Source of the DNA: Collimonas antrihumi
GTDB lineage: Bacteria > Pseudomonadota > Gammaproteobacteria > Burkholderiales > Burkholderiaceae_D
DNA: 64,000 nt
Direction: 5' to 3'
NCBI RefSeq assembly: GCF_018304965.1
Contig: NZ_JAGQED010000012.1
Location: 1 to 64,000, forward strand
Made by a program: the position numbers and the translations under genes. This document shows positions 1 through 64,000 of the stretch, one piece after another. Within the stretch, counting starts at the first letter, position 1, and every line of letters begins with the position of its first letter. The notes under the pieces are model-generated. The model was not told the DNA's origin. It was given only the letters and a program-made list of their open reading frames with translations, and did no database searches.

Positions 1-573
1 GAGCCGGTTGCGATATCAGGGTCTGCTGGAGTGCTAATTTGTTGCTTTCGGTTGTGCATGTTGGGAACCTACCGTTGTACTCTAAATTAATCGGGTAGGT
101 GTCTCAAGTTATATTGGCACAGGGGGTTCACGCACAAACTTTCAAAGTTCGCCGCTTGGAATATGCTTGTCATAGACCTTCTTGCATCGTTCACTGAAGC
201 TTAAATTTTGATGCGCAGAACAACTTATCCACTTCTTCTAGTTGCTCACTACCTGTAAAAATATTTGTAAAACTAACTGCATAACTACCTGCTGCATTTT
301 TACTACAAAAATAATTCTTATTTATCAAAGAGATAGAGGGATATTAAGTAGCTCATGTATCGGCACTTCAGCGTAGTTGTATCGGAGTTTCAGCGCACGG
401 CTATCGGCGTTTCAGCGTGAATAACTTTGCCTGAATTGGCTGAAACCCTTTCTGGATAAGGCTCTTAACAAAATTGGCTGCGTATCGGTGTTTCAGCGTG
501 GATAAGTGTTTTTATCCACAGGCTTATCCACGCTTAATTGATGACAGCAATACGTCTCAGTGGTTCGCTTGCA
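1..573. other. Candidate plasmid-type replication origin (oriV)
   Basis: This gene-free stretch lies beyond the repA operon end. It contains four iteron-like repeats (358-498), DnaA boxes (perfect TTATCCACA at 512-520; inverted pair 498-506 and 524-532; a weaker box at 225-233) and an AT-rich segment around 240-350 that could serve as the unwinding region. Together with the adjacent RepA gene this is the usual composition of an iteron-controlled theta origin. Whether it still replicates anything is unknown. Confidence 0.65.
358..498 (+). repeat. Iterons (four copies of a 16-base motif)
   Basis: The motif TATCGGNNNTTCAGCG occurs at 358-373, 380-395, 402-417 and 483-498. The first three copies are spaced exactly 22 bases start to start, about two helical turns, which places them on one face of the DNA. 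A partial inverted copy (GGCTGAAAC) sits at 438-446. Such phased repeats are binding sites for the RepA-type initiator, which is encoded at 933-1865. Confidence 0.75.
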
Positions 574-936
574 TCACCAACTATCGCAACGTCGCCAGCG
601 CGACGTGTCGATGATTATCTCTGACAATAAATACGACACGTCGGTCAATGTGGCCAATGCTTGTTCGATGGTGCGAAACCGGACTGATTTTTCGTTGTGC
701 GTAACAGCATGAAGGCTACCATTCTGCCGGGCATACAATGTGAAACCTGCACTATCGTTCGCAGCCAATACGGCTTGTATTCGGGATGCACCTGGGGTAT
801 CGCATTCTTCGGTGAATTGATCGAACGTCCATGGTCTAGCTCTTCTACCACGTGGCCGCGAAATATCGAAATATTCATCAGATGCCATTTTTTGTTTATC
901 GCTTTTTTCAGATGTTTCATAGAGATTTTGATTCAT
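574..936 (-). CDS. Small conserved protein of the repA operon, function unknown
   Basis: A 120-residue soluble protein with no membrane segment or signal peptide. The N-terminal 30 residues are polar and basic (SRPRGRRARPW around residues 26-36), followed by a compact mixed region. I do not recognise a catalytic motif. Its ATG overlaps the repA stop codon (ATGA, 933-936) and is preceded by AGGAG at good spacing, so it is translationally coupled to repA. Position last in the repA operon, next to the iterons, suggests a role in replication control or partition, but that is inference from context only. Confidence 0.6.
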   Translation of the reverse strand: MNQNLYETSEKSDKQKMASDEYFDISRPRGRRARPWTFDQFTEECDTPGASRIQAVLAANDSAGFTLYARQNGSLHAVTHNEKSVRFRTIEQALATLTDVSYLLSEIIIDTSRWRRCDSW

Positions 937-1865
937 GATCTTGCTCCTAAACTATGTACGGAACGGACAGAGACGTGCGTCCGGCTTGGGTAAAGCCGCA
1001 AGCCATCCTGCTCAGATGTAAACCGGGCGGCCGGATAAAGAGCTGATACATCACGCAAGCAACGATGGAACTCTGCTCGAAAATGTGCCATGCCTTGTGA
1101 TGTTTCCATATAGCCGGCACCAAACTGAAAACGTAATGACTTCCAAGGCACTAAGGTAGGTCGGGGCATTTTGTATACGCGCCATGTCAGCCACATATAG
1201 AGGTCAATTGCCAGCGGTGAGCGTAGAACGTGTAGAACCCTCAGATCAAACGGCACCGCATGATTAACGCATTCGGCAAAGAACTGCTCCGACAAAGTGA
1301 CGGTACTCTCCCAAAGTGAGCGTTCGCCAGGTCGCGTCGGATTCCAGAGCAACATGCCGTCATCTGACACGGCAACGTTTTTGTAGTTGAAATCATTACC
1401 TTGATGTGCCTTCAACGATACGAAGGTACTAAATAGTTTGGTTGCCTGTACTTTCAAGCGTGACGTGTCACCACGCCTCCCACCGCTGGTTGATAGACCT
1501 AATTTACCTGCGAACTCGTTTAAACTTCGACCAAGCATAAGCTCGCGGCTGCCTGTCAACTTTGCTTCGCGCGTCATCCAAGCCGTAATTAGTCGAGGCA
1601 ATTTCCCGTAAGGCAGTCCTATTTCTGGATCAACCAACATCGTAATCGACGCAATTCCGTTATCGCGTTTGTAGTGTGCTCCATCGACCTTACTGTGTGG
1701 CATAGACGCCCATATCATCGCTCGTGCCATGTAACCGATCTCGCCAGCACTGGCGGCGTCCTCCTCAAGTATGGAAATCTTCGCTCGACCAGCTTTGGTC
1801 ATTCGGCTCAAACAGGAGGACTGTAACGTGCCGGTAGCCGGCAATTGCATGAGTGAATTATCCAA
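933..1865 (-). CDS. repA: Plasmid-type replication initiator RepA
   Basis: A 310-residue protein resembling the 'plasmid encoded RepA' family (RepA_C). The segment SPLAIDLYMWLTWRVY (residues 216-231) followed by WKSLRFQFG is characteristic of that family, as is the C-terminal FRAEFHRCLRDV helix. It would bind the iterons at 358-498 and recruit host DnaA and helicase. The start chosen is TTG at 1865, because AGGAG lies 8 bases before it. An ATG at 1850 is the alternative but has no ribosome site. The gene follows a small HTH gene by 3 bases and overlaps the next gene by 4, so the three form one leftward operon. Its presence in an otherwise chromosomal region marks an integrated element. Confidence 0.75.
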   Translation of the reverse strand: MDNSLMQLPATGTLQSSCLSRMTKAGRAKISILEEDAASAGEIGYMARAMIWASMPHSKVDGAHYKRDNGIASITMLVDPEIGLPYGKLPRLITAWMTREAKLTGSRELMLGRSLNEFAGKLGLSTSGGRRGDTSRLKVQATKLFSTFVSLKAHQGNDFNYKNVAVSDDGMLLWNPTRPGERSLWESTVTLSEQFFAECVNHAVPFDLRVLHVLRSPLAIDLYMWLTWRVYKMPRPTLVPWKSLRFQFGAGYMETSQGMAHFRAEFHRCLRDVSALYPAARFTSEQDGLRLYPSRTHVSVRSVHSLGARS

Positions 1866-1868
1866 CGC

Positions 1869-2192
1869 TCACGCTCCTGTACCGCTATGCGCTACGATTT
1901 GCTGTCGTACCAGTTGTTCGACCTTCGTCGGCCGTCCACGACGGACGCGTTTGTGCCTTGGATGGCTTGGATCTGCGGCGCGTTGCTGTTCTATATATTC
2001 GGCGACATCAATCAAGCGAAAAACACGCTTGCGGCCAATCTTGAAGGAGGGAATGCGATAGCTGCCCAAACTCACCAAGTTGCGAATAGTTTGAGAGTGC
2101 TCGCTGGTGATCTGGCTGACTTGCTCGACTGTGAGTGTAGGCGGGAAATTTTTGCTGAGAAAATCCAGCGTACTGACTGTAAAAATATGCAT
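1869..2192 (-). CDS. Small helix-turn-helix DNA-binding protein
   Basis: A 107-residue protein. Residues about 22-70 look like an excisionase/MerR-type winged helix: VEQVSQITSEHSQTIRNLV, then the wing-like IPSFKIGRKRVFRLIDVAEYI. The C-terminal third is basic (HKRVRRGRPTKVEQLV). ATG at 2192 is preceded by GAGG; the codon before it is TTG and was not used. It lies directly upstream of repA in the same operon. It may be a repressor of the operon or a recombination directionality factor of the element; the sequence does not separate these. Confidence 0.6.
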   Translation of the reverse strand: MHIFTVSTLDFLSKNFPPTLTVEQVSQITSEHSQTIRNLVSLGSYRIPSFKIGRKRVFRLIDVAEYIEQQRAADPSHPRHKRVRRGRPTKVEQLVRQQIVAHSGTGA

Positions 2193-2897
2193 CAAGGCAC
2201 CTCGGGCGTAGAAGCGGCGTTCTCAAAAGAACGCGCCGTTACGCGAGCTGCGGTGAGGCTCTTTAGGGCAGTTTCAGAGCAAAGCTCCTAGTCCATTCCG
2301 CAAGCACTGATAGTCCTGTTGTCTCGAAGTAAAAAGCTCTTGCCTGTCAATGCAAGGAAGATGAGGTCACTCGCATGCCCTCATACCTTTTACGTCTAGC
2401 CGGGTCGCTACCCCGGCGCTGTATCGAATCCGCTTTTGCCAGTCCCTTATCTCACCTTTTAGGGAGGCTCAACTACCGCATTAAGCGTCCAGCAATCCAG
2501 AGTGGTTCATACGCAGTAGATTTACTTTCCTCGACACCTTAACCGCTGGCAGCATAGGCGAAACACTCGCCTGTCTTGAAAGCATCGAGACAACCATCTC
2601 TCGACCTCGCACTCTTTGTCGGATTGCATCCGGGGTTGACACCCCGAAGAACGTCAGGCCGAAACCTGACATACTGGATAATAATTCAAGCTACTAGAAT
2701 TAAGCAAGGCCGGCAGATCGATAGACTGCCCGCGTAAGCCTTGTCCAAATTTTGTCCAACTGAGTGTAGGGAAATTTCAGTATATTGAAAAATAACTGGA
2801 TATAATTTGACCTACCGAAATTCGGACAAGCCTTTGTTTTTATTACTAATTATCGAAAATTTCCCATTAAAATCAAAGGCTTATAAAAATTTTAACC
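2193..2897. other. Gene-poor element end with several hairpins
   Basis: No convincing gene is seen in these 700 bases. Short stem-loops occur at 2217-2234 (GCGTTCT/AGAACGC, in front of the HTH gene, possibly an operator), 2399-2417, 2631-2646 and 2653-2670. A 63-codon reading frame on the minus strand (2481-2672) has protein-like composition but no ribosome site. The last 200 bases before the tRNA fragment are AT-rich and contain no recognisable gene. Confidence 0.4.
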
Positions 2898-2945
2898 GGC
2901 CTCCGAAGCCAAGGGTCGCTGGTTCGATTCCAGCCAGCCGCACCA
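2898..2945 (+). other. 3' fragment of tRNA-Arg(CCG), attachment site
   Basis: The sequence folds as the 3' half of a tRNA: anticodon loop CTCCGAA (2901-2907, anticodon CCG), T stem GCTGG/CCAGC around loop TTCGATT (2918-2934), acceptor strand CAGCCGC, discriminator A and CCA ending at 2945. There is no 5' half upstream: the anticodon stem keeps only three pairs and no D arm or matching GCGGCTG acceptor strand is present. This is what remains at the distal end when an integrase inserts an element into the 3' end of a tRNA-Arg gene. Confidence 0.75.
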
Positions 2946-3206
2946 GTTTTTCTCAATAAATTCAATCACTTATATGTTGTTCGATGTTGCGATGCAATTC
3001 CATGTTTCGCATGTTTTGGCACGCTGACTGCGCACAAAATTGTGCAGTCTCCTATGAGCTGTCGGAATCTGTCGGCGCAGTCATACACCCTGGTAATTAA
3101 ATTTTGATCCGCATTTCGGCCACAGCTCGTCCCAACGCTCACAAATTCGGAGTGACTCCGGTTCTAGCTCAAATGGGATGAAGTCATTATCCATTTGGTT
3201 GGATGC

Positions 3207-3212
3207 TATAAT
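3207..3212 (+). promoter_or_regulatory. Promoter -10 of the toxin-antitoxin operon
   Basis: A perfect TATAAT lies 33 bases before the antitoxin start. CAAATG/CATTTG words at 3172, 3191 and 3230 flank it and could be operator half-sites for autoregulation by the Xre antitoxin. No good -35 is seen. Confidence 0.45.
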
Positions 3213-3245
3213 GAGCAAATACAACTTCTCATTTGGGAGAACCCC

Positions 3246-3743
3246 ATGAGTACACATGCAATTGATAGGCCACAGCGTCCGCGCAAAGCCAAGGCGGTAC
3301 AGATGGCGCACGTTGGAACGCATGGACTGGGTGCGCAAGAGCGCGACTTTGAATCTTTCCTGCACATGGATCAGATCGAGCAAGCACGGCAGATTCGTGA
3401 AGGCATGGAGGCCGTTATTATCAGCCGCATCGCGAGCGAACTGCTCAACATTCCTTTACAGTCGCTGCTCACCAGTCTGCGGCTGCCCAGCAGTACCATC
3501 AACCGCAAGATTTCCTCTGGTGAGCGGTTGAGTGCGAGTGAATCGGATCGTGCCGCGCGAACCGTCCTGATCTACGCGCAGGCCAAGGACGTTCTGGAAG
3601 ATGGCAAGCTGGCCGCCGAATGGCTCCAGCGCCCAAGCGTCGAGTTGCGCGGAGAGCGGCCGCTTGACATGTTGGACACGCAAACGGGCTTCGATCGCGT
3701 GCGCGATGTCCTGGTACGGCTGGAACATGGCGTCGGCGTATGA
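3246..3743 (+). CDS. Xre/MbcA/ParS-type antitoxin
   Basis: A 165-residue protein of the RES-associated Xre antitoxin family. The middle part (about 60-110) resembles the Xre-like HTH (IPLQSLLTSLRLPSSTINRK), and the C-terminal part (about 110-165) resembles the toxin-binding MbcA/ParS domain, with the typical pattern of a short helix, LERPS-like segment (LQRPSVELRGERPLDML) and a final TQTGFDRVRDVLVRLEHGV. ATG at 3246 has GGGAG 6 bases upstream; longer in-frame starts have no site. It overlaps the RES toxin gene by 4 bases (ATGA), the usual organisation. It should neutralise the toxin and repress the shared promoter. Confidence 0.85.
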   Translation: MSTHAIDRPQRPRKAKAVQMAHVGTHGLGAQERDFESFLHMDQIEQARQIREGMEAVIISRIASELLNIPLQSLLTSLRLPSSTINRKISSGERLSASESDRAARTVLIYAQAKDVLEDGKLAAEWLQRPSVELRGERPLDMLDTQTGFDRVRDVLVRLEHGVGV

Positions 3744-4210
3744 AGGTATTTCGTCTTGCGAAGGAAAAACCAGGCAGATATCGAGCAGACGATCTTAGCG
3801 GTAATGGCGCAGCACTGGCAGGAGGCCGGTGGAACCCTCGGGGGGTGGCGGTTTTGTATACCTGCTGCCACGCATCAACAGCCGTCCTGGAGGCTCGTGT
3901 TCATGCTTCCGGCTTATTACCAGTCGCAAATTTCTTTTTGGTGACCTTGAGCCTACCCGATGATGTCGCCTCCAACGCATATGTGCCCGATTTGCCGGAC
4001 GACTGGAATGCGCTGGACTGCGACCCTGCCTCTACCGTCGATCTTGCAAGAAATTGGCTGGATGCAGGAAAGCAGCTCGCGATGTGCGTGCCGTCGGTAG
4101 TCTGCCCGAGCGACAGTAATCTGATTCTTAATCCGGCGCATCCCGACATGAGGCTTGTCAGCGTGCTGGATAAGCAGCTATTCACACTGGACCGGCGGCT
4201 TTTCGTATGA
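3740..4210 (+). CDS. RES-domain toxin (NAD+-degrading)
   Basis: A 156-residue RES toxin. The conserved core GGRWN is at residues 28-32, with R30, Y40 and E51 (in AVLEARVH) and S119 (in VPSVV) at the places expected for NAD+ binding and cleavage in this family, followed by NLILNP near 127-132. Family members stop growth by depleting NAD+ when the antitoxin is lost. It overlaps the antitoxin gene by ATGA. The pair lies 250 bases outside the tRNA fragment, thus apparently in the host flank of the element. All key residues are present, so it is probably functional. Confidence 0.85.
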   Translation: MKVFRLAKEKPGRYRADDLSGNGAALAGGRWNPRGVAVLYTCCHASTAVLEARVHASGLLPVANFFLVTLSLPDDVASNAYVPDLPDDWNALDCDPASTVDLARNWLDAGKQLAMCVPSVVCPSDSNLILNPAHPDMRLVSVLDKQLFTLDRRLFV

Positions 4211-4243
4211 AGCGGTCAATCACCCCGATAAGCCACCCTTAGT

Positions 4244-5713
4244 TCAAGCATTCGACGCCCAAAGATGCTGCGCTGCATACGCGCGCCATGGCCGCCAGGT
4301 TTCGGCTCGCGCGGTTAATTCCTTGGCGTTCGGCCTGACACCCTCATGTACTGCAACCGCGTTCATCAACGCCACATCGCCCGCCGGAAAAGCATCCGGC
4401 TCGCGTAACTGGCGGAGCGCGATGTATTGTGCGGTCCAGTCGCCTATTCCTGGCAGTGCACGTAATTTGAGCACCGCTTCTTCCAGGCTGGCGCGGGTGT
4501 CCAGCAATTGCGGATCGGCTACCAGCGCAGCTGCCACTGCAGACAGGGTTGCCGCACGCGCTTTCGGCATACCGAGTGTCGCCAGATCTGCTTCAGCCAC
4601 ACGAGCGGCTTGTGGAAATACATGGGTCAGGCCGGGCCGGTCTGCGCTGGGATCGCTAAGCGCTTCGCCATATTGCTCTACCAGCTTGCTCGCCAGTTTT
4701 ATCGCGGCGGCCACGGTAATTTGCTGGCCCAACACCGCCCGCATCGCCAGTTCGAAACCATCCCAGGCGCCGGGTACGCGCAGGCCGGGCCTGGCAGCGG
4801 TCAGTTTGGCCATCAATGGATCTGCCGACAGTTGACGGTTGATGATTTCGGGGTCGGCTGCGAGGTCGAACATTCTGCGCAACCGGGCGATGATGGCGGA
4901 TAACGATGACAGACGTGGGAAGCGTATGGTGACTTTCAGGGCATTGCCGTCGCCCTGTTGCACCGCCAGCGTGCCGTGCACGCCATCAAGGTTGATAGTG
5001 CGGTAATAGCAACCGTCTGCCACCAACTCCAGGCCGGTGATTGCGCGCGCACTCAAAAACGCCAGCACGGCTGGCCAGTCGTAGGGCGGTCGATAACGCA
5101 GCAACAGCGTGACTCCGGTCTGCGCGGATTGCTCTGGCTGGCTGCCGTGGCGCAGTGCGCTGGGCGGGCGCTGGAACAAATCCTGGAAAACCTCGTTGAA
5201 ACGCCGGATGCTGCCAAACCCTGCGGCGAAGGCAATTTCAGTAAGCGGCATGCGGGTCTCGTGGATCAACTGCTTGGCCAGCAGTACCCGACGCGTCTGC
5301 GCTACGGTAACTGGCGAAGCTCCCAGATGCTGCGCAAACAAACGGCGCAATTGCCGCTCGCCTACACCCAGGCGCTCTGTCAGCGCTTCCATCCCGCTGT
5401 CATCCAGCGCGCCAGTCTCAATCAACGCCATGGCGCGCGCGACGGTATTCGATACACCCGAATTGGAAACACCACGCCACGCGCCTGAATCAGGCGCGGC
5501 TTCCGGCCGGCATCGCAGGCAGGGGCGAAAGCCGGCTTCCTGTGCAGCGGCAGCGGTCGGCATAAACAAGACGTTTTCCGATTTGGCGGTACGTGCCGGA
5601 CAAATTGGCCGGCAGTAGATGCGCGTGGTTTTGACTGCAACGAAAAAGCGTCCGTCAAAGCGCGCATCGCGGCTGGCCAGGGCTCTGTAACAAGTGTCGT
5701 GATCGAGTTCCAT
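4244..5713 (-). CDS. alkA: Ada/AraC-AlkA fusion, alkylation repair regulator and glycosylase
   Basis: A 489-residue three-part protein. Residues 1-75 are the Ada zinc/methyl-acceptor domain with its four cysteines C34, C38, C65 and C68. Residues about 85-190 are an AraC-type HTH pair (GVGERQLRRLFAQHLGASP, then FAAGFGSIRRFNEVF). Residues about 200-489 are an AlkA-type 3-methyladenine DNA glycosylase with the helix-hairpin-helix LRALPGIGDWTAQYIALR and the catalytic Asp in FPAGDVALMN. The Ada part accepts a methyl group from phosphotriesters and turns the protein into an activator, and the AlkA part removes alkylated bases. It lacks the O6-methylguanine transferase domain of E. coli Ada. It stands alone, convergent with the RES toxin. 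Confidence 0.9.
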   Translation of the reverse strand: MELDHDTCYRALASRDARFDGRFFVAVKTTRIYCRPICPARTAKSENVLFMPTAAAAQEAGFRPCLRCRPEAAPDSGAWRGVSNSGVSNTVARAMALIETGALDDSGMEALTERLGVGERQLRRLFAQHLGASPVTVAQTRRVLLAKQLIHETRMPLTEIAFAAGFGSIRRFNEVFQDLFQRPPSALRHGSQPEQSAQTGVTLLLRYRPPYDWPAVLAFLSARAITGLELVADGCYYRTINLDGVHGTLAVQQGDGNALKVTIRFPRLSSLSAIIARLRRMFDLAADPEIINRQLSADPLMAKLTAARPGLRVPGAWDGFELAMRAVLGQQITVAAAIKLASKLVEQYGEALSDPSADRPGLTHVFPQAARVAEADLATLGMPKARAATLSAVAAALVADPQLLDTRASLEEAVLKLRALPGIGDWTAQYIALRQLREPDAFPAGDVALMNAVAVHEGVRPNAKELTARAETWRPWRAYAAQHLWASNA

Positions 5714-5830
5714 GCGGGCATGATCGCGCCGACGGCAGGTGATGTCTAGCGCTTTTCGGACATTGTCATTTTATGGCTTCGCGGAGGCGGAGGCGCTATT
5801 TGCTGCACCTTGAAATCCGGCCTCGCAGCT

Positions 5831-6009
5831 TAATGCCGTTAAGTTAGGGTTACCGGTTATAGCGCTTGGCACGTCATTCCCGCGAACGCGGGAATCCATT
5901 TTAACCACCATACTGTGCAACATGGATCCCCGCGTTCGCGGGGATGACGCAGTGACCGCATTGGGCCATCTAAAGAATACCGTTCGTGGCTTAACTTAAC
6001 GGCATTAGA
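5831..6009. mobile_element. MITE-like element with terminal inverted repeats
   Basis: The left end TAATGCCGTTAAGTTA (5831-5846) is repeated inverted at the right end (TAACTTAACGGCATTA, 5992-6007). The nonanucleotide CTCGCAGCT stands directly before it (5822-5830) and again just after it (6010-6018), as a 9-base target-site duplication. The 179-base body has no gene and contains a pair of palindromic repeats (5873-5948). This is the structure of a miniature inverted-repeat transposable element mobilised by a transposase elsewhere. The two extra bases (GA) before the right duplication are unexplained. Confidence 0.65.
5873..5948. repeat. REP-like paired palindrome, copy 1
   Basis: GTCATTCCCGCGAACGCGGG begins an arm that ends in AATCCA (5873-5898); an inverted arm TGGATCCCCGCGTTCGCGGG through GATGAC follows at 5923-5948. 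Each arm contains a CCCGCGAACGCGGG-type palindrome. The same unit stands at 35908-35987 between atpC and atpD, so it is a dispersed repeat. It resembles REP/BIME-type and Neisseria dRS3-type repeats in layout. Confidence 0.8.
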
Positions 6010-6090
6010 CTCGCAGCTATGATCAAGCGAATGTCGATGGATGGATTAACGACAGAATTCTTTGTCGCAAATCGATCTTCAAACCGAAAT

Positions 6091-6450
6091 TTATTTACCG
6101 TTCAGCGCCGGCCAACACCGCGGGCCGCCATCGCCATAACGATCGTCAAAGCGCTGTAGCACGGCTTCGCGCGCTGAATCGGATAAACTCGGATATTTGT
6201 CGCCTTGCTCTATGGCCGCGTATTCTTCCCCTGCCTTGGCGAGGTCCGCCGGAATATGGAAATTGGCGACGAAATCTTCTTGCCATTGCTCCGTGACCTT
6301 GGCGGCGAGTGCTGCACGTGCGGCGTGATTCAACACACTGAACTCATCCACACCGGCTGTAATGCGCTGCAACGTCTCGGTCAGTCCTCCCTCGGTCAGC
6401 GGTGCCTTGGTGAACTCCTTTACGGCATGTGTGCCACTCGTCTTAGTCAT
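6091..6450 (-). CDS. Hypothetical protein
   Basis: A 119-residue soluble, acidic protein without signal peptide, membrane segment or recognised motif. It looks helical, with KVTEQWQEDFVANFHIPADL in the middle and a C-terminal FDDRYGDGGPRCWPAL. The start ATG at 6450 has a GAGAG-type site upstream. Codon use matches its neighbours. It stands alone between the MITE-like element and a methyltransferase gene on the same strand, and nothing in the context points to a function. Confidence 0.6.
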   Translation of the reverse strand: MTKTSGTHAVKEFTKAPLTEGGLTETLQRITAGVDEFSVLNHAARAALAAKVTEQWQEDFVANFHIPADLAKAGEEYAAIEQGDKYPSLSDSAREAVLQRFDDRYGDGGPRCWPALNGK

Positions 6451-6551
6451 GTCACTCTCCTCGGTTAGGTGGTGCGATGGTGGACGGCCCGCTTGCGGCA
6501 GGCAAAGCTGTTATGTGATCAGGATTGAGTTCCGCTTTTAAATTTCGTTCA

Positions 6552-7421
6552 TCAAGGCGTGGTGAAAAATCGTTGTTCCATTTCTTCCAGCCCCAGTGTG
6601 TGCAGTACTTCGTGCAAACGCTCGGTCGGCCGCTTGCGGGGTAGATCGCGATAACTGGCGACGATCAGTTCATTCTTCATGGAGTGCTCCCAGCCTACCA
6701 GTTCCGTTACGCTGACTTGATAACCATGCGCTTCCAGTTGCAGGCAACGCAGCACGTTGGTGATCTGACTGCCGAATTCGCGCGTATGCAGCGGGTGGCG
6801 CCAGATTTCCGTCAATGCTTCTTTCGCCAGCGATTTACCCTTGTTCTTTTTCAATACCGAAGCCACTTCTGCCTGACAACAAGGCACCAGTACCATGAAA
6901 CGTGCCTGTTTCTTCAGGCCAAACTCAATCGCATCATCCGTCGCCGTATTGCATGCATGCAAGGCCGTGACAACATCGATCCGACCTGGCAGCGCAGCGG
7001 ACTCTATCGATTCCGCTACCGACAAATTGAGGAACGACATGCCTGGAAACGCCAGGCGTTGCGCCAGTTCTTGCGATTTCCTTACCAGTTCCTCCCGGGT
7101 TTCGATGCCGAAAATATGCGAGTTGTCAGCCAGCGTCTTGAAAAACAGGTCGTACAGGATGAATCCCAGGTACGACTTGCCGGCGCCATGGTCGACCAGT
7201 TGCACCCCACCCTGTTCTTTTTGGATTTCCTGCAGTAACGGCTCAATGAATTGATATAAATGATATACCTGCTTGAGCTTGCGGCGGCTGTCTTGATTCA
7301 ATTTTCCGTCGCGCGTCAGGATATGCAACTCTTTGAGCAACTCTATCGATTGACCGGGACGAATTTCGTGCTTGGACGGCTGCTGACTGGAGGAAATGGA
7401 TTCTTGCTTGGTACCGTTCAT
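6552..7421 (-). CDS. SAM-dependent methyltransferase-like protein
   Basis: A 289-residue protein with a class I methyltransferase glycine loop (LVDHGAGKSYLGFILYD, about residues 75-91), an acidic second strand (IFGIETREELV) and LVPCCQAEVASVL further on. This pattern fits the Methyltransf_32-like family of predicted RNA/protein methyltransferases. The substrate is unknown. The frame is open 105 bases further upstream, but ATG at 7421 was chosen because residues before it look non-coding (rich in Arg/Cys). It ends 100 bases before the hypothetical gene at 6091-6450 on the same strand. Confidence 0.65.
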   Translation of the reverse strand: MNGTKQESISSSQQPSKHEIRPGQSIELLKELHILTRDGKLNQDSRRKLKQVYHLYQFIEPLLQEIQKEQGGVQLVDHGAGKSYLGFILYDLFFKTLADNSHIFGIETREELVRKSQELAQRLAFPGMSFLNLSVAESIESAALPGRIDVVTALHACNTATDDAIEFGLKKQARFMVLVPCCQAEVASVLKKNKGKSLAKEALTEIWRHPLHTREFGSQITNVLRCLQLEAHGYQVSVTELVGWEHSMKNELIVASYRDLPRKRPTERLHEVLHTLGLEEMEQRFFTTP

Positions 7422-7565
7422 GGAGCTTGCTTTCTGTCGGCCGGACTGACCGGCTATTACGCAAGTATAACGGCTTCGGCGGCAAGAGGCTTTTATAACT
7501 GCCGGTAGCCACGCCTGAATCGCCACCGGAATCTGGCTTGTTTCTAGCGTGTATCCAGCTTATAC

Positions 7566-8186
7566 CTAGCTGATGCGCCCCATGGTGCTGGTATACCTAC
7601 CCAGTTCGATATCATTGCGCAGGCCCATTTTTTTCATTGCAGAGGCCTTTTGCAAGCCCACCGTTTTGACGCTCTTGTTGAGCTTCTCGGCAATTTCACG
7701 CAGGCTGTTGCCGATCACGTACATCTTGAGCACTTCGACTTCGCGTCTGGTTGGCAACCTGCCGCTCGGGCCTTTTCTCAGTAACGGTAGTGCTGATTTG
7801 CCGATATACGGCGTGCCAGGCGAACCTTCCAGCAAGGCGCGGCCGAGTTCTGCCATCTCGTCGCTTTTGTGTAGCAACCCCTTCACGCCGCAGTTGGTGA
7901 TCTGATACAGCACTGCGGGTACGTCGATCATCGTCAGCACAATCAGCTCCAGCGATGCGTAGTCGCGCTTTAGCTGACTGAATAATGCGCAGCCGCCGCC
8001 AATCCGATTGATCGGCATGGAGAACTCCGTGATCAATATGTCGCATGGCGTATCTTTCAAGCGCGCCAACAACTCTGCGGCCGAGGTCGCCGTTGCCACT
8101 ATGGCAAAACCGGACATCTGCTCGATATATTGCCGCACTCCGGAAATGATGGCCGGCTGATCGTCGGCCAGGATGATCTTGATCAT
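7566..8186 (-). CDS. RcsB/NarL-like response regulator with Glu at the phosphorylation site
   Basis: A 206-residue regulator. The receiver domain (1-120) has the acidic pair D8-D9, T86 and K107, but where RcsB has its phospho-accepting Asp (LITD-LSMPG) this protein reads LITE-FSMP, Glu54. The C-terminal LuxR-type HTH is at about 140-200 (LPTRREVEVLKMYVIGNSLR, IAEKLNKSVKTVGLQKASAM). ATG at 8186 was chosen over 8207: it has GGGGAG upstream and fits the paralogue's N-terminus. It is transcribed away from a close paralogue (8428-9120), and no histidine kinase is nearby. Glu at this place often mimics phosphorylation, so it may be constitutively active. Confidence 0.85.
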   Translation of the reverse strand: MIKIILADDQPAIISGVRQYIEQMSGFAIVATATSAAELLARLKDTPCDILITEFSMPINRIGGGCALFSQLKRDYASLELIVLTMIDVPAVLYQITNCGVKGLLHKSDEMAELGRALLEGSPGTPYIGKSALPLLRKGPSGRLPTRREVEVLKMYVIGNSLREIAEKLNKSVKTVGLQKASAMKKMGLRNDIELGRYTSTMGRIS

Positions 8187-8427
8187 GAAATTTTCTCCCC
8201 GCAACAAATGGACAGCACCAGCTTAGGATTCTCCTTATCGTTATCAATTAGGAAACGCCGGACTTACATATTATTAAATATATAAGTAAATTTCATAAAT
8301 GTATAGTTTAATTGTTAACTTTTTGACAAAGCAACTAGAATCAATTCCGCTGCAACCCTCGCTGGGACACTTTGAGTTTTCTGGACCAGCTCCGATCCCG
8401 TATGGCATTAGCGATGGAGTAGTCAAA

Positions 8428-9120
8428 GTGAAGATTGTTCTGGCGGACGATCACCCCATTTTTACCGCAGGGGTGCGCAATTATCTCAATCACGTGCCGG
8501 ATTGCCGTGTGGTGGCCAGCGTCACCAGTTCCGATGAACTGGTCAGATGCCTGGAATCCACGCCATGTGACCTGGTCATTACCGAATTTGCGATGCCGAT
8601 GGTGCGCGTCAGCGACGGTTTGCATTTGCTGTCCTACATCAGGCGTCACCATCCGCAAACCTGGCTGGTGGTACTGACCATGAATGCGTTTCCGGTGGTG
8701 CTGTATCAGATCGTCAATAGCGGCGCGAATGGCTTGCTACACAAAAGCGATGAAATTCCCGAACTCGGCAAGACTATCCGTCACCTCGGCAACGGTTCCA
8801 CATATATGGGGCCGTCCTTCAAGGCGCTACTGCGGAACGGCATTGAAGGACACGCCAGAAGCCATATTCCCAGTCCGCGTGAAACCGAGGTGCTGCGTCT
8901 ATATGCGGCGGGTAACAGCCTGCGCGATATCGCCAGGCGGATGAACAAGAGCGTTAAAACGGTCAGTTTGCAAAAGGCTTCGGCGATGAAAAAACTCGGC
9001 CTGCGCAACGACATCGAACTGGGCCGCTACTGCGCTGCGGTCAGTGGCGATACCGTCCAGTTGCCGGGATGTGGCGACTGGTTTCTGCCAGGCCCCGAGT
9101 ATGGTGACTATAGAAACTAA
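8428..9120 (+). CDS. RcsB/NarL-like response regulator, divergent paralogue, also Glu for Asp
   Basis: A 230-residue regulator closely related to the protein at 7566-8186. The receiver domain has D7-D8, the LTMN switch segment and the HK-SDE lysine, but Glu53 (VITE-FAMP) replaces the phospho-accepting Asp. The LuxR HTH is near 150-205 (ETEVLRLYAAGNSLRDIARR, then VKTVSLQKASAMKKLG). The start is read as GTG at 8428, with GGAG 8 bases upstream and agreement with the paralogue; an ATG at 8299 would add 43 residues without a ribosome site. The 240-base AT-rich gap between the two genes should hold both promoters. Confidence 0.85.
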   Translation: MKIVLADDHPIFTAGVRNYLNHVPDCRVVASVTSSDELVRCLESTPCDLVITEFAMPMVRVSDGLHLLSYIRRHHPQTWLVVLTMNAFPVVLYQIVNSGANGLLHKSDEIPELGKTIRHLGNGSTYMGPSFKALLRNGIEGHARSHIPSPRETEVLRLYAAGNSLRDIARRMNKSVKTVSLQKASAMKKLGLRNDIELGRYCAAVSGDTVQLPGCGDWFLPGPEYGDYRN

Positions 9121-9143
9121 ATAGAAACTGAATCTGAGCTGTC

Positions 9144-9485
9144 TCAGGACTGCTGCCGCAGATCAAAAATCTGCGCCATGGCCACCCACTTCTCTCCAGC
9201 CGGAGTCCATGGCGTGGGAGCCTGGAATTGCCACATCAGCGTTTCCCATTCTTGTACCTTAGGGTTGCTGCGGGCTGCGTCAGCCATCCGCTCCGCACTG
9301 TAAATTGCGTCATCGGTCTCCATCAGCATCACTAGGCGGGTGCCCAAGCGATAGATTTCCATGCAAAGCACGCCATGCAAGCGCAGATGGGCCGCAATTT
9401 CAGGCCAGATGCAGCGGTGATGCGCTTCATAACGGCTGATCAGATCGGCATCGTCCTTCAGGTCCAGCGCCAGGCAGTAACGCAT
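9144..9485 (-). CDS. L-rhamnose/L-fucose mutarotase family protein
   Basis: A 113-residue protein of the RhaM (DUF718) family, which interconverts the anomers of 6-deoxy sugars. The N-terminus MRYCLALDLKDD and YEAHHRCIWPEIAAHL carry the usual catalytic-site His, and WETLMWQFQAPTPW is the typical C-terminal pattern. It is divergent from a FadR-type regulator gene (9720), which may control it. No other sugar catabolic genes lie beside it, so the actual sugar cannot be named. Confidence 0.8.
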   Translation of the reverse strand: MRYCLALDLKDDADLISRYEAHHRCIWPEIAAHLRLHGVLCMEIYRLGTRLVMLMETDDAIYSAERMADAARSNPKVQEWETLMWQFQAPTPWTPAGEKWVAMAQIFDLRQQS

Positions 9486-9556
9486 ATTTTTGAAGCCCCC
9501 TAACTTATCCGGTATCCGCGGCTTTTTCGAAAAGATATTGTATACTGCAAAGGTTT

Positions 9557-9571
9557 ATTGGCTGGACCAAT
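9557..9571. promoter_or_regulatory. Candidate operator of the FadR-type regulator
   Basis: ATTGGCTGGACCAAT is an imperfect palindrome with ATTGG/CCAAT arms, the arm type bound by several FadR/PdhR-group regulators (TGG-N-CCA cores). It stands in the divergent gap between the mutarotase and regulator genes, just after a TATACT sequence (9541-9546). Confidence 0.45.
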
Positions 9572-9719
9572 ACTAGCACGGCAAAAATCCAGAGAGCAAT
9601 TGATAAGACCGATTTAAATAGTCATGCTGCACAGGTGCTATACAAACGCCGACGCTATTCGGTTCGGCTCGCAACTGCCGCGCCGTGGCACAATGTGAAA
9701 AATATCATTCCTTGCTCCC

Positions 9720-10523
9720 ATGCCCATACAAGTTATCCACAACCGCCGCCTGTATCAACAAATCGCCGATCAGTTGCGTGACATGATTGATCGCGGCGAA
9801 TACGGTCCCGGCGACAACCTGCCGCCCGAGCGCGAACTGGCCAAGCAATTCGGCGTTAGCCGTACCTCAGTGCGGGAAGCCTTGATTGCGCTGGAAGTGA
9901 TTGGCATTGTCAGCGTTCGTGTCGGCAACGGTGTGATGGTGTTGCCGCCAACGGAAGACACAAGTGAGCGTACCGGCGGCAGCCAGGCGCCGGCCTTGCA
10001 ACAAGCAGCGCACCGTAGCGGCTGGGAAATCGATCCGGAACTCGATCAGGAAATCCGTCTTGACCTGGATGATGAAATACCGCCCTTCAAGCTGCTGCAG
10101 GCAAGGCGCCTGGTGGAACCGGAGACCGCCGCCCTGGCAGCACTGAATGCCAGCGACGAACAACTACGCAGCATCGCCGAGGCTTATGCGCGCAATGTCG
10201 AAGACAACCGCAGCGGCTCGCACACGCATCCCGGCGACCGCCTGTTTCATATCCGTATCGCCGAAGCCAGCGGCAACCCGGCCTACCTGCTGCTGGTCAG
10301 CCATCTGCTGGGACGCAAATACGGCATGATGTTCCAGCGCCTGCAAACCCTGTATAGCTCGAAGGACATGCCGAATCGCTCAGAGCATGAACATCAGCTG
10401 ATCCTGGAAGCACTGCAAGCGCGCGATGCGGTAGCGGCGCGCCGGGCGATGCGAGCGCATATGGATTCCGTGGTCAAGATTTTTTCTCGCTCGGTGCCGG
10501 AGCAGGATATTCGGGCTCGTTGA
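9720..10523 (+). CDS. GntR-family regulator, FadR/FCD type
   Basis: A 267-residue regulator. The winged helix is at about residues 5-75 (LYQQIADQLRDMIDRGEYGP, LPPERELAKQFGVSRTSVRE, ALIALEVIGIVSVRVGNGVMV). The FCD ligand domain is at about 115-250, with Asp and His residues that usually bind a metal (RLFHIRIAEASGNPAY, then EHEHQLILEALQARD). Such regulators sense carboxylates or sugar acids and usually repress. It is divergent from the mutarotase gene, with a palindromic candidate operator between. It converges with priA, leaving one base between the stop codons. No strong ribosome site precedes the ATG. Confidence 0.85.
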   Translation: MPIQVIHNRRLYQQIADQLRDMIDRGEYGPGDNLPPERELAKQFGVSRTSVREALIALEVIGIVSVRVGNGVMVLPPTEDTSERTGGSQAPALQQAAHRSGWEIDPELDQEIRLDLDDEIPPFKLLQARRLVEPETAALAALNASDEQLRSIAEAYARNVEDNRSGSHTHPGDRLFHIRIAEASGNPAYLLLVSHLLGRKYGMMFQRLQTLYSSKDMPNRSEHEHQLILEALQARDAVAARRAMRAHMDSVVKIFSRSVPEQDIRAR

Positions 10524-10524
10524 C

Positions 10525-12567
10525 CTAAATATCAACCGGATCCACTTCCAAAGACCACTTCGCGCGCGTCTTAATTTGTCGCAACTGCGCCATCCAGTCT
10601 GTCAGGAAGGCCTGCAAGCCGGGACGCGACGGGCATTCGATCAGTAATTGCGCGCGGTCGACATTGGCGACCCGGGTCATGGTCATCGGAATCGGATCGT
10701 GCATGGTAATGCCGGCGTGCTCGATGCAGTTGGCAGCCTGTTGCAAAAACTCGATCGCAGTTTCCAGCTCTTTCGCCTCAGCCCTTAGCAACGCTTGATA
10801 GATGTACGGCGGCAGGCAGGCCTGCGCGCGCTCCTCCAGCAGCGAAGTGGCGAAGTGATCGTAATCGTGCGCGATTACTGCCGCGTACAACGGATGCTGT
10901 GGATAACGCGTCTGGATCAGCACCTCGCTGGCGCTCCCGCCCTCTTTTTGCGCAGCGCGGCCGGCGCGTCCCGCCACCTGCATCAATTGCGCAAACAAGC
11001 GCTCGCTAGCGCGGTAGTCGCGGGAAAACAGCGCGGTGTCGGGATTGAGGATGCCGACCAGGGTCAGGTTCTTGAAATCATGTCCCTTGGCGACCATCTG
11101 GGTGCCGATAAGGATATCTACCTCACCGTTGTGCACGCTATCGAAAGCTGCTTGCGCACTACCTTTGCGACGGGTGGAATCGGCATCGATGCGCAATACC
11201 CGTGCTTCCGGAAACATCGCGCGCAAGCCTTCTTCCAACCGTTGCGTGCCACGTCCCAGCGGCTGCAAATCAATGTTGCCGCAAGTTGGGCAGGATTTGG
11301 GGATCCGCAACTCCAGGCTGCAGTGATGGCAACGCAGGCGATGTTCGGGTTTGTGCAGCACCATGAACGAGGTGCAGCGGGTGCAGTTGCTGACCCAGCC
11401 GCAAGCGTCGCAAGCAATCACTGGCGCGTAACCGCGGCGGTTCAGGAACAGCAGCGATTGTTCGCCCCGCTCCAGCCTTTGCTTGAGCGCGCTGACCAGG
11501 GTCGAGGTCAAGCCCTCGCTGGGTTTGTCACGCTCCATGTCGATACGGCGCACCAGCGGCAATACCGCATCCTTGACCGCCCGCTCGCGCAGTTCGAGTT
11601 TCTTGTAGCGTCCGGATTGAGTGTGATGCCAGGTTTCCAGCGATGGCGTGGCCGAGCCCAGCACGATCGGAATCCCCAGTTGGTGAGCGCGCCATACGGC
11701 CAGATCGCGCGCCGAATAGCGCAAACCTTCTTGCTGCTTGTAGGACGGGTCGTGCTCCTCGTCGATGACGATCAATTTTAGATGCGGCAAAGAAGCCAGC
11801 ACCGCCAGCCGGGTCCCTAGGATAATCCGTGCCTGTCCCAAGTGCGCTGCCAGCCAGTGACGCATGCGCTCGCCTTCCGCCAGGCCGCTATGCAAAGTCG
11901 CCACCATCACGCCTGGGAAACGGGCACGGATGTTTCCCTCCAGTTGCGGCGTCAGGTTGATTTCCGGTACCAGGATCAGGATTTGCGAGGGGTTGTCCTC
12001 ACCATTGTCACTGTGAGCCAGGATTTGTGCCGCAGCCTGCAGATAGACCTCTGTCTTGCCGCTACCGGTGACGCCGTATAGCAGCGTAGGCGCAAAACCA
12101 GTGGCGCCGGCAATCGCATCGGCCGCCTGCTGTTGCGCCGGATTCAGCCGCGCCACGTCGATCGGGGTAGCGTCATGCGGAGCACCGGCTTGCTGCAATT
12201 TCTTCAAGCCGCGATCCAATGCAACAGTGGTCAGCGCGCGCAGGTTTTTCGGCAAACCCGGCAACGCCACTTCGCCCAGCGGCCGCTGATAATAATCGGC
12301 GGCAAAACGGCAGAGCGCGAGCCATTGCTTCGATAGCGGCGGCAGTTGATGGCGCACCGACTGGACGTTTTTCAATTTCTCGGCTGGGACGCCGCTCTCG
12401 GCGCTGGTGCCGACAATCATGCCGACCACTTCGCGGCGACCGAAAGAAAGCTGAACCAGCTGCCCGATTCGGGGCGTGGCTTCGTTTTCATCGCTGGCCT
12501 GCCAACGATAGTCGAAGCTGCTATCCAAGGGAGTGTCGAGGACGATTTGGAGAATGCTTTGTTTCAC
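10525..12567 (-). CDS. priA: Primosomal replication-restart helicase PriA
   Basis: A 680-residue PriA of full length. The N-terminal 3'-DNA-binding domain is at 1-105. The helicase core has Walker A GVTGSGKT at 165-172 and DEEH at 269-272. The zinc cysteines C386, C389, C395, C398, C413, C416, C426 and C429 form the two metal sites, and GTQMVAKGHDF plus QVAGRAGR are the later helicase motifs. It reloads DnaB at stalled forks. It stands alone on the minus strand, with an 850-base gene-free region upstream that contains duplicated DnaA boxes. Confidence 0.97.
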   Translation of the reverse strand: MKQSILQIVLDTPLDSSFDYRWQASDENEATPRIGQLVQLSFGRREVVGMIVGTSAESGVPAEKLKNVQSVRHQLPPLSKQWLALCRFAADYYQRPLGEVALPGLPKNLRALTTVALDRGLKKLQQAGAPHDATPIDVARLNPAQQQAADAIAGATGFAPTLLYGVTGSGKTEVYLQAAAQILAHSDNGEDNPSQILILVPEINLTPQLEGNIRARFPGVMVATLHSGLAEGERMRHWLAAHLGQARIILGTRLAVLASLPHLKLIVIDEEHDPSYKQQEGLRYSARDLAVWRAHQLGIPIVLGSATPSLETWHHTQSGRYKKLELRERAVKDAVLPLVRRIDMERDKPSEGLTSTLVSALKQRLERGEQSLLFLNRRGYAPVIACDACGWVSNCTRCTSFMVLHKPEHRLRCHHCSLELRIPKSCPTCGNIDLQPLGRGTQRLEEGLRAMFPEARVLRIDADSTRRKGSAQAAFDSVHNGEVDILIGTQMVAKGHDFKNLTLVGILNPDTALFSRDYRASERLFAQLMQVAGRAGRAAQKEGGSASEVLIQTRYPQHPLYAAVIAHDYDHFATSLLEERAQACLPPYIYQALLRAEAKELETAIEFLQQAANCIEHAGITMHDPIPMTMTRVANVDRAQLLIECPSRPGLQAFLTDWMAQLRQIKTRAKWSLEVDPVDI

Positions 12568-12604
12568 GAACTTAATGTAATTCCCGAGGAAATAAGCTAA
12601 CTAC

Positions 12605-12657
12605 CGGTTTCATAAGTGCTTTTATGACTATCCACAAAATCTGTGGATAACTTTGTG
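12605..12657 (+). repeat. DnaA-box direct repeat, copy 1
   Basis: It begins CGGTTTCATAAGTGCTTTTA and contains a TATCCACA, then TGTGGATAA at 12642-12650 (perfect DnaA box), then CTTTGTGG. It matches 13060-13113 over most of its length. Confidence 0.7.
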
Positions 12658-13039
12658 GACAAGGTTGCGTAAACAACGTGAAAGCGCCTGTTTACGACAT
12701 TTTTTTGCTTTTGCTCAAACTAGCATCAATAAAAATAGTATTTACAATCAAATACTTAACGAGCACTTACCAGACGAGTAACATTTTTCATGTAGTCAAA
12801 AAATAGCCTTGAAGAAACTCGAATATGTGCATAACTAAAGTCGGAATCTGCGAGAACCGGCACAGTCGCCAGCACCAAAAAGTAACATTCATGGGCACAA
12901 TCAAATCCATTGGTGCGCACCATCATGTTGCTTTTTTCAGTCGGGTTACCAAGTTTCGCACCGGAAAAATTAGCCCGATGTCAACTGTCAAAAATGCTCG
13001 GGAATTCTTGATTTCTAGGATTCTACTTAAAGTAAAGTA

Positions 13040-13055
13040 TTAGGACATGTCCTAA
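13040..13055. repeat. Perfect 16-base palindrome
   Basis: TTAGGACATGTCCTAA is fully self-complementary and stands 4 bases before the second DnaA-box repeat. It could be the operator of a dimeric regulator; none is identifiable here. Confidence 0.6.
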
Positions 13056-13059
13056 CCAT

Positions 13060-13113
13060 CGGTTTCATAAGCGCTTTTCAAATTATCCACAATGTCTGTG
13101 GATAACTTTGTGG
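13060..13113 (+). repeat. DnaA-box direct repeat, copy 2
   Basis: It contains TTATCCACA at 13083-13091 and TGTGGATAA at 13097-13105, two perfect DnaA boxes facing each other with five bases between. The flanks match copy 1 at 12605-12657. Confidence 0.7.
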
Positions 13114-13423
13114 GTAACCTGCTCTTGACAGGCCGCAGACGCATATTTGATGCGGGTTTCAATAAATTGCCTAAACTAAAAGCAGAAAATAAACCTTTTA
13201 AAATCAAACACTTACAAAACGCACCCAAGTGGAAAATAATAAATATAGTTATAAATAATTTCCGTGGTGCAGCAGATTTTTTTGTGCATAACTAGCGAGT
13301 GGCAATCGCCTGATTGGTGCCGAATGTGTTATGCATGACACCGTGTAACAACATTCTTCACCGGGCAGCAGGCATCGATTCGCGCCGGCAAGCGCCTATC
13401 CGCACATGCCTACCCTCTCGCGC

Positions 13424-14503
13424 CTATATTCTTAATTTACGGCTGATTTCATGGACCGCATCAACCATGACCGCGACCGACTCCGGCGGCGTGAATTGCG
13501 AAATACCGTGGCCCAGGTTGAATACATGGCCGCTATCCGCTTGCGGCACACCGTACGCGTTCAGCAAGCGCTCGACTTCGCTACGGATCTGCTCTGGCTT
13601 GGCAAACAGCACCGCAGGATCCAGGTTGCCCTGCAACGCAACCCGCTGGCCGATACGCGCCCGCGCCTCGGTCAGATTGACGGTCCAGTCGAGGCCTACA
13701 GCATCGGCGCCGATATCGGCAATCTGTTCCAGCCACAAGCCGCCGCCCTTGGTAAATACAATCGCCGGAATCGGCACGCCGTCTTTCTCGCGCTTCAACT
13801 GGGAAACCACCTGCCGCATATAGTCCAGTGAAAACTCCTGGTAAGCGCCATCCGCCAGCGCCCCGCCCCACGAATCGAAAATCATCACGGCTTGCGCGCC
13901 GGCGTCGATCTGTGCGTTCAGGTAGGCCGCCACTGCCGCTGCGTTGGTGCTGAGCACGTGGTGCATCAGGTCCGGACGGTTGTATAACATCGTCTTGACG
14001 GTATGGAATTCGCGCGAACCTTCACCTTCGACCATGTAGCAAGCCAGGGTCCAGGGGCTGCCGGCAAAGCCGATCAGCGGCACGCGGCCGTTGAGTTCAG
14101 TACGGATTTGCGTGACCGCCTTGAAAACATATTCCAGCTTGCCCAGATCCGGGCTTTGCAGCGCCATTACGTCTTTTTCATCACGCAGCGGCCGTTGGAA
14201 CTTGGGGCCTTCGCCATCAGCGAAATACAGGCCCAGTCCCATGGCGTCCGGCACGGTCAGGATGTCGGAAAACAGAATCGCGGCATCCAGCGGGAAACGG
14301 TCAAGCGGCTGCAGCGTGACTTCGGTAGCGTAATCGGGATTGGTTGCCAGCCCCATGAAGGAGCCTGCGCGGCTGCGGGTTTTGCGATACTCGGGCAGAT
14401 AGCGGCCAGCTTGGCGCATCAGCCACAGCGGCGTGTATTCGGTCGGCTGGCGCAACAGTGCGCGCAGGAAGGTGTCGTTCTTGAGCGGGGCGAATTGGGA
14501 CAT
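13424..14503 (-). CDS. hemE: Uroporphyrinogen decarboxylase HemE
   Basis: A 359-residue enzyme that decarboxylates the four acetate side chains of uroporphyrinogen III to give coproporphyrinogen III in haem synthesis. The signature [16 protein letters not shown] (about residues 25-40) with its active-site arginines, [15 protein letters not shown] with the catalytic Asp, and [16 protein letters not shown] are all present. ATG at 14503 was chosen; an in-frame TTG three codons earlier is the alternative. The length is normal. It stands downstream of a LysR gene with 97 bases between, on the same strand. Confidence 0.97.
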
Positions 14504-14599
14504 GAGAAGCAATCTGGATGCATGTGATAACGCCCCATTATCTCATCCAAATCCACGGCTGCGGCATTGCTGCATCGTATGGTTGGTATGTTTGAGATA

Positions 14600-15514
14600 C
14601 TACGGTCCCTCCCGATGCACTGCAACCAGGTCATCCTGAAACGCTTGCAGGATCTCGCCTCGGCTGGATTGGCGGCGTACGACCATGTGCAATGTGACTT
14701 CATAGGAGAACTGCGCCGGATTAAGGGCTGCCAGCAATCCTTGCCGTACCAGCGGCGCAGCGAAGTGTTGCGGCAGGAATCCAAGATGCTGCCCTGACAG
14801 GATCAGGACCGCAACCGCCTCCATGTTGTCAGCCAGCGCCGTCACCCGCGCCGGTGCAGACATGCCACCCTTGCCTTCCGCCTCTGGCAAAGGATAACTG
14901 CGCCAGACCCAGTCGTGCTGCGCCAGATCTGCCGCTTCCAAGTTGCCGGCCCGGCTGAATAGCGGATGCGCGGCGGCGCAATATGCCACCTGATGCTCGG
15001 TGTACAAGGGCAGATATTCCAGATTCGGCAGACGGTGCCAGAAGTAACCGATGCCCAGATCGAGTCGGCCGTTGATCACTTCCTCTTCCAGCTGACCGGG
15101 AGCCAGCACCGCCAGCGACAGCGTCACCGCCTCGTCCCGCGCACGGAACCGGGCGATGGCCTGGCTCAGGCGCGCGTTGGCGCTCATGGCGGCGTGACCA
15201 ATCAGGCCCAGATGCAATTGTCCGACCAGCTTGCGCCCGATCTGGCGCGCATCCAGGCAAAAATGGTCGACGTTCTCCAGCAGCCGGCGGCTGGACTGGG
15301 CGAACTGTTCGCCGCGCGGCGTTAGCCGAAACCCGGCCCGGCCGCGTTCGCACAAACGAAATCCGAGCCGCGTCTCCAGCGTTGCCACCTGCGTGCTGAT
15401 GGTGGACTGGCTGACATTCAGAGCCGTCTGCGCAGCGGAAATGCCGCCGGCGTCCAGCACCGACAGGAAAACGCGGATCAGACGCAGGTCAAGATCGGAT
15501 AGTTGCTGGAGCAT
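14600..15514 (-). CDS. LysR-family regulator, divergent from the agmatinase-like gene
   Basis: A 304-residue LysR protein. The N-terminal HTH is at about residues 8-65 (LRLIRVFLSVLDAGGISAAQ, then LNVSQSTISTQVATLETRLG), followed by a periplasmic-binding-like effector domain (about 95-300). It is transcribed divergently from the agmatinase-family gene at 15677 with 162 bases between, so it probably controls that gene in response to a guanidino compound or an amine. A palindromic candidate operator is at 15576-15592. Confidence 0.9.
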   Translation of the reverse strand: MLQQLSDLDLRLIRVFLSVLDAGGISAAQTALNVSQSTISTQVATLETRLGFRLCERGRAGFRLTPRGEQFAQSSRRLLENVDHFCLDARQIGRKLVGQLHLGLIGHAAMSANARLSQAIARFRARDEAVTLSLAVLAPGQLEEEVINGRLDLGIGYFWHRLPNLEYLPLYTEHQVAYCAAAHPLFSRAGNLEAADLAQHDWVWRSYPLPEAEGKGGMSAPARVTALADNMEAVAVLILSGQHLGFLPQHFAAPLVRQGLLAALNPAQFSYEVTLHMVVRRQSSRGEILQAFQDDLVAVHREGP

Positions 15515-15575
15515 GTTGCATCGGATAAAGTCAAAGGAAAGTGCAGGTCAGATCGATAATACATCTATCATTATC

Positions 15576-15592
15576 AATGTAAAGATTACATT
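15576..15592. promoter_or_regulatory. Candidate LysR operator
   Basis: AATGTAAAGATTACATT is a perfect inverted repeat (AATGTA, five bases, TACATT) in the gap between the LysR and agmatinase-family genes. It has the T-N11-A form typical of LysR sites. Confidence 0.5.
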
Positions 15593-15676
15593 ACGCGCAT
15601 TTTTTATGATGTTATTTCCCGCTAGAGTAGATGGTGTTCAGAAAACCACCTTCCCTTCCCCTTGCCGGAGACGATC

Positions 15677-16630
15677 ATGACGGAAACCCCACTTTATCAA
15701 CCGCTTGGCGGCAACGACATGCCGCGTTTCGGCGGCATCGCCACCATGATGCGCTTGCCGCACGTGAGCAGCAGCGCCGAACTGGATGCCTGTTTCGTCG
15801 GCGTCCCGTTCGACCTGGGCACCTCGAATCGTTCCGGCACGCGCTTCGGGCCGCGCCAGATCCGTACTGAATCGGTGCTGCTACGGCCTTACAACATGGC
15901 AACCCGCGCTGCCCCTTTCGATGCGCTGCGTATCGCCGACCTGGGCGACGTCGCCATCAATCCTTACAACCTGCTCGATTCGATCAAGCTGATTGAAACC
16001 GCCTACGACAACATCGTCGCCTCCGGCTGCCGGCCGATTTCACTGGGCGGCGACCATACAATCGCGCTACCCATCCTGCGCGCGCTGCATCGCAAATACG
16101 GCAAGATCGGCCTGATCCACGTCGATGCCCATGCCGACGTCAACGACACCATGTTCGGTGAAAAGATCGCCCACGGCACGCCGTTCCGCCGCGCGGTGGA
16201 AGAAGGCTTGCTGGATTGCCAACGCGTGGTGCAAATCGGCTTGCGCGGCACCGGCTACACCGCGGAGGATTTCGACTGGTGCCGCGACCAGGGTTTCAGG
16301 GTGGTGCAGGTGGAAGACTGCTGGAACAAATCGCTGACGCCGCTGATGGAAGAAGTGCGTGCACGTGTAGCAGGCGGCCCGGTGTACCTGAGTTTCGACA
16401 TCGACGGTATCGATCCGGCCTATGCACCCGGTACCGGCACCCCGGAAATCGCCGGCCTGACCGTGCCGCAAGCGCTGGAAATCATCCGTGGCGCCTGGGG
16501 CCTGGACATCGTCGGCGCCGATCTGGTGGAAGTATCGCCGCCTTACGATCCGGTTGGCACCACCGCGCTGCTCGGCGCCAACCTGGCCTATGAAATGCTG
16601 TGCGTGCTGCCGGGCGTACCGCGTCGATAA
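15677..16630 (+). CDS. Agmatinase-family ureohydrolase
   Basis: A 317-residue member of the arginase/agmatinase superfamily. The dinuclear Mn motifs are complete: GGDHTI, HVDAHADVND and SFDIDGIDPAYAPGTGTPE. Such enzymes hydrolyse agmatine, guanidinobutyrate or guanidinopropionate to the amine plus urea; the sequence alone does not settle the substrate, and guanidinobutyrase (giving GABA) would suit the GABA operon 6 kb away. ATG at 15677 has CGGAG upstream; a TTG at 15662 is in frame but less likely. It is divergent from a LysR gene. Confidence 0.9.
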   Translation: MTETPLYQPLGGNDMPRFGGIATMMRLPHVSSSAELDACFVGVPFDLGTSNRSGTRFGPRQIRTESVLLRPYNMATRAAPFDALRIADLGDVAINPYNLLDSIKLIETAYDNIVASGCRPISLGGDHTIALPILRALHRKYGKIGLIHVDAHADVNDTMFGEKIAHGTPFRRAVEEGLLDCQRVVQIGLRGTGYTAEDFDWCRDQGFRVVQVEDCWNKSLTPLMEEVRARVAGGPVYLSFDIDGIDPAYAPGTGTPEIAGLTVPQALEIIRGAWGLDIVGADLVEVSPPYDPVGTTALLGANLAYEMLCVLPGVPRR

Positions 16631-16650
16631 CTATTTAAGCATTACTGTGC

Positions 16651-18237
16651 TCACTCATCGTCGCGCCAGGGAATAGTCCATTCCTCGCCGCGCACGGTGG
16701 TGATGTATTCCGGCCAGCGATACTGATGCGGCACCTTGAAATCCTTGGCAAGCAAGGGCGCCTGCCATTCGCTACCGCCGATGCCGCCGCCGGTGCGCTG
16801 CCTGAATTCCGCGCCGGCAGCCTCCAACAGATCCGGTTTGGCAAACAGATCGATCAAGGTCGCGGCGATAGTCTTGGCGGCGGACTGGATCATCGGATCG
16901 ATCGTGGCGGGTATACCACCCAGCGCATTCGCCACCCAGTCCGGATACACGAAGCCGCGCGGCGCCGCCAGCATCGGCCGCGCCACATACAGGCGCACGG
17001 TCGGGCAATGCCAGGTGTAATCGGTGTAGTCGTCCGAAGTCAGGTATTTCTGCCAGGCCGGCATTTGCTTGCGCAACTCGCGTTCGCAGTCTTCCGGGTC
17101 GATCAATTGTTCGGTAACTCCCAAAAATGGGCTTTCCATCCTTTGGATACCGAGATTCTGCTGCATTTCCTGCGCAATCTTGATCGCTTGCCGGCCCCAT
17201 TTCGGCGGTCCGGCCAGCACCATGTTGTCGTAGGTCGCGCGCGCCATCACATGATTGGGCAAACCGCCGCGCGATTTGCTGACCCAGGTTTTCTTCCATT
17301 CGCAAAAAGTCGCCTTGGCCGCGGCTTCCGCATTGTTATCCATCACCTGGCTGATGATCTCGGCCTGCTCGACGGAATCAGTGCGCAGCATGAAATTGAT
17401 TTGCGAAACATGCGGCGTCAGATTATCGGCGGTCGCCTGGCCGGCGCACAGGATCGCTTCGTTGAAACTCCACAAACCGGTGGCCGGCAGCATCGAACGG
17501 CGCAGGCTCTCATTCAGGTTGTAGAACAGCACCAGCGCATCGTTCGCTCCAGGAGCGCGCGCGGCCAGGTGGTTTTGCGGTATCGGGCTGAACTTGTCGG
17601 CGGCGATCCAGTTTTCCGGCGCGTCGCAGGTGAAGGTATAGATATAGTTGTAGCCGACGCCGCAATGCGCGTCCCAGACCGTGGTGTTACACAGTGGCAG
17701 CATGTAGGTCGGATGAAAACTCACCGCCGCGTCCAGCGTATCGTAATAACCCTTGGCGGCATGGATGGGTTTGGATGCCCGCAATTTTTCAGCCGGTTCT
17801 CCGAAGATCTTGAGCGTGCCCTGTATCCCGAATTTCAGCATGGCGCTTTGCGTGGCCAGTGCGCCGCCGAGTGCGCTGATCCCCAGCGCCGAATGCGGAT
17901 CGGTATGGCCCGGCGCGTATTTGGACAAACCCTGGCGCGGTTCTTTCCTGGTCGACGCCGCCTGGCAGTTGCCCGGCACTGCATCGTATTCGGCATAAGT
18001 GGCGATCGTCGGCCCCTCGCCGTTCTTGAAAGTGGCGACAAAGGCAGTCGGCATGCCGCCGCTGCCGACTTCGACTTCAAACCCGTATTCACGCAGCATG
18101 GCGACATACCAGGCGCTGGATTTATATTCGCGAAAGGCTGGCTCGGCGTAGTGCCAGATAGTTTGATGCCAGTCGGATAACTGGCTGGCGTTATCGCTCA
18201 CCCAGCCCAGCGCGCTTTGTTTGGCTTCTGTGGTCAT
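16651..18237 (-). CDS. M20-family amidohydrolase (AbgB-like)
   Basis: A 528-residue amidohydrolase of the M20D/AbgB group, which cleaves amide bonds such as p-aminobenzoyl-glutamate or N-acyl amino acids. Visible marks are the N-terminal helix with WHYAEPAFREYKS, TYAEYDAVPGNCQ, SALGISALGGALA, the metal-region FGEPAEKLR, and WDAHCGVGYNYI. It is longer than usual M20 peptidases (about 400-480) but in the AbgB range. The start has GGAG upstream. It converges with the agmatinase-family gene and diverges from a LysR gene (18376), its probable regulator. The substrate is unknown. Confidence 0.8.
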   Translation of the reverse strand: MTTEAKQSALGWVSDNASQLSDWHQTIWHYAEPAFREYKSSAWYVAMLREYGFEVEVGSGGMPTAFVATFKNGEGPTIATYAEYDAVPGNCQAASTRKEPRQGLSKYAPGHTDPHSALGISALGGALATQSAMLKFGIQGTLKIFGEPAEKLRASKPIHAAKGYYDTLDAAVSFHPTYMLPLCNTTVWDAHCGVGYNYIYTFTCDAPENWIAADKFSPIPQNHLAARAPGANDALVLFYNLNESLRRSMLPATGLWSFNEAILCAGQATADNLTPHVSQINFMLRTDSVEQAEIISQVMDNNAEAAAKATFCEWKKTWVSKSRGGLPNHVMARATYDNMVLAGPPKWGRQAIKIAQEMQQNLGIQRMESPFLGVTEQLIDPEDCERELRKQMPAWQKYLTSDDYTDYTWHCPTVRLYVARPMLAAPRGFVYPDWVANALGGIPATIDPMIQSAAKTIAATLIDLFAKPDLLEAAGAEFRQRTGGGIGGSEWQAPLLAKDFKVPHQYRWPEYITTVRGEEWTIPWRDDE

Positions 18238-18375
18238 GATCGTCTCCGGATTAGTAGATTGGCTAGCTGCCGATGCATACTAATCACGATGCGCGCCATG
18301 CCATAATTAACGGTCATCTGTTTTGTCGATAACGGCGCCCGAATCATTCTTTGTATCCGTCTTCATGCCACTCCC

Positions 18376-19263
18376 ATGACTCTCGAAAACCTGCTGGTCT
18401 TTGCCACCATTGCCGATTGCGGCAGCCTGTCGGCGGCGGCGCGGCGCCTGGGCAAGGCGCAATCGACCGTCAGCACCGCGCTGGCCAACCTGGAAGTGGA
18501 TATGGGTACACGCTTGTTCGAACGCGATTTGCATCACCTGGCCCTGACTGCGGACGGCGCGGTGCTGCTCGGGTTTGCCCGCTCGACCCTGACCGCGGCC
18601 GGCAACCTGGAACGCAAGGCGCATAGCCTGAGCGCCGGCCACGGCCATCGCCTGCGACTAGGCATCGACCAAGCCTTGCCGGTGACGCACAGCCATGCCT
18701 TGTGTGCGGAGCTGGAACGGCGCTTTCCACAATTGCAACTGGAGTTGTTCCGCCCAACCAGCATCGACGCCACCGACCTCATGCGGCGCGGCTTGCTGGA
18801 TATCGCGATTGCGGTCACGGTCGATCCCATGCCCAGCGACTTCAACGCCAGCTCGCTAGGCCAGCTGCAATTCGTGCCGGTAGCGGCTGCCGATCACGCA
18901 CTGAGCCGCTTGCCGCTGGTGCATAACAGCGATCTAGCGCAACACCGGCAATTGCTGGCGTCCAGCCGCGATGGCGGCGATGCTTCGATTTTCGGCCGTT
19001 ACAGCGAAATCATGTGGCGTATGGAAAGTCCGGAATTGCTGCTGGATTTGCTCAAACGGGGAATGGGCTGGGCTTTCCTGCCGCAGCATGCGATGCAGGA
19101 AATCGATGCCCGGGAGGGCTTGAAAATCCTGGAACACGAGTACCAGGAGCCGGCATTCCTGAAGAGCGTCGACCTGATCTGGAGCAAGCAAGACCAGCAA
19201 AGCGAGGCCGCCCGCTGGCTTAGCAGCGATCTCGCATGGGCACGCTCGGTGGTGCCATCCTGA
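18376..19263 (+). CDS. LysR-family regulator, divergent from the M20 amidohydrolase
   Basis: A 295-residue LysR protein with the HTH at about 1-60 (TLENLLVFATIADCGSLSAA, LGKAQSTVSTALANLEVDMG) and an effector domain from about 90. It is divergent from the amidohydrolase gene with 138 bases between, so it probably controls that gene. The effector is unknown. It converges with the MFS gene. Confidence 0.9.
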   Translation: MTLENLLVFATIADCGSLSAAARRLGKAQSTVSTALANLEVDMGTRLFERDLHHLALTADGAVLLGFARSTLTAAGNLERKAHSLSAGHGHRLRLGIDQALPVTHSHALCAELERRFPQLQLELFRPTSIDATDLMRRGLLDIAIAVTVDPMPSDFNASSLGQLQFVPVAAADHALSRLPLVHNSDLAQHRQLLASSRDGGDASIFGRYSEIMWRMESPELLLDLLKRGMGWAFLPQHAMQEIDAREGLKILEHEYQEPAFLKSVDLIWSKQDQQSEAARWLSSDLAWARSVVPS

Positions 19264-19350
19264 TTACATTTATTGAATTGAAGTAAGCGCTAGCACTCTG
19301 ATTTACTGAGATATTATCTATATCTCTGCCTGGAATCGGCAGGCGCTGCC

Positions 19351-20523
19351 CTAATCGCTCGGCGTCATCGCCAAGCCGTCATTGCGCTCAATGGCGGCCG
19401 ACCACAAAGTCAGACCCAGCGCCAGCACCACCACCACTACGCCGACATAAGGCAACGTGGTCAACTGGAAACCGGCGCTGATGGCCATGCCGCCAAACCA
19501 GGCGCCGCTTGCATTACCGAGATTGAAGGCGCCTTGGTTCAAGGTCGAAGCCAGGTTCGGTGCGGCGCTGGCGCGTTCCACTACCAGCATCTGCAACGGC
19601 GGCACGATCGCGAAGGCCAGCACGCCCCAGATGAAAATCGTGATTACTGCTGGCAACGGCGTGCGCATGGTCAAGGTAAATACGGTCAGGATTATGGCCA
19701 GCGCCATCAGGAAGCCAATCAGCGACGGCATCAGGCGCCAGTCGGCCAGCTTGCCGCCGAGCGCGCTGCCCACCGTCAGGCCCAAGCCGAATACCAGCAG
19801 CACCAGCGTCACGGCATGCGGCGTCAGCCCGGTGACATCTTCCAGAATCGGCGTAATGTAAGTGAACACCGAAAACAAGCTAGCCGAAGCCAGCGCACTG
19901 ATCCCCAGCACCATCAAGACCTGCTTATCCTTGAGCACGGCAAATTCCTGCAGCAGGCTGGTCTTTTGCATTTCGATCTTTGTCGGCAGCCATAGCGCCA
20001 GCGCAATTGCCGCCAGCACACCGATCACCGTCACCGCCCAGAACGTCGAGCGCCAGCCCAACTGTTGCCCGAGGGCAGTCCCAAACGGTACGCCGAGCAC
20101 GTTGGCCAGGGTCAGGCCGGCAAACATCAGGGCGATCGCCTGCGCGCGCCGGTTCGGCGCCACCAGTCCGGCCGCCACCACCGAGCCGATACCGAAGAAC
20201 GCGCCATGGCAAAACGCCGTCACTACCCGCGCCAGCATCAGCACGGTGTAATTGGGCGACAAGGCGCACAAGACATTGCCGATAATAAACAGGCCGATCA
20301 GGCTTAGCAGCGCCGTCCGGCGCGGCATGTTGGCGGTGGCAATCGCCACGATCGGCGCGCCGATTGTCACGCCCAGTGCGTAACCGGTCACCAGCATCCC
20401 CGCCGCCGGGATCGTCACCCCCAAGTCACGCGCCACATCGGGCAGCAAGCCCATGATGACGAACTCCGTCGTACCGATGCCGAAAGCGGCAACAGCAAGG
20501 GCAAATAGGGGCAAAGACAGCAT
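19351..20523 (-). CDS. MFS exporter, AraJ/YdhP-like
   Basis: A 390-residue 12-helix major facilitator protein. The N-terminus LFALAVAAFGIGTTEFVIMG is the hallmark of the DHA1 group that includes AraJ, PbuE and sugar/nucleoside effluxers. The start was placed at ATG 20523, because the preceding 21 residues are Arg-rich and would not fit before the first membrane helix. No regulator is adjacent on the same strand. The substrate is unknown, with sugars, arabinose-like compounds or drugs possible. Confidence 0.85.
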   Translation of the reverse strand: MLSLPLFALAVAAFGIGTTEFVIMGLLPDVARDLGVTIPAAGMLVTGYALGVTIGAPIVAIATANMPRRTALLSLIGLFIIGNVLCALSPNYTVLMLARVVTAFCHGAFFGIGSVVAAGLVAPNRRAQAIALMFAGLTLANVLGVPFGTALGQQLGWRSTFWAVTVIGVLAAIALALWLPTKIEMQKTSLLQEFAVLKDKQVLMVLGISALASASLFSVFTYITPILEDVTGLTPHAVTLVLLVFGLGLTVGSALGGKLADWRLMPSLIGFLMALAIILTVFTLTMRTPLPAVITIFIWGVLAFAIVPPLQMLVVERASAAPNLASTLNQGAFNLGNASGAWFGGMAISAGFQLTTLPYVGVVVVVLALGLTLWSAAIERNDGLAMTPSD

Positions 20524-20755
20524 GATGATCGTCCGGAAAGGGAACCGCCGAATTGCAGGAACTGCGCGGCAGTAAAAGGCGCGCACCGGGGGACATGGTG
20601 CGAAGCAACATTATATCAACGGCGATTTATTTGTGGTAGCGCTACCAAATTTCAGGCATGAAATAGGCGCGCCGATGAGGAAAGTGTTGGATTTTTGCGA
20701 TAAAACCAACGCGTAACCGCCAACTGCTTATGCCAAGCCGCTTATGTCAAACCGC

Positions 20756-22549
20756 TTATTCCAAACTATTCAAGCGCCATTTCCCGTTATGCTGCAATAT
20801 CAGTTCGCTGCCGTGAAATGCCGCCAGGCTGCTGCGATGGCCGACGCTGATCAGCATCACATCCGGCAGTTGCTTGCGTAGCAAACTGTACATTGCATGC
20901 TCCAGGCCTTCGTCCATGGCAGAACTGGCTTCGTCGAGAAAGACCAGTTGCGGCCGGTGCAGCAGCACGCGCCCCAGCGCCAGCCGCTGCTGTTCGCCGA
21001 GCGACAGAATGTTGCTCCATTCACTCTCCGTATCCAGCTCTGCCGCCAGATGTCCGAGTTGTATCTGTTCCAATATCGCCCGAGCCGCGCTATCGTCCGG
21101 CTGGACTGGCTCGGCCAAGGGGTAATACAGGGCCGATCGCAGAGTCCCCAGCGGCAAGTAAGGTTTCTGCGGCAAGAACAGGCATTGCTGTCCGGCCGGG
21201 TAGACAATCTCGCCGCCGGCATACGGCCACAAGCCCGCTATGGCCCGTAACAGCGTAGTTTTGCCGACACCGGACGGGCCGCGTACCAACAGTGCGGCAC
21301 CGGGCGCCAAAGCCAGGTTCAGGTTTGCAGTCAATATCGCGCCGCCCGGACTTTTGACGGTCAGCGCTTCGACCGCAAAATTTTGTCCCCGATGCACAAT
21401 CTGCGGCATGGTGAGCTGGTCGGCGGCGTCGACCGTATCCAGGAAACCGGTGAGGCGGTTGACAATGGCGCGATAACCGGCGAATTCGTCATATGAGGAC
21501 CGGAAGAAGGACAAGGCATCCTGAACCTGGCCAAAAGCCTGCGCCGTCTGCGTCAGATCGCCCAGCGTAATCTGCTTGCTGAAGAAACGCGGCGCCTGCA
21601 CCACCATCGGAAACACGACGGCCAACTGGTTGATCCCCAGGTTGAAACCCTGGAATTTCAGTGAACGAAAGACAATCGCCCAGGCATTCTCGATGACATG
21701 CGAGAAGCGCTTGAGCAAGGTCCGATGCTCCACCGCTTCGCCGCGGAAGAACGCAATGTTCTCTCCGTATTCGCGCAAACGTATCAAGGCATAACGAAAA
21801 TCGGCGTTCAGTTTTTCATTCAGAAAATTCAACTTGATCAGCGGCCGCCCGAGTTTCACGGCAAACACAGTGGCAACCAGTACATACGCATAGACCAAAA
21901 AGATCATCGCCCGTGGAATTTCCTCACCAAACAGGGTGAGTGTGCCGGACAAGCGCCACAGGATCAGCGTGAATGAAAACAGCGAAACGACAGAACTGAT
22001 GAGTCCCAGGAATAGCGTAAGCGAACTGCTGACAAAACCGGCGATATCCTGCTGGATACGTTGATCCGGATTATCGGTTCTGTTGGGCAGATGCTGGCTG
22101 CGGTAGTAAGCCTGCCTATCCAGCCAGCGCGCCATCAGGTTCTCTGTCAGCCAGACACGCCAATGAATCTGGAACGCCTGACTGATGTAAAAATTCACCA
22201 GTGCGCGCAATACGTGGACGCTCGCAAGGACACCGAAGACAGCCATCAGCGACCAGAACGCAGCAGCATTGAAGTCCTGCAGCGAGGTGTACATGCCGTT
22301 GCTCCAGAACGTGAACAAGATCTCCATGCGCACCGAGAACAAGGTCATCAGGATCAGCAGCGAAAGTATTGCCAGCGGCCGCCAGCTGCGGACCGGTGAG
22401 AACCAGGCCCACGTCACCCGTAAGAACTGTTGACCCCAATCGGTGAATTTTCCAATCAAGGCCGTGATGCAGGCGATTGCCACCATGCTGATAGCGAATG
22501 CCTTGCAAAGCCAGATGACACTGTCGAGCAGTTGATGATGCCAGTCCAT
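20756..22549 (-). CDS. SbmA/YddA-type ABC transporter (permease fused to ATPase)
   Basis: A 597-residue half-transporter. The N-terminal 330 residues hold about six membrane helices of the SbmA/BacA type (ABC_membrane_2; for example LMTLFSVRMEILFTFWSNGM and the QIHWRVWLTENLMARWL stretch). The C-terminal ATPase has Walker A GPSGVGKT, signature LSLGEQQRLALGR and Walker B LVFLDEASSAMDE. It works as a homodimer in the inner membrane. Relatives import peptide antibiotics or vitamin B12 or modify long-chain fatty acid content; no choice is possible here. It stands alone. Confidence 0.85.
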   Translation of the reverse strand: MDWHHQLLDSVIWLCKAFAISMVAIACITALIGKFTDWGQQFLRVTWAWFSPVRSWRPLAILSLLILMTLFSVRMEILFTFWSNGMYTSLQDFNAAAFWSLMAVFGVLASVHVLRALVNFYISQAFQIHWRVWLTENLMARWLDRQAYYRSQHLPNRTDNPDQRIQQDIAGFVSSSLTLFLGLISSVVSLFSFTLILWRLSGTLTLFGEEIPRAMIFLVYAYVLVATVFAVKLGRPLIKLNFLNEKLNADFRYALIRLREYGENIAFFRGEAVEHRTLLKRFSHVIENAWAIVFRSLKFQGFNLGINQLAVVFPMVVQAPRFFSKQITLGDLTQTAQAFGQVQDALSFFRSSYDEFAGYRAIVNRLTGFLDTVDAADQLTMPQIVHRGQNFAVEALTVKSPGGAILTANLNLALAPGAALLVRGPSGVGKTTLLRAIAGLWPYAGGEIVYPAGQQCLFLPQKPYLPLGTLRSALYYPLAEPVQPDDSAARAILEQIQLGHLAAELDTESEWSNILSLGEQQRLALGRVLLHRPQLVFLDEASSAMDEGLEHAMYSLLRKQLPDVMLISVGHRSSLAAFHGSELILQHNGKWRLNSLE

Positions 22550-22691
22550 TTTGTTGCCGCCGTTTCAAGGAAAGAGACGTCATGCGATGATGAAATAACA
22601 AAATCAATTAAACCGGCAAGCAAACCCTGCATGCCTTCAGGCGGTGTAATTTCAGTAACGATATGTTACTTCTGCAAAAAATGCATGGATG

Positions 22692-22729
22692 CAAAAAAAA
22701 ACCTCGCTCGCTTTTAAAGGCAGGCGAGG
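22692..22729 (-). terminator. Terminator of the gabT-gabD operon
   Basis: Reading leftward, CCTCGC and GCGAGG (22702-22729) form a stem with a bulged inner part, followed directly by a run of nine T. It lies 66 bases past the gabD stop. Confidence 0.75.
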
Positions 22730-22794
22730 CAGATGAGGAATTTAGAAATCGTTGCTGCTGTATCAATCACAGCAAAATTGGCGATCGGCCGATC

Positions 22795-24249
22795 TCAAAT
22801 CCCGCCCATGCACAGATATTTAATGACTTGATAATCCTCAATACCGTACTTCGAACCTTCGCGCCCCAGCCCGGATTGCTTGACGCCGCCGAACGGCGCG
22901 ACTTCATTCGAAATCAAACCGGTGTTGATGCCGACCATGCCGCTCTCCAGGCCTTCGGCCACGCGCCAGATACGGCCGATATCGCGTGAGTAGAAGTAGC
23001 TGGCGAGACCGAATTCAGTGTCGTTGGCCAGCGCCAGCACTTCTTCGTCAGTCTTGAAGCGGAACAAGGGCGCCATCGGACCAAAGGTCTCTTCGCGCGC
23101 CACGATCATGTCGGAAGTCACATCGGCCAACACAGTCGGTTCGAAGAAACTCTGGCCCAGCGCATGGCGCTTGCCGCCGGCCAGGATCCGCGCGCCTTTC
23201 GCCACCGCATCGGCGATGTGTTCTTCAACCTTGGCGACCGCCTTCTGGTCAATCAGCGGGCCTTGGTTGACGCCTTCTTGCTGACCGTTGCCGACCTTCA
23301 GCTTGGCCACTGCGGCGACCAGTTTTTCAGCGAAAGCGTCGTAGATGCCATCTTGCACATACAGGCGGTTGGCGCATACGCAGGTTTGCCCGGCGTTGCG
23401 ATATTTGGAAGCCATTGCGCCTTCCACTGCCGCATCCAGATCGGCATCGTCGAACACGATGAACGGCGCGTTGCCGCCCAGTTCCAGCGACAATTTCTTG
23501 ATGGTGGCTGCGCATTGTTCCATCAGCAGCCGGCCGACGCCGGTGGAGCCGGTAAAGGTCAGCTTGCGCACGATAGGGTTGCTGGTCATTTCTGCGCCGA
23601 TTTCACGGGCGGAACCGGTCACCACGCTGAACACGCCGGCGGGTATGCCGGCGCGCTCGGCCAGCACCGCCAGGGCGAGCGCCGAGAACGGCGTCGATTC
23701 AGCCGGCTTGAGCACCATGGTGCAGCCTGCGGCTAGCGCCGGGCCGGCCTTGCGGGTGATCATCGCTGCCGGGAAATTCCATGGCGTGATCGCTGCGCAA
23801 ACCCCGATCGGTTCTTTCACCACCACGATGCGCGAACTCGGCGACGGCGACGGAATGGTATCGCCGCCGGCACGCTTGCCTTCTTCTGCAAACCATTCGA
23901 TGAATGAGGCGGCGTAAGCGATTTCACCCTTGGCTTCGGCCAGCGGCTTGCCCTGCTCCACGGTCATGATCAGCGCCAGATCGTCGAGATTGGCCAGCAT
24001 CAGGTCGTTCCATTTGCGCAGGATGATGCTGCGTTCCTTGGCGGTTTTGCGTCGCCATTGGCGCCAGGCGTCGTTGGCGGCGGAAATCGCGCGTTTGGTC
24101 TCGGCGGCGCCCATCAATGGCACGCTGCCTATGGTCTCGCCGGTGGCTGGATTGGTCACGGCATGGCTGCCACCCTTATCGGCGTTGCACCATTCGCCAT
24201 TGATGTAGGCTTGCTGACGGAACAATGAGGGATCTTTTAATTCGATCAT
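22795..24249 (-). CDS. gabD: Succinate-semialdehyde dehydrogenase GabD
   Basis: A 484-residue NAD(P)-dependent aldehyde dehydrogenase that oxidises succinate semialdehyde to succinate, the last step of GABA degradation. The catalytic Glu is in LELGGNAPFIVF, the catalytic Cys in NAGQTCVCANRLYV, and the ALD signature VTGSAREIG/FTGSTGVGRLL is intact. ATG at 24249 has GGAG upstream; 13 further N-terminal residues in the open frame were discarded. It is the last gene of a leftward operon that starts with gabT and ends at the terminator at 22.7 kb. Confidence 0.93.
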   Translation of the reverse strand: MIELKDPSLFRQQAYINGEWCNADKGGSHAVTNPATGETIGSVPLMGAAETKRAISAANDAWRQWRRKTAKERSIILRKWNDLMLANLDDLALIMTVEQGKPLAEAKGEIAYAASFIEWFAEEGKRAGGDTIPSPSPSSRIVVVKEPIGVCAAITPWNFPAAMITRKAGPALAAGCTMVLKPAESTPFSALALAVLAERAGIPAGVFSVVTGSAREIGAEMTSNPIVRKLTFTGSTGVGRLLMEQCAATIKKLSLELGGNAPFIVFDDADLDAAVEGAMASKYRNAGQTCVCANRLYVQDGIYDAFAEKLVAAVAKLKVGNGQQEGVNQGPLIDQKAVAKVEEHIADAVAKGARILAGGKRHALGQSFFEPTVLADVTSDMIVAREETFGPMAPLFRFKTDEEVLALANDTEFGLASYFYSRDIGRIWRVAEGLESGMVGINTGLISNEVAPFGGVKQSGLGREGSKYGIEDYQVIKYLCMGGI

Positions 24250-24374
24250 GTGGATAACTCCTGTGAACGTTGAGGACACGCATATCAAGCTGTGGCCAAG
24301 CTGAGGTCGAACTGAGGTAGAGCTGAGATACGCGTGCCGAAAGCAGTGGAAAGTAGTAGTTTGGCGGCACTACA

Positions 24375-25214
24375 CTAGAATTTGGCGAGCGCCTTGTTGC
24401 GTCCGCGTATCCATTCCAGCACCAGCAGCAGGCAAGTGGAAAACACGATCAGGATGGTAGCCAGCGCAGCAATCGTCGGACTGATATTTTCCTTGATGCC
24501 GGTAAACATCTGGCGCGGCAAGGTAGCTTGTCCGGGACCGGCTACGAACAAGGTTACCACTACGTCGTCGAACGAGGTGGCGAAGGCGAATAACGCGCCT
24601 GAGATCAAACCCGGTGCAATCACCGGCAAGGTAATCCGGAAAAAAGTGGAGAGCGGATTGGCCCCCAGGCTGAGGCTGGCACGCACCAGATTCTGGTTGA
24701 ATCCCTGCAACGTCGCCAATACCGTAGTGACCACGAACGGCGCGCCCAACGCCGCATGCGCCAATATCAAGCCGGTATAACTGTCGGACAAACCGATCTG
24801 CGCGAAGAACAGATAGACGCCGACACCAACCACCACCACCGGCACCACCATCGGCGAAATCAGCACCGCCATCAGCAAACCTTTGCCGTGGAAGTCTGCC
24901 TTGTTCAGGCCAACCGCCGCCAGGGTGCCAAGTATGGTCGCCAGCACGGTGGCTAACGGCGCCACGATGAAGCTGTTCTTGGCGGCGCTAACCCATTCTT
25001 GCGATTGCACCAGGTTTTGATACCAGCGCAAGGAGAAACCATGGATCGGGTACACCAGGAAAGTACTGTCGCTGAACGATAGTGGAATGATGACCAGAAT
25101 CGGCAGCAGCAGGAACAACAGCACCAGCAGATTGAAGCCGCGCGAAAAAAAGAACCAGACACGTTCGCTCAACGAGACGTAGGGAGGAAATTGCGGAAAT
25201 AATTTCGTTTTCAT
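24375..25214 (-). CDS. potC: PotC-type ABC transporter permease
   Basis: A 279-residue inner-membrane permease with about six helices and the conserved EAA-like loop (NLVRASLSLGANPLSTFFRI). It resembles the second permease of spermidine/putrescine transporters. ATG at 25214 (MKTKLFPQFPPY) is taken as start; the open frame upstream overlaps the preceding gene in another frame. It follows the PotB-type gene by 4 bases. With the other three subunits it should import a polyamine or GABA. Confidence 0.85.
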   Translation of the reverse strand: MKTKLFPQFPPYVSLSERVWFFFSRGFNLLVLLFLLLPILVIIPLSFSDSTFLVYPIHGFSLRWYQNLVQSQEWVSAAKNSFIVAPLATVLATILGTLAAVGLNKADFHGKGLLMAVLISPMVVPVVVVGVGVYLFFAQIGLSDSYTGLILAHAALGAPFVVTTVLATLQGFNQNLVRASLSLGANPLSTFFRITLPVIAPGLISGALFAFATSFDDVVVTLFVAGPGQATLPRQMFTGIKENISPTIAALATILIVFSTCLLLVLEWIRGRNKALAKF

Positions 25215-25218
25215 TTTC

Positions 25219-26508
25219 TTACCCCATCGCCACGTCGTTTTTGGTGAAGCGGCGATACACACCGTACAGTACCAGCGTCGCAGCAAACAGCAAGGCGCCG
25301 AGTGCGCAAGCCATGCCCCAGTTGATGGTGACATTGGTGAAATAAGCGATGTAATAGCTGACCATCTGTTCGTTCGGTCCGCCCAGCAACGCTGGCGTGA
25401 TGTAGTAACCGACCGACAGGATAAACACCAGCAAAGCGCCGGCGCCAATGCCGGGATAGGTCTGCGGCACATACACGCGCCAGAACGCGGCAAACGGATG
25501 GCTGCCGAGCGACACCGCAGCGCGCAGGTAGGTCGGCGGGATTGCTTTCATCACACTATACAAAGGCAGGATCATGAACGGCAGCAGGATGTGCGTCATA
25601 GCGATGTACACGCCGATACGGTTGAACAGCAGCTCCAGCGGCGCTTGCGTCAGGCCGGTCACCATCAAGGCTTTGTTGACCAGGCCTTCCGATTGCAGCA
25701 ATACAATCCAGGCCGCGACCCGCACCAGGATCGACGTCCAGAATGGAATCAGCACCAGGATCATGAACAGGTTGGCGCGCCGTTCCGACATGGTCGACAG
25801 CCAGTACGCCAGCGGATAGCCAAGCACCAGGCAAGCCAGCGTGGCAACCAGGCCCATCCAGAAAGTACGGCCGAAAATCTTTTGATACACCGAAGCGCCG
25901 GCATCGGCCTTTTCGATATGGCCGAAGGCGTCTTGCTTCAGGTCCAGCGCCGCCAGCAGGTAGTACGGCGAGTACGGCGCACCGTTCTTGGCAATCACTT
26001 GCCAGTACGGCAGCTGGCCCCATTGTTCATCGATATCGATCAACGCTTGCTTGATCTGCGTGGCCGGCAGCGGCTTGCCGTCTGCATCCAGCAACGGCAA
26101 AGCACGCGCGGTTTTCATGATGATAGAACGGGCGCCGGAGATTTCCGAATTGAGACGGCGCGCCAACGAACCGGCCGAGCTGTCTTCCTTAGCTTGCAAC
26201 AGATCGCTTGCCAGTCCGGCATAGGCGGCGTCCGGCGGCGCGCTCTTGCGATCCCAATTGTTCAGTGCCGCCACGGTATGCGGCAATGTGGTGGCGATTT
26301 CCGGGTTTTCCACTGCGCGCTTGAGCAGCATGGCGATCGGCACCAGGAAGGTCAATAACAGGAAAATCGCCAACGGTGCGATCAATGCCAACGCGGCGGC
26401 GCGCTTGCGAAATTGTGCCTGGCGCAGTTCGCGCTTGAGGTGGGAATTCTGCGGTGATGCAGGCGGCGTCATGACAGAACCGACGCCGGCAGATGCAATA
26501 GAAGTCAT
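25219..26508 (-). CDS. potB: PotB-type ABC transporter permease with a large periplasmic insert
   Basis: A 429-residue permease, well above the usual 280-300. After the first helix (ALIAPLAIFLLLTFLVPIAML, near residues 40-60) about 150 hydrophilic residues follow before the remaining helices begin at GRTFWMGLVATLACLVLGYPL. The EAA loop is YLRAAVSLGSHPFAAFWRV. The insert should lie in the periplasm, as in MalF-type permeases, and could contact the binding protein. ATG at 26508 was chosen over a start 11 codons earlier. Its neighbours are the other Pot-type subunits in one operon. Confidence 0.85.
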   Translation of the reverse strand: MTSIASAGVGSVMTPPASPQNSHLKRELRQAQFRKRAAALALIAPLAIFLLLTFLVPIAMLLKRAVENPEIATTLPHTVAALNNWDRKSAPPDAAYAGLASDLLQAKEDSSAGSLARRLNSEISGARSIIMKTARALPLLDADGKPLPATQIKQALIDIDEQWGQLPYWQVIAKNGAPYSPYYLLAALDLKQDAFGHIEKADAGASVYQKIFGRTFWMGLVATLACLVLGYPLAYWLSTMSERRANLFMILVLIPFWTSILVRVAAWIVLLQSEGLVNKALMVTGLTQAPLELLFNRIGVYIAMTHILLPFMILPLYSVMKAIPPTYLRAAVSLGSHPFAAFWRVYVPQTYPGIGAGALLVFILSVGYYITPALLGGPNEQMVSYYIAYFTNVTINWGMACALGALLFAATLVLYGVYRRFTKNDVAMG

Positions 26509-26606
26509 GGTGTTCCGGGTATGCTGAATAGTGAATTGCAAAGAACTACCGCAAGCGGTGCTGCGCTGTACTTACATGCAGTACCGCTTGCGGCTAACCC
26601 TATCTT

Positions 26607-27647
26607 TTACTTGGCGGCCCAGGCAGTGAAGCGTTGCTCCAGTTCTTCACCGTGATCGGTCCAGAACGACAGGCTCAGTTGCAAGGCATCCTTGGCATTG
26701 GTCGGCGAGGTCGGTAAATTAGCCAGCACTTTCTGGTCCAGCATCTTGAGTGCATTGTTGTTCACCGGGCCGTAAGAGATATTGCTGGCGTAAGCTTTTT
26801 GCGAATCCGGCTTGCTGGCGAAGGCGATGAATTTCTCAGCATCGACCTTGTTCGGCGTACCCTTTGGAATCACCCAGAAATCGAGCGTGTAGATACTGCC
26901 GATCCAGCTCACTTTCAGATTCTTGCCTTCCCGTTGCGCGGCATCGATACGGCCGTTAAATGCGGTCGACATCACGACATCGCCTGCCACCAGGAATTGC
27001 GGCGGCTGCGCACCGGCTTCCCACCACTGAATATTCGGTTTGAGTTGGTCCAGTTTCTTGAAGGCGCGATCGACACCGGCTTTGGTGGCAAGCACTTTGT
27101 AGACGTCTTTCGGCGCCACCCCATCCGCCATCAGTGCGAATTCCAGCGTGTATTCGGCGCCCTTCTTCATGGCACGTTTGCCAGGGTATTTCTTGACGTC
27201 CCAGAAATCGGCCCAGGTCTTCGGTGCGACTTTCAGCTTGTCTGCATCGTAGGCCAGCACGGTCGACCAGACAAATGCACCGACACCGCATTCGTGGATG
27301 GCCGCAGGACTGAAATCGGCCTTGTTGCCGATCTTGCTGAAGTCGATTTTTTCGAGCAAGCCTTCTTCGCAAGCGCGGCCGATATCGCCGGCATCCACTT
27401 CCACTACGTCCCAGCTTACCTTCTTGGCTTCGACCATGGCTTTGACTTTCGCCAGCTCACCATTGAATTCGACTACCGTGATCTTGTCGCCGCTAGCCTT
27501 GGCATAGGGATCGATGTAGGCAACCTTCTGCGCTGCACCGTTGGCGCCACCGAAATTAACCACCGTCAGGGCTGCCGCCTGAGCCATGCCGATTGCAGCC
27601 AGCGACAATACAACGCTGGTAAAAACGGGTTTCAATAAAGCCTTCAT
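26607..27647 (-). CDS. potD: PotD-type periplasmic substrate-binding protein
   Basis: A 346-residue binding protein. The signal peptide ends about residue 24 (MKALLKPVFTSVVLSLAAIG, then MAQAA). The mature part begins LTVVNFGGANGAAQKVAYID, the pattern of the polyamine-binding family (SBP_bac_1/PotD). ATG at 27647 has GGAGAC upstream; a longer open frame of 9 residues was discarded. It lies between the ATPase and permease genes of the same transporter. The operon context with gabT and gabD suggests GABA, putrescine or a related amine as ligand. Confidence 0.85.
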   Translation of the reverse strand: MKALLKPVFTSVVLSLAAIGMAQAAALTVVNFGGANGAAQKVAYIDPYAKASGDKITVVEFNGELAKVKAMVEAKKVSWDVVEVDAGDIGRACEEGLLEKIDFSKIGNKADFSPAAIHECGVGAFVWSTVLAYDADKLKVAPKTWADFWDVKKYPGKRAMKKGAEYTLEFALMADGVAPKDVYKVLATKAGVDRAFKKLDQLKPNIQWWEAGAQPPQFLVAGDVVMSTAFNGRIDAAQREGKNLKVSWIGSIYTLDFWVIPKGTPNKVDAEKFIAFASKPDSQKAYASNISYGPVNNNALKMLDQKVLANLPTSPTNAKDALQLSLSFWTDHGEELEQRFTAWAAK

Positions 27648-27687
27648 CACGTCTCCTCGTGGATGTAAAAACAATTGCGGAAAACTG

Positions 27688-28836
27688 CTAAATAAAAATG
27701 CGCAGGTGCTTGGGATCTACGTCCAATGCTACCTGGGTGCCTTCATATAACCCGGCCAGCGCAGGGTCGTTCAAGGTAAGTTTGACGAAGCAGTCGTCTT
27801 GTTGCGGGATGGTGCAGCGCACCCGCACGTGATCGCCGAAATAGATCAGGCTGCTGACGCTGACACGCATAGCGCTTTCCGGAGCATCGGCGAGTGGTAA
27901 CAAACGAATCCGTTCCGGCCGGATGCAAGCCACAACCTGCTGACCGACGCTAGCCTGGTTGGCATTCAGGCCGTTCAGCAAACCGCCATGCGGCAAGCGC
28001 ACGGTGGCGCTACCGCCATCGGTCGCGGCCAGCACGCCATTGAAGCGATTGTTGTCACCGATGAAACCGGCGACGAACTGATTTTCCGGATATTCGTAGA
28101 GACGGTCGACCACCGCCAGCTGCTGGATGATGCCCTGGTCGAATACGGCGACGCGGTCCGACATGGTCAGCGCTTCGCTTTGATCATGGGTAACGTAGAC
28201 AAACGTCACGCCGAGACGCTTGTGCAAGGCTTTCAGCTCCAGCTGCATGTGCTCGCGCAGCTGCTTGTCGAGCGCGCCCAGCGGCTCATCCATCAGCACC
28301 AGCTTGGGATCGAACACCAACGCCCGCGCCAGCGCGATCCGTTGCTGCTGGCCACCGGAGAGTTGGGCCGGATAACGATCGCCGAATTTGCCCATCTGCA
28401 CCATATCCAGCGCTTTTTTTACCTTTTCGACGCGCTCGCTACCGCTGATATTGCGTACCTGCAATGGGTAGGCAACATTCTGCGCCACCGTCATGTGCGG
28501 AAACAGGGCGTAGTTCTGGAACACCATGCCGATGTTACGTTTATGCGGCGGCACTTTGTTGAGCAGTTGGCCGTCCAGCCGGATTTCACCGCCGGTAGGA
28601 AACTCGAATCCGGCCAGCATCATCAGGCAGGTAGTCTTGCCGGAACCGGACGGACCCAGCAAGGTAAGGAACTCGCCGCGCTGGATATCCAGGTTCAGGT
28701 TCTTGACGACCAGATTCTCGCCGTCATAGGTTTTCTTGACGCCGGAAAACTGCACCAGGATATCCGGCGCGCCTGGCTTATCGGCAACTTCCTTGGAGAC
28801 CAAGGGCAGGTGGGTGGCGATATTTTCTTGCTTCAA
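27688..28836 (-). CDS. potA: PotA-type ABC transporter ATPase
   Basis: A 382-residue ATPase: Walker A GPSGSGKT, signature [15 protein letters not shown], Walker [13 protein letters not shown], and a C-terminal TOBE domain (from about residue 290). It powers the Pot-type permease pair encoded downstream. The start is read as TTG at 28836, with GGGAG 6 bases before it and located just after the gabT stop; the only ATG in frame (28887) lies within gabT. The gap to gabT is 19 bases, so translation is probably coupled. Confidence 0.85.
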
Positions 28837-28855
28837 CTCATTCTCCCGACAAGTT

Positions 28856-30184
28856 TCAAGCAGCTGCGACAGTGCGCATCGCGGCACTCAGGATGGCCAG
28901 TGCCTCATCCATCAAGTTATCCTCAATCGTCAGCGGAAACAAGAAGCGGATCGCGTTACTGTAGACCCCGCAGCTCAACAACAGCAAGCCATTTTTGAGA
29001 GCTTCTGCCTGTACTTTCTTGGTAAAGTCGGCATCCGGCTGGCGTGTGCCCGGTTGCAGGAATTCCACTGCCACCATCGCTCCCAGGCCACGGATATCGG
29101 CAATCTGCGGAATCTCTGCGCGCAGACCTTCCAGCACCTGTTTCAGTTTGGCGCCGAGCAGATTGGCGCGCTCAACCAGTTTTTCTTCCTCGATCACGTC
29201 CAGCACCGCCAGCGCGGAAGCCACTGCCAGCGGGTTGCCGGCGTACGTGCCGCCCAGGCCACCGGGCGCAGCAGCATCCATGATCTCTGCGCGGCCGCAC
29301 ACCGCGGACAGCGGCATGCCACCGGCCAGGCTCTTGGCCATCGTCATCAAATCCGGAATCACGCCGGAATGTTCCACAGCGAACAGCTTGCCGGTACGGG
29401 CAAAGCCGGTTTGCACTTCGTCCACCACCAGCAAGATGCCATGCTCATCGCACAATTTACGCAGCGCCTGCATCAGCGCAGGCGGCGCAGCGTAGAAACC
29501 ACCCTCGCCTTGCACCGGTTCCAGGATGATGGCGGCAACGCGCTTGGGATCGACGTCGGCCTTGAACAGCGCTTGCAACGCCGCCAGGGAGCTTTCGACG
29601 CTGACGCCATGCAATTCGATCGGGAACGGCACGTGATACACCTCGGCCGGGAACGGCCCGAAGCCGACCTTGTACGGCGCCACTTTGCCGGTCAACGCCA
29701 TACCCATCATGGTACGGCCATGGAAAGCACCGGAAAACGCGATCACCGCGCTACGGCCGGTAGCGGCACGGGCGATCTTGACGGCGTTTTCTACCGCCTC
29801 GGCGCCGGTCGAAAAGAAAGTGGTTTTTTTAGCATGATCACCCGGGGTGATGGCGTTGATGCGCTCAGCCAGTTCGACATAGCTGGCGTACGGCACGATC
29901 TGATAGGCGGTGTGGGTGAATTTGCCCAGTTGTTCCTGGATCGCGGCCACCAGTTTCGGATGGCGATGGCCGGTGTTCAGAACGGCGATACCGGCGGCGA
30001 AATCGATGAAGCGGCGGTTTTCCACATCCCAGATTTCTGCGTTGAGTGCATGCGAGGCGTAGAAATCACACATGACGCCGACGCCGCGCGGGGTGGCGGC
30101 ATTTTTGCGTTGATGCAGAGCGGCGTTGGTGTTCGGGTTTGCTACAGCTGCAGCGGCGGCTGCGTGATATCCGTCGTTTTTCAT
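28856..30184 (-). CDS. gabT: 4-aminobutyrate aminotransferase GabT
   Basis: A 442-residue class III PLP aminotransferase that converts GABA plus 2-oxoglutarate to succinate semialdehyde plus glutamate. Seen are the phosphate-binding FFSTGAEAVENAVKIAR, the substrate loop FSGAFHGRTMMGMALTGK, the Asp-bearing LLVVDEVQTGFARTG and the PLP lysine in MTMAKSLAGGMPL. It is the first gene of the leftward operon gabT-potA-potD-potB-potC-gabD. It is divergent from a MocR/GabR-like regulator, with 116 bases between. Confidence 0.93.
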   Translation of the reverse strand: MKNDGYHAAAAAAVANPNTNAALHQRKNAATPRGVGVMCDFYASHALNAEIWDVENRRFIDFAAGIAVLNTGHRHPKLVAAIQEQLGKFTHTAYQIVPYASYVELAERINAITPGDHAKKTTFFSTGAEAVENAVKIARAATGRSAVIAFSGAFHGRTMMGMALTGKVAPYKVGFGPFPAEVYHVPFPIELHGVSVESSLAALQALFKADVDPKRVAAIILEPVQGEGGFYAAPPALMQALRKLCDEHGILLVVDEVQTGFARTGKLFAVEHSGVIPDLMTMAKSLAGGMPLSAVCGRAEIMDAAAPGGLGGTYAGNPLAVASALAVLDVIEEEKLVERANLLGAKLKQVLEGLRAEIPQIADIRGLGAMVAVEFLQPGTRQPDADFTKKVQAEALKNGLLLLSCGVYSNAIRFLFPLTIEDNLMDEALAILSAAMRTVAAA

Positions 30185-30260
30185 AATGGCTCCTTAATGC
30201 GTTGTACGCGTTATGCGGTTTTTGTATTAGCTTTGATGCATACTAAGGCCGAGCTGGATC

Positions 30261-30302
30261 TATAATATAGTGCCACTTTCAGTTTTCTAATGGAGCCACT
30301 TT
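30261..30302. promoter_or_regulatory. gabT / gabR-like regulatory region
   Basis: TATAAT stands at 30261-30266, and the word GCCACTTT occurs twice as a direct repeat (30272-30279 and 30295-30302, 23 bases apart). MocR-type regulators such as GabR bind direct repeats of this spacing. The second repeat overlaps the TTG start of the regulator, suggesting autorepression. Confidence 0.45.
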
Positions 30303-31806
30303 GCGCATCGCCTCGCTTACCGATTTCTTGCTGATGCGCATTGAGCGCGGCGCCGACGGCACAGTCGCCAAGGCCGTCGGCACGCCACTTAACCGGCAGA
30401 TTTATCAAGCCATCCGTGAGGCTATCTTGTCGCAACTGCTGCCATCCGGCTGGCAATTGCCTTCATCACGCGATCTGGCGCGCGAACTGACGATATCGCG
30501 CAATACGGTGACCTATGCCTATGAGCAGCTGATCGCCGAAGGTTATCTGGAAACCCGTGCCGGTTCCGGCACCTTCATCGCCGACACCACGCCCGACCAA
30601 ATTCCAGAGATGCGCCTGAACACGCCGCCGCTGACCGATCCCAGCGGCGAGTCGGAACTGTCGGCGCACGGCGCGCAACTGATCCAGCAGGCTGGCGTCA
30701 GCGATTTGCAGTGGGGCGCGTTCATGCCCGGCGTGCCGGATGTGACGCTATTCCCTAACAAGATCTGGAGCCGCCTGCAAAACAAGCATTGGCGCCGCTC
30801 ACGCGCAGAGCTGCTGACCTATGGCGACGCCGGCGGTTATATGCCGCTGCGCGAAGCGATAGCCGAATATTTACGCATCGCGCGTTCAGTCAACTGCAAT
30901 GCCAGCCAGGTGATCATCACTACCGGCATCCATCAATCGCTGGATATCGTCGTCAAGTTGCTGGGAGAACATGGCGATAGCGCCTGGGTCGAAGATCCCT
31001 GTTACTGGGGCACGCGCAGCGTCCTCAATTCGCTCGGGATCAAGCCGGTAGCGATCCCGGTCGACTCGGAAGGCATGCGCATGCGGTTGGCCAACCTGCG
31101 TCAGCCGCCACGGTTTATCTGCGCCACGCCGTCTCACCAGTATCCGCTGGGGATGGTGATGAGCCTGTCGCGGCGGCGCATGTTGCTGGAGTACGCGGCA
31201 ACCCGCAAAGTCTGGATCATCGAAGACGATTACGACAGCGAATTCCGTTACGGCAGCCGGCCGCTGGCGTCATTGCAAGGCATGGATACCGACGACCGCG
31301 TGCTGTACATGGGCACCTTCAGCAAGACCATGTTCCCCAGCCTGCGCATCGGCTTCATGGTGGTGCCGGAATCGCTGGCGAAGGTATTTGCGATCGGCGT
31401 CTCCGAGCTGTATCGCGGCAGCCAGGTGTTCATGCAGGCGATCATGGCCGACTTCATGACCGAAGGACATTTCGCTTCGCATATCCGGCGCATGCGGGTG
31501 TTGTATGCCGAGCGCCTGCACTTGCTGCAAGCTGCAATCGAACGTCATTTCGGCGACCGCATCACGCTCACCGGCGGTGAGGCCGGCCTGCATCTGGCGC
31601 TACGCTTGCCGGTGCAATGCGACGATCGGGCGATCAGCCGCGCGGCGCGTGAAGCGGGGATTGTGGCGCGGCCGCTGTCGCGTTATTACATGAATGCCGA
31701 GACTACCCGCAATGGCTTGCTGCTGGGTTATGCCTGCGTGCCGAATGAGCAGATAGCACCGGCTTTCGACAAGTTGGCGGCCATCATAAAGGCGCATTGG
31801 AAATGA
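30301..31806 (+). CDS. gabR: MocR/GabR-like regulator (GntR HTH fused to aminotransferase fold)
   Basis: A 501-residue MocR-type protein. The GntR-type winged helix is at about residues 28-95 (LNRQIYQAIREAILSQLLPS, LPSSRDLARELTISRNTVTY). The rest is a PLP-binding class I aminotransferase fold, with the PLP lysine in MGTFSKTMFPSLRIGF and DDYDSEFRY upstream. GabR-type members sense GABA and PLP and activate gabT/gabD. The start is TTG at 30301 with GGAG upstream. It is divergent from gabT, which fits control of the whole catabolic operon. Confidence 0.88.
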   Translation: MRIASLTDFLLMRIERGADGTVAKAVGTPLNRQIYQAIREAILSQLLPSGWQLPSSRDLARELTISRNTVTYAYEQLIAEGYLETRAGSGTFIADTTPDQIPEMRLNTPPLTDPSGESELSAHGAQLIQQAGVSDLQWGAFMPGVPDVTLFPNKIWSRLQNKHWRRSRAELLTYGDAGGYMPLREAIAEYLRIARSVNCNASQVIITTGIHQSLDIVVKLLGEHGDSAWVEDPCYWGTRSVLNSLGIKPVAIPVDSEGMRMRLANLRQPPRFICATPSHQYPLGMVMSLSRRRMLLEYAATRKVWIIEDDYDSEFRYGSRPLASLQGMDTDDRVLYMGTFSKTMFPSLRIGFMVVPESLAKVFAIGVSELYRGSQVFMQAIMADFMTEGHFASHIRRMRVLYAERLHLLQAAIERHFGDRITLTGGEAGLHLALRLPVQCDDRAISRAAREAGIVARPLSRYYMNAETTRNGLLLGYACVPNEQIAPAFDKLAAIIKAHWK

Positions 31807-31850
31807 AAAATGAAAGCTGTCCCGAGCCCGACCGAAACCAAGGAGAACTC

Positions 31851-32636
31851 ATGAAGAAATTTGTTTTTGCGCTGATGTTGGTGCTCAGCGCCGCAGGCAC
31901 CTCTGTAACTACCTCGGCATCCGCCCAAGCGGTGCCATCGCGGCTGGACGAAGTCGTCAAATCCGGTAATCTCCGCGTTTGCATGACCGGCGATTACAAG
32001 CCGTTTACTTTTTTCAAGAGTGACAACAGTTTTGAAGGTATCGATGTCGATCTGGCCAAATCGCTGGCCAAGGCGCTCGGCGTCGAAGCGCGCTTTGTCA
32101 AAACCAGCTGGACCAACCTGACCAGCGACTTCCTGGAGAAGTGCGATATCGCGATGGGCGGGGTATCGGTGACGCTGGAGCGCCAAAAGAAAGTGTCGTT
32201 TTCGGCACCGCACATGGTGGATGGCAAGGCTGCGATTGCGCGTTGCAGCGATGTCGGCAAGTTCCAGTCGCTGACGGCGATCGACCAGCCGGCGACCCGC
32301 GCCATCGTCAATCCGGGCGGCACCAATGAGCGTTTCGCCCGCGCCAACTACAAACAGGCGCAGCTGATCCTGTATCCCGATAACGTCACCATCTTCGACC
32401 AGATCGTGCAGGGAAAAGCCGATGTGATGGTGACCGACGCCAGCGAAACCCTGTGGCAGGCGAAGCTGCATCCGCAGTTATGCGCGATTCGTCCTGAACA
32501 ACCGCTGCAATTCTCGGAAAAAGCTTTCATGCTGCCGCGCGGCGACGTGCCGTTCAAGGAATTCGTCGACACCTGGATGCATCAGCTGAAAGCGACCGGC
32601 GACTACGACCGGGTATTCAACCAGTGGCTAAAATAG
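31851..32636 (+). CDS. pheC: Periplasmic cyclohexadienyl dehydratase (PheC-like)
   Basis: A 261-residue exported protein with a signal peptide ending near residue 26 (SASA-QA). It has the fold of amino-acid-binding proteins, but residues 40-240 agree closely with Pseudomonas PheC as I recall it: MTGDYKPFTFF, the VNPGGTNERFARANYKQA stretch, and YPDNVTIFDQIVQGKADVMV. PheC turns prephenate or arogenate into phenylpyruvate or phenylalanine in the periplasm. An amino-acid ABC binding protein is the alternative, but no permease is adjacent. ATG at 31851 has AAGGAG. It follows the GabR-like gene by 44 bases. Confidence 0.75.
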   Translation: MKKFVFALMLVLSAAGTSVTTSASAQAVPSRLDEVVKSGNLRVCMTGDYKPFTFFKSDNSFEGIDVDLAKSLAKALGVEARFVKTSWTNLTSDFLEKCDIAMGGVSVTLERQKKVSFSAPHMVDGKAAIARCSDVGKFQSLTAIDQPATRAIVNPGGTNERFARANYKQAQLILYPDNVTIFDQIVQGKADVMVTDASETLWQAKLHPQLCAIRPEQPLQFSEKAFMLPRGDVPFKEFVDTWMHQLKATGDYDRVFNQWLK

Positions 32637-32653
32637 AACCAGGCTTGCGAAAA

Positions 32654-33466
32654 TTAACCCTGCTTGCTGGCCGACTGCTGCGCGATCTTGTTCTTCCTGA
32701 TCGATTTCAGATGGGCAGCGACAGCGGTCGCCAGCTGACGCGCCCATAGCGAGACGCCGCTGGCCGACGGATGATAGCCATCGGAAGCCATCAGCGTGTG
32801 ATCGTTGATGTCGATCAGGATCGGCACCCGTGTCACGCGCAAATTGTTGAGATCGGCGGGCAGAGTGGCAATCAACTCCTCCACCGTTTCGTCCAGCGCC
32901 TTGGCTTTCATGCCAAGCACATAACGCAGAGGTTCAGGCAACGCCGGAAAAGCGTGGATAGGCGGAATACCGGAAATCACGATCAGACGCGGCGACAGAT
33001 GCGCCTGCAGGTCACGCATCAATTGCAACAGCTCGGCCCGATAGCGGCGGCAGGAACGGAACGCGGTGGTGTCATTGACGCCAAAGGCGATCAGCACGAT
33101 ATCCACTTTTTGCGACGCCACCTGCGGCAACATGGTCTTGACCGCATCGCTCAGGGTCGCGCCATTTTCCCCGACCGCCTGCCAGGTCACGGTACGCTGC
33201 AGGCGCATCGCCAGCGCAGCGGCAAACTGGCCGGTAATCGCTTCGTAATGGGTGGCGACGCCGACCCCGGCTACCGGCGATTCGCCGATAGTCAGTAATG
33301 CCAGCGGCCGCTGCGGCGGTTCCGTGGCGCTGGCAATCTGTGCCTGGCCGATAGTCGGTCCCTTGGCTTCCGGCAGGCGTGGCGTGAGGCGGCGAGTGCG
33401 ACGGCCTTGTATGATCAGCCACGGCAAGAGCGGTAATGCAATCAGTTCCGGCAACCAGCGGCGCAC
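32654..33466 (-). CDS. SGNH/GDSL-family hydrolase
   Basis: A 270-residue esterase-like protein with an N-terminal hydrophobic stretch (residues 5-20) that may anchor or export it. The SGNH blocks are clear: GES with Ser63 (block I), GVND with Asn131 (block III) and DGYH with Asp229/His232 (block V). Such enzymes deacylate lipids, sugars or peptidoglycan; the substrate is open. It converges with pheC and stands alone. A 12-base tandem repeat lies 57 bases upstream of its start. Confidence 0.85.
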   Translation of the reverse strand: MRRWLPELIALPLLPWLIIQGRRTRRLTPRLPEAKGPTIGQAQIASATEPPQRPLALLTIGESPVAGVGVATHYEAITGQFAAALAMRLQRTVTWQAVGENGATLSDAVKTMLPQVASQKVDIVLIAFGVNDTTAFRSCRRYRAELLQLMRDLQAHLSPRLIVISGIPPIHAFPALPEPLRYVLGMKAKALDETVEELIATLPADLNNLRVTRVPILIDINDHTLMASDGYHPSASGVSLWARQLATAVAAHLKSIRKNKIAQQSASKQG

Positions 33467-33522
33467 TTCATGTCTCCTTGATTATTACTATCGTCCAGGA
33501 TCAAACTATTTTATTTATATGA

Positions 33523-33570
33523 TTTTGCTCAACGTTTTGCTTAACGTTTTGCTTAACGTTTTGCTTAACG
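33523..33570 (+). repeat. Tandem repeat, four copies of 12 bases
   Basis: TTTTGCTTAACG is repeated four times without gaps (the first copy has one change, TTTTGCTCAACG). It lies between the starts of the hydrolase gene and the PPK2 gene end. Its multiple-of-12 length would allow slippage, possibly altering expression. Confidence 0.85.
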
Positions 33571-33602
33571 GCAAGCAATTATAGTGGTTAGCGGCCGTCA
33601 AT

Positions 33603-34409
33603 TCATTCAATCTTCAAGCCTTTTAATTCTGGCTTGGGCGGCGGCGGTTTCAATTTCAGATCAGCAAGGGTTTCCATCAAAATACTGGCAATCGCCAGGT
33701 TGCGATGCGTCTTGGAGTTGGCCGGGATCACGTACCAAGGCGCGTGATCGGCATCGGTAGCTTCGATCGCTTTCCCGAACAACTCCTGATACTTGTCCCA
33801 GCTTTTGCGCTCTTCCAGATCTTGCAGGTCGAATTTCCAATGTTTGGTTGGATCGTCGATACGTTCTTGCAGGCGAGCACGCTGCTCGTCTTTCGAAATG
33901 TGCAGCAGACACTTGATGATTGTAGTACCAGTTTCGGCCAACATCCTTTCAAAATCGCGAATCTGGCCGTAGCGGCGTTCACATTCGGCCTCATCGATCC
34001 AGTCATGCACCCGGGTGACCAGTACGTCTTCATAGTGGCTGCGGTTGAACACCACGATTTCGCCCTGCCGCGGCACCTGCTGATGCACCCGCCATAAATA
34101 ATCGTGGGCGCGTTCGATGGGGGTCGGCGCCTTGAAATCGGCAATCTGGATGCCTTGGGGATTGATCAGGTTAAACACCCCTTTTACGGTGCCGTCCTTG
34201 CCGCTGGTGTCGATGCCCTGCAATACCACCAGTATCTTGTGCTGCTGGGCGGCATATAGCATTTCCTGTTGCACGGCGATTTGTGCCGCCAACTCGATAA
34301 CCAGCTCTTTATCCTTGATTTTGTCGCCGCTGGAAAGCGGCTTCTCCGCGGCGTCGGCATCCTTGATCTTGGTCTGCTTGCCGGCGCGGAACTGCTTGCA
34401 TGCTTTCAT
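33603..34409 (-). CDS. ppk2: Polyphosphate kinase 2 family protein
   Basis: A 268-residue PPK2 of the one-domain type, which transfers phosphate between polyphosphate and nucleotides. Walker A is in LQGIDTSGKDGTVKGV, the Walker B region is IVVFNRSHYEDVLVTRVHDW, and the lid ISKDEQRARLQERIDDPTKH with FDLQDLEERKSWDKYQ completes the family pattern. The ATG at 34409 has GGAG upstream; an earlier start at 34433 is possible. It is followed by no operon partner. Direction of the reaction and AMP/ADP preference cannot be read with certainty. Confidence 0.88.
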   Translation of the reverse strand: MKACKQFRAGKQTKIKDADAAEKPLSSGDKIKDKELVIELAAQIAVQQEMLYAAQQHKILVVLQGIDTSGKDGTVKGVFNLINPQGIQIADFKAPTPIERAHDYLWRVHQQVPRQGEIVVFNRSHYEDVLVTRVHDWIDEAECERRYGQIRDFERMLAETGTTIIKCLLHISKDEQRARLQERIDDPTKHWKFDLQDLEERKSWDKYQELFGKAIEATDADHAPWYVIPANSKTHRNLAIASILMETLADLKLKPPPPKPELKGLKIE

Positions 34410-34465
34410 TGCTCTCTCCGATAACGTGGCCACGCGGGTGGTATTGTCCTGGTAGTGCTGGGTGC

Positions 34466-34906
34466 TTACAGAATCCCGTGCAGATTGCCGAGCGCGTGCT
34501 CGATCTTGATGCAGCTATCCATCTCGACCTGGATGCCGTTGGCGCGCGCCTTGGCCGCGGCGCCTTCATTGACGATGCCGAGCTGCATCCAGATGCAGCG
34601 TGCATCGATCATGATTGCCTCGCCGACGATCGGTGGAATGTCCTCTGCCTTGCGGAAACAATCGACGATGTCGATTTTCTGGTTGTCCGCTGCCAGTGCT
34701 TTCGCCGCATCGAACAGATTGGCGTAGCAATGCTCTCCAAGGATGTGAGCGCCTACATGCATCGGATTGACCGGGATAATCCGATAACCGCGTTCCTGCA
34801 TGTAACGGGCCACGCCGTAGCTCGGCCGGTCCGGTTTGGACGACAGGCCGACGATGGCGATGATCGGGTTGGCAGGGTTGGAAACGGGAGCGGATGTATT
34901 TGGCAT
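34466..34906 (-). CDS. CoA-binding protein (YccU family)
   Basis: A 146-residue single-domain Rossmann protein of the CoA_binding_2 family: IIAIVGLSSKPDRPSYGVAR (nucleotide loop), YMQERGYRIIPVNP and IDIVDCFRKAEDIPPIVGEA. Members bind CoA but their role is unknown. It lies 56 bases upstream of the PPK2 gene on the same strand, so the two may be co-transcribed. Confidence 0.85.
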   Translation of the reverse strand: MPNTSAPVSNPANPIIAIVGLSSKPDRPSYGVARYMQERGYRIIPVNPMHVGAHILGEHCYANLFDAAKALAADNQKIDIVDCFRKAEDIPPIVGEAIMIDARCIWMQLGIVNEGAAAKARANGIQVEMDSCIKIEHALGNLHGIL

Positions 34907-35085
34907 GAGTTCTACTATGATGGACTTGTCGGCGTGAGTGGATTCTTGCGTGAGAGATCTTGCTTAAAGCGCTTTGCATGATCTTACCGCGAGAATCTGA
35001 TTTCCTGCCAGCAACCTCACGGCGGGTTGTTCAACCACCCTGCTCTTGCCACACAACCACACAACCAAACAACATAACGCGCCAA

Positions 35086-35214
35086 TTACCTGACAACGTT
35101 CATGCCGGCCGGGTCGACTTTAGGTGTCGGCGCCGTGTCGACTGGTTTCTCGCAAGCGCACAGGCCGATTGCCAGCAGAGCAATAGTGAGGAAATGCCAT
35201 AACCGGATTTTCAT
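35086..35214 (-). CDS. Small lipoprotein, 42 residues
   Basis: A short frame beginning MKIRLWHFLTIALLAIGLCA, with a lipobox around LCAC (acyl-cysteine at residue 21), followed by an acidic/Pro-rich tail (EKPVDTAPTPKVDPAG). AGGAG precedes the ATG at 35214 at good spacing. The mature peptide of about 22 residues resembles the tiny lipoproteins (LptM/YifL-like) of proteobacteria in size and layout; LptM helps LptD fold, but identity is not proven. It stands alone upstream of the CoA-binding gene on the same strand. Confidence 0.65.
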   Translation of the reverse strand: MKIRLWHFLTIALLAIGLCACEKPVDTAPTPKVDPAGMNVVR

Positions 35215-35372
35215 ATGCCTTCTCCTGCCAGTATTTTAGGTACGAAAGGCTGGTTGCGCACGGTTTGATACATCTTAGCATGCAGGGCGGCCAGGCCTTT
35301 TTGCCTCCTATGTGATAAGTACATCATTAAAAACCGCGATGGAAAGTATTAAAGACAAACCGTTCAGGCAAC

Positions 35373-35398
35373 AAAAAAGCAGCCGAAGCTGCTTTTTC
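35373..35398 (-). terminator. Terminator of the ATP synthase operon
   Basis: Reading leftward, AAAAAGCAGC - TTCG - GCTGCTTTTTT forms a stem closed by a UUCG tetraloop with a T run after it, 35 bases past the atpC stop. The A run on the other side would let it work in both directions. Confidence 0.9.
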
Positions 35399-35432
35399 TT
35401 GTTGCCATCCGAAATGCAGGCGAACTACAAAA

Positions 35433-35858
35433 TCAACGCCCTTTTTGACGCAACTTCGCAATCGCCGCCAACTGCGCAATTGCTGCCGACAACTCGGCCT
35501 GTGCTTTTGCGTAATCGATCACGGATTCCTTGTTGCTCAGCGCTTCTTCCGCGCGACGCTTGGCTTCGGTTGCCTTCGCTTCATCCAGATCGGCGCCGCG
35601 AATCGCGGTGTCGGCCAGGACGGTCACGTTATTCGGCTGCACTTCCAGCAGACCACCGGCAACGAATACAAACTCGTCCTGCGCCTGACCTGCCACCTTG
35701 ATCCGTACAGCACCCGGCTTGATGCGCGTGATCAGCGGGGTATGACGAGGATAAATCCCCAGCTCGCCCGACTCACCCGGCAACGCGACGAATTCGGCTT
35801 CACCGGAGAAGATCAGCTCTTCCGCGGAAACAACGTCTACGTGAATAGTGTGTGCCAT
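35433..35858 (-). CDS. atpC: ATP synthase F1 epsilon subunit
   Basis: A 141-residue epsilon subunit, the last gene of the atp operon. The N-terminal beta barrel ([40 protein letters not shown]) and the C-terminal helical hairpin ([20 protein letters not shown]) are both present. It forms the rotor stalk foot and regulates ATP hydrolysis. ATG at 35858 was chosen by homology over upstream in-frame ATGs. The gap to atpD is longer than elsewhere in the operon because a REP-like repeat sits in it. Confidence 0.95.
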
Positions 35859-35907
35859 CTTAAACCCTTTGTTGTCCATTAAATCAACTACCAACAAACC
35901 TCGCTGC

Positions 35908-35987
35908 GTCATTCCCGCGAACGCGGGAATCCATCTTAGTGAAACAGTTACTCAGAAATGTGGATTCCCCGCGTTCGCGGGGATGAC
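35908..35987. repeat. REP-like paired palindrome, copy 2
   Basis: The same paired unit as at 5873-5948: arm GTCATTCCCGCGAACGCGGG through AATCCA at 35908-35933 and inverted arm TGGATTCCCCGCGTTCGCGG through GATGAC at 35961-35987. The connecting 27 bases differ from copy 1. It lies within the atp operon between atpD and atpC, where it could fold in the mRNA and set the atpD/atpC ratio. Confidence 0.85.
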
Positions 35988-36002
35988 TATGCGAAACTTG
36001 CT

Positions 36003-37436
<1,434 letters not shown>

Positions 37437-37452
37437 TTAAACGCAGTTTGCG

Positions 37453-38325
37453 TTACACCGCAGCAGCACCGGCGACGATCTCAGACAATTCCTTCGTGAT
37501 CGCAGCTTGACGCGTCTTGTTGTATACCAGTTTCAGTTCGCCAATCACGTTACCCGCGTTGTCGCTAGCCGACTTCATCGCTACCATCCGCGCCGATTGC
37601 TCGGACGCCATGTTTTCAGCGACAGCCTGATAAATCAGCGCTTCCACGTAACGCACCAGCAATTCATCGATGACGCTTTGCACATCCGGCTCATAAATGT
37701 AGTCCCAGTCATGGGCCCCGGTTTTATCAGCCTCAAGACGATCGCTCGACAGCGGCAGCAACTGCTGCAGCATCGGCTCTTGCTTCATCGTGTTGATGAA
37801 CTTGGTGTACACCAGATAAACCGCGTCCAGGCGACCTTCCTGGTAAGCGTCGAGCAGTACTTTGACTGGCCCGATCAGCTTGTCCAGATGCGGCGTATCG
37901 CCCAGTTGCACGGCATGCGCAACGACCTTGGCGCCGATCCGGTGCAGAAAACCCAGACCCTTGTTACCGATCGCTACTGCCTGAACCTTATTGCCTTGCC
38001 CTTCCAGCTCACGCAGTTTCGTGGTCAGCAAACGCAAGGAGTTGGTGTTCATGCCGCCGCACAGACCCTTGTCGGTCGTTACAACGATGAAACCAACGTT
38101 CTTGGAGTTGTCCTGCTTCACCATGAACGGGTGCGTGTACTCTGGATTGGCTTGCGACAAGTTAGAAGCGATATTACGAATCTTGTCACTGTAGGGACGT
38201 GCCGCACGCATCCGGTCTTGCGCCTTGCGCATTTTGGATGCGGCGACCATTTCCATCGCCTTCGTGATCTTCTTCGTATTTTCTACGCTCTTGATCTTGC
38301 TGCGTATCTCTTTACCTGTAGCCAT
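37453..38325 (-). CDS. atpG: ATP synthase F1 gamma subunit
   Basis: A 290-residue central-stalk subunit. The N-terminal helix ([34 protein letters not shown]) and the C-terminal helix ([40 protein letters not shown]) are the conserved rotor coiled coil. It couples rotation of the c ring to catalysis. It lies 17 bases downstream of atpA. Confidence 0.97.
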
Positions 38326-38342
38326 TCCGTGCTCCAGTTAAA

Positions 38343-39884
38343 TTAAGCCACGAACGATTTTTTGAAATCAGCAACGGCAGCAGACATTGCAGCTTCACCA
38401 TCTTTGTCGAGTTGCTTGGTTTCTTCGATCTTTTGCAGCAAAGGCGCGTGGCTGGTCTTCATGTAGTTATGCAGACCGCTTTCGAACGGCAGTACTTGCT
38501 TGACGTCGATGCTGTCCAGGAAGCCCTTGTTGACCGCGAACAAAGTCACAGCCATCAGCGAGATCGACAATGGCGAGTATTGCGCTTGCTTCAACAGCTC
38601 GGTAACGCGTGCACCGCGATCCAGTTGCTTGCGGGTCGCTTCGTCGAGGTCGGAAGCAAACTGCGCGAACGCAGCCAGTTCACGATACTGGGCCAAGTCG
38701 GTACGGATACCGCCGGACAGGTTCTTGATAACCTTGGTCTGAGCAGCGCCACCAACACGCGACACCGAAATACCGGCGTTGATCGCAGGACGGATACCGG
38801 CGTTGAACAACGAAGTTTCCAGGAAGATCTGACCATCGGTAATCGAAATCACGTTGGTCGGAACGAAAGCGGAAACGTCGCCAGCCTGGGTTTCGATGAT
38901 CGGCAAAGCAGTCAGCGAACCAGTCTTGCCCTTGACTTCACCCTTGGTGAAATCTTCGACGTATTTTTCGTTCACGCGTGCTGCGCGTTCCAGCAAACGG
39001 CTGTGGAGGTAGAACACATCGCCAGGATAAGCTTCACGGCCTGGTGGACGGCGCAACAGCAGCGATACCTGACGGTATGCAACAGCTTGCTTGGACAGAT
39101 CGTCATACACGATCAGTGCGTCTTGACCACGGTCACGGAAATATTCGCCCATTGCGCAGCCGGAGTAGGCCGACAGGTATTGCATCGCAGCCGACTCGGA
39201 AGCCGATGCAGCAACAACAATGGTGTATTCCATGGCGCCGTGTGCTTCCAGCGCGCGCACGATATTCTTGATCGACGATGCCTTTTGACCGATAGCGACA
39301 TAGATACATGTCACGTCCTGGCCCTTTTGATTGATGATCGCATCAATCGCCACGGCAGTCTTACCGGTTTGACGGTCGCCAATGATCAGTTCGCGCTGGC
39401 CGCGGCCGATCGGTACCATCGAGTCGATCGACTTGATACCGGTCTGCATTGGCTGCGAAACGGATTGACGGGCAATAACGCCTGGTGCGATCTTTTCAAT
39501 CGGCGCTGTCAGCTTGGTGTTGACCGGACCCTTGCCGTCGATCGGCTGGCCCAGTGCGTTCACTACACGGCCGCGCAGTTCCGGACCGATAGGCACTTCC
39601 AAAATACGGCCGGTACATTTAACTGTATCGCCTTCGGAAATGTGTTCGAAGTCACCCAGAATAACGGCGCCGACAGAGTCGCGCTCGAGATTCAGCGCGA
39701 GGCCGAATGTGTTGCCTGGGAATTCCAGCATCTCACCTTGCATCACGTCAGACAGACCATGGATACGGCAGATACCGTCGGACACGGAAATAACCGTGCC
39801 TTGATTGCGAATTTCAGCGGTATCGCCAAGGCCTTGAATCCGGCTCTTGATCAGTTCGCTGATTTCAGACGCGTTGAGTTGCAT
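38343..39884 (-). CDS. atpA: ATP synthase F1 alpha subunit
   Basis: A 513-residue subunit with the P-loop GDRQTGKT at 169-176 and the [20 protein letters not shown] and [15 protein letters not shown] blocks. It carries the non-catalytic nucleotide sites and alternates with beta. Length is normal, and the gene lies between atpH and atpG. Confidence 0.98.
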
Positions 39885-39951
39885 ATTAACTCCTAAAATT
39901 TTTCTCGTTGCTCAGTTACGCAGATACGCAAAAGTCAAAGCCAATCGATGA

Positions 39952-40491
39952 TCACGCAGCCAGGGCAGCATGCAGTTCCTGCAGCTTGGCGCGCACCGAG
40001 GTGTCGAGCACTTCATCGCCGACTACTACACGTACGCCGCCGATCAGCGAGTTATCCACAGTTACCGATGGGTTCAGCTTGCGGCCGAACTTCTTTTCCA
40101 GCGTGGCGGTCAAATCTTTCACTTGCGCTTCTGTCATTTCAAAAGCACTGGTGATCTCGACATCCGCAGCGCCTTCTTGTGCGTTCTTCAGCACTTGAAA
40201 TTGCTCGGCGATTTCCGGCAGCGCGATCAAACGACCGTTATCAACCAGCGTCGCGACGAAGTTTTTCACTTCGGCGGTGGCTGCTTGCGGCGATTTCAAC
40301 AGCGCCAGGAACGTATCGGCGATTTGCTGATGCGTCAGCGCAGGATTGTGCGCCAGCGCCTTGACATCGGAATTGGCCGCTACCTGGCCCATCTCGACAA
40401 CCAGATCCGCCCACGCAGCCAGGTCTTGCGACTTGGCCACACGGAACAGTGCTTCTGCATAAGGACGAGCAATCGTTGCAAGTTCAGCCAT
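39952..40491 (-). CDS. atpH: ATP synthase F1 delta subunit
   Basis: A 179-residue delta (OSCP) subunit that joins F1 to the peripheral stalk. The N-terminal helical part ([19 protein letters not shown]) and the C-terminal signature [20 protein letters not shown] are both clear. It begins two bases after the atpF stop. Confidence 0.96.
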
Positions 40492-40493
40492 GA

Positions 40494-40964
40494 TTACAGC
40501 TCTGTTTTCAGTTGGTTCAGCAAATCGGCATGTGCCGCTGTATCGACTTCGCGCTTGAGGATCTGTTCGGCGCCTTTGACCGCGAGGGTCGCAACTTCAC
40601 CGCGCAGAGCTTCGCGTGCTTTAGTCATTTGCTGTTCCGCTTCGGCTTTAGCGTTAGCGATGATGCGGGCAGCTTCTTCGGAAGCCGTTTTCTTGGCTTC
40701 GTCGACGATCGATTGACCGCGCTTTTCAGCTTCGCCAATACGCTTTTGACCTTCGTCGCGCGCGGTTGCCAGTTCTGCCGAAGCACGCTTTTCAGCGGCT
40801 GCCAGATCTGCCTTGCCGCGATCAGCGGCTGCCAGGCCGTCCGCGATCTTCTTGGCGCGCTCATCGAGCGCTTTCATCAGCGGCGGCCAGATGAATTTCA
40901 TCGTGAAGCCGGCGAGGATGAAGAAGACCAGGAACTGCGCAAACAATGTTGCATTTAAGTTCAC
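40494..40964 (-). CDS. atpF: ATP synthase Fo b subunit
   Basis: A 156-residue subunit: one membrane helix at about residues 5-27 ([20 protein letters not shown]) and then a long charged coiled coil rich in Ala, Glu and Lys. As a dimer it forms the peripheral stalk. It lies between atpE and atpH. Confidence 0.97.
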
Positions 40965-41031
40965 AGTAATTTCCTTCTCAGAATAACGTGGGCTGAAATG
41001 CTTTCAGCCGATTCGGTTACGCTCGATTAAA

Positions 41032-41310
<279 letters not shown>

Positions 41311-41408
41311 TTAATACAGAAAATTAATACAAAAAACCAATACTGAAACTAATACTGAAAACAGATCTAAAACTAAAACTACAAATTCAAAACCGGCGCT
41401 CTGGCTCT

Positions 41409-42233
41409 TTAGTGAGCCTCATGTGCCTGGCCGATATACACCAGAGTCAGCATCATGAAAATAAACGCTTGCAACAACACGATCAGGATATGGAAGATCG
41501 CCCAGATAGAACCGGCAATCACGTGGCCGACAAAACCAAACGCAGTAGCGGTGGAGCCCAGCAGCGCGATCAACAGGAACAGCAATTCACCGGCATACAT
41601 GTTGCCGAACAGTCGCATCGCCAGCGACACGGTTTTTGCAGCAAATTCAATGACGTTCAACAAGAGGTTGGCTGGAGCAAGCCAGATACCGAAAGGCGCG
41701 GCGACCAGCTCGTGCAGGAAACCGCCGATGCCCTTGATCTTGAAGCTGTAGTACAGCATCAGCACCAGTACGCCCAGGGCGATGCCCATGGTGCCGTTCA
41801 AGTCGGCGGTCGGCACTACGCGATGATGGGAAATGAAGCCGTCCAGGCCAACCAGCTTGAACAGGCTGGAGAACATGTCGACCGGCAGGAAGTCGAGCGA
41901 GTTCATCAAGGCAACCCAGATGAATACTGTCAGCGCCAACGGTGCGATAAAGCTGCGATCGCCGTGGACGATGCCCTTGGCTTGATCGTCGACCATCTCG
42001 ACTACCATTTCGACGAAAGCCTGGAAACGTCCTGGCACGCCCGCCGTCGCTTTACGCGCGGCGAGATACATCAGCAGGCAACCAACTACGCCGGCAAATA
42101 CCGACCAGAAAATCGTGTCGATATTGATAATCGAAAAATCGACTATCTTGGATTGATGGCCAGTGGAAAAATGTCCGAGGTGATGGACAATATATTCTGA
42201 GGGGGTTAGTGCTTCGCTTGGAGCTACAGTCAT
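41409..42233 (-). CDS. atpB: ATP synthase Fo a subunit
   Basis: A 274-residue membrane protein with five to six helices. The essential Arg lies in [20 protein letters not shown], and the last helices carry the conserved [17 protein letters not shown] end. It forms the proton half-channels against the c ring. Its start overlaps the atpI stop by 4 bases. Confidence 0.97.
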
Positions 42234-42625
42234 GATCGATGTCTAAAAAGTAAAATTATGTAACTTTTGAGTACCACAATGAAGCTGACGATAAATGCCG
42301 GCCAATTCAAATCGTGATACAACCATACGACCGCGCCAACCAGCGCAATCGTTGTAGCAATTTTGACAAACTCGCCGATGAAAAAAGACATCGGATTGGC
42401 GCCACCTGGTTTGCGCGCGCTGATGTAAAGACGGAGAGCAAACAGTCCGTTGGGAACCGCGCAGCACACACCACCTAAAAGCGCGGAACAAAATCCGGAT
42501 ACGCCGGCCAGTAAACCTGCCACAGCTGCCAGCACGACCGTAGTAATAAATTGCGTAAGCACGATGCGCAGCATACTGACCCAATATTGTGCGAAAGCTA
42601 CTCGCCGAACAGAACGCGATTGCAT
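42230..42625 (-). CDS. atpI: ATP synthase-associated protein AtpI
   Basis: A 131-residue membrane protein with four predicted helices, first gene of the atp operon and overlapping atpB by 4 bases. AtpI helps assembly of the c ring and is poorly conserved; the position is the main evidence. The start is uncertain: ATG at 42625 has no good ribosome site, and ATG at 42574 is possible. The 250 bases upstream, before parB, should hold the operon promoter. Confidence 0.8.
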
Positions 42626-42875
42626 CGTGGTCGATGCAGCGCAGCTAATTTCCTCCAGCTCATTCTAGTCTACGGCTGTTTTAGAAGCCCGAGGATTATA
42701 AAGGCTGGCCGCGGCTTTCGTCAAACTTTTGCTGCCGAATCATAAGCTTATGCAACACCTGGATTGGCTTTAAATGGTCGGCCTTGCTGGTCCGTACAAT
42801 CGGATCGGCAGTCAATTTGATTGTGATCCATGCACCAATATTGTGAGACCGCCCTATTTTTTCCGTTTTGCGTTT

Positions 42876-43772
42876 TTATTCAGCACCTTTGAGGCGTGCA
42901 ATCAAACCATCCAACGTATCCAGATCGGAAAAATCGATAATCAGCTGGCCGCGATTCTTGGCCGCGGTCTTGATTGTTACCTGAGTCGCCAGCAAATCTG
43001 ACAATTCTTCTTCCAGCCGGGCGATATCGCGCGACTTTTCCTTGGTTTTGGCAGGCCGGCTGGCTGCATCGGCTTCGGTGGTGGTGCGCACCACGAGCTT
43101 TTCGGTATCGCGCACCGACATCCGTTTGGCCACGACCTGGTTGGCCAGCGTGATCTGGGTTGCCGCATCCACCGCCAGCAGCGCCCGCGCATGGCCCATA
43201 TCGATATCACCGGCCATCAGCATGGTTTGCACCGGCTTGGCCAGGTTCAGCAGACGCAACAGATTCGAGACCGCACTGCGCGAACGCCCTACCGATACCG
43301 CCGCCTGCTCGTGGGTAAAGCTGAAATCGGTAATCAGGCGATGAATACCCTGCGCTTCTTCCAGCGGATTCAGGTCTTCGCGCTGCATGTTTTCGATCAG
43401 CGCCATCGCCGCGGTGGTCTGGTCGTCGACATCCTTGACCAGCACCGGCACCTCGATCAGGCCGGCTAGCTGAGCCGCACGAAAGCGCCGCTCGCCAGCG
43501 ATGATTTCATAGTGCTGGGAACCATTGTGCAAGGCGATCGGCCGCACCAGGATCGGCTGCAGCAAGCCCTGCTCCTTGATCGACGCCGCCAGTTCGGCCA
43601 GGGCACCCTCATCCATGCGCGTACGCGGCTGGTACTTGCCGGCTTGCATGACAGTGACCGCCAATACCGATGGCGCGCCGACAATAGTCGGCACGGCTTC
43701 CGTGATATCGGTGGAGCCGCCCAGCAGAGCTTCCAGGCCGCGGCCCAGTCCTTTTGATTTTTTCGTGACCAT
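42876..43772 (-). CDS. parB: Chromosome partition protein ParB
   Basis: A 298-residue ParB. The CTP-binding domain has IIAGERRFRAAQLAG, preceded by LRQPILVRPI-like residues (LLQPILVRPIALHNG). The parS-binding HTH is FTHEQAAVSVGRSRSAVSNL, and the C-terminal dimerisation part ends IDFSDLDTLDGLIARLKGAE. It loads at the two parS sites at 48.2 kb and spreads. It follows parA, with 148 bases between that include a DnaA box. Confidence 0.96.
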   Translation of the reverse strand: MVTKKSKGLGRGLEALLGGSTDITEAVPTIVGAPSVLAVTVMQAGKYQPRTRMDEGALAELAASIKEQGLLQPILVRPIALHNGSQHYEIIAGERRFRAAQLAGLIEVPVLVKDVDDQTTAAMALIENMQREDLNPLEEAQGIHRLITDFSFTHEQAAVSVGRSRSAVSNLLRLLNLAKPVQTMLMAGDIDMGHARALLAVDAATQITLANQVVAKRMSVRDTEKLVVRTTTEADAASRPAKTKEKSRDIARLEEELSDLLATQVTIKTAAKNRGQLIIDFSDLDTLDGLIARLKGAE

Positions 43773-43920
43773 CTTTTCCTACCGTAAATTACTGATTACA
43801 TTACAACGGGCTGTGGATAACTCTGTTGATAACCCTGTTTGCAACCGTATTAATAAGCTGTTGATCAGTTGCGTATAAGTCTGTGCATAGGCGGTGTATA
43901 GCCGGTGTACAACTTATGTA
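43773..43920. other. parA-parB spacer with a DnaA box
   Basis: TGTGGATAA at 43812-43820 is a perfect DnaA box, with looser TTGATAAC and TGTGCATAG words nearby. This may link parB expression to DnaA or be a chance feature of an origin-near region. Confidence 0.4.
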
Positions 43921-44691
43921 TTACATTGTCTTGATACGTTCCACCATCTCGGCGCCAAAGGCGATATAAGCCTGTGCGCCCTTGGAAGCCGCGTCAAAAG
44001 TGACTCCCGGCATGCCATATGAAGGCGCTTCCGCCAGGCGCACATTACGCGGGATAACCGTCTTGAACACTTTATCGCCAAAGTGCTTTTCCAATTCCTC
44101 AGAAACCTGTTGCGATAACGTCATGCGCGGATCGAACATGACGCGCAGCAGGCCGATGATCTTCAGGTCGGGATTCAGATTGGCATGCACCTTCTTGATG
44201 GTGTTGACCAGGTCCGACAAGCCTTCCAGCGCATAGTATTCGCACTGCATCGGGATGATTACCCCATTCGCTGCGCATAAACCGTTCAAGGTCAGCATCG
44301 AAAGCGCCGGCGGACAATCGATCAGGATGAAATCGTATTCGTCTGCAACGCTGATGAACGCGTCTTTCAAACGCTTCTCGCGATTTTCCAGTTCGACCAT
44401 TTCCACTTCAGCGCCGGCCAGTTCGCGATTTGCCGGCAGCACGTCAAAACGACCCGTCTCTGAAGTTTTGCGCACCGTTTTGATATCCGACATTCCCAAC
44501 AGCACTTCATAGATCGAAGCCGTCAGCGTGCCTTTGTTGATCCCCGCGCCCATGGTGGCATTACCCTGTGGATCGAGATCGGCCAGCAAGACGCGTTGAT
44601 TCAGTTGCGCCAGGCCAGCGGCCAGATTGACGGCGGTGGTGGTTTTACCGACCCCGCCCTTTTGATTGGCGACACAAAATATTTTTGCCAT
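43921..44691 (-). CDS. parA: Chromosome partition ATPase ParA (Soj)
   Basis: A 256-residue ParA with the deviant Walker A KGGVGKTT at 11-18, Walker A' LADLDPQGNATMGAG and Walker B FILIDCPPALSMLTLNGL. It binds DNA non-specifically in the ATP form and pulls ParB-parS complexes. No N-terminal HTH is present, as in chromosomal Soj proteins. It follows the LysE-type gene by 22 bases and rsmG and mnmG further upstream, the conserved origin-near order. Confidence 0.97.
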   Translation of the reverse strand: MAKIFCVANQKGGVGKTTTAVNLAAGLAQLNQRVLLADLDPQGNATMGAGINKGTLTASIYEVLLGMSDIKTVRKTSETGRFDVLPANRELAGAEVEMVELENREKRLKDAFISVADEYDFILIDCPPALSMLTLNGLCAANGVIIPMQCEYYALEGLSDLVNTIKKVHANLNPDLKIIGLLRVMFDPRMTLSQQVSEELEKHFGDKVFKTVIPRNVRLAEAPSYGMPGVTFDAASKGAQAYIAFGAEMVERIKTM

Positions 44692-44713
44692 GTATTGGTA
44701 TGAAGGTCGTGAT

Positions 44714-45349
44714 TTAGTTAGTCGTTAATTTGATGCCAAAGCCGATCAGGAAAATTCCCGCGGCTTTGGAGGCGAATGCGGCGATACGGCGATTGTGTCC
44801 CAGGCGTTTGGCAGCAGTGTTCCCGAGCAGTACCAGCAGACTACCGTAAAACAGTGCGCAACTGGAGATGATTGCAGCCATGGTCAGGAATGTGAGGCTG
44901 CCGCGCTGCGTCGCCGGATCGATGAACAGCGGAAAAAACGCCATGTAAAACACAATCGCCTTGGGATTGATCAATGTCACCAGGAAGCCGCGGGAAAAAT
45001 TACCGGCGCCGGCAAAGCCGACGGCGGCACTGGCGTCACCGCCTTTCCTGGCAAATAACAATTTGCAGCCGAGGTAGGCCAGATAAGCCGCGCCCAGATA
45101 TTGCACGCCCTTGAACACCAGCGGATTCGCGGTCAGCAAGGCTGCTACGCCTACCGCTGCCAAAAACATCAGCACGGCGTCGCCCATCATGATGCCGAAC
45201 AGCGAAGCATAGCCGCCGCGCACGCCATGCCGGCCGGCGCTGGTCAGGATACAAAAAGTACCTGCGCCCGGCAGCATCAGAAACACCATGGTGGCAACGA
45301 TCAATTGCCAGACATCTGTAATGCCGAGAGTATGAAACAAGGCGCCCAT
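44714..45349 (-). CDS. LysE/RhtB-family exporter
   Basis: A 211-residue membrane protein with six helices. The N-terminal LMLPGAGTFCILTSAGRHGV resembles the PGP motif of amino-acid exporters, and LVTLINPKAIVFYMAFFPLF is the LysE-family signature. It should export an amino acid or homoserine lactone; the substrate is open. Its insertion between rsmG and parA departs from the common rsmG-parA order. Confidence 0.88.
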   Translation of the reverse strand: MGALFHTLGITDVWQLIVATMVFLMLPGAGTFCILTSAGRHGVRGGYASLFGIMMGDAVLMFLAAVGVAALLTANPLVFKGVQYLGAAYLAYLGCKLLFARKGGDASAAVGFAGAGNFSRGFLVTLINPKAIVFYMAFFPLFIDPATQRGSLTFLTMAAIISSCALFYGSLLVLLGNTAAKRLGHNRRIAAFASKAAGIFLIGFGIKLTTN

Positions 45350-45425
45350 GATGAATTTACTCCTGTGATGAATCTGGCTGAGATTAGTCCGACTACCTTA
45401 CTGTTGCCTGGTATTGCTGCCATGT

Positions 45426-46103
45426 CTACGCTGCACTGCGCTTGATAAAAATCAGATGGCGTTCCGCATCCAGTCCCGGCACCGCCAATGGCTGCACTTC
45501 CGTTACTTGCCAACCGGCTGGCAGACGGGCGATTTCTTCGTCCGGCTGTACGCCTTTGAGGGCGATGAATTGGCCATTATCCGTCAACAAATGCGCCGAC
45601 CAGTTAATAAAATCCGCCAGTTCGGCAAATGCCCTGGAAGTGATCACATCAAATTTTTGCGCTACCTGCAACTGCTCTACTCTTGCGGTATGCACGGTGA
45701 CGTTGCCAAGGCCGAGCTCGGCTTTGACTTGCGTCAGAAATGCCGTTTTCTTGTGCACCGTGTCGATCATCGACACCCGCATCGCCGGCTTCGCCTTGGC
45801 GGCCCAGATCGCCAGGATCACCCCTGGCAGGCCGCCGCCGGAGCCGACATCCAGCACATGTTCCGCCGCCGCAAAGGCCGGCACCACCGCCAGAGAGTCC
45901 AGCAAATGGTGCGTCATCATCTGCGCAGGTTCGCGGATCGAAGTCAGGTTATAGGTCCGGTTCCACTTCGCCAACAATGCCAGATAAGCCAGCAATTGCT
46001 GCTGCTGTTGCTGATCCAATGCAATTCCCAATGCTTGCGCACCTTGCTGCAGGCTCGCTTCCAGCGCTTGCTGTGCCGCCGGCGCGGTCTGCGTTGAACT
46101 CAT
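45426..46103 (-). CDS. rsmG: 16S rRNA m7G527 methyltransferase RsmG (GidB)
   Basis: A 225-residue class I methyltransferase. The SAM loop is VLDVGSGGGLPGVILA, preceded by KWNRTYNLTSIREPAQM, both RsmG signatures. It methylates N7 of G527 in 16S rRNA. ATG at 46103 has AAGGAG upstream. It lies 81 bases after mnmG on the same strand. Confidence 0.96.
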   Translation of the reverse strand: MSSTQTAPAAQQALEASLQQGAQALGIALDQQQQQQLLAYLALLAKWNRTYNLTSIREPAQMMTHHLLDSLAVVPAFAAAEHVLDVGSGGGLPGVILAIWAAKAKPAMRVSMIDTVHKKTAFLTQVKAELGLGNVTVHTARVEQLQVAQKFDVITSRAFAELADFINWSAHLLTDNGQFIALKGVQPDEEIARLPAGWQVTEVQPLAVPGLDAERHLIFIKRSAA

Positions 46104-46184
46104 GGTGCCACTCCTTGTATATCCCGGCAATTACCTTGATGGTAGTTGATTATTAAGCAATTACGTAACTAAGCAATTAGCTAA

Positions 46185-48110
46185 TCAGGCAGCCTGATCG
46201 TCAGCACCCAGACGCTTCATGCCACCCTTTTTCAGGTGTACCAGCAGCAGTGACAATGCCGCCGGCGTAACGCCGGAGATCCGCGAAGCCTGGCCAAAAG
46301 TTTCCGGCTTGTGCTGGTTCAGCTTTTGGCGTACCTCGATCGACAAGGCTTGTACGTCCATATAATCCAGATCGGCAGGCAGCTTCAGGTTTTCATTGTT
46401 CTCATGGCGCTCTACTTCCTTCGCCTGGCGGTCGATGTAACCGGCGTATTTAACCTGGATCTCGACTTGTTCCTTGACCGTGTCATCCTGCACACCGGGA
46501 CCACCCAGATCCTGGCCATCGATACCCTTGAGCGTCATCAGTTGATCATAAGTAACGTTTGGCCGGCGCAACAGATCGACCAGGGAATATTCGCGCTCAA
46601 TGGCCTTGCCGAGCAAACGCTCAGCTTCTGCTTCGGCCACGATACGGGGATTCACCCAGGTCGAACGCAGGCGCTCCATTTCCAGCGCCACCGCTTCACG
46701 CTTTTTCTCGAACTGCGCCCATTGCGCATCGCCGACACAACCCAACTGGCGGCCAATCTCGGTCAGGCGCAAGTCGGCGTTATCTTCACGCAGGCTGAGG
46801 CGATACTCGGCGCGGCTGGTGAACATGCGATAAGGCTCTTGGACGCCTTGGGTAATCAAGTCGTCGACCAATACGCCAAGGTAAGCTTCGTCGCGGCGTG
46901 GAGTCCAGGCATCGCGCTCCTGTGTTTGCAGTGCGGCATTCAATCCGGCCAGCATGCCTTGGGCAGCAGCCTCTTCATAACCTGTGGTGCCGTTGATCTG
47001 CCCGGCGAAATACAAGCCTTGAATCAATTTGGTTTCCAGCGAAGCCTTCAAACCACGTGGATCGAAATAGTCGTATTCGATAGCGTAGCCTGGACGCAGG
47101 ATGTGAGCGTTCTCCAAGCCGCGCATCGAATGCACCAAGGCCAGCTGCACATCGAATGGCAAACTTGTCGAAATGCCATTTGGATAAAACTCGTTGGTGG
47201 TCAAGCCTTCCGGCTCCAGGAATATCTGGTGCGAATCCTTGCCGGCAAAGCGGTGGATCTTATCCTCGATTGACGGACAGTAGCGCGGCCCTACTCCTTC
47301 TATCACGCCCGTATACATCGGGCTGCGATCCAGGCCGGCACGAATGATGTCATGCGTTTGCTGGTTGGTATGGGTAATCCAGCATGGCAATTGCGCCGGA
47401 TGCATCGCGGTATTGCCCATCACGGAAAATACCGGCACCGGATCGAGATCGCCCGGTTGTTCCTGCATTACAGAAAAATCGATAGTACGGCCGTCGATAC
47501 GTGGCGGCGTGCCTGTCTTCAGGCGGCCTTGCGGCAACTTCAATTCTTTCAGACGCGCCGACAAGGAAATCGCCGGTGGGTCTCCGGCACGGCCAGCGGA
47601 ATAGTTATTGAGACCAACGTGGATCTTCCCATCCAGGAAAGTACCAGCGGTCAACACCACTGCCCTGCTCCGGAACTGGATACCAACTTGCGTCACGGCG
47701 CCAACCACGCGATCGCCCTCTACCAGCAGATCATCCACGGCTTGCTGGAACAACCAAAGGTTTTCCTGGTTTTCCAGGCGTGAGCGAATCGCTTGCTTGT
47801 ACAAGATGCGGTCGGCTTGCGCGCGGGTTGCGCGTACTGCCGGTCCTTTTGAGGAGTTCAGGATACGGAACTGGATACCGGCTTCATCGGTGGCAATTGC
47901 CATCGCACCACCCATGGCGTCGACCTCTTTTACCAGATGGCCCTTACCTATCCCACCAATTGAAGGATTGCACGACATCTGGCCCAAGGTCTCGATATTG
48001 TGGGTCAACAATAAAGTCTTTTGGCCCATGCGAGCGGATGCCAGTGCGGCTTCGGTGCCGGCATGACCGCCGCCAACGACGATTACGTCAAAATGTGTAG
48101 GAAAAAGCAT
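46185..48110 (-). CDS. mnmG: tRNA modification FAD enzyme MnmG (GidA)
   Basis: A 641-residue FAD protein. The dinucleotide loop [20 protein letters not shown] is at the N-terminus, with [20 protein letters not shown] and the cysteine in [15 protein letters not shown]. With MnmE it adds the carboxymethylaminomethyl group at U34 of tRNAs. It is the first gene of the mnmG-rsmG-parAB run, and the parS sites lie in its upstream gap. Confidence 0.97.
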
Positions 48111-48217
48111 AGTGCGCCTCTTGGAGACGATGAAAAACGGTGAGCAGAGGCGTGATTATAAAGCATGCAGCCCTCGCCTACACTCCGGATCACTATGCCG
48201 CTCAACAACACAACAGA

Positions 48218-48233
48218 TGTTTCACGTGAAACA
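48218..48233. promoter_or_regulatory. parS: parS centromere site 1
   Basis: TGTTTCACGTGAAACA is the perfect 16-base palindromic consensus of bacterial parS. It lies 107 bases upstream of mnmG and is the loading site for the ParB encoded at 42.9-43.8 kb. Confidence 0.95.
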
Positions 48234-48276
48234 TTGCAATATCGGATTTTTGAAAACGTGAGAACAAAACGGCGAT

Positions 48277-48292
48277 TGTTTCACGTGAAACA
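48277..48292. promoter_or_regulatory. parS: parS centromere site 2, in a longer palindrome
   Basis: A second perfect TGTTTCACGTGAAACA, 59 bases from site 1. The symmetry extends to 30 bases (48270-48299) through GGCGAT/ATCGCC arms, so the transcript could fold and the site may also act as a terminator between the TSUP gene and mnmG. Confidence 0.95.
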
Positions 48293-48328
48293 ATCGCCGC
48301 TCTCAAAACTGATTTACATATCTAGTAT

Positions 48329-49102
48329 CTACTTAAGGAAGGCGTCGTAACCAGTTTTCAAAATCAATACCGATACCACCAGCAAAAATAGCTTCCGCAC
48401 AAAACCGCTGCCATGCTTGAGTGCAAGCCTCGTACCGACCAATGACCCAGCGACATTACAGATAGCCATTATCAATCCAAGCTGCCAGATGATATGTCCG
48501 CTATATCCAAACCAAAGCAAGGCAGCCAAATTGGTCGCGACATTAATAACCTTGGATACGGCTGATGCAGCAAGGAAATCGAAACCAAAAAATCGCACAA
48601 ACAGGAAAATCAGGAAGCTACCTGTACCAGGGCCAAAAACACCGTCATAAAATCCGATGCCGCCGCCGATCAATACCGCTAACAACTTCTCTTTCGACCC
48701 GGTATGAAGGGGAGCATGGATACTGCCGAAATCTTTCTTCTTCACCGTGTATATGGCGACAGCCAGCAAAATGAAAGGCAGAGATTTACGAATCGCCTCG
48801 GTCGGTATATGGGTGACCACATAAGCACCCAGGAACGAAAGCAAAAATGCCGCTCCAGCAGCCGGTAGTGCAGCGCTCCACGCCAGCTTGACCCGCTTGG
48901 CGAAATTGATCGCGGCAGCGCTAGTGCCGAATATCCCTGCCAGTTTATTGGTTCCGAAAATGGTGGCCGGCGCGGTATTGGGCAGCATCGAGAACAGGGC
49001 TGGAATCTGGATCAAGCCCCCTCCTCCAACCACGGCATCAATCAGACCTGCAACGAAACTGGCAATAGCCAAAATAAGAAAATCGGGAAATAACTCAGGC
49101 AT
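48329..49102 (-). CDS. TSUP-family permease (TauE/SafE)
   Basis: A 257-residue membrane protein of about eight helices. The N-terminal FVAGLIDAVVGGGGLIQIPA and the second-half repeat GGGIGFYDGVFGPGTGSFLI are the paired TauE/SafE motifs. Members export sulfite, sulfoacetate or related organic acids. It stands alone upstream of the parS region. Confidence 0.88.
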   Translation of the reverse strand: MPELFPDFLILAIASFVAGLIDAVVGGGGLIQIPALFSMLPNTAPATIFGTNKLAGIFGTSAAAINFAKRVKLAWSAALPAAGAAFLLSFLGAYVVTHIPTEAIRKSLPFILLAVAIYTVKKKDFGSIHAPLHTGSKEKLLAVLIGGGIGFYDGVFGPGTGSFLIFLFVRFFGFDFLAASAVSKVINVATNLAALLWFGYSGHIIWQLGLIMAICNVAGSLVGTRLALKHGSGFVRKLFLLVVSVLILKTGYDAFLK

Positions 49103-49303
49103 GGTGTGGCAAACGAAGTTTGACGAATATTGAAGACATGCAATTTTACGTGCCTGAGGCTAAGTAGACATGCTGGATGGATATGTTATTTAGTCATAGC
49201 TATCCAAGTATTTCGATTGGCCAGAAAAACTTGAAAGGTTCGGATCGAAAAGTTTGGATAAGCAACATTGATATACCTGCCTATTATTTAAGCAGACAGA
49301 AAC

Positions 49304-49336
49304 AAAAAAACCCGTACCAGCTAAGCTGCGTACGGG
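49304..49336 (-). terminator. Terminator of the liv-type operon
   Basis: Reading leftward, CCCGTAC (49330-49336) pairs with GTACGGG (49311-49317) and is followed by TTTTTTT. It lies 26 bases past the livM stop. Confidence 0.85.
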
Positions 49337-49361
49337 CCTTTAAAAACCGATCAGGATTACA

Positions 49362-50375
49362 TCATCTACTCTCGGAAGATCGCTTATCAATCAAAGCAGA
49401 AATCTCCCCCACAATCCCGCGCCGGAACGCCAACACGCAAACGATGAAAATGAAGCCTGTAACGATAGTCACCGATTCGCCCAACCCGCTAAACCAGTCG
49501 ATGTGGGTAACAGATGCCAGCCAGTTGCCTATATCACCAAGCTTGTTTTCCAGCATGATGATGATCACCGCACCGACAATCGGCCCGACGATAGTGCCCA
49601 AGCCACCTACCAGCGTCATCAATACCACCAGCCCGGACATGGTCCAGTGCACGTCGGTCAGCGTTTCAAAGCCCAGCACCAGCGTCTTGGTAGAACCGGC
49701 CAAACCGGACAACGCCGCCGACAGCACGAAGGCCAGCAGCTTGTAACGATTGACGTCGTAGCCCAGCGAGATGGCGCGCGGTTCATTTTCCTTGATGGCT
49801 TTCAATACCTGGCCGAACGGAGAATTCACGGTACGCACGATAAGCGCAAAGCCGGCCACGGCAATCGCCAGCACCACATAGTACAAACTCAAGTCATTGC
49901 CGAGATCGATAAAGCCGAGCAAATGCCCGCGCGGTACGCCTTGCAAACCATCCTCGCCACCGGTGAACGGCATTTGCAGACAAACGAAATACAGCATCTG
50001 CGCCAGCGCCAAGGTGATCATCGTGAAATAAATCCCCTGGCGACGGATCGCCAGGCTACCCATCACCAGGCCGATCAAGGCACCCGCGGCAGTTCCGGCA
50101 ATCAGCCCGACTTCCGTTGGCAAGCCCACAGTCGTCAGCGTATAACCTGCAATGTAACCGGCGCCACCGAAAAACGCAGCATGTCCAAACGACAACAAAC
50201 CGGTAAAGCCGATCAGCAGATTGAAAGCGCAGGCAAACAGCGCAAAGCAGATGACCTTCATCAGAAACACCGGATAAATGCCGAACGGTGCCGCCAGTAA
50301 GGCGACTAACAGCAAACCGTAGCCGATCTTCTTGGTATCCATACTCATACTCATCCTCATAGCTGCTCCGCTCAT
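49362..50375 (-). CDS. livM: LivM-type branched-chain amino acid ABC permease
   Basis: A 337-residue permease with about nine to ten helices: NLLIGFTGLLSFGHAAFFGG and the late loop GPIVGAVIIIMLE are family marks. It pairs with the LivH-type permease, overlapping its stop by 4 bases (ATGA). It is the last gene of the operon. Confidence 0.9.
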   Translation of the reverse strand: MSGAAMRMSMSMDTKKIGYGLLLVALLAAPFGIYPVFLMKVICFALFACAFNLLIGFTGLLSFGHAAFFGGAGYIAGYTLTTVGLPTEVGLIAGTAAGALIGLVMGSLAIRRQGIYFTMITLALAQMLYFVCLQMPFTGGEDGLQGVPRGHLLGFIDLGNDLSLYYVVLAIAVAGFALIVRTVNSPFGQVLKAIKENEPRAISLGYDVNRYKLLAFVLSAALSGLAGSTKTLVLGFETLTDVHWTMSGLVVLMTLVGGLGTIVGPIVGAVIIIMLENKLGDIGNWLASVTHIDWFSGLGESVTIVTGFIFIVCVLAFRRGIVGEISALIDKRSSESR

Positions 50376-51256
50376 TTCTCTTTACCGAACAGGCCTGCGG
50401 GCCGGATCATCAGCACAATCGCCATCACGATAAACACCACCGTGGCCGACGCTTCCGGATAAAACACGCGGGTCAATCCTTCAATTACGCCTAACGCCAG
50501 GCCGGTAATGATCGATCCCATGATGGAACCCATGCCACCGATCACTACAACGGCGAATACGACGATAATCAGGTTCGAACCCATCAGTGGCGAGACCTGG
50601 ATCACCGGCGCCGCCAGCACCCCGGCAAAGGCCGCCAAAGCGACGCCGAAGCCGTAGGTCAAGGTCACCATCAGCGGCACGTTGACGCCGAACGCTTCAA
50701 CCAGCTTCGGATTCTCGGTGCCGGCACGCAGATAAGCGCCGAGCTTGGTCTTTTCAATCACGAACCAGGTTGAGAAACACACCGCCAGTGACGCCACCAC
50801 CACCCAGGCGCGATAGTTCGGCAGCACCATGAAGCCGAGATCGGTAGCGCCATTCAGCAGGTCCGGAACCGAAAACGGCTGGCCTGAGACGCCGTAGAAG
50901 GAGCGGAAGATACCCTCCACCATCAAGGTGATGCCGAAAGTCAGCAGCAAGCCGTACAGATGATCCAGCTTGTACAGCCAGCGCAGCATGGTCTTCTCTA
51001 TGACGATGCCGAACAAGCCCACCAGCAGCGGCGCCAGGATCAGCATCACCCAGTAATTCAGATTGAAATAAGTCAGGCCGATCCAGGCCAGGAACGCGCC
51101 CATCATGTACAACGCACCGTGAGCGAAATTGATCACGTTGAGCAGGCCGAAGATCACGGCCAGGCCGAGCGACAGCATGGCGTAAAACGAACCGTTGACG
51201 AGCCCCAGCAACAACTGGCTCATCAAGGCTTGAAAGGGAATGCCGAATATTTCCAT
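50372..51256 (-). CDS. livH: LivH-type branched-chain amino acid ABC permease
   Basis: A 294-residue permease: VNGSFYAMLSLGLAVIFGLL and NVINFAHGALYMMGAFLAW at the N-terminus, and VVFAVVVIGGMGSIMGSIIT near the C-terminus. With LivM it forms the membrane channel. It is separated from the binding-protein gene by 247 bases that contain a strong hairpin, so permease expression is probably set below that of the binding protein. Confidence 0.92.
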   Translation of the reverse strand: MEIFGIPFQALMSQLLLGLVNGSFYAMLSLGLAVIFGLLNVINFAHGALYMMGAFLAWIGLTYFNLNYWVMLILAPLLVGLFGIVIEKTMLRWLYKLDHLYGLLLTFGITLMVEGIFRSFYGVSGQPFSVPDLLNGATDLGFMVLPNYRAWVVVASLAVCFSTWFVIEKTKLGAYLRAGTENPKLVEAFGVNVPLMVTLTYGFGVALAAFAGVLAAPVIQVSPLMGSNLIIVVFAVVVIGGMGSIMGSIITGLALGVIEGLTRVFYPEASATVVFIVMAIVLMIRPAGLFGKEK

Positions 51257-51333
51257 GGCAATGTCATCAAAAAAATCACTCGGGCGAGTGAAGAACTATC
51301 GAACAGCGCATCAAAAAAATATCAAACAGCGCA

Positions 51334-51369
51334 CCGGCCTGCACATCTCATCAGAAATGTGCAGGCCGG
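51334..51369 (-). terminator. Strong hairpin between livK and livH genes
   Basis: CCGGCCTGCACAT (51334-51346) pairs perfectly with ATGTGCAGGCCGG (51357-51369) around a 10-base loop. No long T run follows in the leftward direction, so it is likelier an RNA-stabilising or attenuating structure than a full terminator. Confidence 0.65.
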
Positions 51370-51415
51370 CATCAGGTTGATGATGCGCCAGGCATATCTT
51401 CGGACCACGCATACG

Positions 51416-51467
51416 ACCTTGGTCCTCGACCTTGGTTCTCGACCTCGGTCCTTGAGCTTGATTCTTA
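51416..51467. repeat. Degenerate 13-base tandem repeat
   Basis: Four imperfect units of ACCTTGGTCCTCG-type sequence stand head to tail (51416, 51429, 51442 and 51455) in the spacer between the binding-protein and LivH-type genes. The function, if any, is unknown. Confidence 0.6.
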
Positions 51468-51503
51468 ACCAAGGTCAAGTGCGGTTACTGCAGAGCTGCT
51501 ATA

Positions 51504-52718
51504 TCATTTCCACAATCCGCACTTGCTCTCGGCCTTGGTGGTGAAAGCTTGTTCGCCTGGGATGGTCTGGATCTTGGTCAGGTAATCCCAAGGATATTTG
51601 GAGTCAGCCGGCGCCTTGACCTGATACAGCGTCATGTCATGCACTACCCGGCCGTCCGGGCGCAGATAAGCGTTCTTGGCATACATGTCGTTGAACTTGG
51701 CGGTGCGCAGGTGCGCCATGACTTTCTCGCCGTCATCCGTGCCGATTGCCTTGACCGCTATCAGGTATTGCATCGCAGCGGAATAATCTGCAGCTTGCAA
51801 ACTGGATGGCTCCTTTTTCATTTTTTCGAAATAACGCTTGGCCCATTTGCGCGACTCGTCGTTTTGATCCCAGTACCAGCTGTCGGTCAGGTACATGCCC
51901 TGAGTTTGTTTCAGCGTCAGCGAATGGATGTCGTTGATGAACACCAGCAAACCGGCCAGCTTGGCGTTCTTGGTAACACCGAATTCATTCGCAGCCTTGA
52001 CCGCATTGATCAAGTCGCCGCCGGCATTCGCCAGGCCGATGATTTGCGCTTTGGACGATTGCGCCTGCAGCATGAATGAAGAGAAATCGGAAGCGTTGAG
52101 CGGATGCTTGACCGCGCCCAATACGGTGCCGCCGGCAGCTTTCACCACCGCGGTCGTATCTTTTTCCAGCGAGGCGCCAAACGCATAATCGGCAGTCAGG
52201 AAATACCAGGTCTTGCCACCATGATTAACCACGGCCGAGCCGGTGCCTTTGGCCAAGGCGTAGGTATCGTAAGCATAGTGCACGGTGTAAGGCGTGCATT
52301 CTTCATTAGTCAGGCGCGTGCTGCCGGCGCCGATTTCGAAGAATGGCTTTTTCTTTTCAGCAGCAATCTTTGCCATCGCCAGAGCCGTACCGGAGTTGGT
52401 GCCGCCGATCAGCACGTCCAGTCCCTGCTGGTCAAACCATTCGCGTGCCTTGCTCGATGCGATGTCGGCTTTGTTCTGATGATCGGCCGTCACCAGTTCG
52501 ATTTTCTTACCGTTGATGCTGCCGCCCATATCGGCAATCGCCATCTTTATCGCCTCGGCGCCGCCAGGACCATCGATGTCGGAGTAGACGCTCGACATGT
52601 CGGTGATGAAGCCGATCTTGATAACGTCCCCGGAAATCTGCGCCGATGCCGGCGCCGCAAAACCGAGAGCGATGGTGCTACTCACCGCGACTGCCAAAGT
52701 CTTTAATTTGATATTCAT
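51504..52718 (-). CDS. livK: LivK-type periplasmic substrate-binding protein
   Basis: A 404-residue binding protein with a signal peptide ending at ASA near residue 26. The mature part starts QISGDVIKIGFITDMSSVYS, the pattern of Peripla_BP_6 proteins that bind branched-chain amino acids, amides or aromatic acids. ATG at 52718 has GGAG upstream. The ligand is not decided; short-chain amides or aromatic acids are as possible as leucine. It lies between the ATPase and permease genes. Confidence 0.87.
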   Translation of the reverse strand: MNIKLKTLAVAVSSTIALGFAAPASAQISGDVIKIGFITDMSSVYSDIDGPGGAEAIKMAIADMGGSINGKKIELVTADHQNKADIASSKAREWFDQQGLDVLIGGTNSGTALAMAKIAAEKKKPFFEIGAGSTRLTNEECTPYTVHYAYDTYALAKGTGSAVVNHGGKTWYFLTADYAFGASLEKDTTAVVKAAGGTVLGAVKHPLNASDFSSFMLQAQSSKAQIIGLANAGGDLINAVKAANEFGVTKNAKLAGLLVFINDIHSLTLKQTQGMYLTDSWYWDQNDESRKWAKRYFEKMKKEPSSLQAADYSAAMQYLIAVKAIGTDDGEKVMAHLRTAKFNDMYAKNAYLRPDGRVVHDMTLYQVKAPADSKYPWDYLTKIQTIPGEQAFTTKAESKCGLWK

Positions 52719-52782
52719 TGTCTTCTCCATTTTTTAAACGACTCGTCATCTCGCAATCACCGAGACTCCATCTGCCCAAAAA

Positions 52783-53550
52783 CTACACACCTAATAGTGC
52801 ATTCAACACCGGCATCTTTTCTTCCAGCTGCGACGACGCAAACGACTCGACAATCTGGCCGTGCTCCATCACATAAAAACGATCTGCCAAAGGCGCTGCA
52901 AAACGGAAGTTCTGCTCAACCATCACGATCGTGTAACCCTTGGCTTTCAACGTGGTGATCATGCGTGCCAGCGTTTGCACAATCACCGGCGCCAGGCCCT
53001 CGGAAATTTCATCCAGCAACAACAAACGCGCGCCGGTGCGCAAGATGCGCGCAACTGCCAGCATCTGTTGTTCACCGCCGGACAGCCGCGTACCCTGGCT
53101 GTTCCTGCGTTCTTTCAGGTTGGGAAACATGTCATAGATTTCTTCGACAGACATGCCCTTTTCAGTGGTCGACAGCGACGGCGGCAACAACAGGTTTTCT
53201 TCCGTCGACAAGGAAGAAAATATGCCGCGCTCCTCAGGACAATAACCGACGCCATGATGCGCAATCTTGTGGGTCGGCAGGCCGATCGTCTCGACCCCGC
53301 CGATCCTGATCGAACCCTTGCGCGCACCGGTCAAGCCCATGATCGCGCGCATGGTAGTAGTGCGGCCGGCGCCGTTGCGGCCCAGCAGCGTCACCACTTC
53401 GCCCTTGTGCACACTGAGGTTCACATTGTGCAAAATGTGCGATTCGCCATACCAGGCTTGCAGATTTTCGATATCGAGCGCAGGCGTACCAAGCGTACCT
53501 TTTGCAGCCGCGCCGACAGATGGAGATTGTGGGGATTCAACTGCAGACAT
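52783..53550 (-). CDS. livF: LivF-type ABC ATPase with Arg in the Walker A motif
   Basis: A 255-residue ATPase: signature LSGGEQQMLAVARIL and Walker B LLLLDEISEGLAP. The Walker A reads GRNGAGRTT, with Arg where Lys is normally required. The start is ATG at 53550, which shares one base with the LivG stop (TGATG). It should pair with LivG as the second ATPase. The Lys-to-Arg change may reduce hydrolysis at one site; I recall it in other betaproteobacterial LivF proteins too. Confidence 0.9.
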   Translation of the reverse strand: MSAVESPQSPSVGAAAKGTLGTPALDIENLQAWYGESHILHNVNLSVHKGEVVTLLGRNGAGRTTTMRAIMGLTGARKGSIRIGGVETIGLPTHKIAHHGVGYCPEERGIFSSLSTEENLLLPPSLSTTEKGMSVEEIYDMFPNLKERRNSQGTRLSGGEQQMLAVARILRTGARLLLLDEISEGLAPVIVQTLARMITTLKAKGYTIVMVEQNFRFAAPLADRFYVMEHGQIVESFASSQLEEKMPVLNALLGV

Positions 53551-54320
53551 CAATGCGCTCCTGCCAGTACCTCGGTAGTGGTGCCCATATAGGCTTCCAT
53601 TACCAACGGGTTCTTCGAGACTTCTTCATAGCGGCCTTCCGCCAGCATCGCACCGCGTTGCAGCACGCTGATCTTGTCGCAGATGCCTGACACCACATTC
53701 ATGTTGTGCTCCACCATCAGGATGGTGCGGCCGGCAGATACCTTCTTGATCAGCGCCGTGACCCGATCGACATCTTCGTGTCCCATGCCTTGCGTGGGTT
53801 CATCCAGCAGCATCAGTTCCGGCTCCATGCCCAGGGTGGTGGCAATCTCCAACGCCCGCTTGCGGCCGTATGGCAGATCGACTGTCAGGGTATCGGCAAA
53901 TTCGGTCAGGTCGACTTCTGCCAGCAATTCCATCGCGCGCTCGTTCAATTGCGCCAGCGAACTGCCGCTTTTCCAGAAATGGAAAGAAGTCCCCAGTGTG
54001 CGCTGCAATCCTATGCGGACGTTCTCCATCACGCTCAAATGCGGGAAAACAGCAGAAATCTGGAAGGAACGGATGATCCCCTGGCGGGCGATCTGGGCCG
54101 GCGCTTCGGTGGTGATGTCGCGGCCGTTGAACAGAATCTGGCCGGAAGTCGGCACCAGGAATTTAGTCAGCAGATTGAAGCAAGTCGTCTTCCCTGCCCC
54201 GTTGGGACCGATCAGTGCGTGGATATGGCCGCGCTCGACCTGCAAGTTAACGCCATTGACGGCCGTAAACCCCCTGAACTCCTTGGTCAGATTTTTTGTC
54301 TCCAAGATGATGTCGGTCAT
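53550..54320 (-). CDS. livG: LivG-type ABC ATPase
   Basis: A 256-residue ATPase: Walker A GPNGAGKT, the region VDLPYGRKRALEIATTLGM in place of the usual signature, and Walker B LMLLDEPTQGMGHED. ATG at 54320 has AGGAG upstream; 46 codons of open frame before it are discarded because homology begins at the ATG. It is the first gene of the operon livG-livF-livK-livH-livM. Confidence 0.92.
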   Translation of the reverse strand: MTDIILETKNLTKEFRGFTAVNGVNLQVERGHIHALIGPNGAGKTTCFNLLTKFLVPTSGQILFNGRDITTEAPAQIARQGIIRSFQISAVFPHLSVMENVRIGLQRTLGTSFHFWKSGSSLAQLNERAMELLAEVDLTEFADTLTVDLPYGRKRALEIATTLGMEPELMLLDEPTQGMGHEDVDRVTALIKKVSAGRTILMVEHNMNVVSGICDKISVLQRGAMLAEGRYEEVSKNPLVMEAYMGTTTEVLAGAH

Positions 54321-54543
54321 CTGGTCTCCTATTGATATTGCTTGTTCGGAACATTCCTGGTTCAAAGATGAAATGGCAATCATCTTATCAGCCTTATATT
54401 TTTTTATGGATACTACCGGTGCCACTCTACTGGAGCAATACGTAGAAATACTATACAAAAACTTTACAGAAATTAACTATGCCTGACAAAATAGTTTGCT
54501 AAATATTTATGTCAGGAAACCAAATTTTGTTTGATTCTTCCTC

Positions 54544-56166
54544 CTAGCGGCCTTCCTTTATGAATTTTGCTGCCATTTCCGCAATCATCAAGGTTGGCGA
54601 ATTGGTATTGCCGGAAGTGATCGTCGGCATCACGGAGGCATCAACCACGCGCAATCCGGCCACGCCTTTGACCCGGAGCTGGCTATCCACCACCGCCATC
54701 GGATCGTCGCTGCGGCCCATCTTGCAAGTCCCTACCGGATGAAAAATCGTGGTGCCGACCTCGCCGGCGGCCTTGATCAATTCCTCTTCAGTCCGGTATT
54801 GCATGCCAGGCTTGAATTCTTCCGGCGCATATTTTTGCAGCGCCGGCGCTGCGATGATCTTGCGGGTCAGTTGCAGCGAAGCCGCCGCCACTTTGCGGTC
54901 TTCATCGGTATCCAGATAATTCAGCGTGATTTTTGGCGCACCCTCTGCCCTACCGGAGCCAATCCGCACATGGCCGCGCGAGGTCGGGCGTAAATTACAG
55001 ACGCTGGCGGTAAAGGCTGGAAACGCGTGCAAAGGATCGCCGAATTTCTCCAGCGATAAAGGTTGCACGTGATATTCCAGATTTGCAGTCGCTTGCATCG
55101 CATCGGATTTGGCAAACGCCCCCAATTGCGAAGGCGCCATCGACATCGGTCCGCTCTGCCTCAGCAAATATTCCATGCCGATTTTCGCTTTGCCAAACCA
55201 GCTGTTACTCATCGTATTCAGGGTCTTGACGCCGCTAATCTTGAACGCCATCCTGATCTGCAGATGATCTTGCAGATTCTCGCCCACGCCTGGCGTATCC
55301 TGCATGACCGGAATTTGATGTTGCTGCAACAGCGCCGCCGGACCGATGCCTGACAATTGCAAAATTTGCGGAGACCCTACAGCGCCCGCGCTCAATAAAG
55401 TTTCGCGGCTGGCCTCGGCATGCCACTCCTTGCCGCCACCGGAAAACTCAACTCCTTTGCACACCAGCCCCTGCTCGCCACGCTCCAGCAACAGGCGCTT
55501 TACCTGGCAACCAGTCATGATCGTCAAGTTGCCGCGGCCGCTGGCTGAACGCAAAAACGCCTTGGCTGCATTCCAGCGAATGCCGCGTTTCTGGTTGACG
55601 TCAAAGTAGCCGGATCCTTCATTGTCGCCGCGATTAAAGTCGTCAACTTTGGGAATGCCGACTTCAGCCGCGGCATCCCGGAAAGCATCCAGGATTTTCC
55701 ACGACAAACGCTGTTTTTCAACGCGCCACTCACCGCCCGCGCCGTGGAATTCGTTAGCGCCGCCGTAGTGATCCTCGCTCTTTTTAAACAGCGGCAGCAC
55801 CTGCTCCCAGCGCCATGCCGGATCGCCGGTAAGCTGCGCCCATTGATCATAATCACGGGCCTGGCCGCGCATGTAAATCATGCCATTGATCGATGAGCTT
55901 CCACCCAATACCTTACCGCGCGGATAAATCAGGCTACGCCCATTCAAACCGACATCAGGTTCAGTACGGTACATCCAGTCGGTACGAGGATTATTGATGC
56001 AATACAGGTAGCCGACAGGAATGTGGATCCAGATGTAATCGTCTTTTGCGCCTGCTTCAATCAGCAATACCTTGACCGAACCATCCTGCGTCAAACGATT
56101 CGCCAACACACAGCCGGCGGTGCCCGCGCCAATCACGATGTAGTCGTACTTACCTGCTGTTTCCAT
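54544..56166 (-). CDS. GMC-family FAD oxidoreductase (choline/alcohol dehydrogenase-like)
   Basis: A 540-residue flavoenzyme. The FAD loop IVIGAGTAGCVLANRL is at about 10-25, GGSSSINGMIYMRG is GMC signature 1, SAGAVGSPQILQLSGIGP is signature 2, and HPVGTCKMG and NTNSPTLMIAEMAAKF carry the active-site His and Asn. It oxidises an alcohol, perhaps a polyethylene-glycol-type or alkanol substrate rather than choline. It is divergent from a LysR gene that carries a stop codon. Confidence 0.9.
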   Translation of the reverse strand: METAGKYDYIVIGAGTAGCVLANRLTQDGSVKVLLIEAGAKDDYIWIHIPVGYLYCINNPRTDWMYRTEPDVGLNGRSLIYPRGKVLGGSSSINGMIYMRGQARDYDQWAQLTGDPAWRWEQVLPLFKKSEDHYGGANEFHGAGGEWRVEKQRLSWKILDAFRDAAAEVGIPKVDDFNRGDNEGSGYFDVNQKRGIRWNAAKAFLRSASGRGNLTIMTGCQVKRLLLERGEQGLVCKGVEFSGGGKEWHAEASRETLLSAGAVGSPQILQLSGIGPAALLQQHQIPVMQDTPGVGENLQDHLQIRMAFKISGVKTLNTMSNSWFGKAKIGMEYLLRQSGPMSMAPSQLGAFAKSDAMQATANLEYHVQPLSLEKFGDPLHAFPAFTASVCNLRPTSRGHVRIGSGRAEGAPKITLNYLDTDEDRKVAAASLQLTRKIIAAPALQKYAPEEFKPGMQYRTEEELIKAAGEVGTTIFHPVGTCKMGRSDDPMAVVDSQLRVKGVAGLRVVDASVMPTITSGNTNSPTLMIAEMAAKFIKEGR

Positions 56167-56244
56167 GCGTCTCTTTCTATTTTTAATTATTTATACTATT
56201 TAATAAATGCTAACAATCAAATCACCTGATGAAAAATTAATCAA

Positions 56245-57117
56245 ATGGATATTACCCAACTTCGCGCCTTCGTCACCGTCGCCAGGGAAGGAAACCTGAC
56301 CCGCGCTGCCGAATTACTACATGTCACACAACCGGCTGTCAGCCTGCAAATCAAGTCATTGCAGAGCCGCTAGAATCTGCAATTATTTATACGCATTCCA
56401 AGTAGCATGACGTTGACCGACGATGACAGCAAGTTACTGCCATTTGCAGAACGTGCAATTGCTGCCGTGTCCGAGTTACGCCAACAAGCAGAAAGCCTGC
56501 ATTCAAACAGCTCAGAAATCCTGAGCGGAAAACTCGCGATCGGTACAATTCTCGATCCTGAATTCATCCGGCTCGGTACCTTTCTCCAGCGTTTGGTAGA
56601 AAGTTATCCACAGCTTTCCACACAGTTGCAACACAGCATGTCTGACGATGTACTGCGGCAGATCAAATCAGGCCATCTCGATGTCGGTTACTACCTTGGT
56701 ATACCAAACAAAACTTTCCATCGGCTCACACTGACACAATTTACTTACTGCGTGCTTGCACCATCAGGTTGGAAAAGCCGTGTTTCTGGAAAAGACTGGC
56801 CGGCTTTGGCTGAATTACCCTGGATTTGGACGCCGCCAGAGTCGGCCCATCATCGTTTACTCAGTAAAACCTTTGCTCAATACAAAGTTGCTTTGGTTGA
56901 CCAGGAACCATCGATGCTGGATCTGGTGAAATCCGGAGTCGGTCTATCTTTAGTGCGTGAGTCAATTGCATTGCGTGAAGCACATGCTCATGGCCTCGTA
57001 ATTTCAGATACGGTCAATTTATCCACCGAACTTTCGTTTATTACCCTGGATAAACGTAAAGACGAACCAGTCATAGCTGCGATATTTGCCATATTGAAGA
57101 CGATTTGGCGTAATTAA
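56245..57117 (+). pseudogene. LysR-family regulator interrupted by one in-frame stop
   Basis: The frame from ATG 56245 reads as a LysR HTH (MDITQLRAFVTVAREGNLTR, AAELLHVTQPAVSLQIKSLQ). A TAG follows at 56371-56373, and it continues in the same frame (NLQLFIRIPSSMTLTDDDSK) to 57117, giving 290 codons, the normal length. The TAG stands where LysR proteins have Leu (SRL-N-LQLF), so a single base change (TTG to TAG) explains it. No other damage is seen in the effector domain, so the mutation is recent, a sequencing error, or suppressed. It would have controlled the divergent GMC gene. Confidence 0.85.
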
Positions 57118-57180
57118 TGTCTTAAAAACATTTTTTTAGAGCAGAAATCCTCTTTTTTTGGAAAACCAGTTTCTTCAGCT

Positions 57181-57299
57181 TTGTATTTAAAGATTTATAT
57201 ATATAAATAGTAGTAGTAGTTAACCACGTGCTTTTCTGTGGATAACTATGAATTTGACTATTCATTCAAGCACTTACGACTTGGATAAAGGCTGAGTAA
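57181..57299 (+). repeat. Origin module, copy 1
   Basis: Order of parts: AT-rich TTTAAAGATTTATATATATA (57186-57205), TAG four times (57208-57219), a short GC-richer spacer (CCACGTGC), DnaA box TGTGGATAA (57237-57245), then a shared tail. By eye it differs from copy 2 at 5 of 119 positions, three of them in the spacer. Confidence 0.9.
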
Positions 57300-57572
57300 A
57301 CCTTGTATCTGGAAAGAACATTTCTTGGATAAAAAATGAGGTGTGGATATCTAACGCGATTATTCACAATGGATTCCTGCAGTTATCCAAAGACTTATCC
57401 ACAGTTGCTTTTCTGAATCTCCTTCTTTTCTACTTTCGCTGTAGATGTCTTTTGTAAATTTCATCAAAAGGAACTTGAACAAAAAACCAATTTTTTTTGA
57501 GAAGTTGGTTTTTTAACTTTTTTTTGTTAATTATTTTTTTAAAGCAACTTCAAAAGAAAAAGCTTTTCGGTT

Positions 57573-57691
57573 TTGTATTTAAAGATTTATATATATAAAT
57601 AGTAGTAGTAGTTAACGCCCTGCTTTTCTGTGGATAACTATAAATTTGACCATTCATTCAAGCACTTACGACTTGGATAAAGGCTGAGTAA
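57573..57691 (+). repeat. Origin module, copy 2
   Basis: It is the same as copy 1, shifted by exactly 392 bases: TAG four times at 57600-57611, spacer CGCCCTGC, DnaA box at 57629-57637. The order AT-rich, then TGTGGATAA, parallels E. coli oriC, where the unwinding element precedes box R1. Confidence 0.9.
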
Positions 57692-57970
57692 TCGGTGTAT
57701 CCCTGAAGAACAGTTCTTGGATAAAAAGAGGGTTGTGGAAAACTTTCTCAGATATCCACAATTGAAAAACACGATATCCACAGCTTTATCCACAAAATTG
57801 AAAAATTTGTCTGAATTTGCTTGTTTACCGCTGTTTTTAAGTCCGGCCAGGCAATTTTTAAGAAAAATTTTCTCCTGCCTAAATAATGAGCACCGCCAAA
57901 GAAAAGAAAAATCTGGACAAGCGAAACTCAAAGCCTTAATGTACGCATAGCGTATATAAGGGAGATGTGA

Positions 57971-59272
57971 ATGAGCGATCAGCAGACTTTTCTCCGCGAT
58001 GCCATGCGTCGCATGAACCTTACCAGGGACAATTTTTCCGACCGCATTGGTGTTCGCAGGCGTGCGCTGGATACTTGGCTGCTCCCGGAAACATCCGGCG
58101 AATTCCGCGTCATGCCTGACATTGTCAGCAAATTCGTCAACGAAATCATCGCTAGCGAACTGACGCAATCGCCCTTAACGCAAAGCGTATATATGGCGAA
58201 AGCAGGCGCACCACTACGCGAGCAGATTTCCCATAACGGCAAACCGCAACTCGTGTCGGTAGACCAGTTTTCGCGCGACTCGCTCGAACAGCTGTTCAGA
58301 GTAGCGGACATCATGCAGCCCATTGCAAGGCGCCAGAAGGTCTCGCGCATCCTCGAGGGTGCCGTACTAGCCAATTTATTCTTTGAAGCCAGCACGCGCA
58401 CGCGCATCAGCTTTGGGGCGGCTTTTTGCCGGCTGGGTGGCTCGGTATGCGATACGACCGGCTTCACCTTCTCTTCCATGACCAAAGGCGAGTCGATTTA
58501 TGACACCAGCCGTGTCATCAGCGGTTATGTCGACGCGCTGGTGGTCAGGCATCCGGAACAGGGAGCGGTCGACGAATTCGCCCGCGCTACGAATATCCCG
58601 GTAATCAACGGCGGTGATGGTCCCGGCGAACACCCGAGCCAGGCGATTCTCGACCTGTACACCATTCAGCGCGAATTCTCGCGGCTAGGGAAACTGATTG
58701 ATGGCGCCCATATCGTCATGGCGGGCGATTTGAAGTACGGCCGCACAGTGCATTCGCTGATCAAGCTGCTGGCGCTCTATCGCGGCCTGAAATTCACTTT
58801 GATAGCACCGCCCACGCTGGAGATGCCCACCCATATCCTGGACCGCATTGCACGCGGCGGCCACGTGGTGGAACAATCGACTTCCCTGGCGCAAGGATTG
58901 AAAGGCGCGGATATCGTGTATGCCACACGGATCCAGAAGGAGCGTTTTGCCGATGAGGCGATAGAAGGCTATACCCCGGATTTCCAGATTAACCAGGCTT
59001 TGATCGACGCCAGTTGCAGCGCCGACACTATCGTCATGCATCCGCTGCCGCGCGACGGCCGGCCAGGCGCCAACGACCTGAGCACCGATCTCAACCACGA
59101 TCCACGCCTGGCGATTTTCCGCCAGACAGACAATGGCATACCGGTAAGAATGGCGATCTTTGCCACTTTGCTAGGCGTGGAGAACCAGGTGCAGCATTCG
59201 ATGCGCGATGTCAGCTGGCGTTCGCCGCACCATGTGGGGCCGGACGATGCAGTGTTTGATGGACTGGATTGA
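57971..59272 (+). CDS. pyrB: Aspartate carbamoyltransferase PyrB with N-terminal HTH-like extension
   Basis: A 433-residue enzyme, about 120 longer than the usual catalytic chain. The catalytic part starts near residue 92 and has the carbamoyl-phosphate motif STRTR at 141-145, HPSQ at 221-224, GDLKYGRTVHSL near 252-263 and HPLPR at 357-361. It makes carbamoyl-aspartate in pyrimidine synthesis. Residues 1-70 look like a Cro-type HTH (MNLTRDNFSDRIGVRRRALD, TWLLP), unusual for PyrB and perhaps DNA-binding or regulatory. GGGAG precedes the ATG. It is the first gene to the right of the candidate origin. Confidence 0.9.
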   Translation: MSDQQTFLRDAMRRMNLTRDNFSDRIGVRRRALDTWLLPETSGEFRVMPDIVSKFVNEIIASELTQSPLTQSVYMAKAGAPLREQISHNGKPQLVSVDQFSRDSLEQLFRVADIMQPIARRQKVSRILEGAVLANLFFEASTRTRISFGAAFCRLGGSVCDTTGFTFSSMTKGESIYDTSRVISGYVDALVVRHPEQGAVDEFARATNIPVINGGDGPGEHPSQAILDLYTIQREFSRLGKLIDGAHIVMAGDLKYGRTVHSLIKLLALYRGLKFTLIAPPTLEMPTHILDRIARGGHVVEQSTSLAQGLKGADIVYATRIQKERFADEAIEGYTPDFQINQALIDASCSADTIVMHPLPRDGRPGANDLSTDLNHDPRLAIFRQTDNGIPVRMAIFATLLGVENQVQHSMRDVSWRSPHHVGPDDAVFDGLD

Positions 59273-59287
59273 GATGTGCAGTTCATT

Positions 59288-59315
59288 GTAGGGAGGGCAC
59301 CAGTGCCCACCCTAC
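59288..59315. terminator. Hairpin between convergent pyrB and AsmA-family genes
   Basis: GTAGGGAGGGCAC (59288-59300) pairs with GTGCCCACCCTAC (59303-59315), with one mismatch. There is no T run. The motif resembles a GTAGGGTGGGCAC-type repeat widespread in betaproteobacteria and may be either a terminator-like structure or a dispersed repeat. Confidence 0.5.
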
Positions 59316-59345
59316 CCGGTCGCTCAAGGCGGGGAAATGCGCCTC

Positions 59346-61379
59346 CTAGTGCGCCTTCACCTTCTTTTGCGGCATAGTCTTGCCGGGCGGAGGTGCTACC
59401 GGTTTCTGCCTGGCTTCCGCCAGCAAGCCGGCGCAATCGCTTTGCTGATCCGGGCTGATATTGATCAAAGGCAGCACAGCAGTCACCGGCGCCAGCACGG
59501 CTAACGCAATCGCGCCGCCAGCCTTCAACGCCAGTACACCCTTGTCCACCCCCACGTCAGGATTCTTGAAGCTGCCCGTGACGTGTATCGGGGTTCTCAG
59601 CGTGAAAATCCGCAGTCCCTTGGATTTCGGATGAATGATCAGGGCCAGCGACTCCTGAGCCAGATTGATCTTGCCGTCGACGTTGATGATCGCATCGTCG
59701 GTATCCATCACGAAGGTGCGGGTGTCCATGACGCCATTGGTCACCGCAAAATCGCTGGCCAGGCAATTCAGCTTGACCTGCTTATCGCCGAACACTTTGG
59801 AAATCACTACATTGCCGATATTCAGGCCAGCCGCTTCCAGCACGAACTTGCTGATGGAACCTTGATTGACGAGTGTCTTCAGCTCGCCGTTCGCGCTGCC
59901 CAGCAAGCTGGCGACGGAATTGCCAACCGCCGATAACGAGGCATCGCCGTTTATTTCACCCAGGCTGGCCTGGGCCGATTCCAGTGTCGGAAATAGCTGC
60001 TTGATTTTCAGATGGCGCGCCGAAATCTTCATCTCGGCCTTGATCAATTTATTTCTGCCATCAAGTTTTATGTTGGAAATCAGATTGCCGCCCGCCACGC
60101 CGAAATTCAATGGCGTCAATGACAGCACGCTGTCTTTCAAATGCAGGTCCGCCACCAGATCCTGGATCGGCAGCTCTTTGTCGCGGATAATTTTACGGCC
60201 GGTGAATTTGACATCGGCATCGATGCTGCCCCAGCGCGTGGTGTCGAACTGCTCGACCGGCAACACCTTGTTGCCAGGCTGAGCCACACCGTCTCCGCGA
60301 TTAGCCTTGCTGGCATTCGAGTCGGCACCGATCAACGGCGCCAGATCCTGCAGTCTGAGCTGATTGGACAGCAGCGTGCCTTTCAACAACAGCCGCGGTT
60401 TCTGGGCGATATATTCGAACGTGCCGGACAAATCGCTGGAGCCGACATGGCCGCTGAACTTATCGTAAGTCCAGTCGCCGCCGGCGCGATCGATCTTGCC
60501 GATCAGCCGTCCTTCGGTGGCAAATGGCGGCGTCGCCGGCAGTACGATGCCAGTCAACGGATACAGGTTCGACATGCTGGCGCCGGACAGTTTCAGCCGC
60601 AGGTCGAGCGCTGCCAGGTCACTCGGTTTGGTCAAGGTTCCCTGCACTTCAATCGCGGTCTTGCCGACATGGACGCTGGCTTGCAGCGGATACGGCTTGC
60701 TGGAATTTTGCAACGACAGCACTGCGCCGGCTTTACCCTCACCGCTGACCGCGGCCTTGTTAAACGTACCGCCGACTTTCCAGCCGATGCCATAACCTTC
60801 CGCGCTTGTCACAGGCAGGCTATCGATATCGGCCTGGATGTCGATCTTGCTGACCGGATCCAGCAATCTCACCGTGCCCTTGGCCAGCACCAGTTTTTGC
60901 AGTTCAAGCTGCCAGGCAGACGGCCCGCTCGATTTGAACGTCCAGTTATTGGCGCCATCCGGCTTGCGTTCCAATGCGATGTTCGGTGCGTTCAGCTCCA
61001 GCGATGGCAACACGATATTGTGGGCCAGCAACGGCAATGGGCTCAATGAAAATGTCAGCTGGCCGATTTCTGCCATATGCGGGCCGGTCTTGGCCCAATC
61101 GGGATTGTCGAGCACGATATCTTTGGCGCTAAGGCGTGGCCAGGGCACCCACCGGCGCCAGCTTTCCTGACCGGTTTGCGATTTTTCCCAAGTCAATGAC
61201 AGATCGCCGCGAATCGCAAAGTTGCGTCCGGTAGCCTCGCTGACACGCTCGTTGAGCCATGGCTTGGCGCGGTTCCAGTCGAACGTGAGCAGTAATGCCG
61301 TACACAGTGCAACCAAACCAATCAGCGCGGCGATCGACCATAACAACAGCCGCGCGGGTCGAAATATAGGGGTAGTCAT
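59346..61379 (-). CDS. AsmA-family protein
   Basis: A 677-residue protein: one N-terminal membrane helix at about residues 12-32 (LLLWSIAALIGLVALCTALL), then a large periplasmic beta-rich domain. The C-terminal AsmA_2 part is near 500-640 (LNIGNVVISKVFGDKQVKLN, SLALIIHPKSKGLRIFTLRT, PIHVTGSFKNPDVGVDKGVL). Relatives bridge the inner and outer membranes and move phospholipids. The tail is Lys/Pro-rich. It converges with pyrB. Confidence 0.88.
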   Translation of the reverse strand: MTTPIFRPARLLLWSIAALIGLVALCTALLLTFDWNRAKPWLNERVSEATGRNFAIRGDLSLTWEKSQTGQESWRRWVPWPRLSAKDIVLDNPDWAKTGPHMAEIGQLTFSLSPLPLLAHNIVLPSLELNAPNIALERKPDGANNWTFKSSGPSAWQLELQKLVLAKGTVRLLDPVSKIDIQADIDSLPVTSAEGYGIGWKVGGTFNKAAVSGEGKAGAVLSLQNSSKPYPLQASVHVGKTAIEVQGTLTKPSDLAALDLRLKLSGASMSNLYPLTGIVLPATPPFATEGRLIGKIDRAGGDWTYDKFSGHVGSSDLSGTFEYIAQKPRLLLKGTLLSNQLRLQDLAPLIGADSNASKANRGDGVAQPGNKVLPVEQFDTTRWGSIDADVKFTGRKIIRDKELPIQDLVADLHLKDSVLSLTPLNFGVAGGNLISNIKLDGRNKLIKAEMKISARHLKIKQLFPTLESAQASLGEINGDASLSAVGNSVASLLGSANGELKTLVNQGSISKFVLEAAGLNIGNVVISKVFGDKQVKLNCLASDFAVTNGVMDTRTFVMDTDDAIINVDGKINLAQESLALIIHPKSKGLRIFTLRTPIHVTGSFKNPDVGVDKGVLALKAGGAIALAVLAPVTAVLPLINISPDQQSDCAGLLAEARQKPVAPPPGKTMPQKKVKAH

Positions 61380-61658
61380 AGATTTGTGATGGGCATCGTG
61401 ATGGAAAGGTTCAATTTGACAAGTGTTACGGGCGTATTGTTTGCTGCTTTGGCAATACTAAGTCGATAAATGATTGTATGCCATCGTCCGTGTCATCGAG
61501 ACCTGATGAGGAAACGTTAACTAATGATGCAGGCTGAATCGGCATGATTCTTTGCAGAGTGTGAGACATGCAAGAGTTTGTAACCCCTTGTTGCATAGAT
61601 AATCCGCCGTGCTAGCTTGTAACTAACCACTATCCATTCCTTGCTGTCGGGAGAAAAA

Positions 61659-63686
61659 ATGAAAAACAACAAAGCCCCAATGGCGCTGATGTTAAGCGTG
61701 TGCGTAGCATTGCTGCCGCTCGCGGGCTGCGATAAAAAAGCCGACACAACACCAGCCGCATTGGCGCCGCAAGTGCCGCAGGCACAAGCTGCTCCTGCGT
61801 ATGTTCCGCCAACTGCTGATCAGCTATACCAGCTGGTCGGCCCGATCGCCTTGTTCCCGGACAAGCTGGTGGCGCAAGTGTTGGCAGCATCCAGCTATCC
61901 CGACCAGGTGACGGCTGCCGACAACTGGTTGGCGCAGAACAAGAATCTGAAAGGCACCCAGCTGCAAGACGCGGCCAATCAACAACCATGGGACGTCAGC
62001 GTAAAAGGCTTGACCCAATTTCCTAGCGTGCTGGATCAGATGGCCCGCAATATTCCCTGGACCTCGGCTCTCGGCGACGCCTATGTCAACGATCCTGTCG
62101 ATGTGATGAACGCAATTCAGGTGATGCGTCAGCGCGCTGCCAGCAGCGGCAATCTGAAAAACACTAAACACCTGCGGATTGCCGTGAGGCCGCGCGCCGA
62201 ACCGGCACCGGCTTACGGCTATGCGCAAGCACCTGGTGAGCCGCGGGTGTACGACGGCCCCGAAATGATTCCGCCACCACCGGAAACCATCGTGATTGAA
62301 CCGGCCGAACCGGATGTAGTGTATGTACCGGCCTACAATCCGGGCGTGGTCTACGGCGAGCCGCTGCCGGTTTATCCCGGCTATTACTACGAACCCGCTC
62401 CTGTGTATTACCCGCCTGGGGAAATTGTGAGCGCCGGCGTGATTACGTTCGGGCTGGGGATTGCAGTCGGCAGCGTTATCAGCCATCACGACTGGGATTG
62501 GAATTCGTGGGATGTGCATTGGGGTGGTCGTCATGGCGGCGGTGGCAACTGGCATCGGCCTGCGGTTGTGTATAACGACAATACCTATGTGTCGCGTTCC
62601 ACCACGATCGTCAACCGGGTTACCAATAACGTTACGAATAACAATACGGTGATCAATAACAATAGTAACAACAACAATAACAACCGCTTCAACAATAACA
62701 ACAACAACCACAATAATTTGGGCGGCCCTGCCAACAATCCCGCGTTAGCCAATGGCGGGCGCCCTGGCCAGCCGGGCGGTGGCGCTCCTAATTTCAATGC
62801 AGCCCGGCCTAACTTCGGTGCGCAGGGAAATCCTGTACAACCGCAGAGGAATCCGCAGATGAGTCAGAATGCTGCGCCGCTTGCCGGCAATCCTCGGCAG
62901 AACCATCCGCAGCCGGATTTCAACAACATGACCAAGCCTAATTTCGGCAAGATTCCGCCAGGCGCAAATGGCGTCGGCGGTGCGCCAAATCTGAATCAGC
63001 TGGCGCGCCCGGGATTTGTCCGGCCGGCGCCAAATCAGCCGCAAGCCGGCGAACAGGGACATCCGGCTTTTGGCCAGCCTGGGCAGAACGCAAGGCCGAT
63101 GCCGAATCAGCTACAGCAAAACGCGCAGAATCTGCACCCGGCGCCACCCAGGAATGTGGAAGCGCAAAAGCCCGCTAACCTGAACCAGCATCCTTTCGGC
63201 GGCAATATGCAAAGGCCGAACAGCAACCGTCCTGCCGTGCCAGAGATGGCAAGGCCACAGCCACAGCCACAGCCATTTCAGCCGCCGCAGCACAATGTGC
63301 AGAATCGGCAGCCGGAGCAGTTCCAGAACAGGCCTAATGGCGGCCAGCAAATGCATCAGGAAATGAATCGGCCGCCAGCAAATCCTGCTCCTCAGGTATT
63401 CAACCGCCCGGAACCGCGGCCACAACCACAACCGCAGATACAGGTGCGGCCGCAACCGCAACCACAGATGCATCCACGGCCACAACCGGAAATGCAACCA
63501 AGGCCACAACCTCAGCCACAACCGGAAATGCAACCAAGGCCGCAGCCTCAGCCACAGCCGCAAATGCAGCCACGCCCGCAACCTCAGCCACAGGTCCAGC
63601 AGCCACGTCCGCCGCAGCAAAATAACGAGCAGGCGCATAACAATGGCGGTATCCACCTCCAAAAGAAGGAAGACGATCACAAATGA
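61659..63686 (+). CDS. DUF3300 lipoprotein with Asn-rich and Gln/Pro-rich tail
   Basis: A 675-residue exported protein. The signal ends in a lipobox (LPLAGC, acyl-Cys about residue 24). Residues about 50-250 form the DUF3300 domain (YQLVGPIALFPDKLVAQVLA, YPDQVTAADNWL, EPDVVYVPAYNPGVVYG). After a His/Trp/Gly stretch comes an Asn-rich segment (around 325-365), then a long Pro/Gln/Asn region ending in RPQPQPQ-type repeats. The tail is low-complexity and probably extended in the envelope. ATG at 61659 has CGGGAG; a TTG at 61641 was rejected. The function is unknown. Confidence 0.82.
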   Translation: MKNNKAPMALMLSVCVALLPLAGCDKKADTTPAALAPQVPQAQAAPAYVPPTADQLYQLVGPIALFPDKLVAQVLAASSYPDQVTAADNWLAQNKNLKGTQLQDAANQQPWDVSVKGLTQFPSVLDQMARNIPWTSALGDAYVNDPVDVMNAIQVMRQRAASSGNLKNTKHLRIAVRPRAEPAPAYGYAQAPGEPRVYDGPEMIPPPPETIVIEPAEPDVVYVPAYNPGVVYGEPLPVYPGYYYEPAPVYYPPGEIVSAGVITFGLGIAVGSVISHHDWDWNSWDVHWGGRHGGGGNWHRPAVVYNDNTYVSRSTTIVNRVTNNVTNNNTVINNNSNNNNNNRFNNNNNNHNNLGGPANNPALANGGRPGQPGGGAPNFNAARPNFGAQGNPVQPQRNPQMSQNAAPLAGNPRQNHPQPDFNNMTKPNFGKIPPGANGVGGAPNLNQLARPGFVRPAPNQPQAGEQGHPAFGQPGQNARPMPNQLQQNAQNLHPAPPRNVEAQKPANLNQHPFGGNMQRPNSNRPAVPEMARPQPQPQPFQPPQHNVQNRQPEQFQNRPNGGQQMHQEMNRPPANPAPQVFNRPEPRPQPQPQIQVRPQPQPQMHPRPQPEMQPRPQPQPQPEMQPRPQPQPQPQMQPRPQPQPQVQQPRPPQQNNEQAHNNGGIHLQKKEDDHK

Positions 63687-63752
63687 GCGCGCTGAGAAAA
63701 TGTAATCGGGACGGCGGGAGTAGCTAGCCATAAGCCGTCGTTCAACAAAAAA

Positions 63753-63781
63753 GGCTGGCTGAACACACGGTTCAGCCAGCC
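63753..63781. terminator. Bidirectional terminator
   Basis: GGCTGGCTGAAC (63753-63764) pairs with GTTCAGCCAGCC (63770-63781) around a 5-base loop, with an A run before and a T-rich stretch after. It serves the DUF3300 gene and the converging putA. Confidence 0.85.
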
Positions 63782-63833
63782 TTCTTGTTTTCACCAGTCG
63801 CTATTCGATTTTTATTCGACGTTTTCTATGCGC

Positions 63834-64000
63834 CTAAGCCTGCAAAGTCATCAGGCTGGCGTTACCGCCGGCAGCGGTGGTGTTGACGCAAACAGCGCGT
63901 TCGGCCAGCAAGCGCCACAATGGAATCGAGGCGTATTCCGAAGTCTCCAGCAAAGGCACCAGTGCCCCGCTTTGTTCTCCGAGCGCAGTCAGCAACGGAC
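63834..64000 (-). CDS. putA: C-terminus of PutA (proline dehydrogenase / P5C dehydrogenase), partial
   Basis: The last 54 residues of a protein that continues beyond the window. The end reads IPLWRLLAERAVCVNTTAAG then GNASLMTLQA, which matches the C-terminal motif (ER-xSxNTxAAGGNASLM) of trifunctional PutA as I know it. PutA oxidises proline to glutamate in two steps and in long forms represses its own gene. Only the C-terminal conserved domain is visible, so the rest is inferred. Confidence 0.8.
   Translation of the reverse strand, partial: PLLTALGEQSGALVPLLETSEYASIPLWRLLAERAVCVNTTAAGGNASLMTLQA

Follow-up and report, generated by a model that had tools for sequence, protein, structure and literature searches.

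Descriptions of bacterial replication origins give them a single unwinding element and a single set of DnaA boxes that serves it. In the bipartite origin of Bacillus subtilis a single unwinding element is shared by two clusters of boxes, and natural single-chromosome Vibrio cholerae carry the joined origins of two replicons. Helicobacter pylori likewise has two DnaA-box clusters and one unwinding element, according to an excerpt of PMC8235120. The arrangement known as BUS is set out in excerpts of PMC8287927 as a DnaA box, a spacer, a run of 3'-GAT-5' trios and an AT block, with at least three trios lying no more than 16 bp from the DnaA box; the same excerpts report such cores in 85% of 2070 origins, surveyed with a program that keeps the best candidate, and >99% of the genomes end with one. 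A published core search of this kind, like any other prediction program that retains a single candidate for each origin, would miss repeats for that very reason. Gao 2015 (PMC4403523) gives a single origin as the normal state and lists a few putative double ones. Among them, Ralstonia pickettii has putative second origins beside hemE and beside dnaA by sequence criteria, and the same paper stated that, as of 2015, no bacterial chromosome had been shown ever to use two functional origins. A natural single-chromosome V. cholerae with two functional origins is cited in an excerpt of PMC10225481. In a search of open-licence papers we recognised no description of repeated complete origin units.

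We analysed a 64,000-nt stretch of the genome of Collimonas antrihumi, a soil bacterium (the stretch is called the window), in which an 853-bp gap at 57118-57970 is bounded by a LysR-type gene and an aspartate carbamoyltransferase gene. The gap holds a direct repeat whose two copies are offset by 392 bp, with 200 nt at 86% ungapped identity. The initial annotation had described two near-identical copies 392 bases apart, each with four consecutive TAG triplets and a DnaA box, and had placed three of the five differences between them in the spacer. Comparison of the repeats bears out each of these points and makes the repeat longer than was noted: five of 119 bases differ between 57181-57299 and 57573-57691, three of them (57225, 57226 and 57228) within the trio-to-box spacer, and once the 3' DnaA boxes are counted each unit measures about 230 bp, both lying within 57174-57794. 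For comparison we use the box names R1 and R4 of E. coli oriC. Each unit has the order AT/TATA block, four TAG triplets, 17 nt, the box TGTGGATAA, an IHF-like site, three weaker boxes and an opposed TTATCCACA. Identities in the following list of features are means over 12 genus relatives.

48218-48233 and 48277-48292, strand not assigned: two perfect parS sites, centromere-like, 9 kb from the units
57174-57206, plus strand: unit a AT/TATA block, predicted unwinding element; identity 0.907
57208-57219, plus strand: unit a four TAG triplets (DnaA-trios, 3'-GAT-5' from the box); identity 0.987
57237-57245, plus strand: unit a R1-type DnaA box, TGTGGATAA; identity 0.991
57264-57276, plus strand: unit a IHF-like site, one mismatch to WATCAANNNNTTR, 18 nt past the R1 box
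57342-57391, both strands: unit a inner DnaA boxes, one mismatch each (57342 plus, 57360 minus, 57383 minus)
57395-57403, minus strand: unit a R4-type DnaA box, TTATCCACA, opposed to R1; identity 1.000
57404-57565, strand not assigned: linker between the units, with A/T tracts; identity only 0.724
57566-57598, plus strand: unit b AT/TATA block; identity 0.977
57600-57611, plus strand: unit b four TAG triplets (DnaA-trios); identity 0.981
57629-57637, plus strand: unit b R1-type DnaA box; identity 0.991
57656-57668, plus strand: unit b IHF-like site, 18 nt past the R1 box
57734-57782, both strands: unit b inner DnaA boxes, one mismatch each (57734 plus, 57752 minus, 57774 minus)
57786-57794, minus strand: unit b R4-type DnaA box; identity 0.991

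Measured from the R1 box, the DnaA boxes of copy a stand at 0, +105, +123, +146 and +158 and those of copy b at 0, +105, +123, +145 and +157, with the R4-type box of each unit about 160 bp from the R1-type box and in the opposite orientation. The inner boxes of the two Collimonas units differ from each other in sequence. Each AT block overlaps one of the five least stable separate 60-bp windows in the 64 kb. The last TAG is 17 nt from the R1 box, a distance that would shorten to 13 nt if the TAA at 57221-57223 acts as the first trio. Judged from this anatomy, what is duplicated is a whole predicted origin unit of the E. coli type, with an IHF-like site and an R4-type box, and extends beyond the core alone. 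E. coli oriC, read for comparison, has GATCAA 18 nt after R1, as here, and R4 180 bp from R1; the matching position of the IHF-like site and the R1/R4 arrangement argue that the unit is of the E. coli type with a clear DnaA-trio run added. The neighbouring LysR-type gene (56245-57117) contains an in-frame stop, with an HTH part at 56245-56371 and a substrate domain at 56407-57117; among 12 relatives it is open over 299-300 codons in nine and 316 in one, and is shorter at locus L004.

Over the 12 genus relatives, the trios and the R1 and R4 boxes have identities of 0.98-1.00 in both copies, and the AT blocks and R1-R4 intervals together 0.86-0.98, as against 0.72 for the linker and 0.64-0.68 for the outer gaps. 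The R1-R4 intervals (0.86-0.88) are slightly above the adjoining coding ends (0.82-0.84). By these measures both copies are under selection. The same figures bear on the view that the locus is oriC but that one unit opens, the other being kept as a DnaA-binding platform that delivers or titrates DnaA, in the manner of the non-unwinding half of a bipartite origin. Two box clusters for one unwinding element, as in the H. pylori excerpt (PMC8235120), the differing inner boxes of the two Collimonas units and the occurrence of single-core genomes (29 of 294 in the family) would all agree with it. A platform, however, needs neither AT blocks nor trios, and here the AT blocks (0.91 and 0.98) and trio sets (0.99 and 0.98) are nearly as conserved as the boxes. 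We regard a platform as unlikely, though deserving serious weight, and we lean, with modest confidence, towards both units being able to open.

We searched for further units with a sequence-only core profile (R1) built from 43 cores, the two copies described here among them; having been trained on family members, it favours the family and can overlook cores that have diverged. In the 4.72-Mb genome of this strain it gave exactly two matches (E = 3e-21 and 5e-20), with 14 of 389 first-look candidates scored. Since genome searches scored only part of such candidates (up to 103 elsewhere), the absence of further units depends on the first-look filter. Of 294 family genomes, 105 contain the pattern TAGTAGTAG-N5..30-TGTGGATAA and 2 contain its backwards control. 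For the unit as a whole we assembled 87 units from 41 chosen loci (42 searched; locus L248, which repeats G017, was left out), 26 of them being closely related Collimonas units. An IHF-like site with no more than one mismatch lay 10-19 nt past the R1 box in 75 of these 87 units, 21 of the sites being exact; when the 50 nt after the box were shuffled (100 trials, with a wider range of 8-32 nt), a mean of 2.0 units and a maximum of 7 had such a site. The R1 and R4 boxes are conserved in the consensus of the 87 units. On the profile matches and the pattern counts, the two-copy pattern is not attributable to chance.

The locus with both units is present in 13 of 15 Collimonas genomes, this one included; the two without it are a 1.7-Mb genome (G001) and one that is 86% complete (G004). 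At the family level, the core profile matched at least once in 266 of 294 genomes, of which 237 have two or three units: one core in 29, two in 167, three in 70 and none in 28. All 32 matching genomes of genus g6 have three cores and all 11 matching genomes of g5 have one. Given the single-core genomes (29 of 294) and those with none (28 of 294), one unit may suffice in some relatives, for example g5. Forty genomes assembled in one or two contigs, from 14 genera, were examined for arrangement. Thirty have two units and ten have three, and in each of the 40 every match at E <= 0.01 falls in one locus, spanning 337-3395 bp with a median of 788. The units are in direct order in 36 and inverted in four (G153, G183, G193 and G203). 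In G203 (L233, 4807-5796) the inverted units are identical over 242 nt and form a perfect inverted repeat at the origin. The distance from dnaA to the units is 7-789 kb in the 23 genomes with an exact circle length; for the other 17 the circle length is known to 0.1 Mb, which makes short distances approximate (one of them is 2 kb). Six Collimonas genomes in one or two contigs have the units 49-62 kb from dnaA. A search of the order gave matches in 55 of 399 genomes, 14 in the family and 41 outside it. The outside matches are mostly weak; nine of these genomes have two or three, and close-set units were seen in three, namely G508 and G654 (about 600 bp apart) and G437 (about 3 kb, inverted). 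Repeated units are thus, as far as profile matches tell, a trait of the family and not confined to this genome. The initial annotation had named absence of the repeats from all relatives as a ground against its reading; they are found in 12 of 14 genus relatives at the locus itself, and as two or three cores in 237 of the 294 family genomes.

Several lines of evidence place the origin at the units. They form the densest DnaA-box cluster on contig C3 of our draft genome and, in G003 and in G010, the densest in the 400 kb around dnaA. A small cluster at 225-532 of the window has five DnaA boxes with no more than one mismatch, one of them perfect. Reading the GC skew of contig C3 every 5 kb puts its minimum close to 65 kb, about 7 kb rightward of the units. 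Relative to dnaA, the units of G003 and G010 are found at -49 and -50 kb; the 10-kb skew bins there are negative over the stretch -100 to -40 kb, and the change to positive comes with the bin beginning at -40 kb, about 10 kb past the units on their right. On the same scale G010, also a Collimonas, reaches its cumulative minimum at -42.7 kb, about 7 kb rightward of its units. The skew of G003 is noisier: within 200 kb of dnaA the absolute minimum of its cumulative curve falls 21.7 kb beyond the gene, on the right-hand, far side, and adjoins a strong local skew at dnaA. In these three genomes the switch, where readable, lies about 7-10 kb to the right of the units. G148, from another genus, provides a sharper test, with dnaA about 353 kb from the units, which are at 355-356 kb. 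All 9 blocks that separate dnaA from the units, running to 350 kb, have negative skew, and all 7 past the units, from 360 kb on, have positive skew; of four blocks on the opposite side of dnaA, three are negative and one is slightly positive. The sign in G148 switches at the units, not at dnaA. In G278 no clear skew switch was seen at the units or at dnaA. The polarity of GGGNAGGG, an FtsK-type motif, was tried as a second strand marker, and the counts per 20 kb were too low for use.

The two perfect parS sites are 9 kb from the units in the window. Among 22 other genomes scanned, parS lies 2-12 kb from the units in seven (G003, G010, G018, G148, G193, G203 and G278) and was not found in 15, most of which were covered for about 5 kb on each side of the units. 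No other parS was found in 400 kb of G003 or of G010, nor was any on 100 kb of the contig that carries dnaA in this genome. Around dnaA in this genome there is a perfect box upstream of the gene, a set of three between it and dnaN of which one is perfect, and a further box, with a mismatch, inside it. The same genome has a second short DnaA-like protein (G000:C6:75264-75437, an open frame of 244 aa), which we take to be probably an Hda-type regulator.

Two tandem elements with three DnaA boxes each lie between priA and hemE, at 12628-12662 and 13083-13117, 44 kb from the origin units. Their box offsets, 0(-), +14(+) and +26(+), are exactly those in the E. coli bioD-uvrB gap, the site of DARS1. 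Excerpts of PMC5742627 describe DARS cores as three boxes at fixed spacing with box I opposed to boxes II and III. Of 294 family genomes, 176 have the exact three-box pattern, and none of the genomes listed has its backwards control; the pattern is often paired or tripled, about 340-810 bp apart. In 13 of 17 genomes compared it lies 26-55 kb from the origin units, and in the other 4 at >300 kb. We infer a DARS function for the priA-hemE elements from this spacing, and a DARS-like element of this sort might also be what PMC4403523 lists as a putative 'second origin' next to hemE in Ralstonia.

These observations bear on the alternative that the origin is elsewhere, at dnaA or at the priA-hemE box cluster (12.6-13.3 kb), with the units serving as a datA-like DnaA sink. 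It could draw on the putative second origins beside hemE and dnaA in R. pickettii (PMC4403523), on the boxes upstream of dnaA and between dnaA and dnaN, and on the G278 skew with no clear switch. It is set against the skew in G148 and G010, the skew that stays negative from the hemE-side cluster to the units in G003 and G010, and the 40 genomes with no core-profile match near dnaA beyond the clustered units; moreover, a DnaA sink needs neither trios nor AT block. We consider this alternative barely credible. An origin at dnaA was rejected on the G148 and G010 skew and on the placing of parS, and one at the priA-hemE cluster was rejected on the lack of a skew switch there in G003 and G010 and on its DARS1-type box spacing. 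The initial annotation had treated a skew minimum beside dnaA as evidence against its call; such a minimum is contradicted in G148 and G010, and the noisier G003 has its absolute minimum past dnaA. The single-locus core matches, the skew switch and the parS sites 9 kb away make the locus very probably oriC, detached from dnaA, and our confidence in its identity as the chromosomal oriC is high. The first reading of a chromosomal origin with a duplicated core thus gains support from skew, parS and relatives, and is amended in two respects: a whole unit is duplicated, and the duplication is a trait of the family.

We then considered the history of the copies. In a tree of the 87 units, whose bootstrap is not fully settled, the 13 Collimonas b copies form one clade (99/99), which marks the copies as old, and the a copies split over several groups with no single clade. 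Two unit types group across g4, g6, g28, g35 and g56 (98/99 and 93/94). Copies from the same genome cluster in g2, g3, g10, g39, g44 and g46, and some do so in g4, g31, g35 and g40; later duplication or conversion is a possible cause of this within-genome grouping. It might be argued that the repeats are passive, that is, young or repeatedly converted duplications that have no function themselves. The same-genome groups just listed, the 242-nt identity of the inverted units in G203 and the lack of a single clade of Collimonas a copies would be expected if so. That view is opposed by the b clade, by the two types shared across five genera and by the conservation of both copies far above the linker, and we judge it very improbable. 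Concerted evolution as the general cause of copy likeness was rejected on the single clade of Collimonas b copies.

We propose that this oriC consists of two tandem, complete and semi-autonomous units of the E. coli type, one opening per cycle being enough, and we think this probable. Comparison of sequences carries the anatomy, the origin position and the retention and age of both copies, which can be regarded as demonstrated to the extent that such comparison allows. In the proposed working, DnaA would bind the R1-type box of a unit, an IHF-like protein would bend the DNA just beside that box, and further DnaA would assemble towards the opposed R4-type box. The DnaA filament would then move onto the strand of the AT block that carries the TAG triplets (the DnaA-trios) and so open the block, allowing the helicase to be loaded. 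Either unit could open, and a single opening would suffice in each cycle; the second copy may be kept to raise the reliability of initiation or to tune its DnaA threshold. That each unit can act alone is suggested by the complete anatomy and equal conservation of the two.

A different use of two units would be a division of labour, in which both open in one event and each loads one of the two helicases of the bidirectional forks. The placing of two helicases at one origin is called unclear in an excerpt of PMC10201434, and the inverted pairs in 4 of 40 genomes (G153, G183, G193 and G203) would suit such an arrangement. In 36 of 40, nevertheless, the repeats are direct, so that the DnaA filaments would all come to lie on one strand; three units occur in 10 of 40, and spans reach 3.4 kb. 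We find a division of labour improbable. Direct order in 36 of the 40 genomes disfavours a strict need for opposed helicase loading, and three units in 10 of the 40 favour units that are interchangeable. The reading of semi-autonomous units could be extended to the whole family, as a composite origin of two or three complete, individually competent units, in tandem or inverted and kept distinct for longer than the genera have existed, of which one unit or a coordinated pair is used per cycle with no sequestration of the SeqA type; we put this forward tentatively. SeqA gave no match in this genome, and the E. coli control was positive. The 853-bp gap has no GATC, where its composition predicts 2.6; zero was obtained in 42 of 500 shuffles, which is not significant. 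Depletion of GATC, suggested by the 5.6 expected at the rate of the window, was dropped given the AT-rich composition of the gap.

A family with units repeated two or three times, direct and inverted, amounts to a set of natural experiments. It makes testable the autonomy of a unit, one start per cycle without SeqA, and the placing of two helicases, and the arrangement could reveal what sets the site and the frequency of opening at an origin. The core profile also offers a practical origin finder where the origin is up to 789 kb from dnaA.

Set beside the described systems, the locus resembles E. coli oriC in its order of AT-rich block, R1 box, IHF site, inner boxes and opposed R4. It differs in that E. 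coli has one such unit and this family two or three complete ones, and in its clear run of TAG trios, the BUS score of E. coli being relatively weak in the excerpts of PMC8287927. The BUS of the B. subtilis type has the same box, spacer, trios and AT block, which are here repeated; the 17 nt from TAG to box are one above the published limit of 16, and 13 if the TAA counts. The bipartite origins of H. pylori and B. subtilis likewise have more than one DnaA-box cluster per origin. Unlike in those, every cluster here comes with an AT block and trios to itself, and dnaA does not separate the clusters; the units of the 40 genomes stand together in one locus away from dnaA. The cited cases of multiple origins are distant loci, duplications of the dnaA region or joined replicons, in single strains, whereas here like units stand in tandem in one intergenic gap (in Collimonas), and are old and widespread in the family. 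The logic of the unit is thus that already known from E. coli and from BUS; what appears to be new is its repetition, as complete predicted units, two or three times across a family.
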